This document shows, one piece after another, positions 1 through 56,188 of a stretch of 56,188 nt of DNA. Numbering within the stretch: the first letter of the stretch is position 1; each line of letters opens with the position of its first letter. The stretch is from the NCBI GenBank assembly GCA_903904685.1, contig CAIVDS010000012.1, forward strand, positions 1 to 56,188. The letters are read 5' to 3'. The notes under the pieces were generated by a model, which had not been told where the DNA came from, ran no database searches, and worked only from the letters and a program-made list of their open reading frames with translations. Source of the DNA: an uncultured Verrucomicrobiota bacterium. GTDB lineage: Bacteria; Verrucomicrobiota; Verrucomicrobiia; Opitutales; Opitutaceae. A program made the position numbers and the translations under genes.

Positions 1-3
1 AGT

Positions 4-276
4 GTTGGGAATAGTTTTTGTGATGTTTGGAATAGTTAATCGAGAGTTGGGAATAGTTTTTTCGATGTTGGGAATAGTTTTTCCAGTGTTGGGAATAGTT
101 TTTTTGGAGTTGGGAAATGTTGGCGGAGAGTTGGGAATAGTTTTTGCGCAGTCGGGACTCGCCAACGGAGAAAAAGTCTCCGCCAACGGACAGTCGGGAT
201 TCGCCAACGCCCTAAAAAGAATCGCCAGAAGCCCAAACCCATCCACCAACGGGCAGTCGGCTACCGGCCAAACCCA
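4..276. repeat. 21-nt-period tandem repeat array
   Basis: Units start at 4, 25, 46, 67, 88, 109 and 130 and follow the pattern GTTGGGAATAGTTTTT plus five variable bases. From 151 the 21-nt phase continues (151, 172, 193, 214, 235, 256), but the sequence changes to GTCGGGA-TCGCCAACGG-type units and becomes degenerate. The period is exactly seven codons, so both strands stay open: the plus strand reads as LGIVF-type heptads and the minus strand as KLFPTL-type heptads. The array begins at or before the window edge. It could be a minisatellite or the repetitive end of a heptad-repeat protein; I cannot decide which and do not call a gene. Confidence 0.85.
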
Positions 277-601
277 GCCAGTCTGCTCCAAAGACAGCAT
301 CGGACCTCCGCCCCTGATCCTTGAACTTGAACTCACAACTTGAACTGCGCCGCTGCGGTGCCTGATCTGGCCCTGCACGCGCCCGGCCAACGCCGCCGTG
401 CGCGTCGCCTTCAAGCTCCTCGCCAACCACCCCGCCAGGTAACAACGCATAATAACCGGGGCCGCTGGTCGGCAAACTCCGGGCGCCGTGGTTTGGGAAA
501 AATCGTCACAACCGAAAATCTTCCAAGCCACGGCGCCCGTTTTATCTGCGGCATTGCACCCCACTTCCCTGTTTGTTCTGCTCGCGCCGCTTCTGCATCC
601 A
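277..601. other. Non-coding stretch upstream of the MmeI-like gene
   Basis: No convincing gene is seen. The 21-nt phase fades out near 276. A short open stretch from 344 to a TAA at 440-442 reads like a protein tail (FKLLANHPAR) but has no start and only 32 codons, so it is at most a gene remnant. No clear promoter or Shine-Dalgarno site for the gene at 602 was identified. Confidence 0.5.
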
Positions 602-3600
602 ATGACCCCGGCCGAATTCAAGAAAAAGTGGGCGAAATACCAAGGTAAGGAAACCTCCGCCTATCAGGAGCATTTCAACGACCTTTGCGCCCTCCTCGGC
701 CAGAAGTCGCCCGTCGAAGCTGACCCCACCGGCAGCGACTGGTTTTGTTTTCAAAAGCGCGTGGTCAAAGACCTTGAGCTGATCGTCGTTGACGACACCG
801 GCGCGGAGCCTGCCGACGAGGAACGGGGCTTTGCCGACGTATGGCGCAAGAATGGCTTTGCCTGGGAATACAAGGGCAAGAAAAAGAATCTCGATGAAGC
901 CTACCGGCAACTGTTGCGCTACCGAGAATCGTTGTTGAATCCGCCGCTGCTGGTCGTCTGCGATTTCGACCGTTACATCGTCCGCACGAATTTCAACGGC
1001 ACTGTTCAGGAGACGCACGAATTCACCAACGCCGAGATCGACGAGCCGAAGAACCTGCGGGTGCTTCGCGCGCTGTTTGACAATCCCGACGATCTCAAGC
1101 CGAAGCACACCACGGCGGAGGTCACCGAAAAGCTGGCGCGAAAGATCGGCGAGGTCGCCCGCCTGCTGCAAAAACGCGAGAGCGTTGAAATCGCCGACGC
1201 CACCACGCGCAAGCAGGTGAATTTCGCCCAGCGCAAGAATCTCCGCATCGCCCGTTTCCTGAATCGCATCGTGTTTTGCTTCTTCGCGGAAGACAGCGGG
1301 CTTCTGCCGGCGCACCTGTTTACGGAGATCGTCAAAACCGCGCTGGACGACGCGAAGCAATTCGCCGCCGCGTGTGAAACCCTGTTTCACGCCATGTCGA
1401 AAGGCGGGATGTTCGGGCATCACAAGATACGCCATTTCAACGGCCATCTTTTCGAGGAAGCCACGGTTTTCGAGTTGAACGAGGCCGAGCTGGAAATCCT
1501 CGTCGAAGCCGCCGAGGCCGATTGGCAGTTCATCGAGCCGAGCATCATGGGCACGCTGTTTGAACGTGCTCTGGACGAAAACCAGCGCGCCCAGCTTGGC
1601 GCGCACTACACCAGCGAGACGGACATCCGCACTCTGGTCGAGCCGGTCTTGATGGCTCCCTTGCGCCAAGAATGGTCTGCCCTCAAGGGCGAACTCGCGC
1701 CCGCGATCAAGAAGGGCAAGGGCGGCAAGGAGCAGCGCGAGCTGGTCGCCGCGTTCCTGCAAAAACTTTCATCCATCACCGTGCTCGATCCGGCGTGCGG
1801 CAGCGGCAACTTCCTCTACGTCGCGTTGCAACTGCTTTTGGACTTGGAAAAAGAGGTCGTCACCTTGGCCGCGCAGATGGATTTCGATTTCAAGCCGCAG
1901 GTGGACGTGCGGCAGTTGAAGGCCATCGAGATAAATCCCTACGCCTACGAACTCGCGCAGGTGTCGGTGCAGATCGGTTTCCTGCAATGGCGGCGCGACA
2001 ACGGCTTTGACAACGACCGCACGCCCGTCCTTCGCGTGCTCGACGGCTTTGAAAACAAAGACGCGCTCATGCACGAGACGTTCAAGCAGAAGGCCAAGAA
2101 CCTGAAGGATGCCCGCGAGGAAGAACACAGCGGTCAGGATACTCTGTTCAAAGTCTACGTCGAACGCGCCTGGCCGGAATGCGATGTCATCGTAGGCAAT
2201 CCGCCGTTTCTGGGAGGAAGCAAACTGTGGGAGGAACTTGGTCGCGAGTATCAAAAAGAACTATGGCGGATTTATGGAAATCGCGTGCCGGGATTTGCGG
2301 ACTTGTGCTGCTACTGGTTTGAAAAGGCACGGCATCAAATAGAAGAGGGTAAATGCAAGCGTGCCGGCTTGCTGGCAACGCAGGCCATACGCGGCGGAGC
2401 CAACCGCGAAGTGCTGAAACGCATTAAGGAAACCGGAGACATCTTTTTTGCCATCAGTGACCGTGAATGGATTCTTGGGGGTGCCATGGTCCACGTCAGC
2501 ATGGTTGGCTTCGACAACGGAACGGAGGCCATAAGGCAACTCGATCAAAAGAGCGTAACGGCGATCAATCCAAATCTCACGGCGAATACAGACGTAACAA
2601 ACGCCGCAGTGCTACATGCCAACCGCGATTTGAGTTTTATTGGAACTAAAAAGGCAGGGAAATTTGAACTGGTTGATTTAACAGCTCAGGAGTTGCTCAA
2701 AGACCCTAATCCAACCGGCAAACCCAATTCAGATGTTATCCGGCCTTGGCTGGATGGTTCTGCCGTCGCGAAGCGAAATAATTTCGAATGGATTATTGAT
2801 TGTGGGTTAGACATGTCACTCGACATTTTTACGGGCTACGTTCGCCCCCACCAACGCGTATTTGAGTTGGTCAAGCCAGCGCGTGATGAGAATAACCGAA
2901 AGCTCTATCGCGATAAATGGTGGCTTCATGCGGAGACTCGCCCAGGGCTCCGTCGCAATTGCCTTTCCCAAGTGCGCTATCTAGCGACCGTGCGTCATTC
3001 AAAGCACCGCATTTTTGTTTGGGCCGACGGCATTTTTATTCCCGATGACGGCGTGTTCGCCTTTGCGCGCCAGGACGATTTCTTTTTGGGCGTTTTGCAT
3101 TCTCGATCACATGAAGTATGGGCGAGAGCGCAAGGCACACAAGTTAGGGAGAAGGAATCAGGATTTCGTTATACACCGAATACCTGCTTTGAAACTTTTC
3201 CGTTTCCGTTTACCGACGACTTATCAGTGCCACCGTTGCCAGAAAAGAAGCCGGTAACTGTTTCAGGTTGGGAGGGCACGATTGAAAACCGTTTCCTGAC
3301 CGTGCGTGAAGATCCAGCCGCGTATAACGCTGGCGGGGTGAATCGTAAATTAACCGTGGCGGAGCATCGCGTTGCGATTGCCGCCGCCGCCAAAGAGTTG
3401 AACGCGCTGCGCGAACGCTGGTTGAATCCCCCCGAATGGACGGTGGAAACGGTTCTTGAATTCCCCGGCTCTATTAATGGTGCATGGTCGCGCTATGTCG
3501 TGAATCCGGACAAACACGGTGTCGGCACGGTGCGTTATCCGCGTCTTGAGCCCAAGGACGCCGATTGCGCCGCCAAACTGAAAAAGCGCACGCTTACCAA

Positions 3601-3832
3601 TCTTTACAACGAGTGTCCGGCATGGCTCGACCTCGCGCACAAGAAACTGGATGCCGCCGTGGCAGCCGCCTATGGCTGGCCCGACAACCTCGGCGACGAG
3701 GAGATTCTTTCACGGCTGCTCGCCCTCAATTTATTGCGGGCAAAGGAAGAGGCGGAAGCCGCCTCCGTTGAAAACAAGAAGACAGGCCCAAAGAAAACCC
3801 AGCGTCAAAAGCACGCCGACGAGCTGGTGTGA
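602..3832 (+). CDS. MmeI-type (type IIL/IIG) restriction-modification enzyme
   Basis: This 1076-residue single polypeptide probably combines a DNA endonuclease with an N6-adenine methyltransferase and sequence-recognition domain. Near the N-terminus, D79, E89 and K91 form a D-x9-ExK nuclease motif within FADVWRKNGFAWEYKGK. Methyltransferase motif I (LDPACGSGNFLYVAL) lies near residue 395 and motif IV (GNPPF) near 532; NPPF is typical of adenine-N6 enzymes. A helical linker lies between nuclease and methyltransferase, and the last 400 residues match the expected target-recognition and C-terminal regions. Family members are usually about 900-1100 residues, so this one is full length. The ATG at 602 is chosen because the upstream 38 codons have no family-like sequence. 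No separate methylase, specificity subunit or control gene is adjacent. BREX PglX and other large DNA methylases are related alternatives, but the nuclease motif favours MmeI. Confidence 0.85.
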   Translation: MTPAEFKKKWAKYQGKETSAYQEHFNDLCALLGQKSPVEADPTGSDWFCFQKRVVKDLELIVVDDTGAEPADEERGFADVWRKNGFAWEYKGKKKNLDEAYRQLLRYRESLLNPPLLVVCDFDRYIVRTNFNGTVQETHEFTNAEIDEPKNLRVLRALFDNPDDLKPKHTTAEVTEKLARKIGEVARLLQKRESVEIADATTRKQVNFAQRKNLRIARFLNRIVFCFFAEDSGLLPAHLFTEIVKTALDDAKQFAAACETLFHAMSKGGMFGHHKIRHFNGHLFEEATVFELNEAELEILVEAAEADWQFIEPSIMGTLFERALDENQRAQLGAHYTSETDIRTLVEPVLMAPLRQEWSALKGELAPAIKKGKGGKEQRELVAAFLQKLSSITVLDPACGSGNFLYVALQLLLDLEKEVVTLAAQMDFDFKPQVDVRQLKAIEINPYAYELAQVSVQIGFLQWRRDNGFDNDRTPVLRVLDGFENKDALMHETFKQKAKNLKDAREEEHSGQDTLFKVYVERAWPECDVIVGNPPFLGGSKLWEELGREYQKELWRIYGNRVPGFADLCCYWFEKARHQIEEGKCKRAGLLATQAIRGGANREVLKRIKETGDIFFAISDREWILGGAMVHVSMVGFDNGTEAIRQLDQKSVTAINPNLTANTDVTNAAVLHANRDLSFIGTKKAGKFELVDLTAQELLKDPNPTGKPNSDVIRPWLDGSAVAKRNNFEWIIDCGLDMSLDIFTGYVRPHQRVFELVKPARDENNRKLYRDKWWLHAETRPGLRRNCLSQVRYLATVRHSKHRIFVWADGIFIPDDGVFAFARQDDFFLGVLHSRSHEVWARAQGTQVREKESGFRYTPNTCFETFPFPFTDDLSVPPLPEKKPVTVSGWEGTIENRFLTVREDPAAYNAGGVNRKLTVAEHRVAIAAAAKELNALRERWLNPPEWTVETVLEFPGSINGAWSRYVVNPDKHGVGTVRYPRLEPKDADCAAKLKKRTLTNLYNECPAWLDLAHKKLDAAVAAAYGWPDNLGDEEILSRLLALNLLRAKEEAEAASVENKKTGPKKTQRQKHADELV

Positions 3833-3965
3833 TTCCCTTCGAAGCCCGCCACAAAGCCAGCGTGCGGCGGCCCATTATTGGGATCGGGCAGGCATCCATC
3901 GCCCTGAAGTCGGCCAAAGAGAACGCGAACCTTTTCAGCGATTCCGGCGCAACCGCCATCGCCGA

Positions 3966-5060
3966 TCAAAACCCGTTGATGGTCGCGATCACGTGATCGA
4001 CCTGCGCATCGGTCAGCTCGGGGAAGATCGGCAGGCTCAGGCAGGTCGCCGCCGCCTTTTCCGCCACCGGCAGGGAACCCGCCTCATAGCCGAGGGCCGC
4101 AAAACACGCCTGCCGGTGCAGCGGCACGGGATAGATGAGGTCGGTGCCGATCTCGTGCCTCGCGAGATGTTCGCGCAGCGCGTTGCGGCGCGGATGGCGT
4201 AGGGTGAACTGGTGGTAAACGCTCGCGCCGCCGTCCGCCGTCGCGGGCAGGATCACGTCGGCGAGCCGGATGCCCGCCAGATACCGCGCGGCGACGGCCT
4301 GGCGGCGGGCCGTCCATGTCGCGAGGTGGGGCAGCTTCACGTTGAGCAGCGCGCCTTGGAAACCGTCCATGCGGAAATTGAAGCCCACCTGGTCGTGATA
4401 GTAGCGGCGGCCCATGCCATGCACGCGCAGGAGCCGGGCGCGGTCGAAGTGCGCGTCATGCCGGGAAACAAGCGCGCCGCCTTCGCCGCAGCCGCCAAGG
4501 TTCTTCGTCGGGTAGAAGCTGAACGTACCGATGTCGCCGAGCAGACCGACGGGCGTGTCCCGGTATTTGGCCGCGACGGCCTGGGCGCAGTCCTCGACCA
4601 CGAAGAGATTGTGTCTCCTCGCGATGGCAAGCAGCGCGTCCATCGGCGCAGGTTGGCCGAAGAGATGGACGATCACGATGCCCTTGGTCTTCGGAGTGAT
4701 GGCGGCCTCGACCGCCGCCGGATCGAGGTTGAACGTCCCGGCGTCGATATCGACAAACCGGGGCGTCGCGCCCACATAGCTCACGCCCCACGCCGAAGAG
4801 ATGAAGGTGAAGGCCGGCACGATCACCTCGTCGCCGGGTCCCCAGCCAGCGATGACGGCGGCGAGATGGAGAGGCGAGGTGCCGCTGTTCAGACCGAGGG
4901 TGCGCGGATAGCCGAGGGTCTTGGAGAAATTGGCCTCGAACTCGTCCACGTCCTTGCCGAGACAGAAGCGGGTGGCGTCGTAGGTCGCCGCGAGCGCGGC
5001 GAGCGCCTGCCCGCGAAGGGCCTGGTGCTGAAGCGAAAGATCGAGGAACGGGACTTTCAT
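3966..5060 (-). CDS. DegT/DnrJ/EryC1/StrS-family aminotransferase
   Basis: A 364-residue PLP-dependent sugar aminotransferase, the usual length for the family. These enzymes transfer an amino group to a nucleotide-linked keto-sugar, which feeds surface polysaccharide or O-antigen synthesis. K186 in FYPTKNLGG is the Schiff-base lysine, D157 in VVEDCAQA contacts the PLP ring nitrogen, and LNSGTSPLHLA near residue 57 is the phosphate/substrate loop. The start MKVPFLDL is the typical family beginning; the 66 open codons upstream have no homology-like character. No other nucleotide-sugar gene is next to it, so the substrate cannot be named. It lies downstream of the large secreted protein gene on the same strand, separated by 158 nt that carry two hairpins, so it may be transcribed separately. 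Confidence 0.92.
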   Translation of the reverse strand: MKVPFLDLSLQHQALRGQALAALAATYDATRFCLGKDVDEFEANFSKTLGYPRTLGLNSGTSPLHLAAVIAGWGPGDEVIVPAFTFISSAWGVSYVGATPRFVDIDAGTFNLDPAAVEAAITPKTKGIVIVHLFGQPAPMDALLAIARRHNLFVVEDCAQAVAAKYRDTPVGLLGDIGTFSFYPTKNLGGCGEGGALVSRHDAHFDRARLLRVHGMGRRYYHDQVGFNFRMDGFQGALLNVKLPHLATWTARRQAVAARYLAGIRLADVILPATADGGASVYHQFTLRHPRRNALREHLARHEIGTDLIYPVPLHRQACFAALGYEAGSLPVAEKAAATCLSLPIFPELTDAQVDHVIATINGF

Positions 5061-5120
5061 GGGTGGGGAACACCAAAACCGACAACCCCGCGAAAACCAA
5101 ACCTGTTTTGAACCCGGCGC

Positions 5121-5150
5121 GCCTATTTTTCCCCAGCGGGGAAAATAGGC
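5121..5150. repeat. Inverted repeat in the intergenic region
   Basis: GCCTATTTTTCCCC and GGGGAAAATAGGC flank a 3-nt loop. The stem pairs fully except for one extra T. It could act as a transcript end between the secreted-protein gene and the aminotransferase gene, or be a small dispersed repeat. There is no adjoining T-run beyond the stem itself. Confidence 0.5.
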
Positions 5151-5163
5151 CGTCTCCCGCGAG

Positions 5164-5187
5164 GCTCCGCCGGTCGCCCGGCGGAGC
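5164..5187 (-). terminator. Candidate hairpin after the secreted NHL/CBM9-like gene
   Basis: GCTCCGCCGG and CCGGCGGAGC form a perfect 10-bp GC-rich stem with a TCGC loop. It lies about 31 nt past the stop codon of the minus-strand gene ending at 5219. No U-tract follows on the minus strand, so intrinsic termination is uncertain; transcript stabilisation is an alternative. Confidence 0.45.
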
Positions 5188-5218
5188 GGCGGAGAGGAGG
5201 GATCATGCGCCGCCGCCG

Positions 5219-8200
5219 CTATTTCGCCGGAACCGCGCCGATCTTGGCCCGGCCCCACAGATTGGGGTAGAACTGGCCTTCGGTCGGGAGGTCCATGACC
5301 ATGTGCGTCTTTTGATCGTCCTGGTGCCAGTAGAGGCGCGACGCGCGGTCGTTGCCCGCGTCGTTCGAAAAGATCACACCGGCATCGAAGGCGATGAAAT
5401 GATCCTGCGCGGCCTGCCCCTGCCCTGCGGAGGGAGAGAGGCCGAGTTCGGAAAGCGCCTCAAGGGGGATATTGGCCTCGACGGTGTAACCCGCGCCGTT
5501 GGGCCAGCGATAGAAGTTGCAGAGTCCCGCGCCGGTGACGGCGTCCTTGCCCGCGACGGTCGTAACGCTGTCAGCCACCGCGCTGCCGACGGGAGAGGCG
5601 AACTCGAACGGATGTTTTTCCGCGCCCGCGGCCACTTTCATCCGGGTGAGGACGATGACGCCGTTGCACGCGCCGGGCGTCTCGGTGGGATAAAGCAGGA
5701 CGCGCACATCGCCCACGCCCGCGACGGGACGTTTCGGGCCCGCGCCGGCATCGACTCCAAAATAGAGATCGAGGGCGTCGCCGTGAATAAAGGCCATCTC
5801 GGGCTCCTGCGCGGAGTTTCTCGCGGGGCTGCCGTCGACGATATGCGCGCCGATCCAGAGATACCGGTCGTCGTGGCGAACATAGACGCGGCCCTTCAGC
5901 ACGCCGTCCTCGACCAGGGGAAGCTCGGACGCCATGCGCCACTCGGGCTCGTTGAGAAAGCCGTCGGCGCCGTAGTCGTTGGCGGTTTTTTCACGGGGCG
6001 GCTTGGTGGCGGCAATCACATAGGTGTCGGACGCAGGCGGAATGTCGGGCGTGGCAAGTTTCACCGTGCCCTGCATCCGCTGGAATGTCTCGAAACCGCT
6101 GAGATGCCAGATGCGCGAATCTTCGGTGCTGCCCGCGAAAAGATACGATTCGCGGGTGGCCGGATCCTGGGCGACAAGGCCCATGACGTTTTCAACGCAG
6201 AGAGAATTCGGGGTCAGCGGGCGTCCATTGTCGAGGAGGGCGGCAACGTAGAGGCCGTCGTCGGTATAGGCGTGGAACTGCGCCTCGACATCCGTCAGGA
6301 AGACGACACCTTTCTCGAGGCCCGCGACACGCATGAACATGACCACATCGGCGGGATTGGCCAACGTGCGAGTCTGCGAATGGACGCCGGCCTGCCACTG
6401 CATCCTCCCGTCCGGGCCGAACTTGACCAGACGATTCCAGTTGGCGCGGTCCCATGCGCTGGTGCAGCCCTGGCGACCGCCGTTGTAGGCGGTGAAGAAA
6501 CCGCCGTCCGCCGCGGGAACCGAGCCGTGCGTGGCATAAATCATCTGATCCGCCCAGCCGTCGGGGCCGCGGGCGGTCTGTTGGGTCAGGGGGGTGATCG
6601 CGTTGAAATCGTAAACCGGCAGACCCTGCGCCGTGATGCGGGAAGGCGTGAGGCGCGCCACGTCGTTGCCGAACACGCCGGTCAGCACGAAGGTCGCGGG
6701 ATCGAACCGGCCGAAGCCGAGGTTCAAGTTGGACAAGCGGGTCTGGGCTTTGAGCTTGTCTAGGGGGAGACTCGCGGTCTCGCCCTCGTCGGTCTGGCCG
6801 TTGCCATTGAGATCGGTCCAGAGCTCCGCTTTTTTATCGGGACCCTTGTCGAGGGTGCGGAACTCCACGGCGGGAAGCCATGCGCCCGATTTCGCATCCA
6901 GCACGAACAGCGTCCCATGATCGCCGTAGAGGAATTTGCGCCCGTGACTTTCGAAAACATAGGCCTGGCCCTTGGAGATTTTCGTTTGCGACCAGGCGAC
7001 CGGATACCAGGTCTTTTTCTTCAGATCGACGTCGCACTGGATGACGCCCTCGGTGGACGACTGATAATAAACCTCGCCGAAGTTGTTCAGGTTGGGCCAG
7101 CAACTCCGCTGGGGACCCTCGGGGCCGAACCATTCGCGGGCGAGTTTGCCGTCGGCGGACCAGCGGCTGATGCGGCGCAGCGGGCTGTCTTCGGTAACGT
7201 AGATGTTGCCATCGAGACCTTTGGCGATGCCGCGCGGGTTGTAGAAACTCAGGTGGTCGATCTTCCCCTCGGGATTCATGCCGCCGGCCGCGCCGAACGC
7301 CTTCAGAAGCTTTCCATCGAGGGAGAACTGCTTGACTTGATTCGACCGGCCCTGATCGGTGATCCAGAGGCTCCTGCCATCCGTGCCGAGGGCGATGCCC
7401 CAGGGATTGTCGAGATTTTGAGCGAGGAAGGGCTGCACGCTGCGGTCGGCGAGCTTGATCGCCGTGATTTTGCCGGTCTGCGCAACGAGCAGGCGTCCGT
7501 CGGGAAGAAAAAGCAGGCCGTGCGGATCTTGGATGGCCAAATCGGGCAATGCCTCGCCGGTCGTTTTAAAGAGGGCGATCTTGTTCAGCGCCGGAAAGCT
7601 TGCGACGACATAGTGCTCGTTTGCGGCGATGGCTTTTGCGTCGTCATTAAATAGCCAGCGCGTGGCCTCGAAAATCTTGCGCGCAGCCGGGTCCTGCGGC
7701 GGTTTCTGGTCGCGAAGAGGCAATGGCTCCGGCTGGATGCGCAGCTTCCCGCCGGAAACTTGGGCGTTTTTCACGTCCCACTTCGTGAATTTCCCGGTCT
7801 GCACATCGTATTTTTCCAAGAAGCTGCCGAGATTACTGTCCTCGAGACGGTAAAGCGTATTGCCCACGATCACACTGTCCCAATTGCGCCCCCACCCCTG
7901 CGAGTTATCTATCTTGTAGATGGCCTTGCCGTCGTAGTCGGTGTGCGCGAAGACGGCGTTGCCCTCCTGCGTCATCCACGTGAGGTAAAGCCCGGTGGCA
8001 TCCGCCTGCACCGACATGGGATTGCCATGACAGGCGCCCCAGCTTCCCTTGTTGTCGTCGGTCCGATAGGGCGGCTGGCCGGAATTTCCCACGGAGAGCA
8101 CATACTCGGCCTTCAGGCCCGTGTGATGGAGAAGTTTCCACGAATAGGTGCCGGGAGGTTGCGGGCGGCCAAACTGATCGTTGCCGTCCCAATGCACGGT

Positions 8201-8395
8201 GTGGGCGCCCGGTTGCTCTTCGTCGGCGCGGAGGAGTTCCCGGACGATCCAGCCTTTTTCGTCGAGGACGTTCAAACTGACCTTGGCGGCGCGCGGCAGG
8301 GTGAAAGTTATATCGCCTCCCGCGGCGGATGTTGCGGCGGAGAGGAAAGACGGCATCAAAAACAAGCCGACAAGCGTAAGCGGAAAGGATTTCAT
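5219..8395 (-). CDS. Large secreted protein: FlgD-like, NHL propeller, CBM9-like domain
   Basis: A 1058-residue exported protein of unknown role. The start MKSFPLTLVGLFLMPSFLSA gives a clear signal peptide, so ATG at 8395 is preferred to the frame opening at 8419. After the signal comes a FlgD/Ig-like segment ending in HWDGNDQFGRPQPPGTYSWK, typical of a C-terminal-tail-like sandwich. The middle has NHL-type propeller strands (DNPWGIALGTDG, NPRGIAKGLDGNIYVTED). A Ca-binding-like loop, DLNGNGQTDEGE, sits near residue 535. The last 230 residues resemble a family 9 carbohydrate-binding/DOMON fold (DGFLNEPEWRMA, DRYLWIGAHIVDGS, GDALDLYFG). The layout suggests binding or turnover of a polysaccharide at the cell surface, but no catalytic residues are obvious. 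Downstream hairpins separate it from the aminotransferase gene. Confidence 0.75.
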   Translation of the reverse strand: MKSFPLTLVGLFLMPSFLSAATSAAGGDITFTLPRAAKVSLNVLDEKGWIVRELLRADEEQPGAHTVHWDGNDQFGRPQPPGTYSWKLLHHTGLKAEYVLSVGNSGQPPYRTDDNKGSWGACHGNPMSVQADATGLYLTWMTQEGNAVFAHTDYDGKAIYKIDNSQGWGRNWDSVIVGNTLYRLEDSNLGSFLEKYDVQTGKFTKWDVKNAQVSGGKLRIQPEPLPLRDQKPPQDPAARKIFEATRWLFNDDAKAIAANEHYVVASFPALNKIALFKTTGEALPDLAIQDPHGLLFLPDGRLLVAQTGKITAIKLADRSVQPFLAQNLDNPWGIALGTDGRSLWITDQGRSNQVKQFSLDGKLLKAFGAAGGMNPEGKIDHLSFYNPRGIAKGLDGNIYVTEDSPLRRISRWSADGKLAREWFGPEGPQRSCWPNLNNFGEVYYQSSTEGVIQCDVDLKKKTWYPVAWSQTKISKGQAYVFESHGRKFLYGDHGTLFVLDAKSGAWLPAVEFRTLDKGPDKKAELWTDLNGNGQTDEGETASLPLDKLKAQTRLSNLNLGFGRFDPATFVLTGVFGNDVARLTPSRITAQGLPVYDFNAITPLTQQTARGPDGWADQMIYATHGSVPAADGGFFTAYNGGRQGCTSAWDRANWNRLVKFGPDGRMQWQAGVHSQTRTLANPADVVMFMRVAGLEKGVVFLTDVEAQFHAYTDDGLYVAALLDNGRPLTPNSLCVENVMGLVAQDPATRESYLFAGSTEDSRIWHLSGFETFQRMQGTVKLATPDIPPASDTYVIAATKPPREKTANDYGADGFLNEPEWRMASELPLVEDGVLKGRVYVRHDDRYLWIGAHIVDGSPARNSAQEPEMAFIHGDALDLYFGVDAGAGPKRPVAGVGDVRVLLYPTETPGACNGVIVLTRMKVAAGAEKHPFEFASPVGSAVADSVTTVAGKDAVTGAGLCNFYRWPNGAGYTVEANIPLEALSELGLSPSAGQGQAAQDHFIAFDAGVIFSNDAGNDRASRLYWHQDDQKTHMVMDLPTEGQFYPNLWGRAKIGAVPAK

Positions 8396-8510
8396 GGGGG
8401 TAAGGGCAAAACCTGGCACAGGAGGGATAAACCGGCCTTATCCATGCGGCACAAGAATCAAAGCGTCAGCCCGGCTCCCGGCCCGGTGATTCGCGGAGGA
8501 AGATCAACAA

Positions 8511-8539
8511 GGTTGCGATCCGTTCATTTGACCGCAACC
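8511..8539 (-). terminator. Weak hairpin after the PIN/TRAM gene
   Basis: GGTTGCG (8511-8517) pairs with CGCAACC (8533-8539), with further partial pairing inside the 15-nt interval. It begins 8 nt past the minus-strand stop at 8547 and is followed on that strand by a mildly T-rich stretch. Weak candidate terminator. Confidence 0.4.
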
Positions 8540-8546
8540 CGGGAGA

Positions 8547-9548
8547 TTACTCCTCGACCACACTGGCGAAGATCATCTTGCCCGAGGATGAGGGCAGCAC
8601 GCTGGTAATCTCCGCCGTGACAATCTGCCCAATATACCGACGCCCGCCATTGACCACGACCATTGAGTTGTCGTCGAGATAAGCGATCGCCTGACCCTCT
8701 TCTTTGCCCGGTTTGACCAACTCGACTTCGATCACCTCACCAATCACCAATGCGGGGCGCATCGCTCTTCCCAGGGTGTTGAGACTCAAGCACGGCACGC
8801 TGTTAAACTCCGCCAATTTGGCCAGATTGTAATCGGTCGTCAGCAATTTGGCACGCATCGATTGGGCGATAAACACAAGCTTGGCGTCGATGTCGGATTG
8901 CTTGGTCACTTCGCTTTCATGAATGCGCAGGTCAAGGTTCTGGATTTTCTTCAACTCGCCCAGCATCTCCAGGCCGCGCCGGCCAAGAGTCCGTTTCTGC
9001 GGGTCGTTGGAATCGGCGATTGCCTGCAACTCCCCCAATACAAATCGGGGAATGACCAGCGCCGCGCTGAAGAATCCGGTCTGGCAGACTCTCACTATGC
9101 GCCCGTCGATCAACGCGCTCGAATCCAGCACCACCAGGGGCACGTTCACGTCATGCGGCACAAAACGCACATAAGGGATCACCAAGTTAAACTCATCTTT
9201 GCCCCGCAACGCGATGACCGTGCAAAGGTAGGTGACGACGATGAAAAGCGCCAGCCTCACCAGATAAATTATCTGGGGATTCCCCTCCTCCAGCAGTGGC
9301 GACACCCCGATCATGTAGGCCATCAACGAGCCAACCGCCAGGCCGAAGGTGATCGATGACAACCCTCTCAGCGAAAATCCACGCAGGAGGATATCGACGA
9401 GCACCACAAGCAGGCCGATGCCCAAGCCTATCATCACCGCAAGCCAGCGCCGATCATCCCAATCACGAATCGTATAGCATACCAGCCAGCCTGCCGCTGC
9501 GCACAGCGCGATAAAGAGGAGTCGTATGGGAAGCAGTGTCTTGTTCAT
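8547..9548 (-). CDS. YacL-like membrane protein with PIN and TRAM domains
   Basis: A 333-residue protein of the YacL family. About four membrane segments occupy residues 8-26, 36-55, 64-83 and 93-113. The PIN nuclease-like domain follows, with D142 in LDSSALIDGR and E173 in LGELQAIAD as candidate metal ligands. The last 65 residues, from EEGQAIAYLDDNSM to KMIFASV, form a TRAM RNA-binding domain. Known family members are membrane-bound putative RNases whose substrate is poorly defined. Its GC-rich minus-strand neighbours do not suggest a pathway. A small membrane-protein frame ends 12 nt upstream of its start. Confidence 0.88.
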   Translation of the reverse strand: MNKTLLPIRLLFIALCAAAGWLVCYTIRDWDDRRWLAVMIGLGIGLLVVLVDILLRGFSLRGLSSITFGLAVGSLMAYMIGVSPLLEEGNPQIIYLVRLALFIVVTYLCTVIALRGKDEFNLVIPYVRFVPHDVNVPLVVLDSSALIDGRIVRVCQTGFFSAALVIPRFVLGELQAIADSNDPQKRTLGRRGLEMLGELKKIQNLDLRIHESEVTKQSDIDAKLVFIAQSMRAKLLTTDYNLAKLAEFNSVPCLSLNTLGRAMRPALVIGEVIEVELVKPGKEEGQAIAYLDDNSMVVVNGGRRYIGQIVTAEITSVLPSSSGKMIFASVVEE

Positions 9549-9560
9549 CGCGGGATCAAA

Positions 9561-9674
9561 TCAACGCACCATGAAAAATAGCACAAAAGGCAGCACGATG
9601 CCAACCACCATGCATATCCTGATGATTCTCAGTGATCGGCGGGCTTTTATTTTTTCAGCGTGGCTTGGCTCCAT
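9561..9674 (-). CDS. Possible 37-residue membrane peptide
   Basis: The frame starting MEPSHAEKIKARR has a basic N-terminal half followed by one hydrophobic segment (ICMVVGIVLPFVLFFMV), the shape of a single-pass membrane peptide. It ends 12 nt before the YacL-like gene and could share its transcript. An alternative longer start at 9809 adds 45 residues with several Cys and His but no recognisable domain. No clear Shine-Dalgarno site supports either start. The 279 nt from here to 9953 show no other gene. Confidence 0.3.
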   Translation of the reverse strand: MEPSHAEKIKARRSLRIIRICMVVGIVLPFVLFFMVR

Positions 9675-9953
9675 GTAATGACAGTGCATGCAACGCAGAT
9701 TCGCATGACAACCCAATATTGGCTGATAAAAACCAAACCCCGAATGACGGAAAAGGTTCTTTGAAGAGCCTTTCCTCCGCCAGTGCTTGCCAACCCAAAC
9801 CATAATCAACAGACCATAAAAACCGCTCAGGCTGACCCTCCACCCGGTCTGCTTTTGGCGCCCCCCTCACCCGATAAGGCGTATCCTGTCACGCTCCACG
9901 TTCCCTGTGCTGTGAATTTTTTGTTGAAATTGTTTTTTGCCAAAGAGGTTAAA

Positions 9954-11084
9954 TTGAAATCCGGAAGGATTCTTTCCGGGATTTCAGCCTTGTTCATTGC
10001 GCATGTCTCGCTTGCCGCAGCTCCGACTGACGAGTCATGGCCGATGTTCCGGGGTGCTCAGGACCTGTCTGGCGTGGCGCAGGGGAACTTGAACGCCCCC
10101 CTCGAATTGCGCTGGACCCATAAGACGGGCGGCCCGATCAAATCCTCGGCGGCCATCCACGACAACAAAGTGTTCGTTGGTTCCGATGACGGGACGGTTT
10201 CCGCGCTCGATCTCGCCACGGGCCGGCTGGTCTGGAGCTTTAAGACCGGAGATAGCGTGGAGTCTTCGCCTCTGGTGCGCAACGGCATGGTTTATGTCGG
10301 ATCGGGTGACGGCCAACTTTATGCGCTGGATGCCGGAACAGGCGCGCTCAAGTGGAAATATCCATGCGGCGACAAAATCCCGGGCGCTCCCAATTGGACT
10401 GCAAGCCCCGCAGGCGATCGCATCCTCGTGGGCAGCTACGACAACAAGATGCACTGCGTGGAGGCCTCCACCGGCAAAATGGTCTGGGTTTACGACACCG
10501 GAAATTTCATCAACGGCACCCCGGCGGTCGCGGAAGGACGCGTGGTGTTCGGCGGGTGCGACGCCAAGATTCATGCGCTCGCCGTGGCGGATGGCGCACT
10601 GCTCAAGGAAATCGAGGCGGGGGCCTACATCGCCGGATCGTGCGCGGCAAAGGGCCGCTTTGCCTACGCGGGCCATTACGGCAACCAAGTCGTTTGCGCC
10701 GATCTCACCGCAGGCAGGATCGTCTGGACTTTCAAGGCAAGCGAACAGCCTTTCTTTTCAACTCCCGCCGTCACGGCGACGCGCCTGCTGATCGGCGGGC
10801 GGGACCGAAAACTCTACTGTCTGGAGCGTGAAAGCGGAAAGCTGGTGTGGGCTTTCCCAACGCAGGGCATGGTGGATGGTTCCCCTGCGGTTTGCGGGGA
10901 ACGCGTGGTGTTCGGCTCCGGCGACGGGCGGCTCTATCTCGTCGATCTCGCCACGGGCAAGCTGGCGTGGTCCTACGAAATCGGCAAGGAACTCACCGCC
11001 TCCCCCGCCATCGCTGCCGGCCTCGTCGTGATCGGCTCCGAAGACGGCAATGTCTACGCGTTCGGCGAGAAGAAAGACCGTTGA
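9954..11084 (+). CDS. Secreted PQQ-like beta-propeller repeat protein
   Basis: A 376-residue exported propeller. The TTG at 9954 is chosen because AGAGG precedes it by 5 nt and it gives a clean signal peptide ending in SLAAAP; earlier in-frame starts would add an unrelated leader. Repeats of the form VFVGSDDGTVSALDLATGRLVWSF recur about seven times. The mature chain begins with WPMFRGAQDLSG, a motif shared with three other propellers in this window. PQQ-enzyme catalytic features are not evident, so this is probably a scaffold or binding protein, perhaps involved in outer-membrane or surface assembly. It ends 3 nt before the glycosyltransferase gene and probably heads that operon. Confidence 0.85.
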   Translation: MKSGRILSGISALFIAHVSLAAAPTDESWPMFRGAQDLSGVAQGNLNAPLELRWTHKTGGPIKSSAAIHDNKVFVGSDDGTVSALDLATGRLVWSFKTGDSVESSPLVRNGMVYVGSGDGQLYALDAGTGALKWKYPCGDKIPGAPNWTASPAGDRILVGSYDNKMHCVEASTGKMVWVYDTGNFINGTPAVAEGRVVFGGCDAKIHALAVADGALLKEIEAGAYIAGSCAAKGRFAYAGHYGNQVVCADLTAGRIVWTFKASEQPFFSTPAVTATRLLIGGRDRKLYCLERESGKLVWAFPTQGMVDGSPAVCGERVVFGSGDGRLYLVDLATGKLAWSYEIGKELTASPAIAAGLVVIGSEDGNVYAFGEKKDR

Positions 11085-11087
11085 CCC

Positions 11088-12347
11088 ATGCGTATTCTCC
11101 AGCTGACCCCGGGCACCGGCAATTACTACTGCGGCAGTTGCCTGCGCGACAACTCGCTGGTGCGCGCCTTGCGGGCTCGCGGACACGACGTGCTGATGGT
11201 TCCACTCTACCTGCCTCACATGACGGATGAACCGTCCGAGACTGGCGGCACGCCGATTTTTCTCAGCGGCATCAGCGTGTTTCTCGAACAGAAATATCCC
11301 GCGTTCCGCCGCATGCCGGATTGGCTCAACCGCCTGTTCAGTTCGCCCGCGCTGCTCCGGCTCGCTGCCGGACTCGCCGGCATGACTTCGCCCAAGGATC
11401 TCGGTGAATCCGCCGTCTCGATGCTGCAAGGCGCGGAAAGCCGTCAGGCTGGCGAGGTCGAACGCCTCATCGCGTGGCTTCGCACCCAGCCGCGCCCCGA
11501 CGTGGTCTGCCTGTCGAACTCGCTGCTCAGCGGCCTGGCGCCCCGCCTCAAGCAGGAGTTTCGCGTGCCCGTTGTCTGCACGCTGCAAGGCGAAGATTCC
11601 TTCCTCGACGGCCTGCCCGAACCTTACCGCCAGCAATCATGGGAACTGCTCGCCCAGAGGTGCGCCGACATCGATCATTTTGTCGCCATCAGCCATTATC
11701 ACGGCGGGCTGATGAGCCGACGGCTCGGACTCAAGCCGGAGCACGTTACGGTGGTTTATCCCGGTGTTGCGGTGGATGAATCTGCCGACGCACCGCCGGA
11801 TCCGCCGGTGATCGGCTACCTCGCCCGCATGCACCCCGGCAAAGGCCTCGGCACGCTGGTGGATGCGTTCCTGCAACTCGGAATGCCCGGCGTGCGGCTC
11901 CGCATCGCCGGTACCAAAACCAGCCAGGACGAGCGCTTCGTCCGTTCGCTCCAGCAACGACTGCCTCGCGATGTCGAGTTCCTCCCCAACCTTGACCGCG
12001 CCTCGAAACGCGAATTCCTGCGCGGCCTGACCGTGCTCTCCGTGCCCGCCACCTACGGAGAGGCACTCGGACTGTATGTTCTCGAAGCGTGGGCTGCGGG
12101 CGTGCCCGTGGTTCAACCGCGTCACGGAGCGTTCCCCGAACTCGTTGAAAAAATCGGTGGCGGACTCCTCTGCGCCCCCGATGATCCCGCCGCGCTGGCC
12201 GCCGCGCTTCGTCAACTCCTGCGCGATCCCGCCGCGGCCCGTCGGATGGGCAAAACCGGACGCAAAGCTGTTCGCGCCGATTTCAGCATTGAGATGATGA
12301 CCCAAAAAATTGAAACGCTACTTCTTGAGGTGACCCATGCTGCTTGA
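11088..12347 (+). CDS. Family 4 glycosyltransferase (GT-B fold)
   Basis: A 419-residue glycosyltransferase. The N-terminus MRILQLTPGTGNYYCGSC with the conserved RDN that follows is the acceptor-side start of a GT4 subgroup. YGEALGLYVLEAWAAG near residue 325 carries the GT4 E-x7-E donor-binding motif, followed by GVPVVQPRHGAFPE. IGYLARMHPGKGL marks the beginning of the second Rossmann domain. The donor sugar cannot be deduced. Its stop overlaps the next ATPase gene by 11 nt, so the two are translationally linked; a glycosyltransferase in one transcript with a LolD-type exporter suggests modification or export of a lipid-linked or envelope molecule. Confidence 0.9.
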   Translation: MRILQLTPGTGNYYCGSCLRDNSLVRALRARGHDVLMVPLYLPHMTDEPSETGGTPIFLSGISVFLEQKYPAFRRMPDWLNRLFSSPALLRLAAGLAGMTSPKDLGESAVSMLQGAESRQAGEVERLIAWLRTQPRPDVVCLSNSLLSGLAPRLKQEFRVPVVCTLQGEDSFLDGLPEPYRQQSWELLAQRCADIDHFVAISHYHGGLMSRRLGLKPEHVTVVYPGVAVDESADAPPDPPVIGYLARMHPGKGLGTLVDAFLQLGMPGVRLRIAGTKTSQDERFVRSLQQRLPRDVEFLPNLDRASKREFLRGLTVLSVPATYGEALGLYVLEAWAAGVPVVQPRHGAFPELVEKIGGGLLCAPDDPAALAAALRQLLRDPAAARRMGKTGRKAVRADFSIEMMTQKIETLLLEVTHAA

Positions 12348-13008
12348 ACTTGCCCACGTCTCGAAAGTCTACGTTGCTCCCGGCGCCGCCGCCGCGGTGG
12401 AAGTGCTTCGCGACGTCAGCGTTCAGCTCGCCGCCGGTGAACCGCTGGCCGTGATCGGGCCGAGCGGCTCGGGCAAGAGCACACTGCTCAATATCATGGG
12501 CGCGCTCGACCGGCCAACCTCCGGCACCGCCCGCCTTGACGGGCGCGATCTCGGCAACCTGCCCGAGAAGGAACTGGCCGCGATCCGCAATCGGGAAATC
12601 GGGTTCGTTTTTCAACTCCACCATCTACTTCCGCAATGCACCGTGTTGGAGAACGTGCTGATTCCCACTCTTACCTCTCGCACCACCGACGCCGATTATG
12701 CACGCGCCGAGCGACTGCTGGCGCGCGTCGGCCTCCAACACCGGCTCAACCATCGCCCCGGCCAGCTTTCCGGCGGCGAATGCCAGCGCGTCGCCGTCGT
12801 GCGCGCCTTGATCAACCGGCCAAAACTGCTGCTGGCCGATGAACCGACCGGATCACTCGACCATGCCGCCGCGACGAATCTTGGCCGGTTGTTGCTTGAA
12901 CTGAACAAGGAGGAAGGTGTCGCGCTCGTGCTCGTCACGCATTCGCTTGAACTCGCCAAACGTCTCCCGCGCGTTCTGGAGTTGGGGGATGGGGTGTTAG
13001 GAAGTTGA
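12337..13008 (+). CDS. LolD/MacB-type ABC transporter ATPase
   Basis: A 223-residue ATP-binding subunit. Walker A is GPSGSGKST near residue 44, the signature is LSGGECQRVAVVRAL near 144 and Walker B is LLLADEPTGSLD near 166. Length and sequence fit the MacB/LolD/FtsE group, which powers mechanotransmission by FtsX-type permeases rather than classical substrate translocation. GAGGTGA lies just before the ATG at 12337, within the end of the glycosyltransferase gene. The partner permease begins 18 nt downstream. Confidence 0.93.
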   Translation: MLLELAHVSKVYVAPGAAAAVEVLRDVSVQLAAGEPLAVIGPSGSGKSTLLNIMGALDRPTSGTARLDGRDLGNLPEKELAAIRNREIGFVFQLHHLLPQCTVLENVLIPTLTSRTTDADYARAERLLARVGLQHRLNHRPGQLSGGECQRVAVVRALINRPKLLLADEPTGSLDHAAATNLGRLLLELNKEEGVALVLVTHSLELAKRLPRVLELGDGVLGS

Positions 13009-13026
13009 TCCTCGGGATTTCACGGC

Positions 13027-16000
13027 ATGACCATCGGTACCCTCATTCGCCGCAGCCTGCTGTTCTACTGGCGGACGCACCTCGGCGTCCTTGCCGGAGT
13101 GATGCTCGCAAGCGCGATCCTCACCGGCGCACTTGTGGTGGGCGATTCGGTGCGGTTCACGCTGGGCCGGCTCGCGCTGGCCCGGCTCAGGCACGTGACG
13201 CAGGCGCTGACATTGCCCGAACATTTCTTTCGCGCCAAATTGGCCGACGATCTTGCGGCAGCCATCAAATCACCCGTTGCACCGGTCCTGCTGGTGCGCG
13301 GTTCGGCGGCGGTGCCCGATGGACGGGCGCGCGCCAACGACGTGCAGGTGCTCGGCGTGGATGAACGATTCTGGCAACTCGGCGGAGCGCACAACAAGGA
13401 CGTCGCCGTCAATGCCCGGTTGGCGGAACAACTCGACGTGCATGTTGGCGACACCATCGTGGTGCGCGTCGAACAACCCTCGCTCGTTTCGCGCGACGCC
13501 CCGTTGTCGGGGCGCAGCGATGAGTCGGTGGCGTTGCGGGTCCGCGTCACGGCGATTGCGGGCGACGATGAATTCGGGCGGTTCAGCCTCCATGCGAATC
13601 AGGTGCCGCCGCATACCGTATTTGTGCCGCTGGCCATATTGCAGGGACTGCTCCATCACGCCGGTCAGGCGAATACGTTGCTCACCGGCGCCAAGGCGGA
13701 TGCCAATGTCGCGCTGCGCAAAGTCTGGACGCTGGCGGACGCGGGATTGGAAGTACGTGACAATCCCCCGGAACTGAGGACCGACCGCGTGTTTCTTGAT
13801 CCCGTCGCGATCCGGACCATCCCAGCGAATGGCGCCGGAGTTCTGACGTATTTTGTAAACGAATTCCGGCTTGGCGGGAAGACGACGCCATATTCCTTCG
13901 TCACCGCTGTCGGCACCGAGCAGAAAGACGACGAAATCACGATCAATTCGTGGCTCGCAGACGACCTCGGCGCAAAAGTCGGCGATGAGCTGATACTGCG
14001 TTACTACGTCATCGGCGAGCGGCGCGAGTTGGTGGAGCAGACAGCAAAATTCCTAGTGCGTGCAGTCACGCAGCTGGCGAGGGATGATTCATGGATGCCG
14101 TCATTCCCCGGGCTGTCGGAAACAGGGAGCTGTCGCGAATGGAACCCTGGGATCCCGATCAACACGAACCGCATTCGACCGAAGGACGAAGATTACTGGA
14201 AAGATTTCAGGGGCACGCCGAAAGCCTTCGTGTCGCTGGCTGCGGGTCAGAAATTATGGGGGAACCGGTTTGGCAATTTGACCGCCGTCCGGTTCCCAGC
14301 CGGCTCAAATATCGCGGCGGAACTCCGGTTAAAAACAGATCCCGCCGCGTTGGGATTGTTCTTCACACCGATTCGTGAACCGGCGCTGGCTGCTGGGCGG
14401 GAGTCAATGGACTTCGGGCAACTCTTTCTCGGATTCAGCCTGTTCCTGATCGTGGCGGCGCTCTTGCTGACGGCGATGTTGTTCGCTTTCAGCCTCGAAC
14501 AGCGTACCTCGGAAATCGGCTTGCTGCGCGCCGTCGGGTTCTCACCCAGCCACATCCGCCGGATCATCTCGGGTGAAGGGTTTGTCATCGTAGCGCTCGG
14601 AACGGCGGCCGGCCTCCTTGGAGGAATCGTTTATACGAAGCTGGCTTTGCACGGTCTCGCGACGGTGTGGAGCGGTGCGGTGGGCGCGGCGCAGTTTCAG
14701 TATCACGCGAAACCGGTAACGCTGGCGACGGGCGCGAGCACAAGCCTGGCGGCGGCGTTTCTGGCAATGGCGCTTGTGCAACGCCGGCAGATGCGACGGG
14801 CGCCGGTGGAGCTGCTGGCAGGTGGCGGCGAACCGTCATCTCCGCGATCCAGTCGCCGGGGCCTGTGGCTGGGCGGGCTGGCCGGGTTCGGGGCGCTGGC
14901 GCTGTTGCCGATGCGGAATGCGGAGGCGTTTTTCGGCGCGGGAGCGTGTCTATTGATGGCAGGGATTGGGGTCAGCCAGTGGTGGTTGACGCGGCCGGCG
15001 GAATCGGTGGCAGCCGGCGGATTCAGCCTGCAAAAACTCGGGCTGCGGAATGCGGCCCGGCAATCCGGGCGGAGCCTGGTGACAATCAGTGTTCTGGCCG
15101 GCGGCGTGTTCCTGCTGGTGGCGGCAAGCGCGTTCCGCCAGAATGCGCGCCCCGATGCTCCGGGCACGGGAGGATTCGCGCTGTATGCCCAATCGGCGCT
15201 GCCGGTCTATGATGATCTGAACAGCGCGTATGGAAGGGCGATCTTCGGGCTGTCGGATGAGGTGCTAAAAGGGGTGAAGATCGTCCATGTGCGGGTGCGC
15301 GACGGCGACGATGCAAGTTGTCTGAACCTGAACCGGGCGCAGCAACCGCGGTTGCTCGGCGTGGCGCCGGAGGTATTCGAGCGATGCCGCGCGTTCGGCG
15401 GCGACTGGTCGTTGTTGAACCGGCGCACAGACGATGGCTCGGTGCCGGTGATCGGCGACGAGCAGACGGTGACGTGGGCGCTGGGCAGAAAACTTGGCGA
15501 CAGTCTGCCAGCCAAGGATGATCACGGACAAACATTCATGCTCCGGATCGTCGCCGTGCTGCCGGGTTCGATCCTGCAAGGCGGTCTGGCGATGGCTGAG
15601 CATAATTTCACTTGGAAATTTCCGTCCACGGCCGGCTTCCGGATTTTTCTGGTGGATGCGCCGCAGGACAGGGTCGCGGCGGTGGCGGAGGAGTTGTCGC
15701 GCGGCTTGCAGAATCGCGGATTGGAAGTCGTGCCGGCGTGGCGACGTCTGGCGGAGTTCCAAGCGGTGGAAAACACTTATCTGGGCATTTTCCAGGCACT
15801 CGGCGGCCTTGGCCTACTGCTCGGCAGCGCCGGGCTTGGGATCGTGGTGTTAAGGAATGTCATGGAGCGTCGCAGAGAACTGGCGCTGTTGCAGGCGGTC
15901 GGGTTCGAGCGCTCCGCGCTGCAACGTCTTGTGTTAAGCGAGCACTGTCTGTTGATCGCGGCGGGACTGCTCATCGGAATGGGCGCGGCGGGCGTGGCGG

Positions 16001-16143
16001 TATTGCCGGAGGGCGGAACATTGCCGCTTGTCCCGTTGACCCTGACGCTTGCCGGATTGGCCGCGGGTGGATTCGGTTGGTGTTGGCTGGCGACGAGAGT
16101 GGCTTTGCGCGGATTGTTGCTCACCAACTTACGCCATGAATGA
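13027..16143 (+). CDS. Large FtsX-domain ABC permease
   Basis: A 1038-residue permease with two FtsX-like halves. One membrane helix lies near the N-terminus (residues 14-35), then a long periplasmic region to about 455. A four-helix core around 460-590 carries LGFSLFLIVAALLLTAMLF and the cytoplasmic coupling sequence RTSEIGLLRAVGFSPSHIRR. A second core lies at the C-terminus, with RRELALLQAVGFERSALQRL near 955. The two coupling helices are clear internal homologues. The protein pairs with the ATPase just upstream. Such permeases release lipoproteins, peptides or lipids at the periplasmic face. The substrate is unknown; the large first periplasmic domain may decide it. Confidence 0.9.
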   Translation: MTIGTLIRRSLLFYWRTHLGVLAGVMLASAILTGALVVGDSVRFTLGRLALARLRHVTQALTLPEHFFRAKLADDLAAAIKSPVAPVLLVRGSAAVPDGRARANDVQVLGVDERFWQLGGAHNKDVAVNARLAEQLDVHVGDTIVVRVEQPSLVSRDAPLSGRSDESVALRVRVTAIAGDDEFGRFSLHANQVPPHTVFVPLAILQGLLHHAGQANTLLTGAKADANVALRKVWTLADAGLEVRDNPPELRTDRVFLDPVAIRTIPANGAGVLTYFVNEFRLGGKTTPYSFVTAVGTEQKDDEITINSWLADDLGAKVGDELILRYYVIGERRELVEQTAKFLVRAVTQLARDDSWMPSFPGLSETGSCREWNPGIPINTNRIRPKDEDYWKDFRGTPKAFVSLAAGQKLWGNRFGNLTAVRFPAGSNIAAELRLKTDPAALGLFFTPIREPALAAGRESMDFGQLFLGFSLFLIVAALLLTAMLFAFSLEQRTSEIGLLRAVGFSPSHIRRIISGEGFVIVALGTAAGLLGGIVYTKLALHGLATVWSGAVGAAQFQYHAKPVTLATGASTSLAAAFLAMALVQRRQMRRAPVELLAGGGEPSSPRSSRRGLWLGGLAGFGALALLPMRNAEAFFGAGACLLMAGIGVSQWWLTRPAESVAAGGFSLQKLGLRNAARQSGRSLVTISVLAGGVFLLVAASAFRQNARPDAPGTGGFALYAQSALPVYDDLNSAYGRAIFGLSDEVLKGVKIVHVRVRDGDDASCLNLNRAQQPRLLGVAPEVFERCRAFGGDWSLLNRRTDDGSVPVIGDEQTVTWALGRKLGDSLPAKDDHGQTFMLRIVAVLPGSILQGGLAMAEHNFTWKFPSTAGFRIFLVDAPQDRVAAVAEELSRGLQNRGLEVVPAWRRLAEFQAVENTYLGIFQALGGLGLLLGSAGLGIVVLRNVMERRRELALLQAVGFERSALQRLVLSEHCLLIAAGLLIGMGAAGVAVLPEGGTLPLVPLTLTLAGLAAGGFGWCWLATRVALRGLLLTNLRHE

Positions 16144-16196
16144 AGGTTGCTTAAAGCCTTCGGCGCATTTTTCTGGCAAGGATTCGTAGAATAAAA

Positions 16197-18332
16197 ATGA
16201 AGATTACATCCATTCTATTGTCGTGTTCCGTGGCGTTCGGAACGGCCGGCCTGTCATCCGGCCAGCAGTCGGTCGAAATGGTGCAGTTGCCTATGATCAC
16301 GGTGGTGGCCGACAAACAACCGGCCCCGGTGCAGGATGTGCCGGTGAGCGTGACGGCGGTGACCGGCCAGACCCTTTCCGATGACAGCATCACCACCGTG
16401 AAAGACGCGGCATCCTTCGCGCCCAATGTTTTTGTGAACGAGTTCGGGGCGCGCAAACTGAGCAATCCCTATTTTCGTGGAATCGGCTCCAGTCCGAACA
16501 ATCCAGGCATCACGACCTATATCGACGGCGTGCCGCAGTTGAACGCGAACTCATCGAGCATCGAGTTGCTGGATATCGATCAGGTCGAGTTCGTGCGCGG
16601 TTCGCAGTCGGAGTTATACGGGCGCAACACCGTCGGCGGCCTGATCAACATCACCAGCGGCCAGCCATACCTCACTGCTTGGCACACGGAGGCCGAGGGC
16701 AACTACGGCAACTATAATTTTCGCAAGGTGCAACTGTCGTTGAGCGGGCCGATTATTCCCAATGAACTGGGACTTGGACTGGCCGGCGGTTACACGGCAC
16801 GCGACGGATACACCCGGAATGATTTCACCGGGCATCTCCTGGACACCCGCAGCGATTTTTCCGGCAAGGTGCAACTGCTGTGGCGGCCCGACGGAGATTG
16901 GGAGGTGCGCCTCTTGTTGACCGGCGAACGGGACCGCGACGGCGATTATGCGCTCGGCGATCTCCAGATGATCCGCGCCAATCCGCACCATGTCTCGCAC
17001 GACTTCGAAGGCTACACCCACCGCGACATCCTGGCGCCGACACTGCAAATCGGGCACAAGGGCACTGCGGTGGATTTCACGATGATCACGGGCCTGGTGC
17101 ACTGGCAGACCGATGATATGACTGATTTGGATTATACGGCTAATCCGGTCATGAGCTCCACTCGGAAGAACGCGGAACAGGAGTTGCAGTTCACCGAGGA
17201 ACTGCGTCTCGCCTCGGCAAAGGCGGCTCCGCTGGAGCCGACCGACGACTTGCAGTTAAAATGGCAGACCGGCTTGTTTGCGTTCACCCAGGATTACAAG
17301 CAGGATGCGTTCAACGACCTGAGTTCATCGTTCGCCGGGCTCGGACCGGGGTTCCGATTGACTCAGCAACAAAACGCAGACCTGCAGGATGTCGGGGCTG
17401 GAGTTTATGGACAGACCACGCTCACGGCCTGGGATAAGCTGGATTTCACGCTCGGACTCCGCTGCGATTGGGAACGGAAGGATGCCGGCTTTGAAACAAC
17501 AAACACGGTATTTCTTCCGCCGCCGTTCGGCGGGGTGTTCCCTTCATCGGTATCGGCGGGCAAGGATTACACCGATGTTTTGCCGTCCTTTGCCGTGGAA
17601 TACCGCCTGGCCAAGGACCAGAGGGTTTATGCGACCGCGACGCGCGGCTACAAAGCCGGTGGATTCAATGCCGCCGCCCCAGCGGGTAGTGAATCATACG
17701 GCGAGGAACGCACTTGGGATTACGAACTGGGATGCAAGACCACATGGCTGAACCATCGGTTGCAGGTCAACTTCGCGGTATTCTACATCGACTGGCGGAA
17801 CATCCAGACCAACCAGCCCGATCCATTTTCACCCGGTCAATTCTACATCGCGAACGCCGGCGCCGCCGCCAGCAAAGGCGGCGAACTGGAGCTGATTGCG
17901 CGCCCGGCTCCCAACTGGGATATCTTCGGCGGAATCGGCTACACCGACGCCCGGTTCCTTTCCGGCAGCACCGATGGCGGTGTCAATGTCAGCGGCAACA
18001 AGCTGCAATATGCCCCTGTGTTCACCGCAAATGCCGGCCTGCAATACTCGCTGGCCTTGTGCAAAGAAGCCACCGCTTATGCGCGCGCCGAGGTCGTCGG
18101 GTGCGGTCGTTATGAGTATAACAATCAGAACACCGCCAGCCAGGCGGCTTATGCTCTGACCAATTTCCGTCTCGGTATTCGTGGTGCCCGTTGGTTCGCC
18201 GAAGGCTGGATCAAGAACGCGTTCGACATTAACTATGTGCCGGTCGCCTTTACCTATAATTCCGTTTCCGGCATGATCGGCGAAAGTGGCGCGCCAATGA
18301 CCTGCGGGGTCAGGGTCGGCTTGAATTTTTGA
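16197..18332 (+). CDS. TonB-dependent outer-membrane receptor
   Basis: A 711-residue receptor. MKITSILLSCSVAFGTAGLS is the signal peptide. A TonB-box-like stretch, MITVVADKQ, precedes the plug, which contains PNVFVNEFGARKLSNPYFRG, DQVEFVRGSQSELYGRNTVG and GLINITSG. The rest alternates amphipathic strands and ends in aromatic GVRVGLNF, as expected for a barrel. Length is typical of siderophore, cobalamin or small-carbohydrate receptors; the ligand cannot be assigned from sequence. The gene starts 53 nt after the permease gene and could be co-transcribed with it. Its 3' end overlaps the convergent redox operon by 23 nt. Confidence 0.94.
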   Translation: MKITSILLSCSVAFGTAGLSSGQQSVEMVQLPMITVVADKQPAPVQDVPVSVTAVTGQTLSDDSITTVKDAASFAPNVFVNEFGARKLSNPYFRGIGSSPNNPGITTYIDGVPQLNANSSSIELLDIDQVEFVRGSQSELYGRNTVGGLINITSGQPYLTAWHTEAEGNYGNYNFRKVQLSLSGPIIPNELGLGLAGGYTARDGYTRNDFTGHLLDTRSDFSGKVQLLWRPDGDWEVRLLLTGERDRDGDYALGDLQMIRANPHHVSHDFEGYTHRDILAPTLQIGHKGTAVDFTMITGLVHWQTDDMTDLDYTANPVMSSTRKNAEQELQFTEELRLASAKAAPLEPTDDLQLKWQTGLFAFTQDYKQDAFNDLSSSFAGLGPGFRLTQQQNADLQDVGAGVYGQTTLTAWDKLDFTLGLRCDWERKDAGFETTNTVFLPPPFGGVFPSSVSAGKDYTDVLPSFAVEYRLAKDQRVYATATRGYKAGGFNAAAPAGSESYGEERTWDYELGCKTTWLNHRLQVNFAVFYIDWRNIQTNQPDPFSPGQFYIANAGAAASKGGELELIARPAPNWDIFGGIGYTDARFLSGSTDGGVNVSGNKLQYAPVFTANAGLQYSLALCKEATAYARAEVVGCGRYEYNNQNTASQAAYALTNFRLGIRGARWFAEGWIKNAFDINYVPVAFTYNSVSGMIGESGAPMTCGVRVGLNF

Positions 18333-19899
18333 TCACGTTCCGCAACTCATCCTCGAACGTCAGCGCACCGGTGGGACAGTGCCTCACGCAATCTTCCGCC
18401 ACTTGCTGCAACCCGTCGGCGAGCGGGCCGTTGAGAGGAACGCCGATTTTCAGATCGAATCCACGGCCGATGAAGGTAAGGCCGAGCGGAGCGCGGGATT
18501 GCGCGGCCAATTCGACGCAGATGCCGCACGTGATGCATTTGCCCGGTTCAAAAATCACACCGGCTGGCTGGCGTATGAACTCGAACTTGCGGCGATGTTC
18601 GCCCATGTAGGCTTTTGGATCGACCTCGTAGTTTTCAGCAAGGATCCGGAGCCGGCAGTTGTGAGCCGACCGGCAGTCGCAGTGGCAGCAGCGGCCGGCG
18701 GCGGTTTCGGCTTCCGTGATTAACTCCCGCACGCTCAGCGTCGCGACCGATCCCTTCGCGAGTTCTTGGTATTCTTCGAGCGGCATTTTTGGAATCGTCG
18801 AGGTGAATTCTTTGTGGGCAACGTGGTGGGTCCGTCCCTTCAGAAAGCCGTCCACACATTCCGCCAAAATCCGTCCGTCGCCGACCGACCGCGCCGGGTC
18901 GTAGCCCGAGCGGATCGCGCTGCCCGCCGCAAACACGCCGTGAACGCTGGTTTGGTAGGTGGACGCGTCGATGCGAATGGTGCGTGCCGTGGCCTCGACA
19001 CCAAGCCCGGCAGGGTCGGTTTTTTGCATGTTGCCGACGGCGATGATCACCGCGTCAAACTTCCGCCGGAGTTCGGCGAGGTGAACGTCGCGGCCAAGGC
19101 GCGTGTTCAGGCGCAGTTCGAGGCCGAGCCGTTTGATGACTTCGATTTCGCCGTCGAGCACCGCACGAGGCAATTCCGTTTCCGGCACGCCGTAACGCAT
19201 CTGGCCGCCGGGCTCGGCATGGTCGTCGAACACGGTGCAGTGGTGGCCGTCCTGCATCAGGAAAAATGCCGCGCTCAATCCGGTCGCACCGGCGCCGACG
19301 ATGGCGATGCGCTTCCCGGTTGGCGGCGCGCAGGCGGGCAGGAACGGTTCGGCGGCTGACATGTCCTGGTTGGCGACTTCGCGTTCGATCAACTGGATAG
19401 CAACGGCTCCATCGTATTTGCCTCGGCGGCAACCGGCCTGGCACGGCGCGCGACAGATCCTTCCCAGCACACCGGGAAACACGACGTTTTCCTTCACCAA
19501 TGCGATGGCTTCGCGCATCCTGCCTGCGGCGACAAGCCGGATGGCGGCGGGAATCTGGAGCCGTGCGGGACAGACGCGCTGGCAGACGGAGATGCAGTCG
19601 CCGAGGTGGTCGCTGAACAATAGTTCCATCGCCGCCTTGCGCGCCGCCTTGACCTCGGGCGTTTCGCTGGCGACGACCATGCCGGCGGTGACTTTCGTCG
19701 AGCACGCCGGCGACAGGCGCGTATCATTTCCAATCCGCACGACGCACGCCATGCACGACGGCCTGTTTTCCTTTACGTCGGCGAGATGGCAGAGCGTCGG
19801 GATGTTCAGCCCGAGCCTGCGCGCGGCGTCGAGCACCGTGCTGCCGGACGGCACGGTGACGGACTGGCCATCGATGGTCAGCGTGATGGGATTATTCAT
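18310..19899 (-). CDS. Ferredoxin/GltD-like FAD/Fe-S oxidoreductase lacking an NAD(P) domain
   Basis: A 529-residue cytosolic iron-sulfur flavoprotein. Residues 1-80 form a NuoG/HydA-type [2Fe-2S] domain (CHLADVKENRPSCMAC, later SPACSTKV). A Cys-rich helical domain like the N-terminus of GltD follows (CISVCQRVCPARLQIP, RICRAPCQAGCRRGKYDG). The FAD site is IAIVGAGATGLSAAFF. Family members normally have a second dinucleotide fold; here AVIIAVGNMQKTD runs almost directly into FAAGSAIRSGYDPARSVGDG, so the NAD(P)-binding half appears absent. The C-terminus holds CCHCDCRSAHNC, CITCGIC and CVRHCPTGAL. The gene begins inside the NuoEF-like gene with an 8-nt overlap, which implies a complex in which the NuoF-like partner supplies NADH binding. 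The start MNNPITLTIDGQ is the usual ferredoxin-domain beginning. Confidence 0.85.
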   Translation of the reverse strand: MNNPITLTIDGQSVTVPSGSTVLDAARRLGLNIPTLCHLADVKENRPSCMACVVRIGNDTRLSPACSTKVTAGMVVASETPEVKAARKAAMELLFSDHLGDCISVCQRVCPARLQIPAAIRLVAAGRMREAIALVKENVVFPGVLGRICRAPCQAGCRRGKYDGAVAIQLIEREVANQDMSAAEPFLPACAPPTGKRIAIVGAGATGLSAAFFLMQDGHHCTVFDDHAEPGGQMRYGVPETELPRAVLDGEIEVIKRLGLELRLNTRLGRDVHLAELRRKFDAVIIAVGNMQKTDPAGLGVEATARTIRIDASTYQTSVHGVFAAGSAIRSGYDPARSVGDGRILAECVDGFLKGRTHHVAHKEFTSTIPKMPLEEYQELAKGSVATLSVRELITEAETAAGRCCHCDCRSAHNCRLRILAENYEVDPKAYMGEHRRKFEFIRQPAGVIFEPGKCITCGICVELAAQSRAPLGLTFIGRGFDLKIGVPLNGPLADGLQQVAEDCVRHCPTGALTFEDELRNVIKNSSRP

Positions 19900-22324
19900 G
19901 TTTGGCCAGCGGTTCTGGCAGCGGTTCCGTGTGCGAATGACCGGGGCACTCCACCCCACCGCTCATGACAGTGATGGCGTTTTCCGGACAGTCCACGCGA
20001 CAGACATCGCATCGGGTGCAAAGGTCGGTGTTTATCCTGTGACGGCGATATGGCGTCAGCGGGATGGCGTTGACGGGACAATGCTGGGCGCAAAGGGTGC
20101 AGCCGGTGCAATTGTCCTGGACGACGTATTGAATCAACGGCTTGCACTTGCCCGCCGGGCACCGGCCGGCGATGTGCGCCTTGTATTCGTCGCGAAAATA
20201 TCGGAGCGTGGTGATGACCGGGTTCGGCGCGGTCCGTCCGAGGCCGCAAATGCTGCCCTGCGTGGTGAGCGCGGCGAGCTGCGTGAGTTCATCGAGATCC
20301 GCGCGCCGGCCTTTGCCTTGGCAGATTTTGTCGAGGATCTCATACATCCTCGTCGTGCCGATCCGGCAGAAAGTGCATTGGCCGCAGGATTCGTCACGCA
20401 GGAACGACATGAAATAGCGCGCCATATCGACCATGCAGTCGTCCTCGTCGAGAACGATCAAGCCGCCCGATCCCATGATCGCACCCGCGGATGCCAGCGC
20501 TTCAAAATCGACCGGCGTGTGGTCGAGCGCCGAGGGGATGCAGCCGCCCGAGGGGCCGCCGATTTGCACGGCCTTGAACTTTTTCCCGTTCGGCACACCG
20601 CCTCCGATGTCCTCGACGATCTCGCGGACCGTGATGCCCATCGGCACCTCGATAAGCCCGGCGCGGTCAATCTTGCCGGCCAGCGCGAAGACTTTCGTGC
20701 CTTTGCTTTTTTCCGTTCCGTGAGCGGCGAAAGCCGCCGCGCCGTTGCGGACGATCCACGGCACCATCGTGAACGTCTCGACGTTGTTGATCAGCGTCGG
20801 CCGCTGCCACAGTCCGCAATCGGACGGATAGGGCGGTTTCATTCGAGGGATGCCGCGCCGACCTTCGATCGACTCGATCAACGCCGTTTCCTCGCCGCAT
20901 ACAAACGCCCCGGCACCCTCGAAGATATGAAGCTTGAAGTTAAATTTGCCCCCCATGATGCCATTCCCGAGGAACCTGCGTTCCTCCATCCGTCGGATCA
21001 CCTCGCGCAGACGGCTGACGGCTCGCGGATACTCGGCGCGGACGTAGATGTAGCCTTCCTCCGCGCCGACGCAATATGCGGAAATCAACATTCCCTCGAT
21101 CACGCGGTAGGGGAAAGATTCCATCAGCATCCGGTCCATGAACGCACCGGGATCGCCCTCGTCGCCGTTGACGATCACATGCTTCACACTGTCGTGCGAC
21201 TGCGCCTCCCTCACCCGCAGCCATTTGACGCCGGTCGGAAAACCTGCGCCGCCACGTCCACGGAGGCCGCTTTTGGTAATCGCGGCAATGGTCTCCTCCG
21301 GGTCGCGTCCGAGCACTTGGCCGAGTGCGGCGAACCCATGCTGCGCGAGATACTCGTCGAGGTCGAGCGGGTCCATCTCGCCAAATCCTTCTGTCGCGAT
21401 GCGAATCTGCCGTTCCATGAACGCCGTGACCGCCTTCCCGCTGGTGTCGAGCGTGTGTCTGCTGATTTTTTCAAGGCCGCCGTCGGCGGTCACAAGTTGT
21501 TCCAGCGTCCTGTCGATCCACCGTGCAAACCGACGGCGCACACTCATCGGGCGGAAATGCCGGCGCACAATCCCCTCGGCTTCCCCAGGGCCGACCTTCG
21601 CATAAAACGCCACCGGCCCTCCAGGCAACCGGACCTCGACGATGGGCGTCTGGTGACACATGCCGACGCAACCGACCCGTTTGACCGGCGCGTCGATGCC
21701 AAAATCCTTAACGATCCGTCGTAATAAGTGGAATAGCTCATCGCTGCCCTTCGCCATGCAGCACGAGCCTAGGCCGACGCGAATCTCGGCGCCATGCCCG
21801 TTGCGGCGACTGGCGACGGTGTCCACGTCGGCGATCGTTTCGTGCCGGGTCGCCCGAAAATCCTCGACCATTACACCGATGGTGTCGGCGGTCAGATTGC
21901 CATAAGTCGTGTGATCCACCTGGACGACCGGCGCCAGCGTGCAGCAACCGAGACAGGCGACGCGCTCGACGGTGAACTCGTTGTCCGGGCAGGTGTCATG
22001 ACCGTCGTAGATTTGAAGCTGCCGGTGGATATGATTGTGAATATTTTCCGAGCCTTTGACATGGCAGGCGGTGCCGTGGCAGACGCGCATCGTGTGCAGT
22101 CCGACTTCGCGCAGCCGGAACTGGTGGTAAAATGTCGCCACGCCGATCAAGTCCGATAGCCGGATGCCGGTCACTTCACTGACTCGACGCAGCGCCGGTT
22201 CAGGCAGGTGCCGGTATTCATGCTGGATGCCCTGCAAAATCGGAATCGTCGCCGCAGGCAGGAGGCCCGTCCGCTCGAGCAACCGGTCAACAAAGGCTTC
22301 GTGGTTCGCGTCGGGCATGGTCAT
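19892..22324 (-). CDS. NuoE-NuoF-like fusion with extra [2Fe-2S] and 2[4Fe-4S] domains
   Basis: An 810-residue NADH-oxidising flavoprotein like the electron-input module of complex I or bifurcating hydrogenases. Residues 1-160 resemble NuoE, with C82, C87, C124 and C128 as [2Fe-2S] ligands. Residues 181-250 form a second thioredoxin-like domain with C188, C219 and C223. The NuoF core follows with the FMN/NADH loop GRGGAGFPTGVKW, NGDEGDPGAFMDRM and the [4Fe-4S] site SCGQCTFCRIGTTR. The tail holds two [4Fe-4S] motifs, CTGCTLCAQHCPVNA and CTRCDVCRVDCPENA. No hydrogenase, formate dehydrogenase or Nuo membrane gene lies in the window, so the electron partner is probably the overlapping flavoprotein. 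Its ATG overlaps the upstream propeller stop by 4 nt. Confidence 0.92.
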   Translation of the reverse strand: MTMPDANHEAFVDRLLERTGLLPAATIPILQGIQHEYRHLPEPALRRVSEVTGIRLSDLIGVATFYHQFRLREVGLHTMRVCHGTACHVKGSENIHNHIHRQLQIYDGHDTCPDNEFTVERVACLGCCTLAPVVQVDHTTYGNLTADTIGVMVEDFRATRHETIADVDTVASRRNGHGAEIRVGLGSCCMAKGSDELFHLLRRIVKDFGIDAPVKRVGCVGMCHQTPIVEVRLPGGPVAFYAKVGPGEAEGIVRRHFRPMSVRRRFARWIDRTLEQLVTADGGLEKISRHTLDTSGKAVTAFMERQIRIATEGFGEMDPLDLDEYLAQHGFAALGQVLGRDPEETIAAITKSGLRGRGGAGFPTGVKWLRVREAQSHDSVKHVIVNGDEGDPGAFMDRMLMESFPYRVIEGMLISAYCVGAEEGYIYVRAEYPRAVSRLREVIRRMEERRFLGNGIMGGKFNFKLHIFEGAGAFVCGEETALIESIEGRRGIPRMKPPYPSDCGLWQRPTLINNVETFTMVPWIVRNGAAAFAAHGTEKSKGTKVFALAGKIDRAGLIEVPMGITVREIVEDIGGGVPNGKKFKAVQIGGPSGGCIPSALDHTPVDFEALASAGAIMGSGGLIVLDEDDCMVDMARYFMSFLRDESCGQCTFCRIGTTRMYEILDKICQGKGRRADLDELTQLAALTTQGSICGLGRTAPNPVITTLRYFRDEYKAHIAGRCPAGKCKPLIQYVVQDNCTGCTLCAQHCPVNAIPLTPYRRHRINTDLCTRCDVCRVDCPENAITVMSGGVECPGHSHTEPLPEPLAKHE

Positions 22325-23982
22325 TTGCTATCGATGCAAAATAGGTTTTTTTTGCCGCGTAACAACAGGCGTTTGCCGAGCGGCACGGGGCTGGCGCAAC
22401 ACTCCTCGCCGAGTGCGCCCCGTCCGAGCTCCTTGTAGGCGTCCCCTGGCTCGATCACCCACGAGATTCCCTTGCGGCTTACGAGAACCAACGCATTGCC
22501 AGCGAGGGTCGGCGATGCATAGAAAGAATCCTCGAGGTCGTGCGTCCAAATGACTTTCCCGGTCTGCAATGCGTAGCAGGTCAGCAACCCTCCGCCGCTG
22601 ACGCAATACACCCGCCGTCCGTCGCTGACCGGACTGACCGCATCCGGCACGCCTTCCTCGGACTGCCACGTGATGGTGGCGGCACCGCAACGCAGTCCGA
22701 TGACGGCCGTGTTCGGTGCGACGGCGACGATCATGTTGTCAGTCATGATCGGCGAAGGCGCGACATCGCTGTCGAGGCATTTGCTCCGCCAGAGTTCCTT
22801 GCCGTCAATCGGGTTGTAGGAAATGACAAACGGGTTGGCGCAGGTGATCAACTGCAGCTGGCCGTCGATATCAAACACCACCGGCGACGACCACGAACCG
22901 GCCACTTCGCGTCTGACCGCCCATCGCTGCCGACCGGTTAGCGTGTCGAGCGCCAGCAGCATGGACTTGCCGTCCTCGGGCTGGCCGCGGTCGATCTGAA
23001 TCAGCAACCGGTCTTGGTAGATCGCCAGAGACGCGGCGTATCCATATGTGTTATCCAACGGCCCGATGTTGCGCGCCCAGACTTGCCGACCGGCAAAATC
23101 AAACGCCGCGATCTCGCCGGTCGGAAACAAGGCATAGACACGTCGTCCGTCGGTGACCGGCGTCGGCGCAGCCAGGCTCGTATCCTCGCCGACCTGCGGT
23201 GTCGGCAGACGCGCGCCACCAGGAAGCTTGATCGTGGCCGACCACACGAGCGCACCGGTGTCGAAATCGAAACGGAAGACGCTACTTTGTGTCTTGTCCG
23301 CGCCGGTCACGAACACTGCGTTGTCCCAGACCACCGGTGAACTCAACCCGTGCAACGGGATTGCTGTTTTCCAGCGAATGTTTGTTCCGGTCTTTGCATC
23401 CCATGTGATCGGTACATCGGCTTTCGGCGCGACACCCAGCCCATGAGGCCCGCGAAATGACGGCCATTGCCGCTGAATCTCGTCAGCGGATGGATAGGCC
23501 GATGCCATTGCAACGGCTGGCATGATCGGACTGGTTGTGATGCGTTCCGGTAAACTGACGCGCTGCGTCGCGACGGCGACCGCTGCCACCACGACAACCG
23601 CAAACATGCCGGTCACCGCATACCGGGCGAGTGCCGCCGTGCGTTTCTCTTCTCCGGCCTTCCGCACACCCCAAGCTTGCGGATCCGGCAATCGACGTCG
23701 AGAAACCCGCACGAAATGGGCGCTGGCCAGAAACACCGCCAGCCCGGCCAGCAGCGCACGGCTGGCATCGTGCGAAAGCTGCAATCGATAAAATGTATCA
23801 TGGCGCAGTTGGAGATCGAGTTGGCGTATCCGCACCTTCAATGCCTCGTCCTTTGGCCGGCTCCGCAGTTCGTCGTTCAGGAGGACGATTTGCCGGGAGT
23901 TGACCAGCATCGAGACTTTTCCGCGCACCGCATCATATCCCAGCAGACCAGCCAATATCAGCACAAACAGCCCCGCCGCCAC
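22321..23982 (-). CDS. Membrane-anchored PQQ-like beta-propeller protein
   Basis: About 553 residues from the GTG at 23982. Membrane segments lie near residues 1-18, 72-88 and 120-138, the remainder being a periplasmic propeller that begins WPSFRGPHGLGVAP. Repeats include WDNAVFVTGADKTQSSVFRFD and GRQRWAVRREVAG. It ends CASPVPLGKRLLLRGKKNLF. The start is uncertain: the frame is open upstream to 24082 with no ATG, while an ATG at 24085 lies one base out of frame, so a longer N-terminus through a frameshift or a non-ATG start is possible. The role is likely structural or a ligand-binding partner of the redox genes. It is the only gene of the operon set off by more than about 11 nt (112 nt after the UroD-like gene). 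Confidence 0.8.
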   Translation of the reverse strand: MAAGLFVLILAGLLGYDAVRGKVSMLVNSRQIVLLNDELRSRPKDEALKVRIRQLDLQLRHDTFYRLQLSHDASRALLAGLAVFLASAHFVRVSRRRLPDPQAWGVRKAGEEKRTAALARYAVTGMFAVVVVAAVAVATQRVSLPERITTSPIMPAVAMASAYPSADEIQRQWPSFRGPHGLGVAPKADVPITWDAKTGTNIRWKTAIPLHGLSSPVVWDNAVFVTGADKTQSSVFRFDFDTGALVWSATIKLPGGARLPTPQVGEDTSLAAPTPVTDGRRVYALFPTGEIAAFDFAGRQVWARNIGPLDNTYGYAASLAIYQDRLLIQIDRGQPEDGKSMLLALDTLTGRQRWAVRREVAGSWSSPVVFDIDGQLQLITCANPFVISYNPIDGKELWRSKCLDSDVAPSPIMTDNMIVAVAPNTAVIGLRCGAATITWQSEEGVPDAVSPVSDGRRVYCVSGGGLLTCYALQTGKVIWTHDLEDSFYASPTLAGNALVLVSRKGISWVIEPGDAYKELGRGALGEECCASPVPLGKRLLLRGKKNLFCIDSK

Positions 23983-24094
23983 AGTGAGCGGAAGCGCTAT
24001 CTTGGAGAAAATGTCAGGCGTTTTCAGATTGGTTGCGGCGGCGATTGGTGCGTGTTTGTTGTTGCTGAAGAAAAGCCGACTTCATTTTTGGCCC

Positions 24095-25387
24095 TCAGCG
24101 GCCACCGTACATCGCACTAATCTCTTCACGGGCGATCTTGCACCATTCGTCGAATCGCTCGATCCGCCCTTCGCAAGTGTGGGTGTCTTTCAATATCATC
24201 TCCAGCACGCAACGGTGTTCAGCCGCGGCCTCAAGTGTGTGCCGGATATACTTGCGGATGCTTTCCCGCCGGAATTCACCGACCAAATCGGTCGGGCGCG
24301 GTTTCCACGAGAAAATGCAGCGACCGCCAAGTTGCGGCGCACAACGCTCCACATCGGCATACGGGCTGATGGAGATTCGCCGCATGTTGGGCGCCCTCAT
24401 GATATCCGCGATTTTTAACGTCAGATCATCGCAACATCCGTAGCCGGAAAGTCCAAAAGGTTCGATGAGCTTTCTCTCGTACTGAAGCGAAAATTCCTCG
24501 TGCATCGCGGGTGAAACCATCGTCAATTCCTGTGCCTCAGCCGACACCCACATGTCAATGGGTCTCACATGGTCTGGGTCGAACCCGGGTGCGGGCAGTT
24601 CATCAGTCCAGCCGTTTCCTCCTGAAGAATGATAGGTGTTGTCATTGTTCAAAGCCAGCAGCCCCATCTTCTCATACTGTCCGACCAGCTGCCGGTTGCC
24701 CTCGGCGAGGAAGCCGATCGCCTCGTGCAGCCATTCCGGGTTCTCGACCATGTCCATCATCATCTCTTCCAACCCTCGGAAGGCCGTCCACTGAGCCATG
24801 AGGTGGAAACTGACATGGGCCATTCCGCTTGAGCGGACCTCGATCAAGTCACCGACCAGTTCCCTCACCAACTCGAAATCCTCCCTGGATTTCTTCTCGT
24901 CATAAACGACCTCCGGCATGCGCAGTTTTTTAAGATCGGAAAACTCGATGATCACGGGGTCGTGTTTCCATGCGCCACGTTCGGCGTCGCTCGTTATGTG
25001 CCTGGGTTTCACACCCCATCCCGTATTTGAAATCGTCTTGGGAACCAGAACAAACAGATCGGCGCAGTTGTCTGTCTGGAAATGTTCGTAAGAGTAGATC
25101 GACATCCTGAGTTGTTTCTCGATCGAGGCCAAAAGCTCGTGCTGACAGCGTGGCCCCTGAAACTCCGGCGCTTTCTGAAATATCTCCCCCCAGCTCCCCT
25201 CTGGGAATACGAGAATCATCGGACGTTCCGGACGCAGGCCATTATGTTTCTTCCAAAGCCGTATCCTCTCTCTCATCACATCGGACCGGACGATCTCGGC
25301 ATACCTGGCGACCACATCGCGAAACAGTTTTTTATCCGCATCCGAAATCATGCGCCCCACATTTCCTTTCTTTTGTGCAATATCCAT
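24095..25387 (-). CDS. UroD/MtaA-superfamily protein, putative methyltransferase
   Basis: A 430-residue TIM-barrel protein of the uroporphyrinogen decarboxylase / methylcobamide methyltransferase superfamily. It is longer than UroD (about 350 residues) and lacks the heme-pathway N-terminal signature, so it is unlikely to make heme. Cys318-Cys319 in SGYGCCDDLT fall where the MtaA-type zinc H-x-C site lies, and Cys405 in DTHTCEG fits the position of the third zinc ligand; the expected His is a Tyr here. This favours zinc-dependent methyl transfer, but no B12-binding corrinoid protein is in the window. It lies 11 nt after a CobW-type metallochaperone gene. A second start, MISDADKK, 12 codons in, has AAAGGAAA upstream and is an alternative. 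Confidence 0.75.
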   Translation of the reverse strand: MDIAQKKGNVGRMISDADKKLFRDVVARYAEIVRSDVMRERIRLWKKHNGLRPERPMILVFPEGSWGEIFQKAPEFQGPRCQHELLASIEKQLRMSIYSYEHFQTDNCADLFVLVPKTISNTGWGVKPRHITSDAERGAWKHDPVIIEFSDLKKLRMPEVVYDEKKSREDFELVRELVGDLIEVRSSGMAHVSFHLMAQWTAFRGLEEMMMDMVENPEWLHEAIGFLAEGNRQLVGQYEKMGLLALNNDNTYHSSGGNGWTDELPAPGFDPDHVRPIDMWVSAEAQELTMVSPAMHEEFSLQYERKLIEPFGLSGYGCCDDLTLKIADIMRAPNMRRISISPYADVERCAPQLGGRCIFSWKPRPTDLVGEFRRESIRKYIRHTLEAAAEHRCVLEMILKDTHTCEGRIERFDEWCKIAREEISAMYGGR

Positions 25388-25398
25388 CTAATGGCAAC

Positions 25399-26430
25399 TT
25401 ATCCTGTCTGATGTGCGGCGTCCAGACTGCAAAGCGCGGCATCGACCACGGATGAAAGCTCCGGCTCTTCCATGCCAAAAACAATCGCGTTGACGGTCAG
25501 AATTACGGGGCCGGAAAGCGCATCCAGATCGGCGCTCCATCGCGGCGATTCATCGGGGCGCGTCACGCTGCATCCCGCGCACTGACCCTGGTGATCCTGA
25601 GCGAACATCTTGATGTGGGCGATCAATCCACCCGCTGCGGATGCGGCCCGGGCAATGGCAACAAGCATTTGCCCGACGGCTTTCGGAAATCCGGCGGTGG
25701 TGATCGCATCACGCTGGCGTACGCAAACCGCCGGATGTTCACCATGCCCGCGGTGATGGCCGGCTTCGTCGTGCCCATGATGAGACTCATGATCACACGG
25801 GTCGCCACAACAAAGCGAATACCCCGTGGGGTCTCTATCCAACATGAAACGGATCACTGCCGGGAGATCATCGCCTGACACGAGCGACACTTCGGCAATC
25901 AAGGAATAAGGCGAGAATTCCCGCGCCTGTTCGCGAAACGCTGCGCGAAATTCCTCCGTGACCGCATCGATTTTATTAGCCACGACGATTCCGCCGCTCC
26001 GCAAATATGCTTCGACAAACGGAAGCGAGAACCAATTTTTCAGCCTCTGTATCCGGGCAAGATCGAGCAGAAACAAGAATCTGATATCCATCGGAGGCAT
26101 CGGATTGTCACGCAAGATTTGGCCCAGCATATTGGGGGCCGCCATTCCTGAAGTCTCCAAAATCACCACATCGGCCCGATCCTCCGCGACGATTTTTATC
26201 ATCGTGGAAACAAGCCCTACCTGCAGATTGCAGCAGATGCATCCGCCCAGCAAGGGGCTCACGTCAAGCCCGGCGGCTTTCAGAAGTTGATCGTCGATGC
26301 CGATCTTCCCTATTTCATTCTGGACGATCACCAGTCGCTGGCCTTTCTCCAGGCAGAGCCAGCGGGCCAGCCTCAAAATCAAGGTGGTTTTCCCGGAGCC
26401 GAAGAAGCCGCCGACAACGTAAAGTTTCAT
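25399..26430 (-). CDS. CobW/G3E-family metallochaperone GTPase
   Basis: A 343-residue G3E P-loop GTPase that probably loads metal or a metal cofactor into a client. Walker A is GGFFGSGKTT at the N-terminus, the CxCC metal site is GGCICCNL near residue 65, and the guanine motif is ANKID. A His-rich loop (HESHHGHDEAGHHRGHGEH), near residues 214-232, probably binds Zn, Co or Ni. A Cys pair, CAGC, lies late in the chain. Two ATGs occur at 26436 and 26430; AAGGG abuts the first but sits 6 nt from the second, so 26430 is preferred. Placement between the polyferredoxin and the UroD-like gene suggests it serves the latter or another metal enzyme in the operon. Confidence 0.88.
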   Translation of the reverse strand: MKLYVVGGFFGSGKTTLILRLARWLCLEKGQRLVIVQNEIGKIGIDDQLLKAAGLDVSPLLGGCICCNLQVGLVSTMIKIVAEDRADVVILETSGMAAPNMLGQILRDNPMPPMDIRFLFLLDLARIQRLKNWFSLPFVEAYLRSGGIVVANKIDAVTEEFRAAFREQAREFSPYSLIAEVSLVSGDDLPAVIRFMLDRDPTGYSLCCGDPCDHESHHGHDEAGHHRGHGEHPAVCVRQRDAITTAGFPKAVGQMLVAIARAASAAGGLIAHIKMFAQDHQGQCAGCSVTRPDESPRWSADLDALSGPVILTVNAIVFGMEEPELSSVVDAALCSLDAAHQTG

Positions 26431-26439
26431 GTTCATCCC

Positions 26440-27720
26440 TTAAAAAATGGCCGGACTATTGGGAGGCGCCAGCGGGGCGCCTTCGGGCACGGGCAGGCCG
26501 AGGCGTTGCAGTTCCTGTGGACACGACTTGAAACAGCGGGCGCAGGCGACGCATCGGGTCTGGTCCGCTTCGTAGTCGTAGCGTTTGCGGCGGATAGCGA
26601 GCGAGATCAGTTTACCGCCGGCCACCAGCGCGATCCACACGCCGCACCACCGACCTGCCAGCACATACCGGTCTCGCACCGATTGCGCATCGGCATACAA
26701 ATTCTCCACCGGGGCGCCGGTTGCGCGGAATGCGGCCGACGCATCGGTCGTATCCGTGGCTTTGCCGGTCTCCTCGAGATAAATCCGTTCCGCCAGACTC
26801 ACGGTCCGGTGTTTGTGCGCCAGACGTTTCCCCGTCAATCCGCCGAGCCAGCCTCCGGAAACAAGGAGAAGAGGCAGCAGCAAAATCATCGCGGCAAGTC
26901 GTCGTTTGTCTGTCTTTACGGTGCGCGAAGGGGTTTCGATGGTGGCTGGATTGATGGCATCAAACGGGCATGACTGCTCGCACAACCGACACTGCGTGCA
27001 GGTGTCCGGGGTGATCCGGACCCGCCACTTCGCCACGTTCGACGCCATGCCTAGAATCACGCCATAGGGGCACAGGAAGCGGCAGTAGGGGCGCCCGATA
27101 AACATGCCGAACACCAGAAGCTCGATACCGCACGACACCATCAATGCGCTGCCGCTGAACCGAAAAATGGTCACGAACGGATCGTATTGGCAGATGATAT
27201 ACCCGCCGCCCGTCGCCGCAAAAATCATAGCCAGCCCGAGATACATGTATGGGATCAACCGCAGCCCGTGCTCCAGCCACACCGGCACTTTGACGGGTTT
27301 GATCAACATCAAATCCTGCAACGCGCCGTGCGGGCAGACCGACGAACAAAACACACGCCCGAACAAGAGGGCGAACACCAGCGGAGCCAGTCCGAAAGCC
27401 AGCACAGTTGCGGGCACACCGAATGACGAATCAGCGAGTCCTTGCGCGATGTTTTGAATGCTACCGATCGAGCAGATGCATCCTTTCCGCCAAAATCCGA
27501 AATACATAACGGAAAAAGTCCCCAGCGCCACCAGGCCGCGCCGTGACCGGCCCCTAAGCGCCAACCAAGACGCCAGCGCGAGTGCCATTAACAACACGAT
27601 GACATCGAAATGCTCCATCCACGGCCCGCGTGGCAGCGGAGCAAGGAAGCCGGGTAGCTTGTGGCCGGTTTCGGTGAATTCAGGCGGCGGGAACCGCTGG
27701 GCGGCGAGTAACCAAATCAT
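26440..27720 (-). CDS. NapH/NosR-like membrane polyferredoxin
   Basis: A 426-residue inner-membrane Fe-S protein with about five to six helices. Two CxxxCP motifs (GRVFCSSVCP ending at 130; GRPYCRFLCPYG ending at 220) flank the membrane core, as in NapH, CcoG and the C-terminal half of NosR. The first cytoplasmic [4Fe-4S] motif is CTQCRLCEQSCP at 241-252; a second, CVACARCFKSCP, lies at 390-401. C81 and C83 (GCICS) form a further Cys pair. The FMN domain of NosR is absent. The expected role is to pass electrons between the quinone pool or cytosolic carriers and periplasmic Fe-S proteins. Its ATG overlaps the stop of the Tat ferredoxin gene by 4 nt, so the pair resembles NapG-NapH. Confidence 0.9.
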   Translation of the reverse strand: MIWLLAAQRFPPPEFTETGHKLPGFLAPLPRGPWMEHFDVIVLLMALALASWLALRGRSRRGLVALGTFSVMYFGFWRKGCICSIGSIQNIAQGLADSSFGVPATVLAFGLAPLVFALLFGRVFCSSVCPHGALQDLMLIKPVKVPVWLEHGLRLIPYMYLGLAMIFAATGGGYIICQYDPFVTIFRFSGSALMVSCGIELLVFGMFIGRPYCRFLCPYGVILGMASNVAKWRVRITPDTCTQCRLCEQSCPFDAINPATIETPSRTVKTDKRRLAAMILLLPLLLVSGGWLGGLTGKRLAHKHRTVSLAERIYLEETGKATDTTDASAAFRATGAPVENLYADAQSVRDRYVLAGRWCGVWIALVAGGKLISLAIRRKRYDYEADQTRCVACARCFKSCPQELQRLGLPVPEGAPLAPPNSPAIF

Positions 27721-28265
27721 ACCTGTTCCCCGCGGCTTTTGAACTTGTATGGCTGGTCAACCGGGACGCGGTGGATGGCGTCGGCGGGACAGGCGCGTGC
27801 GATCGAGCATTCGTTGCAATGGACGCAAACATTATGGCGGATTTGGAGATGGAGCGAACCGTTGCCGAACATTGTGCAGCCCTTGACGCATTTGGCGCAG
27901 CCGACGCAGAGCGGCTCGTTTATCGTGTATTCGTAATACGGATCCTCGACAAATGTGCGAAAGATCGCGCCGGTGGGGCAAAGCTGGTTTTCGGCGGCGG
28001 TGTTAAGGCTGTTTGGCTGGGGTTCGAAGTAACCGGTGCACAACCGGCAGTAACCGCATATGTCAAAACTGTGGACGCACTTGACCGCCGACTGTTCGAG
28101 CACGCACTCGGTCGCACACAGGCCGCACTGGGTGCATTTCCATGGATCAATCTGCCAGACCTTGCCGTCAGCTTTTGCCTTGTGGACAAATGAGGCGAAC
28201 AGGCCGCCTAAACCGACCATGGTGGCGCTTCTAACCGCGTTGAGGAAGAAATCGCGCCGTTTCAT
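27717..28265 (-). CDS. Tat-exported four-cluster ferredoxin (NapG-like)
   Basis: A 182-residue periplasmic ferredoxin. MKRRDFFLNAVRSATMVGLG is a twin-arginine signal followed by a hydrophobic stretch. Four Cys groups follow: CTQCGLCATEC at 44-54, CGYCRLC at 70-76 with an isolated LCP at 95-97, CVGCAKCVKGC at 120-130, and CVHCNECSIARACP at 147-160. This is enough for four [4Fe-4S] clusters, as in NapG and DmsB-like carriers. It probably accepts electrons from, or donates them to, the membrane polyferredoxin immediately downstream. It overlaps the upstream 62-residue gene by 4 nt. Confidence 0.9.
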   Translation of the reverse strand: MKRRDFFLNAVRSATMVGLGGLFASFVHKAKADGKVWQIDPWKCTQCGLCATECVLEQSAVKCVHSFDICGYCRLCTGYFEPQPNSLNTAAENQLCPTGAIFRTFVEDPYYEYTINEPLCVGCAKCVKGCTMFGNGSLHLQIRHNVCVHCNECSIARACPADAIHRVPVDQPYKFKSRGEQV

Positions 28266-28450
28266 CGCTTAGCCACCTTCCATGGCAAAGAGCAGTTATC
28301 CGCAACGTCACAGCCGCCGCATCCGCCTCGTGCCTCACAATCTTGCCGCCGACGGGACAGCACGATGCCGATCAGGCCGACTGCGCCCAGCAATGTGATG
28401 CGGACAGCGGTTTTAAAAAAATCGCGTCGTGTCTGCGGTCGGGCGTTCAT
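28262..28450 (-). CDS. 62-residue Tat-like, Cys-rich small protein
   Basis: A short protein with the twin-arginine start MNARPQTRRDFFKTAVR, a hydrophobic segment (ITLLGAVGLIGIVLS), then a Cys-rich tail with five Cys in CEARGGCGGCDVADNC. It could bind a metal or Fe-S cluster at the periplasmic face, or be a membrane-bound assembly factor. Four-nt ATGA overlaps at both ends with genuine neighbours make it very probably a real gene. I do not recognise a named family. Confidence 0.75.
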   Translation of the reverse strand: MNARPQTRRDFFKTAVRITLLGAVGLIGIVLSRRRQDCEARGGCGGCDVADNCSLPWKVAKR

Positions 28451-29478
28451 GCGATTTTCGGCGCGAAGATGCGGACGGTCTTGGCGGCAGGGTCGAGTGC
28501 CAGCACACGACCGGCGGAATCGCAGGCAACGTCAAAACCGAAACCGATCTGGCAATTAGCACAGGCTTTCTTTGCGAGATCCAAATCTTTCACGAGGTGT
28601 TCCGGACCTGCGACAACGCCTTCAAAGTTGCCTTTGGCATCGTAAATCTTGATTCGGTTCAGACCTTTCTCGCTGGTGACGAATTTGCCATCGGGGCGGC
28701 GCGTGAAATAGACTGGGTTGCAGCAGCCACAGAAACCCTCGACCGCCATCGACGGCGCACCCCAGCCGAGTTCGAATCTGCCGTCGGCGGTATAGGCTTC
28801 GATCTGGTGGCGCCCGGGGTTGTTCACCCAGAGCAGGCCGTCGTCTCCAAGCAGCACATGAAAATACGGACTCGGAACCACAAACCCGGGATTGCCGTCG
28901 CCGTGGTGTCCGAAGCGATTGAGCAATTTGCCGTTTGCGTCGCAATGGATGATCTCTCGGCGACCGGCATCAGCGAGGAAGATAGCCTGGCCGGAATCGG
29001 CTACGCCAGTGAGATAAGTTTTAGCGCCGAGCGGTTCGCTTCGGGCAAGTTGCCTGCCATTTTCGGCAAAAATTTCGAGATGATCTTTCAGCGCCACGCA
29101 GATCCGCGTGCCGGTGGCAGCCAGGGCAATAGGCTTGTCGGCGAGGGTAATGGCCGATTGGAGTCGCCCGTTAGGATCGAAGCATTTTACGCCGCGGTCG
29201 CCGCCGATGAACAGCGTGTTATTGGGACCAACAGCGATGCATTTCGGGTCCTCAAATCCGGTCGGTATTGATGCGGTTTCTTGATAGAGCAACTGCGCGG
29301 GATCGGTGTGTGCGAACTGGCTGACATCGTAAGTGAACCGCGGGTCCAGTGGAGATTTTCCAGTTTTCGCGTTGTCCGTACGTTTCGTGCAACCGGCAAG
29401 CCCGCCGGTGAGTGCCAGAAGGCCCGCACCCGCGGCGCCTAAAAAGCTGCGACGATTAAGTTTTGAATCATTGTTCAT
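28447..29478 (-). CDS. Tat lipoprotein NHL-propeller with CxCC and CxxC motifs
   Basis: A 343-residue exported lipoprotein. MNNDSKLNRRSFLGAAGAGL is a twin-arginine signal, with a lipobox LAGC placing the lipidated Cys at residue 30. NHL-type strands include CIAVGPNNTLFIGGDRGVKC and VLLGDDGLLWVNNPGRHQIE. Unusual for an NHL protein, EGFCGCCNPVYF (C250, C252, C253) and KKACANCQIG (C306, C309) with C319 could hold a metal or cluster. ATG at 29478 forms an ATGA overlap with the upstream propeller gene. The likely role is a periplasmic partner of the Tat ferredoxin, in electron transfer or metal handling. Confidence 0.85.
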   Translation of the reverse strand: MNNDSKLNRRSFLGAAGAGLLALTGGLAGCTKRTDNAKTGKSPLDPRFTYDVSQFAHTDPAQLLYQETASIPTGFEDPKCIAVGPNNTLFIGGDRGVKCFDPNGRLQSAITLADKPIALAATGTRICVALKDHLEIFAENGRQLARSEPLGAKTYLTGVADSGQAIFLADAGRREIIHCDANGKLLNRFGHHGDGNPGFVVPSPYFHVLLGDDGLLWVNNPGRHQIEAYTADGRFELGWGAPSMAVEGFCGCCNPVYFTRRPDGKFVTSEKGLNRIKIYDAKGNFEGVVAGPEHLVKDLDLAKKACANCQIGFGFDVACDSAGRVLALDPAAKTVRIFAPKIA

Positions 29479-30887
29479 GGATTTTCCCCGGTGACATCCA
29501 GACAAACCATTTGCGTGAGGTCGCGCGCCAGCAATCGGTTGCCTGCGAGTGCCAGTGGCGCCCACGAGTCGTGACCGTGGAGAACGCGATTTTTCACCAG
29601 TGGACGATACCCTGCGGGGCTGGCCTCTGCAAGTGTCAGCACGCCCTCGTCGTTCATCACAAACAACTTTCCGCCTGCGATCAGGAACGGGCCGAGGCCG
29701 AACTTGTCATTGCTGCCGCTGGTCCAGACGACCTTGCCCGTCAGGTCGATGCACGCGAGTTGTCCATCGGGACGCACGCCGTAAATGTGGTTCTGATACA
29801 GAATCGGCGTCTGCTGCGTCGCACCGAACACGGACGCAGGAAGACGGAATAATTCCACCGGAACGATTTTACCGTTGGTTTCTCGGAGTTGCAGCATTTT
29901 GGCCCCAGCATTGTAGCCGCCAGAAAGGAAAATTTTCCCGTCACCGGCGTCAACCGGCGAAGGAACCGTTGCGATCGAGATGATCCATTTGTCGGTTTCC
30001 CATAATACCGCACCGTCGCTGGCCGATACGCCCACCACACCGCGGCTGCCACAATAGACGTAGTGGAGTTTGCCGGCAAACTCCACAGGCACAATCGACG
30101 AGTGCGTCATTTTCCAATCGTGCGGATTGGGGGTCTTCCACACGACTTTTCCCGTCGCCAATTCGACGGCGATCATCAACGCGCCGCCGCCCGGAGCAAG
30201 GATGACACGGTCGTCATCCACAAGCGGACACTGTCCGGCATACCATTCCGGGACTTCGGCGTTATATTCCTTCACGAGGTCGATACCCCAGACAAACTGG
30301 CCGGTTACGGCGTCGAGGCAGACGACGTGGCATTTCGGACCGAGCGAGACGACATACCTGCCCACCAACGTCGGCGTCGTCCGGCTCATGCCGTGGTTAC
30401 GTTTCACTTTCACCGGGTAGGAAAATCGCCAGATTTCTTTGCCGTCAGCCAGCGAGAGGCAGCGCAGTGCGTCGGCGAGATTTTTCTGGTCGTAATCGAG
30501 CACATAAACCCGCCCGTCGCGCACGGCCGCGCCGGCGTAGCCTTCGCCGAGATCGACGGTCCAGAGCGGCGTCCATTTCTGGCCAATGGTTGCCGCATCG
30601 GCGGCGATGCCATTGCCATTGGGGCCGCGGAACCTTGGCCATGAGCCTGGTAACGCAGCGGGTGAGCCGGTGCCGACGATGAATTTTCCGGAGAGAAATG
30701 GTGACGATTGATCGGCTTGGCCGGCGGCACTGATACGGTCCATTCCGGGCTGGCGTTCCTTGATGAATCCGGACGGCAGCCGGCTGTTGCAAAGGATGAA
30801 GGCAAACACGGCACCGAACGCGGCGACAAGAATCAGCGCGGTAATAATCACCTGCTGCCCGGATTGTTTCGGTTGAGCTGGGAGCAT
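29475..30887 (-). CDS. Membrane-anchored PQQ-like beta-propeller, first gene of the redox operon
   Basis: A 470-residue protein with one N-terminal membrane segment (VIITALILVAAFGAVFAF), no cleavage site, and a periplasmic propeller that begins WPRFRGPNGNGIAADA. Repeats include DGRVYVLDYDQKN, SLADGKEIWRFSYPVK and AVTGQFVWGIDLVKEY. GGGAAAAG-type purine sequence (GGGAAAAG) directly precedes the ATG. As the first gene of the operon it is divergent from another propeller gene across a 126-nt region. PQQ binding is not shown; the name refers to repeat type only. Confidence 0.85.
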   Translation of the reverse strand: MLPAQPKQSGQQVIITALILVAAFGAVFAFILCNSRLPSGFIKERQPGMDRISAAGQADQSSPFLSGKFIVGTGSPAALPGSWPRFRGPNGNGIAADAATIGQKWTPLWTVDLGEGYAGAAVRDGRVYVLDYDQKNLADALRCLSLADGKEIWRFSYPVKVKRNHGMSRTTPTLVGRYVVSLGPKCHVVCLDAVTGQFVWGIDLVKEYNAEVPEWYAGQCPLVDDDRVILAPGGGALMIAVELATGKVVWKTPNPHDWKMTHSSIVPVEFAGKLHYVYCGSRGVVGVSASDGAVLWETDKWIISIATVPSPVDAGDGKIFLSGGYNAGAKMLQLRETNGKIVPVELFRLPASVFGATQQTPILYQNHIYGVRPDGQLACIDLTGKVVWTSGSNDKFGLGPFLIAGGKLFVMNDEGVLTLAEASPAGYRPLVKNRVLHGHDSWAPLALAGNRLLARDLTQMVCLDVTGENP

Positions 30888-30964
30888 CTTTTCCCACTCG
30901 TCCTATACAGATAAGTGTTCAGTTCAATTGTTATAGGGGCGCTCCTATTTTGGCATATTCGGTC

Positions 30965-30993
30965 TTGTTTCGTTTTACCGATGGAAATAAAAT
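30965..30993 (+). promoter_or_regulatory. Candidate sigma-70 promoter for the divergent propeller gene
   Basis: TTGTTT at 30965-30970 and TAAAAT at 30988-30993 are separated by 17 nt and lie about 20 nt before the ATG at 31014. It is the best -35/-10 match in the 126-nt divergent region; no equally good match was found for the minus-strand operon. Confidence 0.4.
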
Positions 30994-31013
30994 CCCGATG
31001 ATCCTTTAAAATT

Positions 31014-32276
31014 ATGAAATCCCTGCCCCTTCTTGCCGCAGTCATCGGCACCCTTTGCTGCATGCAATCCGCCACGATCCGCGCCTCGGACTGGCCCGAA
31101 TACCGGGGATCGAATACCGACGGTATCTCCACGGAAAAACTGAACCTAAATTGGTCCGAAAAACCGCCGAAGGTGCTGTGGAAAATCGCCACTAGCACCG
31201 GCTTCAGTTCATTTTCCGTTGGCGGCGGCAAGGCGTTCACCCAAGTGGTAAGAGACATCAACGGCGCTCCCCGCGAGGTTTGCGTGGCACTCGACGCGGC
31301 CACGGGAAGTGAATTGTGGTTTACTGATTTGGCGGTGGGCAAGGGCTACGGCGGTGGCGGCAAGGGGGACGGCCCTCGTTCGACTCCTGCCGTGAGCGAT
31401 GGCGTGGTTTTTATTTTGACCCCGGACTTGGTGTTACACGCCCTCAACGCGGAAACGGGCAAGCCCCTTTGGACACATGAACTGGTCAAGGAACATGCGG
31501 CGCGCACCATCGGCTGGAACAGCGCGGCCTCGCCGGTGATCGACGGCGATCTGGTATTCGTCATGGGCGGTGGCGCCGAGCAGTCCTTGCTGGCTTTCCA
31601 TAAAAAGACAGGGCAACTCGCCTGGAAAACCGGAACCGAATCGATCACCCATGCGACGCCTATTGTGACCACTATTTTGGGCGAACGGCAGGTGATTTTT
31701 TACTGTCAAAGCGGGCTCGTGTCGCTGGCGGTGAAGGACGGCAAAGTGCTGTGGCGGTTCCCCTACAAGTATTCTACATCTTCTGCGGCTTCCCCTGTCG
31801 TCAGCGGTGACATCGTCTTTTGCTCGGCCGGTTACGGAGTGGGCGGTGGAGCCTGCAAGATCACCAAGCAGGGATCCGGCTTCATGGTGACTCCCTTGTG
31901 GCTGACACCCGGCAACATTGAGGTGGCCAACCATTGGAGCACACCTGTTTGCAAGGACGGCCTCCTCTACGGCATGTTCAGCTTCAAGAAGGAAGGCGTC
32001 GGCCCGCTTAAGTGCGTGGAAATCGCCACAGGCACAATCAAGTGGGCGCAACCCGGCTTCGGCCAAGGCAATGTTGTCATGGCTGACGGCAAGATTATCG
32101 CTTTGGCGGACAATGGAGACCTAGTTGTCGTCGAAGCCACGCCCGCATCTTACAAGGAACTCGCCCGCATCAAGGCGGTCGCGGGCAAATGCTGGTCCAC
32201 TCCCGCCGTAAGCAACGGCTGCATCTTCGTCCGCAGCACCGAAGAGGGCGTCTGTCTTGAAGTCCGCTCACCTTGA
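31014..32276 (+). CDS. Secreted PQQ-like beta-propeller protein
   Basis: A 420-residue exported propeller. MKSLPLLAAVIGTLCCMQSA is a signal peptide, possibly ending at IRAS. The mature start DWPEYRGSNTDGI matches the motif seen in the other propellers of the window. Repeats include VALDAATGSELWFTDLAVG and ALNAETGKPLWTHELVK. It is divergently transcribed from the redox operon, which suggests shared regulation. It may be soluble in the periplasm, unlike the two membrane-anchored paralogues in the operon. Confidence 0.85.
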   Translation: MKSLPLLAAVIGTLCCMQSATIRASDWPEYRGSNTDGISTEKLNLNWSEKPPKVLWKIATSTGFSSFSVGGGKAFTQVVRDINGAPREVCVALDAATGSELWFTDLAVGKGYGGGGKGDGPRSTPAVSDGVVFILTPDLVLHALNAETGKPLWTHELVKEHAARTIGWNSAASPVIDGDLVFVMGGGAEQSLLAFHKKTGQLAWKTGTESITHATPIVTTILGERQVIFYCQSGLVSLAVKDGKVLWRFPYKYSTSSAASPVVSGDIVFCSAGYGVGGGACKITKQGSGFMVTPLWLTPGNIEVANHWSTPVCKDGLLYGMFSFKKEGVGPLKCVEIATGTIKWAQPGFGQGNVVMADGKIIALADNGDLVVVEATPASYKELARIKAVAGKCWSTPAVSNGCIFVRSTEEGVCLEVRSP

Positions 32277-32634
32277 ACGACTTACCTGGCTATGTTCACT
32301 CATTAAGGCCTTAAGATGAGGAGGCGGTTCTAAGGCAAAACGAGAGACCAGATGGTACCGATGTTGAAGACCCGCGAAGCATTCGCAGGCGGGCAAACCG
32401 CAGAGCAGGCCGAAGAGGGTTTATCGAGGTTGCTGCTGTGGTCGGAGTGTTCGGGCCAACACATGGAGGAATTTATTGAGGGAGCTGAGCGATGGCATAA
32501 CATCTAGCACTTTCGGCAGTGAGAGAAAATCCTCGTTTGTACTTGAACCCTTGGGCTACCGAAGTCTCCAATCCTGCCGGCAGCACCGTCGACTCTGATC
32601 TCGGATTTCGACTATTTTCTCGAAGCACTGCTTC
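32277..32634. other. Intergenic region with a palindrome and a decayed frame
   Basis: The 358 nt between the propeller gene and hisA, which converge here, contain TTAAGGCCTTAA at 32303-32314, with CTCAT and ATGAG outside it, a degenerate coding-like stretch at 32352-32507, and a short GAAGC-GCTTC hairpin just past the hisA stop. No intact gene is seen. Confidence 0.5.
32352..32507 (+). pseudogene. Possible transposase remnant
   Basis: A 51-codon stretch reads KTREAFAGGQTAEQAEEG, then LLLWSECSGQHMEEFIEGAE, and ends at a TAG. The pattern L-x2-W-x2-S...F followed by a His resembles the C-terminal part of ISL3-type transposases, but the match is by eye only. No inverted repeats or target duplication were found, so this is at most a decayed fragment. 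Confidence 0.25.
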
Positions 32635-33366
32635 TTAAACCGCAACACCGATTGCCTCGGCCACGGTAAAGCGTTTTTCGTAGATGGCCTTTCCGATGAT
32701 GACGCCGTCAAGATTAGTCTGTCTCTTGGATAGTGCGTTCAATGCCACAACATCGGAGAGCTGTGAAACCCCGCCGGAAGCGATAATCTGCGTTTTACCT
32801 GACACGGCCTTCGCCATCGCCTCCTGCGCTGGAAGATTCGGCCCCGTCATCATACCGTCGGTACCGATATCGGTATAAATGATCGTGCGTACACCCAGCA
32901 TGCTCATGCGTTTCGCCAAATCGATCGCGCCGGTGCCGGTCGTATCGACCCAGCCCTTGACCGCGACCCGGCCATTCTTGGCATCGATGCCCACCGCGAT
33001 TTTGTCTCCGAATACCTGAACCAGTTCGCCAACGAAAACCTCGCTCTCGGCCGCACGCGTTCCGATCACCACACGGCTCACACCAATGGCCAGCGCCCGT
33101 TCGACCGTGGCACGCGTGCGCATACCGCCGCCGAGTTGAACCTTCATGCCAAGCGCGGCAATGGCCTGCACCTTGGAGAAATTTTGAGGCTCGCCAGTGA
33201 ACGCGCCGTCAAGATCGACCACGTGGATCCATTCGCCGCTAGCCTGCTTGAAAGTCGTGGCGACCTCGGCGGGGTTTTCAAAGTAAACCGTTTCCTGATC
33301 GGCGCGGCCCTGTGTCAGCCGCACACAGCGGCCGCCCTTGATGTCGATGGCGGGATAAATCGTCAT
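32635..33366 (-). CDS. HisA, phosphoribosylformimino-AICAR-phosphate isomerase
   Basis: A 243-residue (beta/alpha)8-barrel enzyme of histidine biosynthesis. The N-terminal YPAIDIKGGRCVRL carries the first catalytic Asp, and TDIGTDGMMTGPN carries the second. HVVDLDGAFTG and VGIDAKNGRVAVKGW are HisA-type strands, and IASGGVSQL is a phosphate-binding loop. ATG at 33366 is preferred over an opening four codons earlier. It stands alone, with no other his gene in the window, as in organisms with scattered his genes. Converges on the propeller gene at 31014. Confidence 0.95.
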   Translation of the reverse strand: MTIYPAIDIKGGRCVRLTQGRADQETVYFENPAEVATTFKQASGEWIHVVDLDGAFTGEPQNFSKVQAIAALGMKVQLGGGMRTRATVERALAIGVSRVVIGTRAAESEVFVGELVQVFGDKIAVGIDAKNGRVAVKGWVDTTGTGAIDLAKRMSMLGVRTIIYTDIGTDGMMTGPNLPAQEAMAKAVSGKTQIIASGGVSQLSDVVALNALSKRQTNLDGVIIGKAIYEKRFTVAEAIGVAV

Positions 33367-33454
33367 AAAGACCAACATTTCAACAAACCCCTGCCGCGCG
33401 CAAAGGCTTTTTTACGCTTTGCCTCACCCCGCCCCCGCCTGCCACGGTTTCCAC

Positions 33455-34522
33455 ATGTCGAAATATCAGGCTCCCCCGTTTCTCGTCGATTTGCTTCATG
33501 CCCGCTCGCCCTCCGGCGCCGAGTTCGAGGCCCAGAAGGTCTTCGACCACTACGTCAAACCCGCCGCCGACACCTACGCGAAGGACGCGATGGGCAACCG
33601 CCTCGCCATACTCAACCCCAAGGGCGACCCCGTGCTGATGCTCGCCGGCCATATGGACGAGCTCGGCCTCATCATCACCTTCGTCAACAAAGACGGTTTC
33701 ATCTATTTCGACACTATCGGTGGCCATGACCGCACCGTCATCTCCGGCCGTCGTGTCGTCATTCAGACCGCCAACGGTCCGATTAAGGGTGTCACTGGAA
33801 AGCGCGCCATCCACCTAATGGACGATGCCGACCGCAAGAAGGTCCCCGAGATCCACGAAATCTGGATCGACATCGGCGTCCGCTCTAAAAAAGAAGCACT
33901 GGCGCGAGTTTCCATCGGCGACCCGGTCACCTACGACCACGAGTTTGAGCTGATCCACGGCAGCATCGGCACCGCCCGCGCCTTCGACAACAAAGTCGGC
34001 GCCTACATTGTCGGTGAAACGCTCATCCGTCTTGCCGCTTCAAAAAAGAAGCTCACCGCCAAGCTCGTCTCCGTCGCCACCGCCCAAGAGGAGATTGGCA
34101 CGCGCGGGGCGATCACGGCCGCCTATGCGGTCAATCCCCATATCGCCCTCGCCGTCGACGTCGGCCACGCGACCGATCATCCCGATTGCGACCAGCGCAA
34201 ATTCGGCGAGACGAAGCTCGGCGGTGGCCCGATCATCTGTCGCGGCCCCAACATTAACCCCAAGGTCTACGAGCACCTCGTGAAAGCAGCGAAGAAACTT
34301 AAGATTCCCTACCAACTCGAAGCCGATCCTCGCCCCACCGGCACCGATGCTCGCGCTATTCAAGTCGGCCGCGGCGGCATTGCCACCGGCTTGGTAAGCA
34401 TCCCGCTCCGCTACATGCACACTCCGAGCGAGGTCGTGGATCTTGTGGACGTGGAGCGCACCGTGCAGCTCTTCGTTGAATTCGCCCACGGTCTCCACAG
34501 AGGTGATTACCTGCACTGGTGA
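33455..34522 (+). CDS. M42-family metallo-aminopeptidase
   Basis: A 355-residue cytosolic metallopeptidase with usual family length. Candidate metal or catalytic residues appear in order: the His-x-Asp of LAGHMDELG, the Asp of ARAFDNKVG, the Glu-Glu of TAQEEIGTRG, the Asp of AVDVGHATD and the final His of LRYMHTPSEVVD. It probably degrades peptides. Cellulase-type annotation of some M42 proteins is historic and not supported here. ATG at 33455 gives the typical N-terminus. The upstream gene is divergent hisA; 158 nt of apparently empty sequence follow. Confidence 0.92.
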   Translation: MSKYQAPPFLVDLLHARSPSGAEFEAQKVFDHYVKPAADTYAKDAMGNRLAILNPKGDPVLMLAGHMDELGLIITFVNKDGFIYFDTIGGHDRTVISGRRVVIQTANGPIKGVTGKRAIHLMDDADRKKVPEIHEIWIDIGVRSKKEALARVSIGDPVTYDHEFELIHGSIGTARAFDNKVGAYIVGETLIRLAASKKKLTAKLVSVATAQEEIGTRGAITAAYAVNPHIALAVDVGHATDHPDCDQRKFGETKLGGGPIICRGPNINPKVYEHLVKAAKKLKIPYQLEADPRPTGTDARAIQVGRGGIATGLVSIPLRYMHTPSEVVDLVDVERTVQLFVEFAHGLHRGDYLHW

Positions 34523-34680
34523 ATTACTGTGGGAACATCAGTGGCTCCTACGCCGCCACACCTCCTGCGTCAGACTCCCCACTGTGCACGCCCTCCAAAA
34601 TCGTCTTCCTTTCTCAGCCACACACAGCCAAGACCTCTTCCGTCATGCCCAATACGCGGCTATCTAAACCGCAAATGCTT

Positions 34681-35052
34681 CTAATTGGAGAAAATGGCTC
34701 TGAACTCGGCAAGGATCTGCTCGCGTGGCACATCCTTGCGAATGAAACCGTCTGCTCCGGCATCCGCCGCCGCCTTCACCGTGCCCGCCTGCACATCTCC
34801 GCTGAGCATCACGATGACAGCCTCGTCATTCGCCGCACGAAACTCACGTAGCAGCTCAATGCCACTGCCGCCTGGCATATTGATGTCCAGCGTCACCAAC
34901 TCGGGGGTATGCGCCGCAAACAACACCCGGGCTTCTTCCAATCCCCCCGCTTCGTAAAATATCCTGATGCCAAGCTGCCCCAGCAAAAGCTTTATGAACG
35001 CCCTCACGTGAACTTCGTCGTCGATGATCAGCGCACTTTCAGGAATGACCAT
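34681..35052 (-). CDS. Single-domain CheY-like response regulator
   Basis: A 123-residue receiver domain with no output domain. D11-D12 in IIDDE bind Mg, D56 in VTLDINMPGG is the phosphoacceptor, and the Lys of FIRKDVPRE is the conserved switch lysine. No histidine kinase is adjacent, so it probably acts in a phosphorelay or on a protein target with a distant kinase. It lies 45 nt after the esterase gene on the same strand and may share its transcript. Confidence 0.92.
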   Translation of the reverse strand: MVIPESALIIDDEVHVRAFIKLLLGQLGIRIFYEAGGLEEARVLFAAHTPELVTLDINMPGGSGIELLREFRAANDEAVIVMLSGDVQAGTVKAAADAGADGFIRKDVPREQILAEFRAIFSN

Positions 35053-35097
35053 GCTGTCATCGGTAACCGACCAGGCCCTCCGGGCAAGCCGTATCGT

Positions 35098-35886
35098 TCA
35101 GACACGGACAAGCCCGAGGTTCTGCGCGTGAAACTCCAACGCGTCCTGGATATGCGTATCCCAATAATCCCAGGTATGCGCGCCGGGAAATTCCCGGTAA
35201 AGATGGGGAACCTTGGCGGAAGTCAGCGCGGCATGAAACGCACGGTTGTCTTCGATGAGAAAATCCTCGGAGCCGCAATCTAGCAGCAGCTTGGGCAGGC
35301 GGCTGGCTTTTTTAGCCTTTTTCGCTAGTGCGCGAATATCATGTGCGGTGCCCACGGGAGAAGGACCGAACACGCGTTTAAGTTCTTCGGTAAACTCGGG
35401 CGACCAGCCAAGGCTTTGAGCCGCCTTCCAATAATCGTCCCCGTCCGTCATGTTCGACCAGCCCACCGCACCCGAGTGGCTGTTGATCGAGCAAAAACGA
35501 TCCGCGTATCCTAACCCCACTCGAAGCGCACCATAACCACCCATCGAAAGCCCGCCAATCGCCCGCGCACCGCGCTCCGCCTTCGCGTGAAATGTACGCT
35601 CGATGCACGCCGGCAATTCTTCGCCGATGTGTCGGGCATAGGCCGCCCCGTGGTCGTTGTCCGTGTAGAAACCACGGTAACCGTCGGGCATCACCACGAT
35701 GAGCGGCAGGTCGCGCACATACCATTCGATGCGGGAACGACGCAGCCACATGCTCGCGTCGTCGCTCAACCCGTGGAGCAGGTAGAACGTCGCGTAGGGA
35801 GGCTTGCCTGTTTCAGGCAGCAGCACCTCCGCGGTGGTCTGCTTGCCAAGGATGTCGCTTTTCCAGTGAAGAGTGCTCCAGGCCAT
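35098..35886 (-). CDS. Esterase-D-like alpha/beta hydrolase
   Basis: A 262-residue serine hydrolase. LLHGLSDDASMW holds the oxyanion region, GGLSMGGYGALR carries the nucleophile Ser in G-x-S-x-G, and GAHTWDYWD supplies the catalytic His; the Asp is probably in LLLDCGSEDFL. It belongs to the putative esterase / S-formylglutathione hydrolase group, but its substrate is not shown. The start MAWSTLHWKSDILG at 35886 is chosen over longer frames that run into the neighbouring methyltransferase gene. The gap to that gene is 13 nt. Confidence 0.88.
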   Translation of the reverse strand: MAWSTLHWKSDILGKQTTAEVLLPETGKPPYATFYLLHGLSDDASMWLRRSRIEWYVRDLPLIVVMPDGYRGFYTDNDHGAAYARHIGEELPACIERTFHAKAERGARAIGGLSMGGYGALRVGLGYADRFCSINSHSGAVGWSNMTDGDDYWKAAQSLGWSPEFTEELKRVFGPSPVGTAHDIRALAKKAKKASRLPKLLLDCGSEDFLIEDNRAFHAALTSAKVPHLYREFPGAHTWDYWDTHIQDALEFHAQNLGLVRV

Positions 35887-35899
35887 AAATAACAGAAAA

Positions 35900-37072
35900 T
35901 TATTCCACCCGCACGATGTAGCCGCGCAGGTATTCGCTCTCCGGCATGGTAACAAGCACCGGATGATCGGCTGGCTGGTGGCAGAATTCCGCCACGCGAA
36001 CCTTGCGCTTCGCATCGGTCGCCGCATCGGCGAGCACGCCGCGCAACTCAGCATCCTGCATGTGGTGCGAGCAGGTGTAGGTTGCGAGCACGCCGCCGGG
36101 CACGAGGCTCTGCATGGCGCGCAGGTTGATTTCCTTGTAGCCGCGCAGTGCACCTTCCAGCGCACTCTTCGATTTTGCGAAGGGCGGCGGATCGAGCACG
36201 ATCACATCCCACAAGGGCTCGCCGTGACGCACGGGGTCGTTGAACCAGTCGAAGACATTCGCGACGGCGAACGTGGCGTTCACGCTGTTACGCTCCGCAT
36301 TCTTCTTGGCTTGGTCGATCGCGTCCGCCGCGCTGTCGAGTCCGAGCACCTCCTTGGCCCCGGCCCGCGCCGCATGGAGCGCAAACGGCCCCTGATTGCA
36401 GAACGCGTCGAGCACGCGTTTACCCGAGCAATACTTCGCCAGCACGGCGTGCTGTTCGCGTTGATCCAGATAGAACCCGGTCTTCTGGCCGCTCTGCAAA
36501 TCGAGCCAGTAGTCGAAGCCGTCGATCTTTTCCCAGCGCGGCGCCCACGCCTGACCGCTGCGCGTGTAGACACCCAACGGCAAGCCCTCGAGTTTTCTGA
36601 TATGGGCGTCGTTGCGCACGATGATCTCGGACGGGGAAAGCAATTCCGCCAGCGATTCGACGATCACGGACGACCGCTGGTCCATCGCGAGCGACTGGAT
36701 CTGCAACACCAGCGTGTCGCCAAATTGATCGACAACCACGCCCGGCAAATCGTCCGACTCGGACCACACCAACCGGCGATGACGGGCCGCCGCATCACGC
36801 CGGGCGATCGCCCGCGTCAACGCCCCGCGCAGATAAGCCTCGTCGAGTGTCACGCGCTGCGTGCTCAGCCGCCGCCAGATGATCTGTGACTTGGAGTTGT
36901 AGATGCCGCTGCCGAGAAATCGACCGGCGCGGTCCCGACATTCGACGACTTGGCCATCCTGTTCGGCGGCAAGCAGCGCCTCCACCTCGTTGGCAAACAC
37001 CCACGGATGGCCGGAGAGAACACGGGACTTGGCGTTGGCTTTGAGTTTCAGCGAAAGGACGGGCGACGACAT
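35900..37072 (-). CDS. RlmI-like 23S rRNA (cytosine-5) methyltransferase
   Basis: A 390-residue SAM-dependent RNA methyltransferase. The N-terminal 75 residues form a PUA RNA-binding domain (GHPWVFANEVEAL). The catalytic half contains SAM motif I VLDAFCNQGPFALHAARAGA, the motif IV VIVLDPPPFAKSK and the catalytic Cys in TYTCSHHM. Family length and the order of motifs match RlmI/YccW, which modifies 23S rRNA C1962 in E. coli. ATG at 37072 starts MSSPVLSLKLK; longer open frames overlap the neighbouring aminotransferase and are rejected. Confidence 0.9.
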   Translation of the reverse strand: MSSPVLSLKLKANAKSRVLSGHPWVFANEVEALLAAEQDGQVVECRDRAGRFLGSGIYNSKSQIIWRRLSTQRVTLDEAYLRGALTRAIARRDAAARHRRLVWSESDDLPGVVVDQFGDTLVLQIQSLAMDQRSSVIVESLAELLSPSEIIVRNDAHIRKLEGLPLGVYTRSGQAWAPRWEKIDGFDYWLDLQSGQKTGFYLDQREQHAVLAKYCSGKRVLDAFCNQGPFALHAARAGAKEVLGLDSAADAIDQAKKNAERNSVNATFAVANVFDWFNDPVRHGEPLWDVIVLDPPPFAKSKSALEGALRGYKEINLRAMQSLVPGGVLATYTCSHHMQDAELRGVLADAATDAKRKVRVAEFCHQPADHPVLVTMPESEYLRGYIVRVE

Positions 37073-37203
37073 GGGACCATCATCACCAGCACCCGTGGCG
37101 TTAGAAGCGAAAACTGCGATTTCTTTACAGGCCAGGATCAATGCCAGCTTGGTAACGGTTGTGAACTGGTCTGACAGGAATACGCGGCGAGCTCCGGAGA
37201 CCC

Positions 37204-38385
37204 TCAACGAGCCTGCCCCTGCACGAAGCGGTCGATGCGGTCGCAAGCGGTGATGAGTTGTTCGTAGCTGGTGGCGAAGCACGCTCGCACATGGCCTGTG
37301 CCGTTGACCCCGAAAGCAATGCCGGGGACGACCGCGACCTTTTCCTTTTCGAGCAGGCCCACCGCGAAGTTCTTCTCGGTGAGACCGGAGGACGTGACAT
37401 CGGGAAAAGCGTAGAAGGAGCCGCGCGGCGCATGGCACTTGAGACCGATCTCGTTGAAACGGCGCACCACGAGATCGCGACGGCGGTGATATTGGTCGCG
37501 CATCTTGCACACGCTGTCCCAGCCGCGCTGGAGCGCCTCAAGGGCGGCCTCCTGCGCGATTATCGAGGCGCAGAGCATGGTGTATTGATGGACCTTCATC
37601 ATCGCGTCGATGAGCGCGGCGGGGCCGCAGGCGTAGCCGATGCGCCAGCCGGTCATCGCAAAAGCCTTGGAGAAGCCGTGCAGGAAAATCGTGCGCTCGG
37701 CCATGCCGGGAAGGCTGGCGATGCTGGTGTGTGAGCCCTCAAAGGTGAGCTCGGAATAGATCTCGTCGCTCATTACGAGCAGGTCTTTTTCGCGGCAGAA
37801 TTCAGCGATCTTCGTCAACTGCTCCAGGTTGCACGTCCCGCCGGTGGGATTGCACGGAAGGTTGAGCATGAGAATCTTGCAGCCATGCACCCACGCGGCG
37901 CGCAGGGCCTCGGCGGTGAGCGCGAACTGATCCTTCGCGTAGGTCGGCACCGCCACGGCCTCCCCGTGCACGAGCGTGATGCTCGGATGATAGGAGACAT
38001 AACACGGCTGGTGATACATCACTTTGTCGCCCGGATTGCACAGCGCGCGCAGCGCCAGGTCGATCGCCTCGGACACGCCGACGGTGATGATGACCTCGTC
38101 CTCGGGACGATAGTTTACACCGAAGTGCTCGGTCACGTAGGTCGAGATCGCGCGGCGCAGCTCGATCATGCCGAGATTGGACGTGTAGTAGGTCTTGCCC
38201 TTTTCGAGGGCGTAGATGGCGGCCTCGCGGATGTGCCAGGGGGTGACGAAATCGGGTTCGCCCACGCCGAGGGAAATCACGTCCTGGCCCTTCATCTTGG
38301 CCACGAGTTCGAAAAAATCACGGATACCGCTCTTGGGCAGCGAGGCCACATGGCCCGCCACCCAGCGTTTTGGGTCAGCGCTCAT
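37204..38385 (-). CDS. Class I/II PLP-dependent aminotransferase
   Basis: A 393-residue fold-type I enzyme. The PLP lysine is in HGFSKAFAMTGWRIGYACG, the Asn of LNLPCNPTGGT and the Asp and Tyr of VMSDEIYSEL contact the cofactor, and the Arg of VRACFATS near the end binds the substrate carboxylate. It resembles aspartate/aromatic or PatA-type aminotransferases; the precise substrate is uncertain. A Lrp/AsnC-type regulator gene ends 12 nt upstream in the same direction, which suggests it controls this gene in response to an amino acid. Confidence 0.92.
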   Translation of the reverse strand: MSADPKRWVAGHVASLPKSGIRDFFELVAKMKGQDVISLGVGEPDFVTPWHIREAAIYALEKGKTYYTSNLGMIELRRAISTYVTEHFGVNYRPEDEVIITVGVSEAIDLALRALCNPGDKVMYHQPCYVSYHPSITLVHGEAVAVPTYAKDQFALTAEALRAAWVHGCKILMLNLPCNPTGGTCNLEQLTKIAEFCREKDLLVMSDEIYSELTFEGSHTSIASLPGMAERTIFLHGFSKAFAMTGWRIGYACGPAALIDAMMKVHQYTMLCASIIAQEAALEALQRGWDSVCKMRDQYHRRRDLVVRRFNEIGLKCHAPRGSFYAFPDVTSSGLTEKNFAVGLLEKEKVAVVPGIAFGVNGTGHVRACFATSYEQLITACDRIDRFVQGQAR

Positions 38386-38397
38386 GGTGGTGCGGGA

Positions 38398-38901
38398 TTA
38401 CGGAGCGACGTTGAGGCGGGAGCTCTGCGCCTCCGCCTGCTCGACGAGGAAACCGCCCTCCTTATAAGAGCGCAGCATGAAATGGGTGCTTGTGGAGAGA
38501 ATACCCTCGAGTGTCGAAAGTTTTTCCGACACGAAGCCGGCGACTTTTTGCAGGCTGGAACCGTCCACGATGACCAGCAGGTCGTAGCCGCCCGACATGA
38601 GATAGCAGGACTCGACTTCGTCAAAACGCGCCAGACGCTCCGCGAGACGGTTGAATCCGCCACCGCGCTCGGGTGTCACCTTCACTTCGATCACCGCACG
38701 AACTGCGGCACCTGCGGCGGCCTCGCGCGAGAGATCGAGCACCGGACGCCAGCCGAGGAAGATTTTATCTTTTTTCAGCTGTTCCAGATGCTGTTGAACT
38801 TCGACTTCGGACAAGCCGACGACCAGCGCCATTTGCGCAGTGGTAAGACGGCCGCCTTCGAGTAACAGCTTGAGAACAGGGTTCATAAGGGACTGAGACA
38901 T
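38398..38901 (-). CDS. Lrp/AsnC-family transcriptional regulator
   Basis: About 167 residues. The N-terminal winged helix (GGRLTTAQMALVVGLSEVEV) binds DNA and the C-terminal RAM domain (FDEVESCYLMSGGYDLLVIV) senses amino acids. The start is ambiguous between GTG at 38928, ATG at 38901 and ATG at 38886; none has a strong Shine-Dalgarno site, and 38901 is used. It sits 12 nt ahead of the aminotransferase gene and probably regulates it. Its promoter would lie in the 120 nt divergent from ffh. Confidence 0.88.
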   Translation of the reverse strand: MSQSLMNPVLKLLLEGGRLTTAQMALVVGLSEVEVQQHLEQLKKDKIFLGWRPVLDLSREAAAGAAVRAVIEVKVTPERGGGFNRLAERLARFDEVESCYLMSGGYDLLVIVDGSSLQKVAGFVSEKLSTLEGILSTSTHFMLRSYKEGGFLVEQAEAQSSRLNVAP

Positions 38902-39021
38902 TCGCAGAAGATGGAACCGGGAATCCACACAATTCTTTGCTCCAGCCCCGTCCCGGTTGCCGAGACTTTGAAATTAGCATGGATTAGCGCCCGTTAGGGG
39001 TTTCAAATCAGCCCTTTTCCA

Positions 39022-40365
39022 ATGTTCGAATCCCTCACCGACAAACTCTCGTCCGCCCTCCGCAATCTTCGCGGCGTCGGCAAACTGACCGAAGAAAACA
39101 TGGCCGACGCCCTCAAGGAGGTGCGCACCGCCCTGCTCTCGGCCGACGTCCATTTCCGCGTCGCCCGCGAATTCGTTGAACGCGTCCAAGCCCAATGCGT
39201 CGGCCAGGGGGTCATCAAGTCCGTCACTCCCGGCCAGCAGATCATCAAGATCATCAACGACGAGTTGGTCCGCCTGCTCGGCGAAGGCACCACCGATCTC
39301 TCCCCCGCCCGCCCGCTCAAAGTCCTCATGGTCGGCCTGCACGGCTCAGGTAAAACCACCTCGACCGCCAAGCTGGGCAAGCTACTCAAAAAACGCGGCT
39401 ACCGCCCGTTCGTCATCGGCTGTGACGTCTACCACCCCGCCGCCATCGACCAACTGGAGATCCTCGCGAAGCAGGAGGATCTCGGCTTCTACAGCGACCG
39501 TGTTTCCAAGGACGTTCCCGCCATTGGTGCCGCCGGCCTCGCCGCCGCGCAAGCCGCCGGAGCCGATGCCATCCTGTTCGACACCGCCGGTCGCCTCCAG
39601 ATCGACACCGACCTGATCGAAGAGGTCCAAAAACTTCGCGAACGCATCAAGCCCGACGAAATCTTTCTCGTTGCCGACGGCGCGCTCGGCCAGGAGGCCG
39701 TCAATGTCGCCAAGGCCTTCCACGAGGCGCTCGGCCTCACCGGCATCATCCTCACCAAGCTCGACGGCGACGCCCGCGGCGGCGCGGCGCTTTCCATCAA
39801 GTCGATCACCGGGGTGCCCATCAAGTTCGTTGGCACGGGCGAAAAGGTCGCCGACTTCGACACCTTTTATCCCGACCGCCTCGCCTCGCGCATCCTCGGC
39901 ATGGGCGATGTCGTTTCCCTCGTCGAAAAAGCCCAGGAGCACATCGACCAGAAAGAGGCCGAGAAGATGGCGGACAAACTCCGCAAGGCAGACTTCAACC
40001 TCGAGGACTTCCTTGCGCAGATGCAGCAGATCAAAAAACTGGGCTCCATGCAGAGCATCATGGGCATGATGCCCGGCATGAACGGCGTGGAACTTCCCGA
40101 CGACGCCGAGAAACAAATGTGCCGCACCGAGGCGATCATCCACTCGATGACGATCCAGGAACGCCGCAAGCCCGAGATTCTCAACGGCAACCGCCGCCTC
40201 CGCATCGCCAACGGCGCCGGCGTAAAGGTCCTCGAGGTCAACCAACTCCTGAAACAATTTCAGCAGATGCAGAAAATGATGAAGATGCTCAAGGGCGGCG
40301 GCGCGAAAAAGATGATGCGCCAGATGGAGGCCATGAAAGGCCGGGGCGGCTTCCCCGGAATGTGA
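39022..40365 (+). CDS. ffh: Signal recognition particle protein Ffh
   Basis: A 447-residue SRP54 GTPase that, with SRP RNA, targets nascent membrane proteins. The N domain occupies the first 95 residues; the G domain has G1 [16 protein letters not shown]3 DTAGRLQ and G4 [10 protein letters not shown]. The methionine-rich M domain ends with [17 protein letters not shown] and GRGGFPGM. Length is typical. ATG at 39022 gives [16 protein letters not shown], the standard start. No SRP RNA gene was found next to it. Confidence 0.97.
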
Positions 40366-40426
40366 CGGAATCTACCGACGGCCGCCGCATCACACCCTCA
40401 CTCATCATTCCCGGCTGTTGCGCAAA

Positions 40427-40969
40427 ATGATCAGGACAACACTACACGCCACCACCTTCACCACGCCCTGCGGCCCCTTTTCCGTCGCGGTTGACGACAC
40501 CGGCGCCGTCGTCGCCACGGCCTTCGGCAACCTCGCCCGCCTGCGCGAACGCCTCCCGGAAAAATGGAACCCAATAGGTGACACTTTTCATGAACTCGCT
40601 GCGATCGAAAAACAGGTGAAGGCTTATTTCGCGGGCAAGCGACAAACGTTCGATCTTCCGCTCGCCGCGCACGGCACCGAGTTTCAACAACGAGTGTGGG
40701 CTGCTCTCGTCGCGATTCCCTTCGGCGAGACGCGCAGCTACGGACAACTCGCTGCCGAACTCGGCCATCCCGGTGCCGCGCGCGCCATCGGCCGCGCCAA
40801 CGCCACCAACCCCATCTGCCTCCTCGTGCCTTGCCATCGCGTGATCGGCGCCGACGGATCGCTCGCCGGCTTCGCCTTCGGCAAAGACATCAAACGCCGG
40901 CTGCTGCTTCACGAAGGCTCACTACCCGCCCGTGCGCGCACGATGGATATTCAACGCCACTTGTTTTAG
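40427..40969 (+). CDS. ogt: Methylated-DNA--protein-cysteine methyltransferase (Ogt-type)
   Basis: A 180-residue suicide DNA repair enzyme that removes alkyl groups from O6-guanine. The active Cys lies in LLVPCHRVIGADGSLAGF, and the upstream IPFGETRSYGQLA and RAIGRANATNP are conserved DNA-binding parts. ATG at 40427 is preferred to a TTG three codons upstream. Its 3' end overlaps the convergent trpF gene by 48 nt. Confidence 0.95.
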   Translation: MIRTTLHATTFTTPCGPFSVAVDDTGAVVATAFGNLARLRERLPEKWNPIGDTFHELAAIEKQVKAYFAGKRQTFDLPLAAHGTEFQQRVWAALVAIPFGETRSYGQLAAELGHPGAARAIGRANATNPICLLVPCHRVIGADGSLAGFAFGKDIKRRLLLHEGSLPARARTMDIQRHLF

Positions 40970-41584
40970 CTTGGCGTGGTCCTTGACGCCGGGGGCCGCT
41001 TCGACGCCGCTGTTCACGTCGACAAACTTCGCCCCGCTTTGGGCGAGCGCCTCGGCGATGTTGTCGGGGTTGAGACCCCCGGCAAGAATCCATGTCTTTC
41101 CGGGATGCCCGGCCTGAAGACGGGCAAACCCGGACCAGTCGCCAGTCTTGCCCGAGCCGCCGAAGCCGCCGGCGTGGAAAGTATCGACCAGAAAGGTCTC
41201 GGCGAGGGGTAACAATTCCGGAGCCAGCTCATCCGTCGTCGGAAGCTTGGGCGCGAGCCAGAGCCTCCCGGGGCCGACCCGCCGCGACCATGAAGCGACG
41301 GCCTTCACCGGCACGATCGCCGCATCAAAGTGTATCTGAAAACGATCAAATCCCGCGGCCTCCGCAGCGGAGAGTTCCTCCGCGGACGGCTCGACCATCA
41401 CGGCGACGCGTTTGCGCCCGGCGGGCAGCAGTCCCGCCATCGCCCGATATTGAACAATCGAAAGATAACGCGGCGACTTGGGATACAGGATAAATCCGAG
41501 CGCGTCGGCCCCGTGATCGTCGGCAAATCCGGCATCCACCAGCGAGGTGAGCCCGCAGACCTTGAAGCGAATGCCATCGATCAT
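40922..41584 (-). CDS. trpF: TrpF, phosphoribosylanthranilate isomerase
   Basis: A 220-residue barrel enzyme of tryptophan synthesis. The catalytic Cys lies in FKVCGLTSLVDAG, the first loop; the catalytic Asp is in FLVDTFHAGG; phosphate-binding strands are ILAGGLNPDNI and VDVNSGVEAAPGVKD. ATG at 41584 is chosen because preceding codons lack homology. It converges on ogt with a 48-nt overlap. No other trp gene is in the window. Confidence 0.94.
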   Translation of the reverse strand: MIDGIRFKVCGLTSLVDAGFADDHGADALGFILYPKSPRYLSIVQYRAMAGLLPAGRKRVAVMVEPSAEELSAAEAAGFDRFQIHFDAAIVPVKAVASWSRRVGPGRLWLAPKLPTTDELAPELLPLAETFLVDTFHAGGFGGSGKTGDWSGFARLQAGHPGKTWILAGGLNPDNIAEALAQSGAKFVDVNSGVEAAPGVKDHAKLKQVALNIHRARTGG

Positions 41585-41765
41585 TGATTTTAGCGGAGGT
41601 TCGAAGAATGGAAGCGGACGCGCCTCGGACACGACGCGTGAACGATGCGAAATCTACGGACGGCGCCCGGCGTGGCGATGATGAAACAGGCGCACCTTCC
41701 GCGGACTCTTGCCGTCAGGTTCCCACGATTCCCCGAGAGCGTCCGTCGTCTGCGGGCCGCGCTCA

Positions 41766-42416
41766 TTAAAACCCCGAAGTGCTTTCCGGCGCCTTGGCCT
41801 GCCGGAGCTTTTGCTGTTCTTCTAAGACAGTCGCCTTGGTCTCCTCGGCAATGCGCCGCTGCTGCACGATCATGGAATCCAGAGCGGCCGTGTAGATAAT
41901 CAACCAGTTCTCTTGAATTTTTGCCCGCAGGCTACCGTCGGCGAGTTGATAGTCGTAGCCGATGGCCGAGGCCTGTCCCGCCACGGATTCAGCCGAAACC
42001 TTGTTCCACTCGGATCCACCATGGTTGGCCTTGAGGATGATCTGGATCTCAAACTCGCTCAAACTGTCGCCGACCCGTTGATACGCTTCCATCGCTGAAT
42101 GGTTATCCAGGTAAAAAACATACACCCGCCAGCCCGAATCATTGCTCAGCTGATGGGCCACCGCGGATTTCCAATATCTTCGTTCGATTATCCCCGGTGG
42201 GGAAAAGACGCGTATGTCATTGAAAGGCTGCAGCCGCAGCATCTCCGCTTCTTTGATCGGATCGGCGGTTTTGTCGTGAGGTATCGTTTTGCCAACAAAA
42301 GGTTGCAGCAGGCGATGCTCAAACTCCTCCCTTGTTTCGCCAATGCGAGCCTGCACTGGCACGAAAAGGAGGGATCCGAAGCCACAGAGAACGGCGGCGA
42401 TCAAGGGGTATGACAT
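41766..42416 (-). CDS. Secreted hypothetical protein
   Basis: A 216-residue exported protein of unknown function. MSYPLIAAVLCGFGSLLFVP is a signal peptide ending near VQA. No recognised domain is seen; a charged, helical C-terminal segment (QQRRIAEETKATVLEEQQ) suggests a short coiled coil. It follows a zinc-ribbon membrane protein gene by 71 nt, and the 181 nt to trpF appear empty. A longer frame upstream is rejected because it lacks signal-peptide-like sequence. Confidence 0.7.
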   Translation of the reverse strand: MSYPLIAAVLCGFGSLLFVPVQARIGETREEFEHRLLQPFVGKTIPHDKTADPIKEAEMLRLQPFNDIRVFSPPGIIERRYWKSAVAHQLSNDSGWRVYVFYLDNHSAMEAYQRVGDSLSEFEIQIILKANHGGSEWNKVSAESVAGQASAIGYDYQLADGSLRAKIQENWLIIYTAALDSMIVQQRRIAEETKATVLEEQQKLRQAKAPESTSGF

Positions 42417-42487
42417 AGATTGAGCATCGCCATTTTCAACACCCACGGCGATAAAAAATTGAAGCCGGCACCCGTCCTTCTGACAGG

Positions 42488-42769
42488 TTAAAATCGCCTG
42501 ATGAAGACAAGGATCCCGATTAACAGGGCCATCCCGATCCCGATCGCCCACCAAAGGATGCCGACGATCTTTCTTCCGGATTTCGTCCCCTTGACTTGGT
42601 CATCAAAGGCCTCGGCGGGCAGATCCAAGCCGTCGTAGCAGGTTGCCTCATCGTTCCAACCAGTCCGTTCATCCGCGCCGCATTCTGGACACGCCCGCGC
42701 CTTGGCCGGGATCGCCGCACCGCAAACCGGACATTCCGACGGGGGCTTAAACTGTCGACGGTTAGACAC
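42488..42769 (-). CDS. Zinc-ribbon single-pass membrane protein
   Basis: About 93 residues from GTG at 42769, 14 nt after glgB. CPVCGAAIPAKARACPECGA is a four-Cys zinc ribbon, followed by a charged stretch and a C-terminal membrane helix (ILWWAIGIGMALLIGILVFI). No function is known. An earlier frame opening overlaps the end of glgB and has no family-like residues. It probably shares a transcript with glgB. Confidence 0.7.
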   Translation of the reverse strand: MSNRRQFKPPSECPVCGAAIPAKARACPECGADERTGWNDEATCYDGLDLPAEAFDDQVKGTKSGRKIVGILWWAIGIGMALLIGILVFIRRF

Positions 42770-42783
42770 GGAACAGTCCAACG

Positions 42784-44997
<2,214 letters not shown>

Positions 44998-45415
44998 GAT
45001 TGGGTTGGGGATTGCAAAAAGTGTGCCGACCGCGGGCAACCGCGTCCAGAACGGGTTTTACGAAAGCAACAACAAGACGTCGGGACGCGCCAGTTCCTTC
45101 GGCTCGACCGCCCTCGCTATTCCGCATCCGTTACAACAAAATGCGGCCCCACAGTAAGCTCGGCTATCCCTCCACACCTCCACAAGCAAGTTCGCTCTTG
45201 TTCAAACCACCAAGTCTTGAAACCTTTTTCGACCTCATCATGCATCATTTTATTTTAATACATTTGATACAATAACTTAAAAATTAAAAATGTTTATTCC
45301 GGACGACTCCGCGTTTGAAATTGAATAACATGGCACCACGAAACAGCAGCGGCTGTTTTAAAGCTCGTCCATTGCCATCCCCCACTCTTAAGCATGCGGT
45401 TTAGATTCTCCCAAC
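44998..45415. promoter_or_regulatory. Divergent intergenic region, glgB / ubiE
   Basis: About 418 nt without a convincing gene. The segment 45241-45300 is strikingly AT-rich compared with the rest of the window and contains TTGATA at 45264-45269 followed by TTAAAAA about 15 nt on, a plausible promoter. Both flanking genes point away from it. Confidence 0.4.
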
Positions 45416-46123
45416 ATGCCTGATCCCGTTGCAGTCAACTCCATGTTCGCCCGTATTGCCCGTCGTTACGACGTGGCCAACCACCTGCTGAGCGGCGGCG
45501 TGGACACATGGTGGCGTCGCCGCTTAGTCGCTACCGTGAATCGCCATCATTTCCGTGACGTGCTCGATCTGGCGACTGGCAGTGGAGATGTGGCTTTTGC
45601 CCTCAGTCGGAAGCTGCCCGAGACTACTCGGATCACTGGCATGGACTTCTGCCAGCCGATGCTCGATGAAGCCGGCATCAAGCAACGAACCGGCGGCCAC
45701 TATGCCAACATCGTTTTCCAGCAGGGCGACGGCATGGCTTTGCCGTTAACCGACGCCTCGTTCGATGCCGTCACTCTATCGTTCGGTCTGCGCAACATGG
45801 CCGATCGGCATAAAGCCCTTTTGGAGATCAACCGCGTGCTTCGTCCAGGCGGACGGTTCTATTTACTGGAATTTTCCCAACCACATCGCTGGTTCAAACC
45901 CATTTACTATTTTTACCTAAATCATATCCTTCCCGTGTTCGCAGGTCTGGTCACCGGAGATCGCGATGCCTACGACTACCTCAATTGCTCCATCGAAGGT
46001 TATCCCGATTATCACACGATGACCGGAGAAATCCTCAAAGCCGGCTTCAAGGAAGTGTCTGTCACACGCATGACCTTTGGCATCGTGGCCCTGCATGCCG
46101 CCGTGAAGCCGACTTTAAAATAG
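45416..46123 (+). CDS. UbiE/MenG-family quinone C-methyltransferase
   Basis: A 235-residue SAM-dependent methyltransferase for ubiquinone and/or menaquinone. MFARIARRYDVANHLLSGG is the family N-terminus, VLDLATGSGDVAFALS the SAM-binding motif I, and the family signatures SFGLRNMADRHKAL and RVLRPGGRFYLLEFSQP are intact. Without a genomic context the choice between UbiE and MenG cannot be made; menaquinone is more likely in this lineage. It converges on the A-type Fe-S carrier gene. Confidence 0.92.
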   Translation: MPDPVAVNSMFARIARRYDVANHLLSGGVDTWWRRRLVATVNRHHFRDVLDLATGSGDVAFALSRKLPETTRITGMDFCQPMLDEAGIKQRTGGHYANIVFQQGDGMALPLTDASFDAVTLSFGLRNMADRHKALLEINRVLRPGGRFYLLEFSQPHRWFKPIYYFYLNHILPVFAGLVTGDRDAYDYLNCSIEGYPDYHTMTGEILKAGFKEVSVTRMTFGIVALHAAVKPTLK

Positions 46124-46147
46124 CCCGGCTATCCGCCGACGCGGGGA

Positions 46148-46465
46148 TCAATTGAAAGACTTTCCGCAGCCGCATGTGCTTTCGGCGTTGGGATTTTTGA
46201 TCTCAAAGCCCTTGCCATGCAATCCATCGTCGAAATCGATGTGCGATCCGTTCAGGTAAGCGAGACTGGCGGGATCAATCACGATCTTAACTCCTTCGCT
46301 CTCGAACGACTGGTCATCTGGCTTGGGTTCATCAAACGACATCCCATACTGGAATCCTGAACAACCACCCGTTTCAACCAACACCCTGAGAAATTTACTA
46401 CCGACTGGCTGCCCCGATTGCATGGCGCGGACATGGTTGGCCGCGCGTGGACTAAGCGTAATCAT
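46148..46465 (-). CDS. A-type Fe-S carrier (IscA/ErpA/SufA family)
   Basis: A 105-residue HesB-like protein that carries and delivers Fe-S clusters. The three conserved Cys are present: one in ETGGCSGFQYG and two in the C-terminal STCGCGKSF. ATG at 46465 starts MITLSPRAANHVR, the standard beginning. It is not in an isc or suf operon here, but a sufCB cluster lies 8 kb away. It converges on the quinone methyltransferase gene with a 24-nt gap. Confidence 0.94.
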   Translation of the reverse strand: MITLSPRAANHVRAMQSGQPVGSKFLRVLVETGGCSGFQYGMSFDEPKPDDQSFESEGVKIVIDPASLAYLNGSHIDFDDGLHGKGFEIKNPNAESTCGCGKSFN

Positions 46466-46574
46466 TGCCCAACCATGAACACACAAGCCAGCCTGTCAAT
46501 GAGCGCAGCACTTCTCATGCTAGACACAATTTCACCTCTTGCCAGCACCGCCCTTCTGCCTTTCCCTCAACACC

Positions 46575-47549
46575 GTGGCCGCCATCAAACATATTTTCAA
46601 CGAATTACACTATGAGATGACTCGCACCATCGCAGAAGGTGGTATGGGTGTGGTTTACGAAGCCGTCCAGCGTGGTGCGGGTGGATTTACCAAGACTGTC
46701 GCGGTGAAACTCATCCGCGAAGAATATTCGACGATCCCTGAATTCCAAAAAAATTTCATCGGCGAAGCCCGGCTTGTGGCCAACCTGATCCACACAAACA
46801 TTGTCCAGACCTACCACCTCGGCCAGATCGGCGGGCAGTATTTCATGGTCATGGAGTATGTGCAGGGCGTTAATCTCGAGCAGTTCCTTGAACGTCATGC
46901 CGCCATCGGACGGATCATGCCGGTAGACATCGCGGCTTTCATCGTTTCCCGCATCGCCCGCGGCCTCACTTACGCCCACCAGAAACGCGACCCGGAAGGC
47001 CGGCTTCTGGGTATTGTGCACCGAGACATCGGCCCGAAAAATGTCATGATTGCCTACGAAGGCGACGTAAAGCTCACCGACTTCGGCATAGCGAAAGCGC
47101 TGAACCTCATGTATAATGAGGAAGGTCAGGTCATCGCGGGCAAAGACGAATACCTCTCCCCCGAACAGGCCAACTACGAGGTCACCGATGCGCGCGCCGA
47201 TCTTTTCCCGCTGGGCATCGTCCTCGTCGAACTTCTCCTCGGCCGGAATATCTTCCGTAATACTGACCGCCTCGTGTCGCGCCAGAACATCCTTTCCCTG
47301 CCCATCCCGGAGTTCTCATCGCTGCGCCCCGAGATTTGCCCACGCCTCGAAGCCATCATTCAGAAGGCCCTTCAACGCGACCGCGAAAAGCGCTATACCT
47401 GCGCCTACGACATAATGAACGAGCTTGAGCTTTATCTTTACAGCGACGGTTACGGCCCCACCAACGAAAAACTCGGAGTTTACCTCAAGGAAATCATGGG
47501 GAACGGAGACAATGCGTCTCCCGCCATCCCGCCCCGCGCAACTTCATGA
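46575..47549 (+). CDS. Hanks-type Ser/Thr protein kinase
   Basis: About 324 residues from GTG at 46575, or 336 from TTG at 46539. The kinase core is intact: glycine loop [19 protein letters not shown] lysine, [12 protein letters not shown] hinge, catalytic [21 protein letters not shown] and LSPEQANYE. The residue after HRD-I is Gly rather than the usual Lys, which a Lys two positions later may replace. There is no transmembrane or sensor domain, so it is cytosolic. It ends in an ATGA overlap with rpoN, so kinase and sigma-54 are translationally coupled; phosphorylation of, or signalling to, sigma-54-dependent transcription is a guess. Confidence 0.9.
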
Positions 47550-49012
47550 GCGGTCCGGGTTTCAGCCAAAACCTCCGCCAACGCCAGAATCAGTCGCTCG
47601 TTCTTGCGCCGCAGCTCCGGCATTCGCTCAAAATCCTTCAGGTTGCCGCGCTCGATCTGCGATCCGTCATCCAGGAAGAATTACAGAGCAATCCGACTCT
47701 GGAAGAGCTGCCCATGGAAGGCACGAGCCTCGATCAGGAGCAACAAGACAGCGCCAACGACAACAACGAGAGCGGCGAAGGCGCCGACAATCGCGAGGAG
47801 ATGGATTTTTCCAAGGAATTCGACATCCTTACCAAGCTCGACGACGACTGGAAAGACTACATGTCCCAGGCCGGCGGAACCCAGCAGCACACCGCCGCGG
47901 ACGCCGAGCGCCGCCAGCACTTCTTCGACTCTCTCGTCACTGAAACCTCTCTTCAGGAGCACCTCATCCGCCAAGCCGAACTCGCCGATACCCCGGACGA
48001 CGTGCTCAAGGCCATGAGCCACCTCGTCGGCAGCATCGATGATCGCGGCTTCCTTACCCAGACACCCTCCGATGTCGCCCTGCAAGCCGGCTTGCCTCTC
48101 GACGCCGTGCAAGAGGCCGTCCGCCAGCTAAAGACCTTTGAACCGGCCGGCATTGGCGCCTCAAGCCTCGCTGAATGCCTCCTGCTCCAACTCGTCGCCA
48201 AGGGCCGTGGTGACGGTATCGCCGCCCGCATCATCAAAGACCACTTCACTCTGCTCACGCGCCGACGGATTCCCGAGATTGCTCGCAAACTCGGCGTTCA
48301 CCTGGACGACGTGCAGGACGCCATCGCCGAGATCGGCGCGCTCGACCCCGCGCCCGGCCGCCGCTTTGCCGAGGACAGCAATCGCGTAGTCGTGCCCGAT
48401 GTCACCGTCGAAAAAGACGACAACGAGTGGAAAATCCACCTCAACAACGACTACATCCCCCGCCTGCGCATCTCAAGCACCTACAAGGATCTCATCGCCA
48501 AAGGCTCGCTCACCAAGGACGAGCGAGACTACCTCCGCGAGCGCATCCGCTCCGGTAAGTTTCTCATCAACTCCATTGAACAGCGCCAGCAGACCATCGA
48601 GCGCATCACTCGTGAGATTATCAAGATGCAGGGCGAATTCTTCGAGGAAGGCGTGTCCAAGCTCCGCCCGCTTACCATGACGCAGATCGCCGATGTCGTG
48701 GGCGTGCATGAGACCACCGTCAGCCGCGCCATCGCAAACAAATACATAAAAACACCGCACGGCGTTTTTGACTTTAAATTCTTTTTTACCCCCGGCTACC
48801 AAGCCGACAGCGGTGCCTCCGTCTCCAACACCAGCGTCAAGGAGATGATCAATGAACTCATCATCATCGAGGATCGCAGCCATCCGCTGAGCGACCAGGA
48901 GATCGTTGTCAAACTTCAGGAAAAGGGCATCAACATCGCCCGCCGCACCGTTGCCAAATACCGCGAGGAACTCGGATTGCTGCCCAGCAACCTGCGCCGC
49001 GAATACATTTAA
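47546..49012 (+). CDS. rpoN: RNA polymerase sigma-54 factor RpoN
   Basis: A 488-residue alternative sigma factor needing AAA+ activators. Region I starts with [20 protein letters not shown] and has the Leu/Gln-rich activator-interaction sequence; an acidic region II follows (residues 60-100). The core-binding and DNA-binding domains end in the RpoN box within [17 protein letters not shown]. Length is typical. It begins inside the kinase gene by the ATGA overlap. No clear terminator was seen in the 72 nt to the convergent DUF4139 gene. Confidence 0.96.
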
Positions 49013-49084
49013 GAAGTCCGCGCATTGCTAGGAGCGGCATAGGGGCGTGCCTCAGCGATCCTCCAGATAAGCGACCGGCACTGG

Positions 49085-50611
49085 TCAGTTCCAATCGTAA
49101 GCCACGCGATAGGTGACGACCTTCTCCTCATCAGGCTTGAGCGTAACGCGAAACTCCATGTTGCGGGCGTCGCTTTTCACATAGGGATCGGAGTTGCTCA
49201 TGATCGCCCAGTTGGCCCAGCGATAGAGCCGCTCGGTCACTCGCACCTCAACAGACTCTTTTTTGCGGTTACGCAGCGTGATCTCAAAAGACTCCTCCAA
49301 GCGACTGTCTCGGTTCATTAGCTTGTAATCGGTGCGCTTGCGCTCGCCCACGATGTCGAAGGCATCGCCCGTATAGATGCGTACCGTCTCGCCCTCCGGC
49401 GTATGATCGATGGTGTTTTCCCCGGTAAATTCCAGACGCTTGTCCACGTCATCCTGCCGGTAAAACCGCGTGCGACCCTTCGGCAGCGGCAGACCGAGAC
49501 CGTTTTCCTTGGTATTCTTGAACTCGCGCATCACCCAAACCTTGCGGTTGGATTTGGTGCCGTAGTCACGGTCGTTGCGGATACTTTCGTCGGTCCGCCC
49601 ATTGTAGCGGTTGGGATCGATCGCAACGCCGTTGTAGATGTAGATCGTTGGAGCCTTCACGTCGGTCGCACGCAGGAATTCCACCTGTTTTGTCTCGCGA
49701 TTGCGCAGCGTGGTGGGGCGCGGAAGCGAGTAGAGGTGAAATTCGTCAAACGCCTTTTCGGTCACCTCCGATTTGGCCATCGCGTCCATCATCATATACC
49801 CGGCCGCCATCCCCCGGGCGAAACCCGGTTGTTGCGGCTGCAGTTTGCTAATATCACCCGCCATCAGCTTGATCGTGGCGGTCTCGAAGGTCTTGCCTGA
49901 CTGGTTGTCGATTGTAACCCAGCCCACAATGTCCAGCGTGTCGCCTTTTTCGGGAGCGATGAGGTTGTAGGCCGCTTCCCAGCTCATACCTCCCGTGATG
50001 TAGCTCAGTTCGGCATCAACTTTGGCGCGCTTCGTCGAGGAAAGCTGCCATGAGAGCTGCGGCTTGAGGATCGCGTCGTCGCTCATAGCCTGAAAAACCG
50101 GCTCGCCCGGAAGCGAGAAACGAAGCTGACCGTCCACTTCGATGATCGGCGATCCACCTTCCTGCCAGTTGCCCGCAGCTGACTGCGTCATGTAAAATTG
50201 CTGCCCGTAGCGCGAAGCGGCGCCGTAGTTCGGCGTATAGCCGCTGCGGATGATCTTGCCGCGCACCCGCGACTCCTTGCCGCTCACCGGCTCGCGCGAC
50301 ACAATAAAATCGATTTCCTTGCCCTCATAGAGTGAAAGGAGCAGCCCCTGCGAAAGCGTGTCGGCACGGTAGCTTTGCTCAAGGATGCTCAGGTCCACCT
50401 TGCCGGATGGGTCGCGTAACACGACTGAATCAGGTTCCAGATGAAGTGTGGCGCCGGCAAAGGTCACCGCGTTTACGCCGACCTTCAGATCGAGCGGGAT
50501 CGTCTCACGCACGACCGCGAAATTCTGGTTGTAGATCGTCAACGCCGGGCCGGCTGCCAACGAAAAGGGGAACAATGCCATAACCGCAACAAACAGGGGA
50601 TGAGTTTTCAT
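49085..50611 (-). CDS. Secreted DUF4139-domain protein
   Basis: A 508-residue exported protein. MKTHPLFVAVMALFPFSLAA is the signal peptide. TIYNQNFAVVRETIPLDL is the recognisable start of the DUF4139-type family, and ITGGMSWEAAYNLIAPE and EFKNTKENGLGLPLPKGRTR are conserved blocks. The C-terminal part has beta-rich repeats. The function of this family is not known; proteins of this type are common and usually cell-surface or periplasmic. It is divergent from the helicase gene. Confidence 0.82.
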   Translation of the reverse strand: MKTHPLFVAVMALFPFSLAAGPALTIYNQNFAVVRETIPLDLKVGVNAVTFAGATLHLEPDSVVLRDPSGKVDLSILEQSYRADTLSQGLLLSLYEGKEIDFIVSREPVSGKESRVRGKIIRSGYTPNYGAASRYGQQFYMTQSAAGNWQEGGSPIIEVDGQLRFSLPGEPVFQAMSDDAILKPQLSWQLSSTKRAKVDAELSYITGGMSWEAAYNLIAPEKGDTLDIVGWVTIDNQSGKTFETATIKLMAGDISKLQPQQPGFARGMAAGYMMMDAMAKSEVTEKAFDEFHLYSLPRPTTLRNRETKQVEFLRATDVKAPTIYIYNGVAIDPNRYNGRTDESIRNDRDYGTKSNRKVWVMREFKNTKENGLGLPLPKGRTRFYRQDDVDKRLEFTGENTIDHTPEGETVRIYTGDAFDIVGERKRTDYKLMNRDSRLEESFEITLRNRKKESVEVRVTERLYRWANWAIMSNSDPYVKSDARNMEFRVTLKPDEEKVVTYRVAYDWN

Positions 50612-50724
50612 GGTAACGTGATTAATACTCTAAACCATAAGACATCCCCGATGCGAGTTTCTTGGAAGATTGTGAAATCTGCTTTGCCTCCTACGTCCTT
50701 TCCGAAAGCGTCAGAGCCCTGCGC

Positions 50725-52740
50725 ATGGAAATCTTCCTCGATAACAACGACCGCCCCGCCCATCCCGGCGTTCCGCCCATCGACTTCCGCTCGGCTCTCA
50801 ACGACGAGCAGTTCGCCGCCGTCACCGCCGAGCCCGGCCCGCTCCTGATCCTCGCCGGCGCCGGCTCGGGAAAGACACGCACCCTCACCTACCGCGTCGC
50901 CTACCTGCTCTCGAAAGGCGTGCGCCCCGCCGAGATTCTCCTGCTCACCTTCACCAACAAGGCCTCCAAGGAAATGCTCCACCGCGTGCAGGAGCTCACC
51001 GGCATCGAACCGGGACGCTTCTGGGGCGGCACCTTCCACTCCATCGGCAACCGCGCCCTTCGCATTTACGGCGACGCCATCGGCCTTCAAAAGAACTTCA
51101 CCATCCTCGACGCCGATGAGTCCGAGTCGCTCCTGAAACAGGTCGTCGAAACCGAGAGCAAGTTGTTTTTCAAGGACAAGACCAACCCCAAGCCCGGCCC
51201 GCTCTTCAACGTCCTTTCTCTTGCGAGGAACACCCAGAAATCTATCGCCGACACCGTCGAGCGCTACTTCCCGCAATACTCCGAGATCAAACACATGCTC
51301 CCGCCCTTCGCCGCCGCCTATGCGGAAAAGAAGCGCGCCCAGGGGATCGTCGATTACGACGATCTCCTCGAACTCTGGCTCGACCTCCTCACCAAGGCGC
51401 CCGATGTCGCTGAGTATTTCGCCAACCGCTTCAAGCACATCCTCGTCGACGAATATCAGGACACCAACACCATCCAGGCGCAGATCGTGGATGCCCTCGC
51501 CGGCCACCATCAGGTGATGGCCGTGGGCGACGACGCCCAGTGCATCTACTCGTGGCGCGGCGCCGACTTCGAAAACCTCATGACCTTCGAAGACCGCCAC
51601 CCCGGCACGGTTATCCACCGCATCGAGACCAACTACCGCTCCACTCCGCAGATTCTTGCCCTCGCCAACGGCGTCCTCGACGCCCAGCCCAAGGGCCGCC
51701 ACTTCGACAAGGAACTCCGCGCCGCCCGCAAAAACTCCTACAAACCGATGGTCGTGCAAGCCATCGACGACCGCGAGCAGGCCGAGTTTATCCTCAAGCG
51801 CATCCACGCCCTCATCGAAGACGAAGGCGTCTCGCCCAACGAAATCGCCGTCCTTTACCGATCGCATTTCCACGCCCTCGAAGTGCAGGTCGCGCTCTCC
51901 AAGGCCGGCGTCCCTTACCAGATCACCAGTGGCGTGAAGTTCTTCGAGCGCCAGCACGTTCGCGATCTCATCGCCTTCGTCCAATTCGTCGCCAACCCGC
52001 GCAACGAATCCGCCTGGCAGCGCATCGCCATCCTCCTCCCCAAGGTAGGCGAGAAGGGCGCGCAAAAAATCCACGCCGCCGCCTACGATCACGCCAAGCT
52101 CATGCAGCGCGACTTCATCGATGCGCTCGCCACCGACGACGTTAAGAGCAAGGTCGCCAAAGACGCGAAGGAGGAATGGGCCAGCTTCTGCGCCTCGCTC
52201 AAGCAGGTCTCCGACGTCATGCGCACCGGCAAGCCCGAGTCGGTTGTCTCCACCGCCATCGACGGCTGGTATGGCGATTATATGAAGGGCGCCTATGCTG
52301 ATTACATCGACCGCCTCGAAGAGTTGAAGGCATTGATCGGCTTTGCCGGACGCTTCGACGACATCGCCGAGATGCTCGCCCAGGTCGCGCTCATGAACGG
52401 CGAGACCAGCGAGCGCCACGTCGACTCCCCGCCCGACACCGTGAAACTTACCACCGTCCACCAGGCCAAGGGCCTCGAGTTCGACGTGGTCTTCGTGATC
52501 GGCGTGGCCGACGGCATGTTCCCCGGCCGCCGCTCCATCGAAGCCGACGACGTCGAGGAAGAGCGGCGCCTGTTCTACGTCGCCGTGACCCGCGCCAAAA
52601 ACGAACTCTATATTTGCTACCCAAAGGTCGCCAGCCGCGCCGGCCCCGGCGGAATGCTTCTCACCCCCAGTCGTTTTCTAACCGAGCTTTCGACCGACCT
52701 CTACGAACCGCTCCGCATCAAACGTCAATTTGGCTGGTAA
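50725..52740 (+). CDS. UvrD/PcrA-like superfamily 1 DNA helicase
   Basis: A 671-residue 3'-5' DNA helicase. Motifs appear in order: Q motif LNDEQFAAV, Walker [14 protein letters not shown], Walker B VDEYQDTN, motif [17 protein letters not shown], motif [12 protein letters not shown], motif [15 protein letters not shown] and motif [15 protein letters not shown]. It is slightly shorter than PcrA and lacks the long C-terminal tail, so Rep- or UvrD-like roles are equally possible. The ATG at 50725 is chosen over a TTG at 50662. Confidence 0.93.
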
Positions 52741-52801
52741 ATCCAAACCCGCTCCACAGTCATACCTCATTAAAAAACTCACCTTCTTTTCTCATCTCCC
52801 C

Positions 52802-53746
52802 ATGCCCACTACCATCGAAAATGTCGTCATCGTCGGCACTGGATGCGCCGGCCTCACAGCCGCCATCTACACCGCTCGCGCCAACCTCAATCCTCTCGTT
52901 CTCGAAGGCTCGCTCCCCGGAGGTCAGCTCACCACGACAAGCGAAGTTGAAAACTTCCCCGGCTTCCCTCACGGCGTTGACGGCTTCCAGCTCACCCAAA
53001 ACATGCGCGAGCAGTCCACGCGCTTCGGCACTCGCTTCGAGCAAGGACTCGTCACTTCGGTTGATTTCAAGAGCCATCCCCTCCAACTCATCCTCGCTGA
53101 CCGCGTCATCCTCGCCAAGTCCGTCATCATCGCCACAGGCGCATCGCCCCGCATGACCGGCATCCCCGGCGAAAAGGAACTCTACGGCGGCAAGGGCGTG
53201 ACCACCTGCGCGACGTGCGACGGCGCTTTCTACCGCAAGATGGAAGTGGCCGTGCTTGGCGGCGGCGACAGCGCGGCCGAAGAGGCGTTGTTCCTCACCC
53301 GCTTCGCGAGCAAAGTTTATTTGGTTCACCGTCGTGATTCGTTGCGTGCATCCAAGATCATGTCCGACCGCGCCGTCGCCCACGAAAAAATCCAGATGGT
53401 CTGGGACAGCATTCCCGTCGAGGTGCTCGGCGTGAAAGAAGGCTCCGTCAGCGGCCTCAAGGTGAAAAACGTCAAGACCGGCGCCGAATCCGTGCTGCCC
53501 GTCAAAGGCGTCTTCGTCGCCATCGGCCATACGCCCAACACCGGCCCGTTCACGCCCGCGATCGACGTGGACGAGGGCGGTTACATCAAGTCCGTCGCCG
53601 GATCCCAAGTGCAGACCAACATCCCAGGCGTCTACGTCGCGGGCGACTGCTCCGACCACGTTTATCGTCAGGCCATCACCGCCGCTGGCTTGGGCTGCCA
53701 AGCCGCAATCGAGGCGGAACGCTGGCTGAGTGAGCACGGCGCCTGA
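52802..53746 (+). CDS. trxB: Thioredoxin reductase TrxB
   Basis: A 314-residue NADPH-dependent flavoprotein. FAD site [19 protein letters not shown], redox-active Cys pair in [10 protein letters not shown], and NADPH site [17 protein letters not shown] are intact. The C-terminal FAD strand is [20 protein letters not shown]. It reduces thioredoxin. The gene starts 61 nt after the helicase gene. In the 145 nt that follow, GTTCA-TGAAC near 53775 could form a weak hairpin. Confidence 0.95.
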
Positions 53747-53826
53747 TTATTCGCAATGGATGGGAAAGGAGAGGGTTCACATCTCCTTTTGAACAAGCTG
53801 TAGTCGTAGAAGACAGTATTCAGAGC

Positions 53827-53870
53827 TTGTAATAGTTCTAAATCTCACTTGCGATTTAGAACCATTACAA
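53827..53870. promoter_or_regulatory. 18-bp inverted repeat, candidate Fur/PerR-type operator
   Basis: TTGTAAT-A-GTTCTAAATC (53827-53844) and GATTTAGAAC-C-ATTACAA (53853-53870) are mirror halves with a single mismatched pair and an 8-nt spacer. It lies 21 nt before the ATG of the Fur-like gene, in the right place to overlap its promoter. The AT-rich symmetric halves are in the style of Fur/PerR boxes, so autoregulation, and shared control of the sufCB genes downstream, is likely. Confidence 0.75.
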
Positions 53871-53891
53871 CTTGATTGGTCCCGTAACACT

Positions 53892-54320
53892 ATGTCATCC
53901 TCTGTCATCAATCCCGAGAGTCTTGCGCAAAAGCTCGCCGACAGCGGTCTGCGTAACACCCCGCAACGTGAGGTAGTTTACAGTGCACTTCTCACGAAAC
54001 GCGACCACCCCACTGCAGACGAAGTTTATGCCCGCGTCCGCAGCGATATTTCTTCTATTTCTCTGGCAACTGTTTATAATTGCCTTGAAGCCTTGGTTCA
54101 GTGCCATCTCGTTCGTGCCGTAAACTTTGAACGCGGTCCCACCCGTTACTGCCCAAACCTCGCCCCACACGCCCACTTCCACGACGAAGCCACCGGTGCG
54201 ACCTTCGATATTGATCTGCCATCGGAGATTCTTTCCAAGGTCACGTCCATCCTCCCCCCCGGCTACGACGCCGAGGCCGTTGACATCATCTTCCGCGGCA
54301 AAACCACCGGCACCCGCTAA
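53892..54320 (+). CDS. Fur/PerR-family regulator lacking Cys zinc motifs
   Basis: A 142-residue metal- or peroxide-responsive repressor. The winged helix ([32 protein letters not shown]) and the dimer/metal region [18 protein letters not shown] are clear. The CxxC pairs that form the structural zinc site in Fur and PerR are missing: the first position reads ATGAT, and the C-terminus has no CxxC. Only two Cys remain in the protein. It may be a Cys-free Fur-like subgroup using His/Asp/Glu ligands. Its own operator-like inverted repeat lies just upstream, and sufC follows after 44 nt, so it probably controls Fe-S assembly. Confidence 0.88.
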
Positions 54321-54364
54321 GATTCTCTTTTACTCGCTGCTCTCACCACTCGCTACTTTCCGCC

Positions 54365-55129
54365 ATGTCATCCCTCGAAATCCGCAACCTCTTCATCGCT
54401 CTGTCCACGGCTCCTGAAAAACCCATCGTCAAGGGTTTCTCCCTTACGATCAAAACCGGCGAAGTTCACGCCATCATGGGGCCCAACGGCACCGGCAAGT
54501 CCACTCTCTCCAAGGCCATCGCCGGTCACCCCGACTACGTCATCACCAGCGGTGACGTGCTCATCGACGGCAAATCCATCCTTGAGATGGAGCCCGACGA
54601 ACGCGCCCGCGCCGGCGTCTTTCTCGCCTTCCAATACCCGTCCGAAATCCCCGGCGTCTCCATCGCCAACTTCCTCCGCGCCGCCGTCCAGGCGCGCCTC
54701 GCCGAGGGCGAAGAACTCGACGCCACAAGCTACTACAAAAAGCTCTATTCCAAGATGGACCTCCTCAAGATCGACCGGAAGTTCACCTCCCGCTCGGTCA
54801 ACGAAGGCTTCTCCGGCGGCGAAAAGAAACGCTGCGAAATACTCCAGATGGCCATGCTTGATCCCACTATCGCCCTCATGGACGAGACCGACTCCGGCCT
54901 CGACATCGACGCCCTCAAGGTCGTCGCCGAAGGCGTCGAAGCCATGCGTGGTCCCAAGCTCGGCGTCATGCTCATCACCCACTACCAGCGTCTCCTTGAC
55001 CACATCGTTCCCGACTTCGTCCACGTCATGTATGACGGTCGCATCGTGAAGAGCGGTGACAAGAAGCTCGCCCTCGAACTCGAGGCCCGGGGCTACGACT
55101 GGGTCAAAGACGAACTCGTCACCGCTTAA
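54365..55129 (+). CDS. sufC: SufC, Fe-S assembly ATPase
   Basis: A 254-residue ABC-type ATPase of the SUF cluster scaffold complex SufBCD. Walker A is [15 protein letters not shown], the signature [16 protein letters not shown] and Walker [15 protein letters not shown]. It is a soluble, non-transport ABC protein. It follows the Fur-like gene by 44 nt and precedes sufB by 15 nt, with GAGGA in front of the latter. Confidence 0.97.
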
Positions 55130-55144
55130 CCTGAGGACACTCCC

Positions 55145-56188
55145 ATGTCTGACACCGATACACTTCCCATCGCCGACGAGGCCGACGTCAATCCAGTCGG
55201 CGGCATCGATCAGGCCGTAGGCAACTTCCAATACGACGTCGCCTACGAGTTCGACGCAGGCACAGGCCTCAACGAAAACACCGTCCGCTATATCAGCTCG
55301 GTGAAGAAGGAGGCGCCATGGATCCTCGAATTCCGCCTCAACGCCCTGAAGACCTTCCTCGCCAAGCCAATGCCCACTCATTGGGCCACGAAGGATCTCC
55401 TCAATATCGATTTTAGCAAAATCCGCTACTACCTCTCGCAGGGCCAAAAACCCAAGCGCACGTGGGACGAGGTTCCTGACGACATCAAGAAAACCTTCGA
55501 ACGTCTCGGCATCCCCGAGCAGGAGCGCAAGTTCCTCGCCGGTGTCGAAGCCCAGTTCGACTCCGAGGCCGCCTATTCGAACATCAAAGACATCGTCGCC
55601 AAGCAGGGCGTCATCTTTTGCAACTCAACCGAGGCCCTCCGAGAGCACCCCGAGATCTTCAAGAAATTCTTCGGCAAGGTCATCCCCACCGGTGACAACA
55701 AGTTCTCCGCCCTCAACAGCGCGGTCTTCTCCGGCGGCTCCTTCATCTACGTCCCTCCGGGCGTGAAGGTCGCCCAGCCCCTCCAGGCCTACTTCCGTAT
55801 CAACGCCGAAAACTTCGGCCAGTTCGAGCGCACCCTCATCATCGCCGACGAAGGCTCCGAAGTCGTCTACATGGAAGGCTGCACCGCGCCGAAGTTCTCC
55901 ACCTCCACGCTCCACAGCGCGGTCGTCGAACTCGTCGCCCTCAAGGGCGCCAAGATCCAATACATCACCGTCCAAAACTGGGCGAACAACGTCTTCAATC
56001 TCGTCACCAAACGCGGTGTCGCCCATGAGGACGCCGAGATCAAGTGGATCGACTGCAACATCGGCAGCCGCCTCACCATGAAATACCCCGGCGTCGTCCT
56101 GAAGGGCAAACGCGCCCGTGGCGAAGTCGTCTCCATCGCCCTCGCCAACGACGGCCAGCACCAGGACACCGGCGCCAAGATGATCCAC
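55145..56188 (+). CDS. sufB: SufB, Fe-S assembly scaffold (3' truncated by window end)
   Basis: The first 348 codons of SufB, normally about 470-480 residues. The N-terminal part has [20 protein letters not shown], and the beta-helix core includes [20 protein letters not shown] and [31 protein letters not shown] precedes the ATG. No stop codon is reached, so the reading frame runs past the window end. With SufC it forms the cluster scaffold; sufD and sufS would be expected downstream. Confidence 0.97.

Follow-up and report, generated by a model that had tools for sequence, protein, structure and literature searches.

A UroD-superfamily barrel with an altered metal site adjoins a COG0523 GTPase in an Opitutaceae genome

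In an uncultured Opitutaceae bacterium, a gene for a CobW-type GTPase adjoins a gene for a UroD/MtaA-like barrel protein. Does the GTPase supply metal to the barrel, and is the barrel a methyltransferase? We analysed the pair in a stretch of 56,188 nucleotides (the window), contig C12 of a genome assembly with 114 contigs and a total of 3.2 Mb. In 12 of 12 same-genus genomes the SRP54 homologue is 90–94% identical to the protein encoded on this contig, which is therefore no stray. The two open reading frames proposed by a sequence-only reading of the locus are confirmed on the minus strand (Table 1). Both genes are intact, with the barrel gene 11 bp downstream of the GTPase gene. That reading placed the end of the pair at 26430, which is the Met3 start of the GTPase; a start there agrees with the N-termini of aligned relatives.

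Table 1 Coordinates of the gene pair, its neighbours and the corrinoid cluster of the same genome
Feature	Position	Strand	Remark
Redox operon	18310-30887	minus	
PQQ-like beta-propeller protein, N-terminal hydrophobic stretch	22321-23982	minus	directly downstream of barrel, 112 bp
UroD-superfamily barrel, YGCC family, 430 aa	24095-25387	minus	
COG0523 (CobW/YjiA-type, G3E) GTPase, 345 aa	25399-26436	minus	likely start at 26430
NapH/NosR-like membrane Fe-S protein	26440-27720	minus	directly upstream, 3 bp from GTPase gene
Corrinoid cluster: homocysteine methyltransferase, RACo, corrinoid protein, two UroD paralogs	L037 7831-14477 (own contig C92)		

The barrel is barely recognised by standard family models. 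Pfam URO-D (PF01208) matches it with 19 bits (E 7.5e-4), below the gathering cut-off of 23.9 bits, and reaches E 0.1 or better in 4 of the 10 members of family alignment A1. An NCBIfam search of the barrel returned nothing at E 0.01, searches of the PDB with the barrel (phmmer and profile) gave no credible match, and the UroD paralog C92a had no PDB match. An AlphaFold2 model of the barrel was built from 7 sequences (mean pLDDT 75.5). UroD structures are its best Foldseek matches by E-value and give the highest structural score (Z 17.4), followed by MtaA 4ay8 (Z 15.0, rmsd 4.0, 275 aligned residues); MetE-type proteins score lower (Z about 10–12). A profile of 40 family members also aligns with ten UroD-superfamily paralogs of the same genome (hhalign, E 7.3e-14 local and 6.4e-18 global). 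We assign the barrel to the UroD superfamily, as the sequence-only reading had proposed, with a predicted UroD/MetE-type TIM barrel fold. Active sites of TIM barrels sit at strand ends. The predicted strands of the model end at residues 317 and 399, so that Cys318-Cys319 and Lys400-Asp401 would lie at strand ends: Tyr316-Gly317-Cys318-Cys319-Asp320 is placed at the end of one predicted strand and Lys400-Asp401-Thr402-His403-Thr404-Cys405 just past the last.

UroD structures being the closest matches, the barrel might simply be the uroporphyrinogen decarboxylase of the heme pathway. We regard this as exceedingly improbable and reject it. The genome carries a separate, clear UroD on contig C91 (372 bits). 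The sequence P-x-W-x-M-R-Q-A-G-R, which we take to be the N-terminal UroD motif, is present in this hemE product and in none of the 40 family members. Aligned to hemE, the family profile gives E 0.12, and a tree splits the 40 members from the ten other UroD-superfamily proteins with a support of 0.995. Grouping with heme-pathway UroD, which the sequence-only reading had named as one outcome that would overturn it, is therefore not what tree, motif and hhalign show. Single paralogs of the methyltransferase-like type align better (E 3.1e-7 and 9e-7 for two, 4.7e-5 for a third), as does the MtaA-like protein L051 (E 7.1e-5). Three UroD paralogs from contig C92 match no better than hemE (E 0.075–0.2).

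The barrel belongs to an uncharacterised, divergent branch of the superfamily, which we name here the YGCC family; our literature searches, which were not exhaustive, recognised no published description of it. Relatives of the barrel were found at 6 loci in Planctomycetota, Spirochaetales, Clostridia and Verrucomicrobia records. The family occurs in at least 25 of 384 sampled genomes of the class of the window (E up to 1e-10, own genome included) and in at least 39 of 392 genomes of a Planctomycetota sample (E up to 1e-40, G680 included). No homologue of the barrel was detected in 12 of 12 same-genus genomes. The 75 members that we aligned were selected on profile score and length, without regard to the motif; sequences under 330 residues were left out, which removed two of 37 new matches, and the same minimum was applied to the 40-member set. 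The motif YGCC[E/D] is exact in 73 of the 75. Cys319 is invariant (75/75), Tyr316, Gly317 and Cys318 are each present in 74, and residue 320 is Glu in 68 and Asp in 7. Asp401 is kept in 74 members. Residue 403 varies, its five commonest states being Ser (31), His (25), Tyr (7), Glu (5) and Lys (2). Position 405 is Cys in 13 of the 75 (4/40 in the smaller set). Altered motifs occur at L228 (3509-4756) and L232 (6373-8879): one member reads YHGCE, a natural His-x-Cys at the place of the motif, and a tandem pair of family members includes one reading FGCCE.

How does this motif relate to the zinc site of the superfamily? The comparison set A3 comprises ten UroD-superfamily proteins of the same genome, nine methyltransferase-like proteins and hemE, with His-x-Cys in 7 of 10. 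Four hhalign settings, concordant though not independent of one another, and a joint MAFFT alignment all pair Gly317 with the His of His-x-Cys and Cys319 with its Cys, the metal-Cys position of the superfamily. His403 aligns with the third ligand, which is Cys312 in L051, and the MAFFT alignment has the same register with His403 at the third position. An earlier hhalign run with fewer sequences gave the same register for Gly317 and Cys319, its alignment stopping before residue 403. L051 itself is in register with solved MtaA (4ay7) at the HICG and GC positions. The register is further supported by the natural member that reads Y-H-G-C-E there. In the MAFFT alignment the third position is His in 8 and Cys in 2 of the ten A3 proteins, so His403 is not unusual for the superfamily.

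By this register, the barrel does not keep the standard His-Cys-Cys zinc site; it has Gly317, Cys319 and His403 where MtaA and MtbA have the ligands of His-x-Cys...Cys. The YGCC family as a whole lacks the standard site, but the Cys at the centre of that site is invariant and has another Cys next to it. The sequence-only reading had numbered Cys318, Cys319 and Cys405 correctly and had proposed them as zinc ligands, with Tyr in place of the usual His. Its altered site, with Cys319 at the metal-Cys position, holds up; the roles given to Tyr316 and Cys405 do not. Tyr316 as a substitute for His was rejected, as it is off by one from Gly317 in the hhalign and MAFFT alignments; the alignment of the 75 members likewise counts against it. 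Cys405 was likewise rejected as a family ligand: it is off by two from His403 and is rarely Cys in the family. Variation of this site has precedents. In the available part of Kountz and Balskus (PMC10418091), S-methyltransferases of the UroD superfamily use His-Cys-Cys, and in O-methyltransferases the Cys residues are replaced by carboxylates or non-ligands. The zinc site of MetE consists of His618, Cys620, Glu642 and Cys704, as given in the part of PMC539065 consulted, and CdmB is described, in the accessible portion of PMC13222342, as a UroD methyltransferase that does not need zinc.

The GTPase is a member of Pfam cobW (PF02492; 101 bits against a cut-off of 20.7). Its alignment A4 contains a Walker A motif (GxxGxGKT) and GCICC, which assigns it to COG0523/G3E. 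The His-rich loop and CxCC seen in the sequence-only reading recur in the translation as a Cys/His-rich loop and GCICC (Cys66, Cys68 and Cys69). The full loop is absent from six aligned relatives, of which L155 has a short His run. A true CobW of cobalamin biosynthesis was rejected (73 bits against an NCBIfam cut-off of 332 bits). Matches at E 1e-30 or better occur in at least 5 other genomes of 387 in the phylum, with 28–38% identity.

If the barrel is a corrinoid-dependent methyltransferase, its corrinoid partner would be encoded outside the window. A genome-wide search for B12-binding domains (PF02310) gave three matches and none on the contig of the window, in line with one of the two possibilities of the sequence-only reading, a partner encoded elsewhere. 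One match is a free-standing corrinoid protein with both B12-binding domains on contig C92. The other two lie inside large open frames of 898 and 786 residues, which we take, by eye, for methionine synthase and methylmalonyl-CoA mutase. C92 also carries the reductive activator RACo, a homocysteine S-methyltransferase (Pfam S-methyl_trans) and UroD paralogs, so that both components of a corrinoid-dependent system, corrinoid protein and activator, are present there and none in the window. Genome-wide, URO-D has 17 matches at E 0.01, 16 of them over the cut-off. The B12 riboswitch suggested as a further lead produced a single match on contig C64, which at 24.9 bits stays under the gathering score of 31.5. 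This sub-threshold match (C64:58848-59085, L036) has a TonB-dependent receptor-like gene on one side and a split methionine-synthase-like pair on the other, both labelled by eye.

The gene neighbourhoods of barrel relatives show corrinoid surroundings for part of the family. We examined 40 contexts, 39 of them distinct, as L084 is on the same contig as L008 and was counted once; many are truncated at contig ends, and several stem from a single genome. Other UroD-superfamily genes occur in 11 of the 39, RACo, a corrinoid protein and a homocysteine methyltransferase in 5 each, and MtaB in 1. A GTPase lies about 3 kb from the barrel relative in one context (L182), which was fetched because of its GTPase; without it the counts are 0/38 for the GTPase and 10/38 for other UroD-superfamily genes. 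At L015, L016, L083, L095, L098 and L101, in related genomes, arrays of some 7–9 UroD-superfamily genes stand close to RACo, a corrinoid protein or a homocysteine methyltransferase. Among 34 contexts from the Planctomycetota sample, 9 contain other UroD-superfamily genes, and no RACo, corrinoid protein, homocysteine methyltransferase, MtaB or GTPase was found. Direct adjacency of GTPase and barrel was seen in the window and in none of 73 other contexts. As a comparison set, 20 contexts of the NapH operon in other genomes contained none of these corrinoid or UroD genes and one GTPase.

A second theme appears in the same neighbourhoods. Ten neighbour proteins were picked by eye from 52, and are no random sample; by family name six of them are of carbohydrate type (two alpha-L-fucosidases, DUF5703, a xylose-isomerase-like protein and two Gfo/Idh proteins), the DUF5703 protein having a GH95 match just under the cut-off. 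The remaining four are PhyH, a short-chain dehydrogenase, DUF4380 and PhoD. YGCC genes stand beside alpha-L-fucosidases, the DUF5703 protein and the xylose-isomerase-like protein at L088, L233, L007 and L004, a possible link to sugar catabolism. The neighbourhoods thus tie part of the family to corrinoid genes, with sugar catabolism as a rival theme.

It is possible that the barrel works with neither metal nor corrinoid, for example in sugar breakdown, the vicinal Cys residues acting as thiols or being structural and the GTPase being unrelated. We consider this rival doubtful, though it deserves weight. It would account for the carbohydrate-type neighbours and for the missing corrinoid, RACo and MtaB genes in the Planctomycetota contexts; no ligand is conserved at positions 317 and 403, and CdmB, as far as described in the consulted part of its report, shows that a UroD methyltransferase can lack zinc. 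Apart from the variation at positions 317 and 403, these observations also count against the reading that we favour below, as do the loss of His-Cys-Cys, the adjacency confined to the window and the poor match of the C92 paralogs. The rival is opposed by the invariant Cys319 at the metal-Cys position of the superfamily, with Cys318 nearly as constant, and by the relatives that lie within corrinoid clusters. The ten neighbours were selected, and the truncation of many contexts weakens the absences on which it draws.

Relatives of the GTPase also have corrinoid genes around them. Fifteen GTPase contexts were compared, 5 from the phylum search and 10 from genomes chosen for carrying the YGCC family; RACo occurs in 4, MtaB in 1, a corrinoid protein in 1 and the UroD superfamily in 5. 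According to family models, the L175 context holds an AcsV-like RACo, a corrinoid Fe-S protein subunit, ACS and CODH. At L176, in a genome with a 50%-identical barrel, a Pfam MtaB gene adjoins the GTPase. GTPase relatives stand beside a DUF3786 protein and RACo at L173 and L175, and L173 has genes similar to the CODH/ACS set of L175 (labels by eye). The idea of a GTPase working with corrinoid methyltransferases is not new, because such a linkage has been published: COG0523 subfamily 13 co-localises with mtaA, mtaB and mtaC in the part of Haas et al. 2009 (PMC2770081) that was available.

The pair is flanked by the NapH and PQQ-like propeller genes and belongs to a series of nine minus-strand genes separated by no more than 181 bp. 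The other seven genes encode two PQQ-like propellers, an NHL-type protein, a polyferredoxin, the NapH-like protein, a NuoEF fusion and a GltD-like flavoprotein. The NHL-type protein and the polyferredoxin have Tat-like signals, judged by eye. The NuoEF and GltD-like part presumably recalls the Stn transhydrogenase. A NapH homologue occurs in at least 59 of 387 genomes of the phylum, own genome included, and none of the other 58 is marked as the same class or nearer. Of the 20 operon contexts, 19 contain the polyferredoxin, 18 the NHL protein, 15 NuoEF and 14 GltD; NuoEF and GltD are both missing from the three whose NapH is closest (L133–L135). In relatives without the pair, a PQQ-like propeller usually follows NapH. 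At L097, one of the barrel contexts, a weak NapH match (29% over 185 residues) lies about 5 kb away. No homologue of the NHL gene was detected in 12 of 12 same-genus genomes. When the SRP54 stretches of four same-genus genomes are compared with the window, the listed DNA matches longer than 200 bases leave about 5.1–37.2 kb of it uncovered, and no empty site could be delimited. The simplest account may be that the redox operon was acquired horizontally and that the GTPase–barrel pair was placed between NapH and the PQQ-like propeller.

This setting suggests another role for the GTPase. It could serve the redox operon (Fe-S membrane protein, polyferredoxin, NuoEF/GltD-like proteins) or a general zinc or cobalt supply, with the barrel as a separate passenger. 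The gene run and the lack of a conserved GTPase–barrel adjacency speak for such a role, which we nevertheless judge unlikely: none of the 20 operon contexts has the barrel and one has a GTPase relative (L135, 28% identity, about 7 kb away), and 16 GTPase contexts contain no match to NapH, polyferredoxin, NHL or PQQ-propeller proteins and two GltD-like matches.

We tentatively read the barrel as a methyltransferase whose site has been remodelled, which uses a corrinoid protein in trans and is perhaps metallated by the GTPase; we put the probability of this reading at about 40%. This estimate was lowered slightly because the C92 paralogs match the family no better than hemE does and because the choice of L182 was biased. 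In place of the usual His-x-Cys...Cys zinc site, the family would have Gly-Cys-Cys-Glu/Asp and a third position that varies (His403 in this barrel). The heteroatom of the substrate would be polarised by a metal or thiolate at Cys318/Cys319, with Asp401 or His403 possibly taking part. A methyl group would move between this substrate and a cobalt carrier whose gene lies in another part of the genome; one candidate is the C92 corrinoid protein, with RACo to keep it reduced. The COG0523 GTPase may supply either the barrel or its corrinoid partner with the metal. The activity of the barrel, its metal and substrate, the direction of methyl transfer and the interaction with the GTPase are all putative parts of this scheme, and the link between GTPase and barrel is drawn from one adjacency and family-level associations. 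That the corrinoid partner lies elsewhere, one of the two possibilities of the sequence-only reading, agrees with the corrinoid protein and RACo on C92 and with the corrinoid proteins near some relatives.

A bolder version would make the YGCC family a distinct class of methyltransferases. It would have a new Cys-Cys-(Glu/Asp) metal centre, loading by a dedicated COG0523 GTPase in some hosts, an unusual methyl donor and a corrinoid carrier shared across the genome. Sugar methyl ethers come to mind as the donor because of neighbours such as the alpha-L-fucosidases. We think this version quite improbable.

The barrel resembles the methylcobamide:CoM methyltransferases MtaA and MtbA in its UroD-type fold, in Cys319 at the first metal-Cys position and in the corrinoid clusters around some relatives. 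Unlike these His-Cys-Cys zinc enzymes, it has Gly317 for the zinc His, the third position of its family is mostly Ser, His or Tyr, with Cys not among the five commonest residues, and the protein is below the Pfam URO-D cut-off and has about 40 extra N-terminal residues. Replaced metal ligands or the absence of zinc are also known from the UroD-superfamily O-demethylases and dehalogenases (MtvB, OdmB, VdmB and CdmB), as compared by the published descriptions available in part. The GTPase is likened, by neighbourhoods, to COG0523 subfamily 13, where the part of Haas et al. 2009 at hand links GCxCC GTPases to corrinoid methyltransferase genes; unlike those, the GTPase of the window stands beside a YGCC-family barrel inside a redox operon. 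The mlp clusters, as presented in the portion of Kountz and Balskus 2023 consulted, likewise combine several UroD-like proteins with a corrinoid protein or RACo, as seen around L015, L016, L083, L095 and L101. Mlps keep His-Cys-Cys with few exceptions, whereas the barrel of the window does not.

The barrel marks an uncharacterised branch of a versatile methyltransferase superfamily. Its YGCC motif is nearly invariant although it differs from the textbook zinc site, so that the metal content and the chemistry of the family can be tested directly. The linked GTPase gives access to the question of how such enzymes might acquire their metal.
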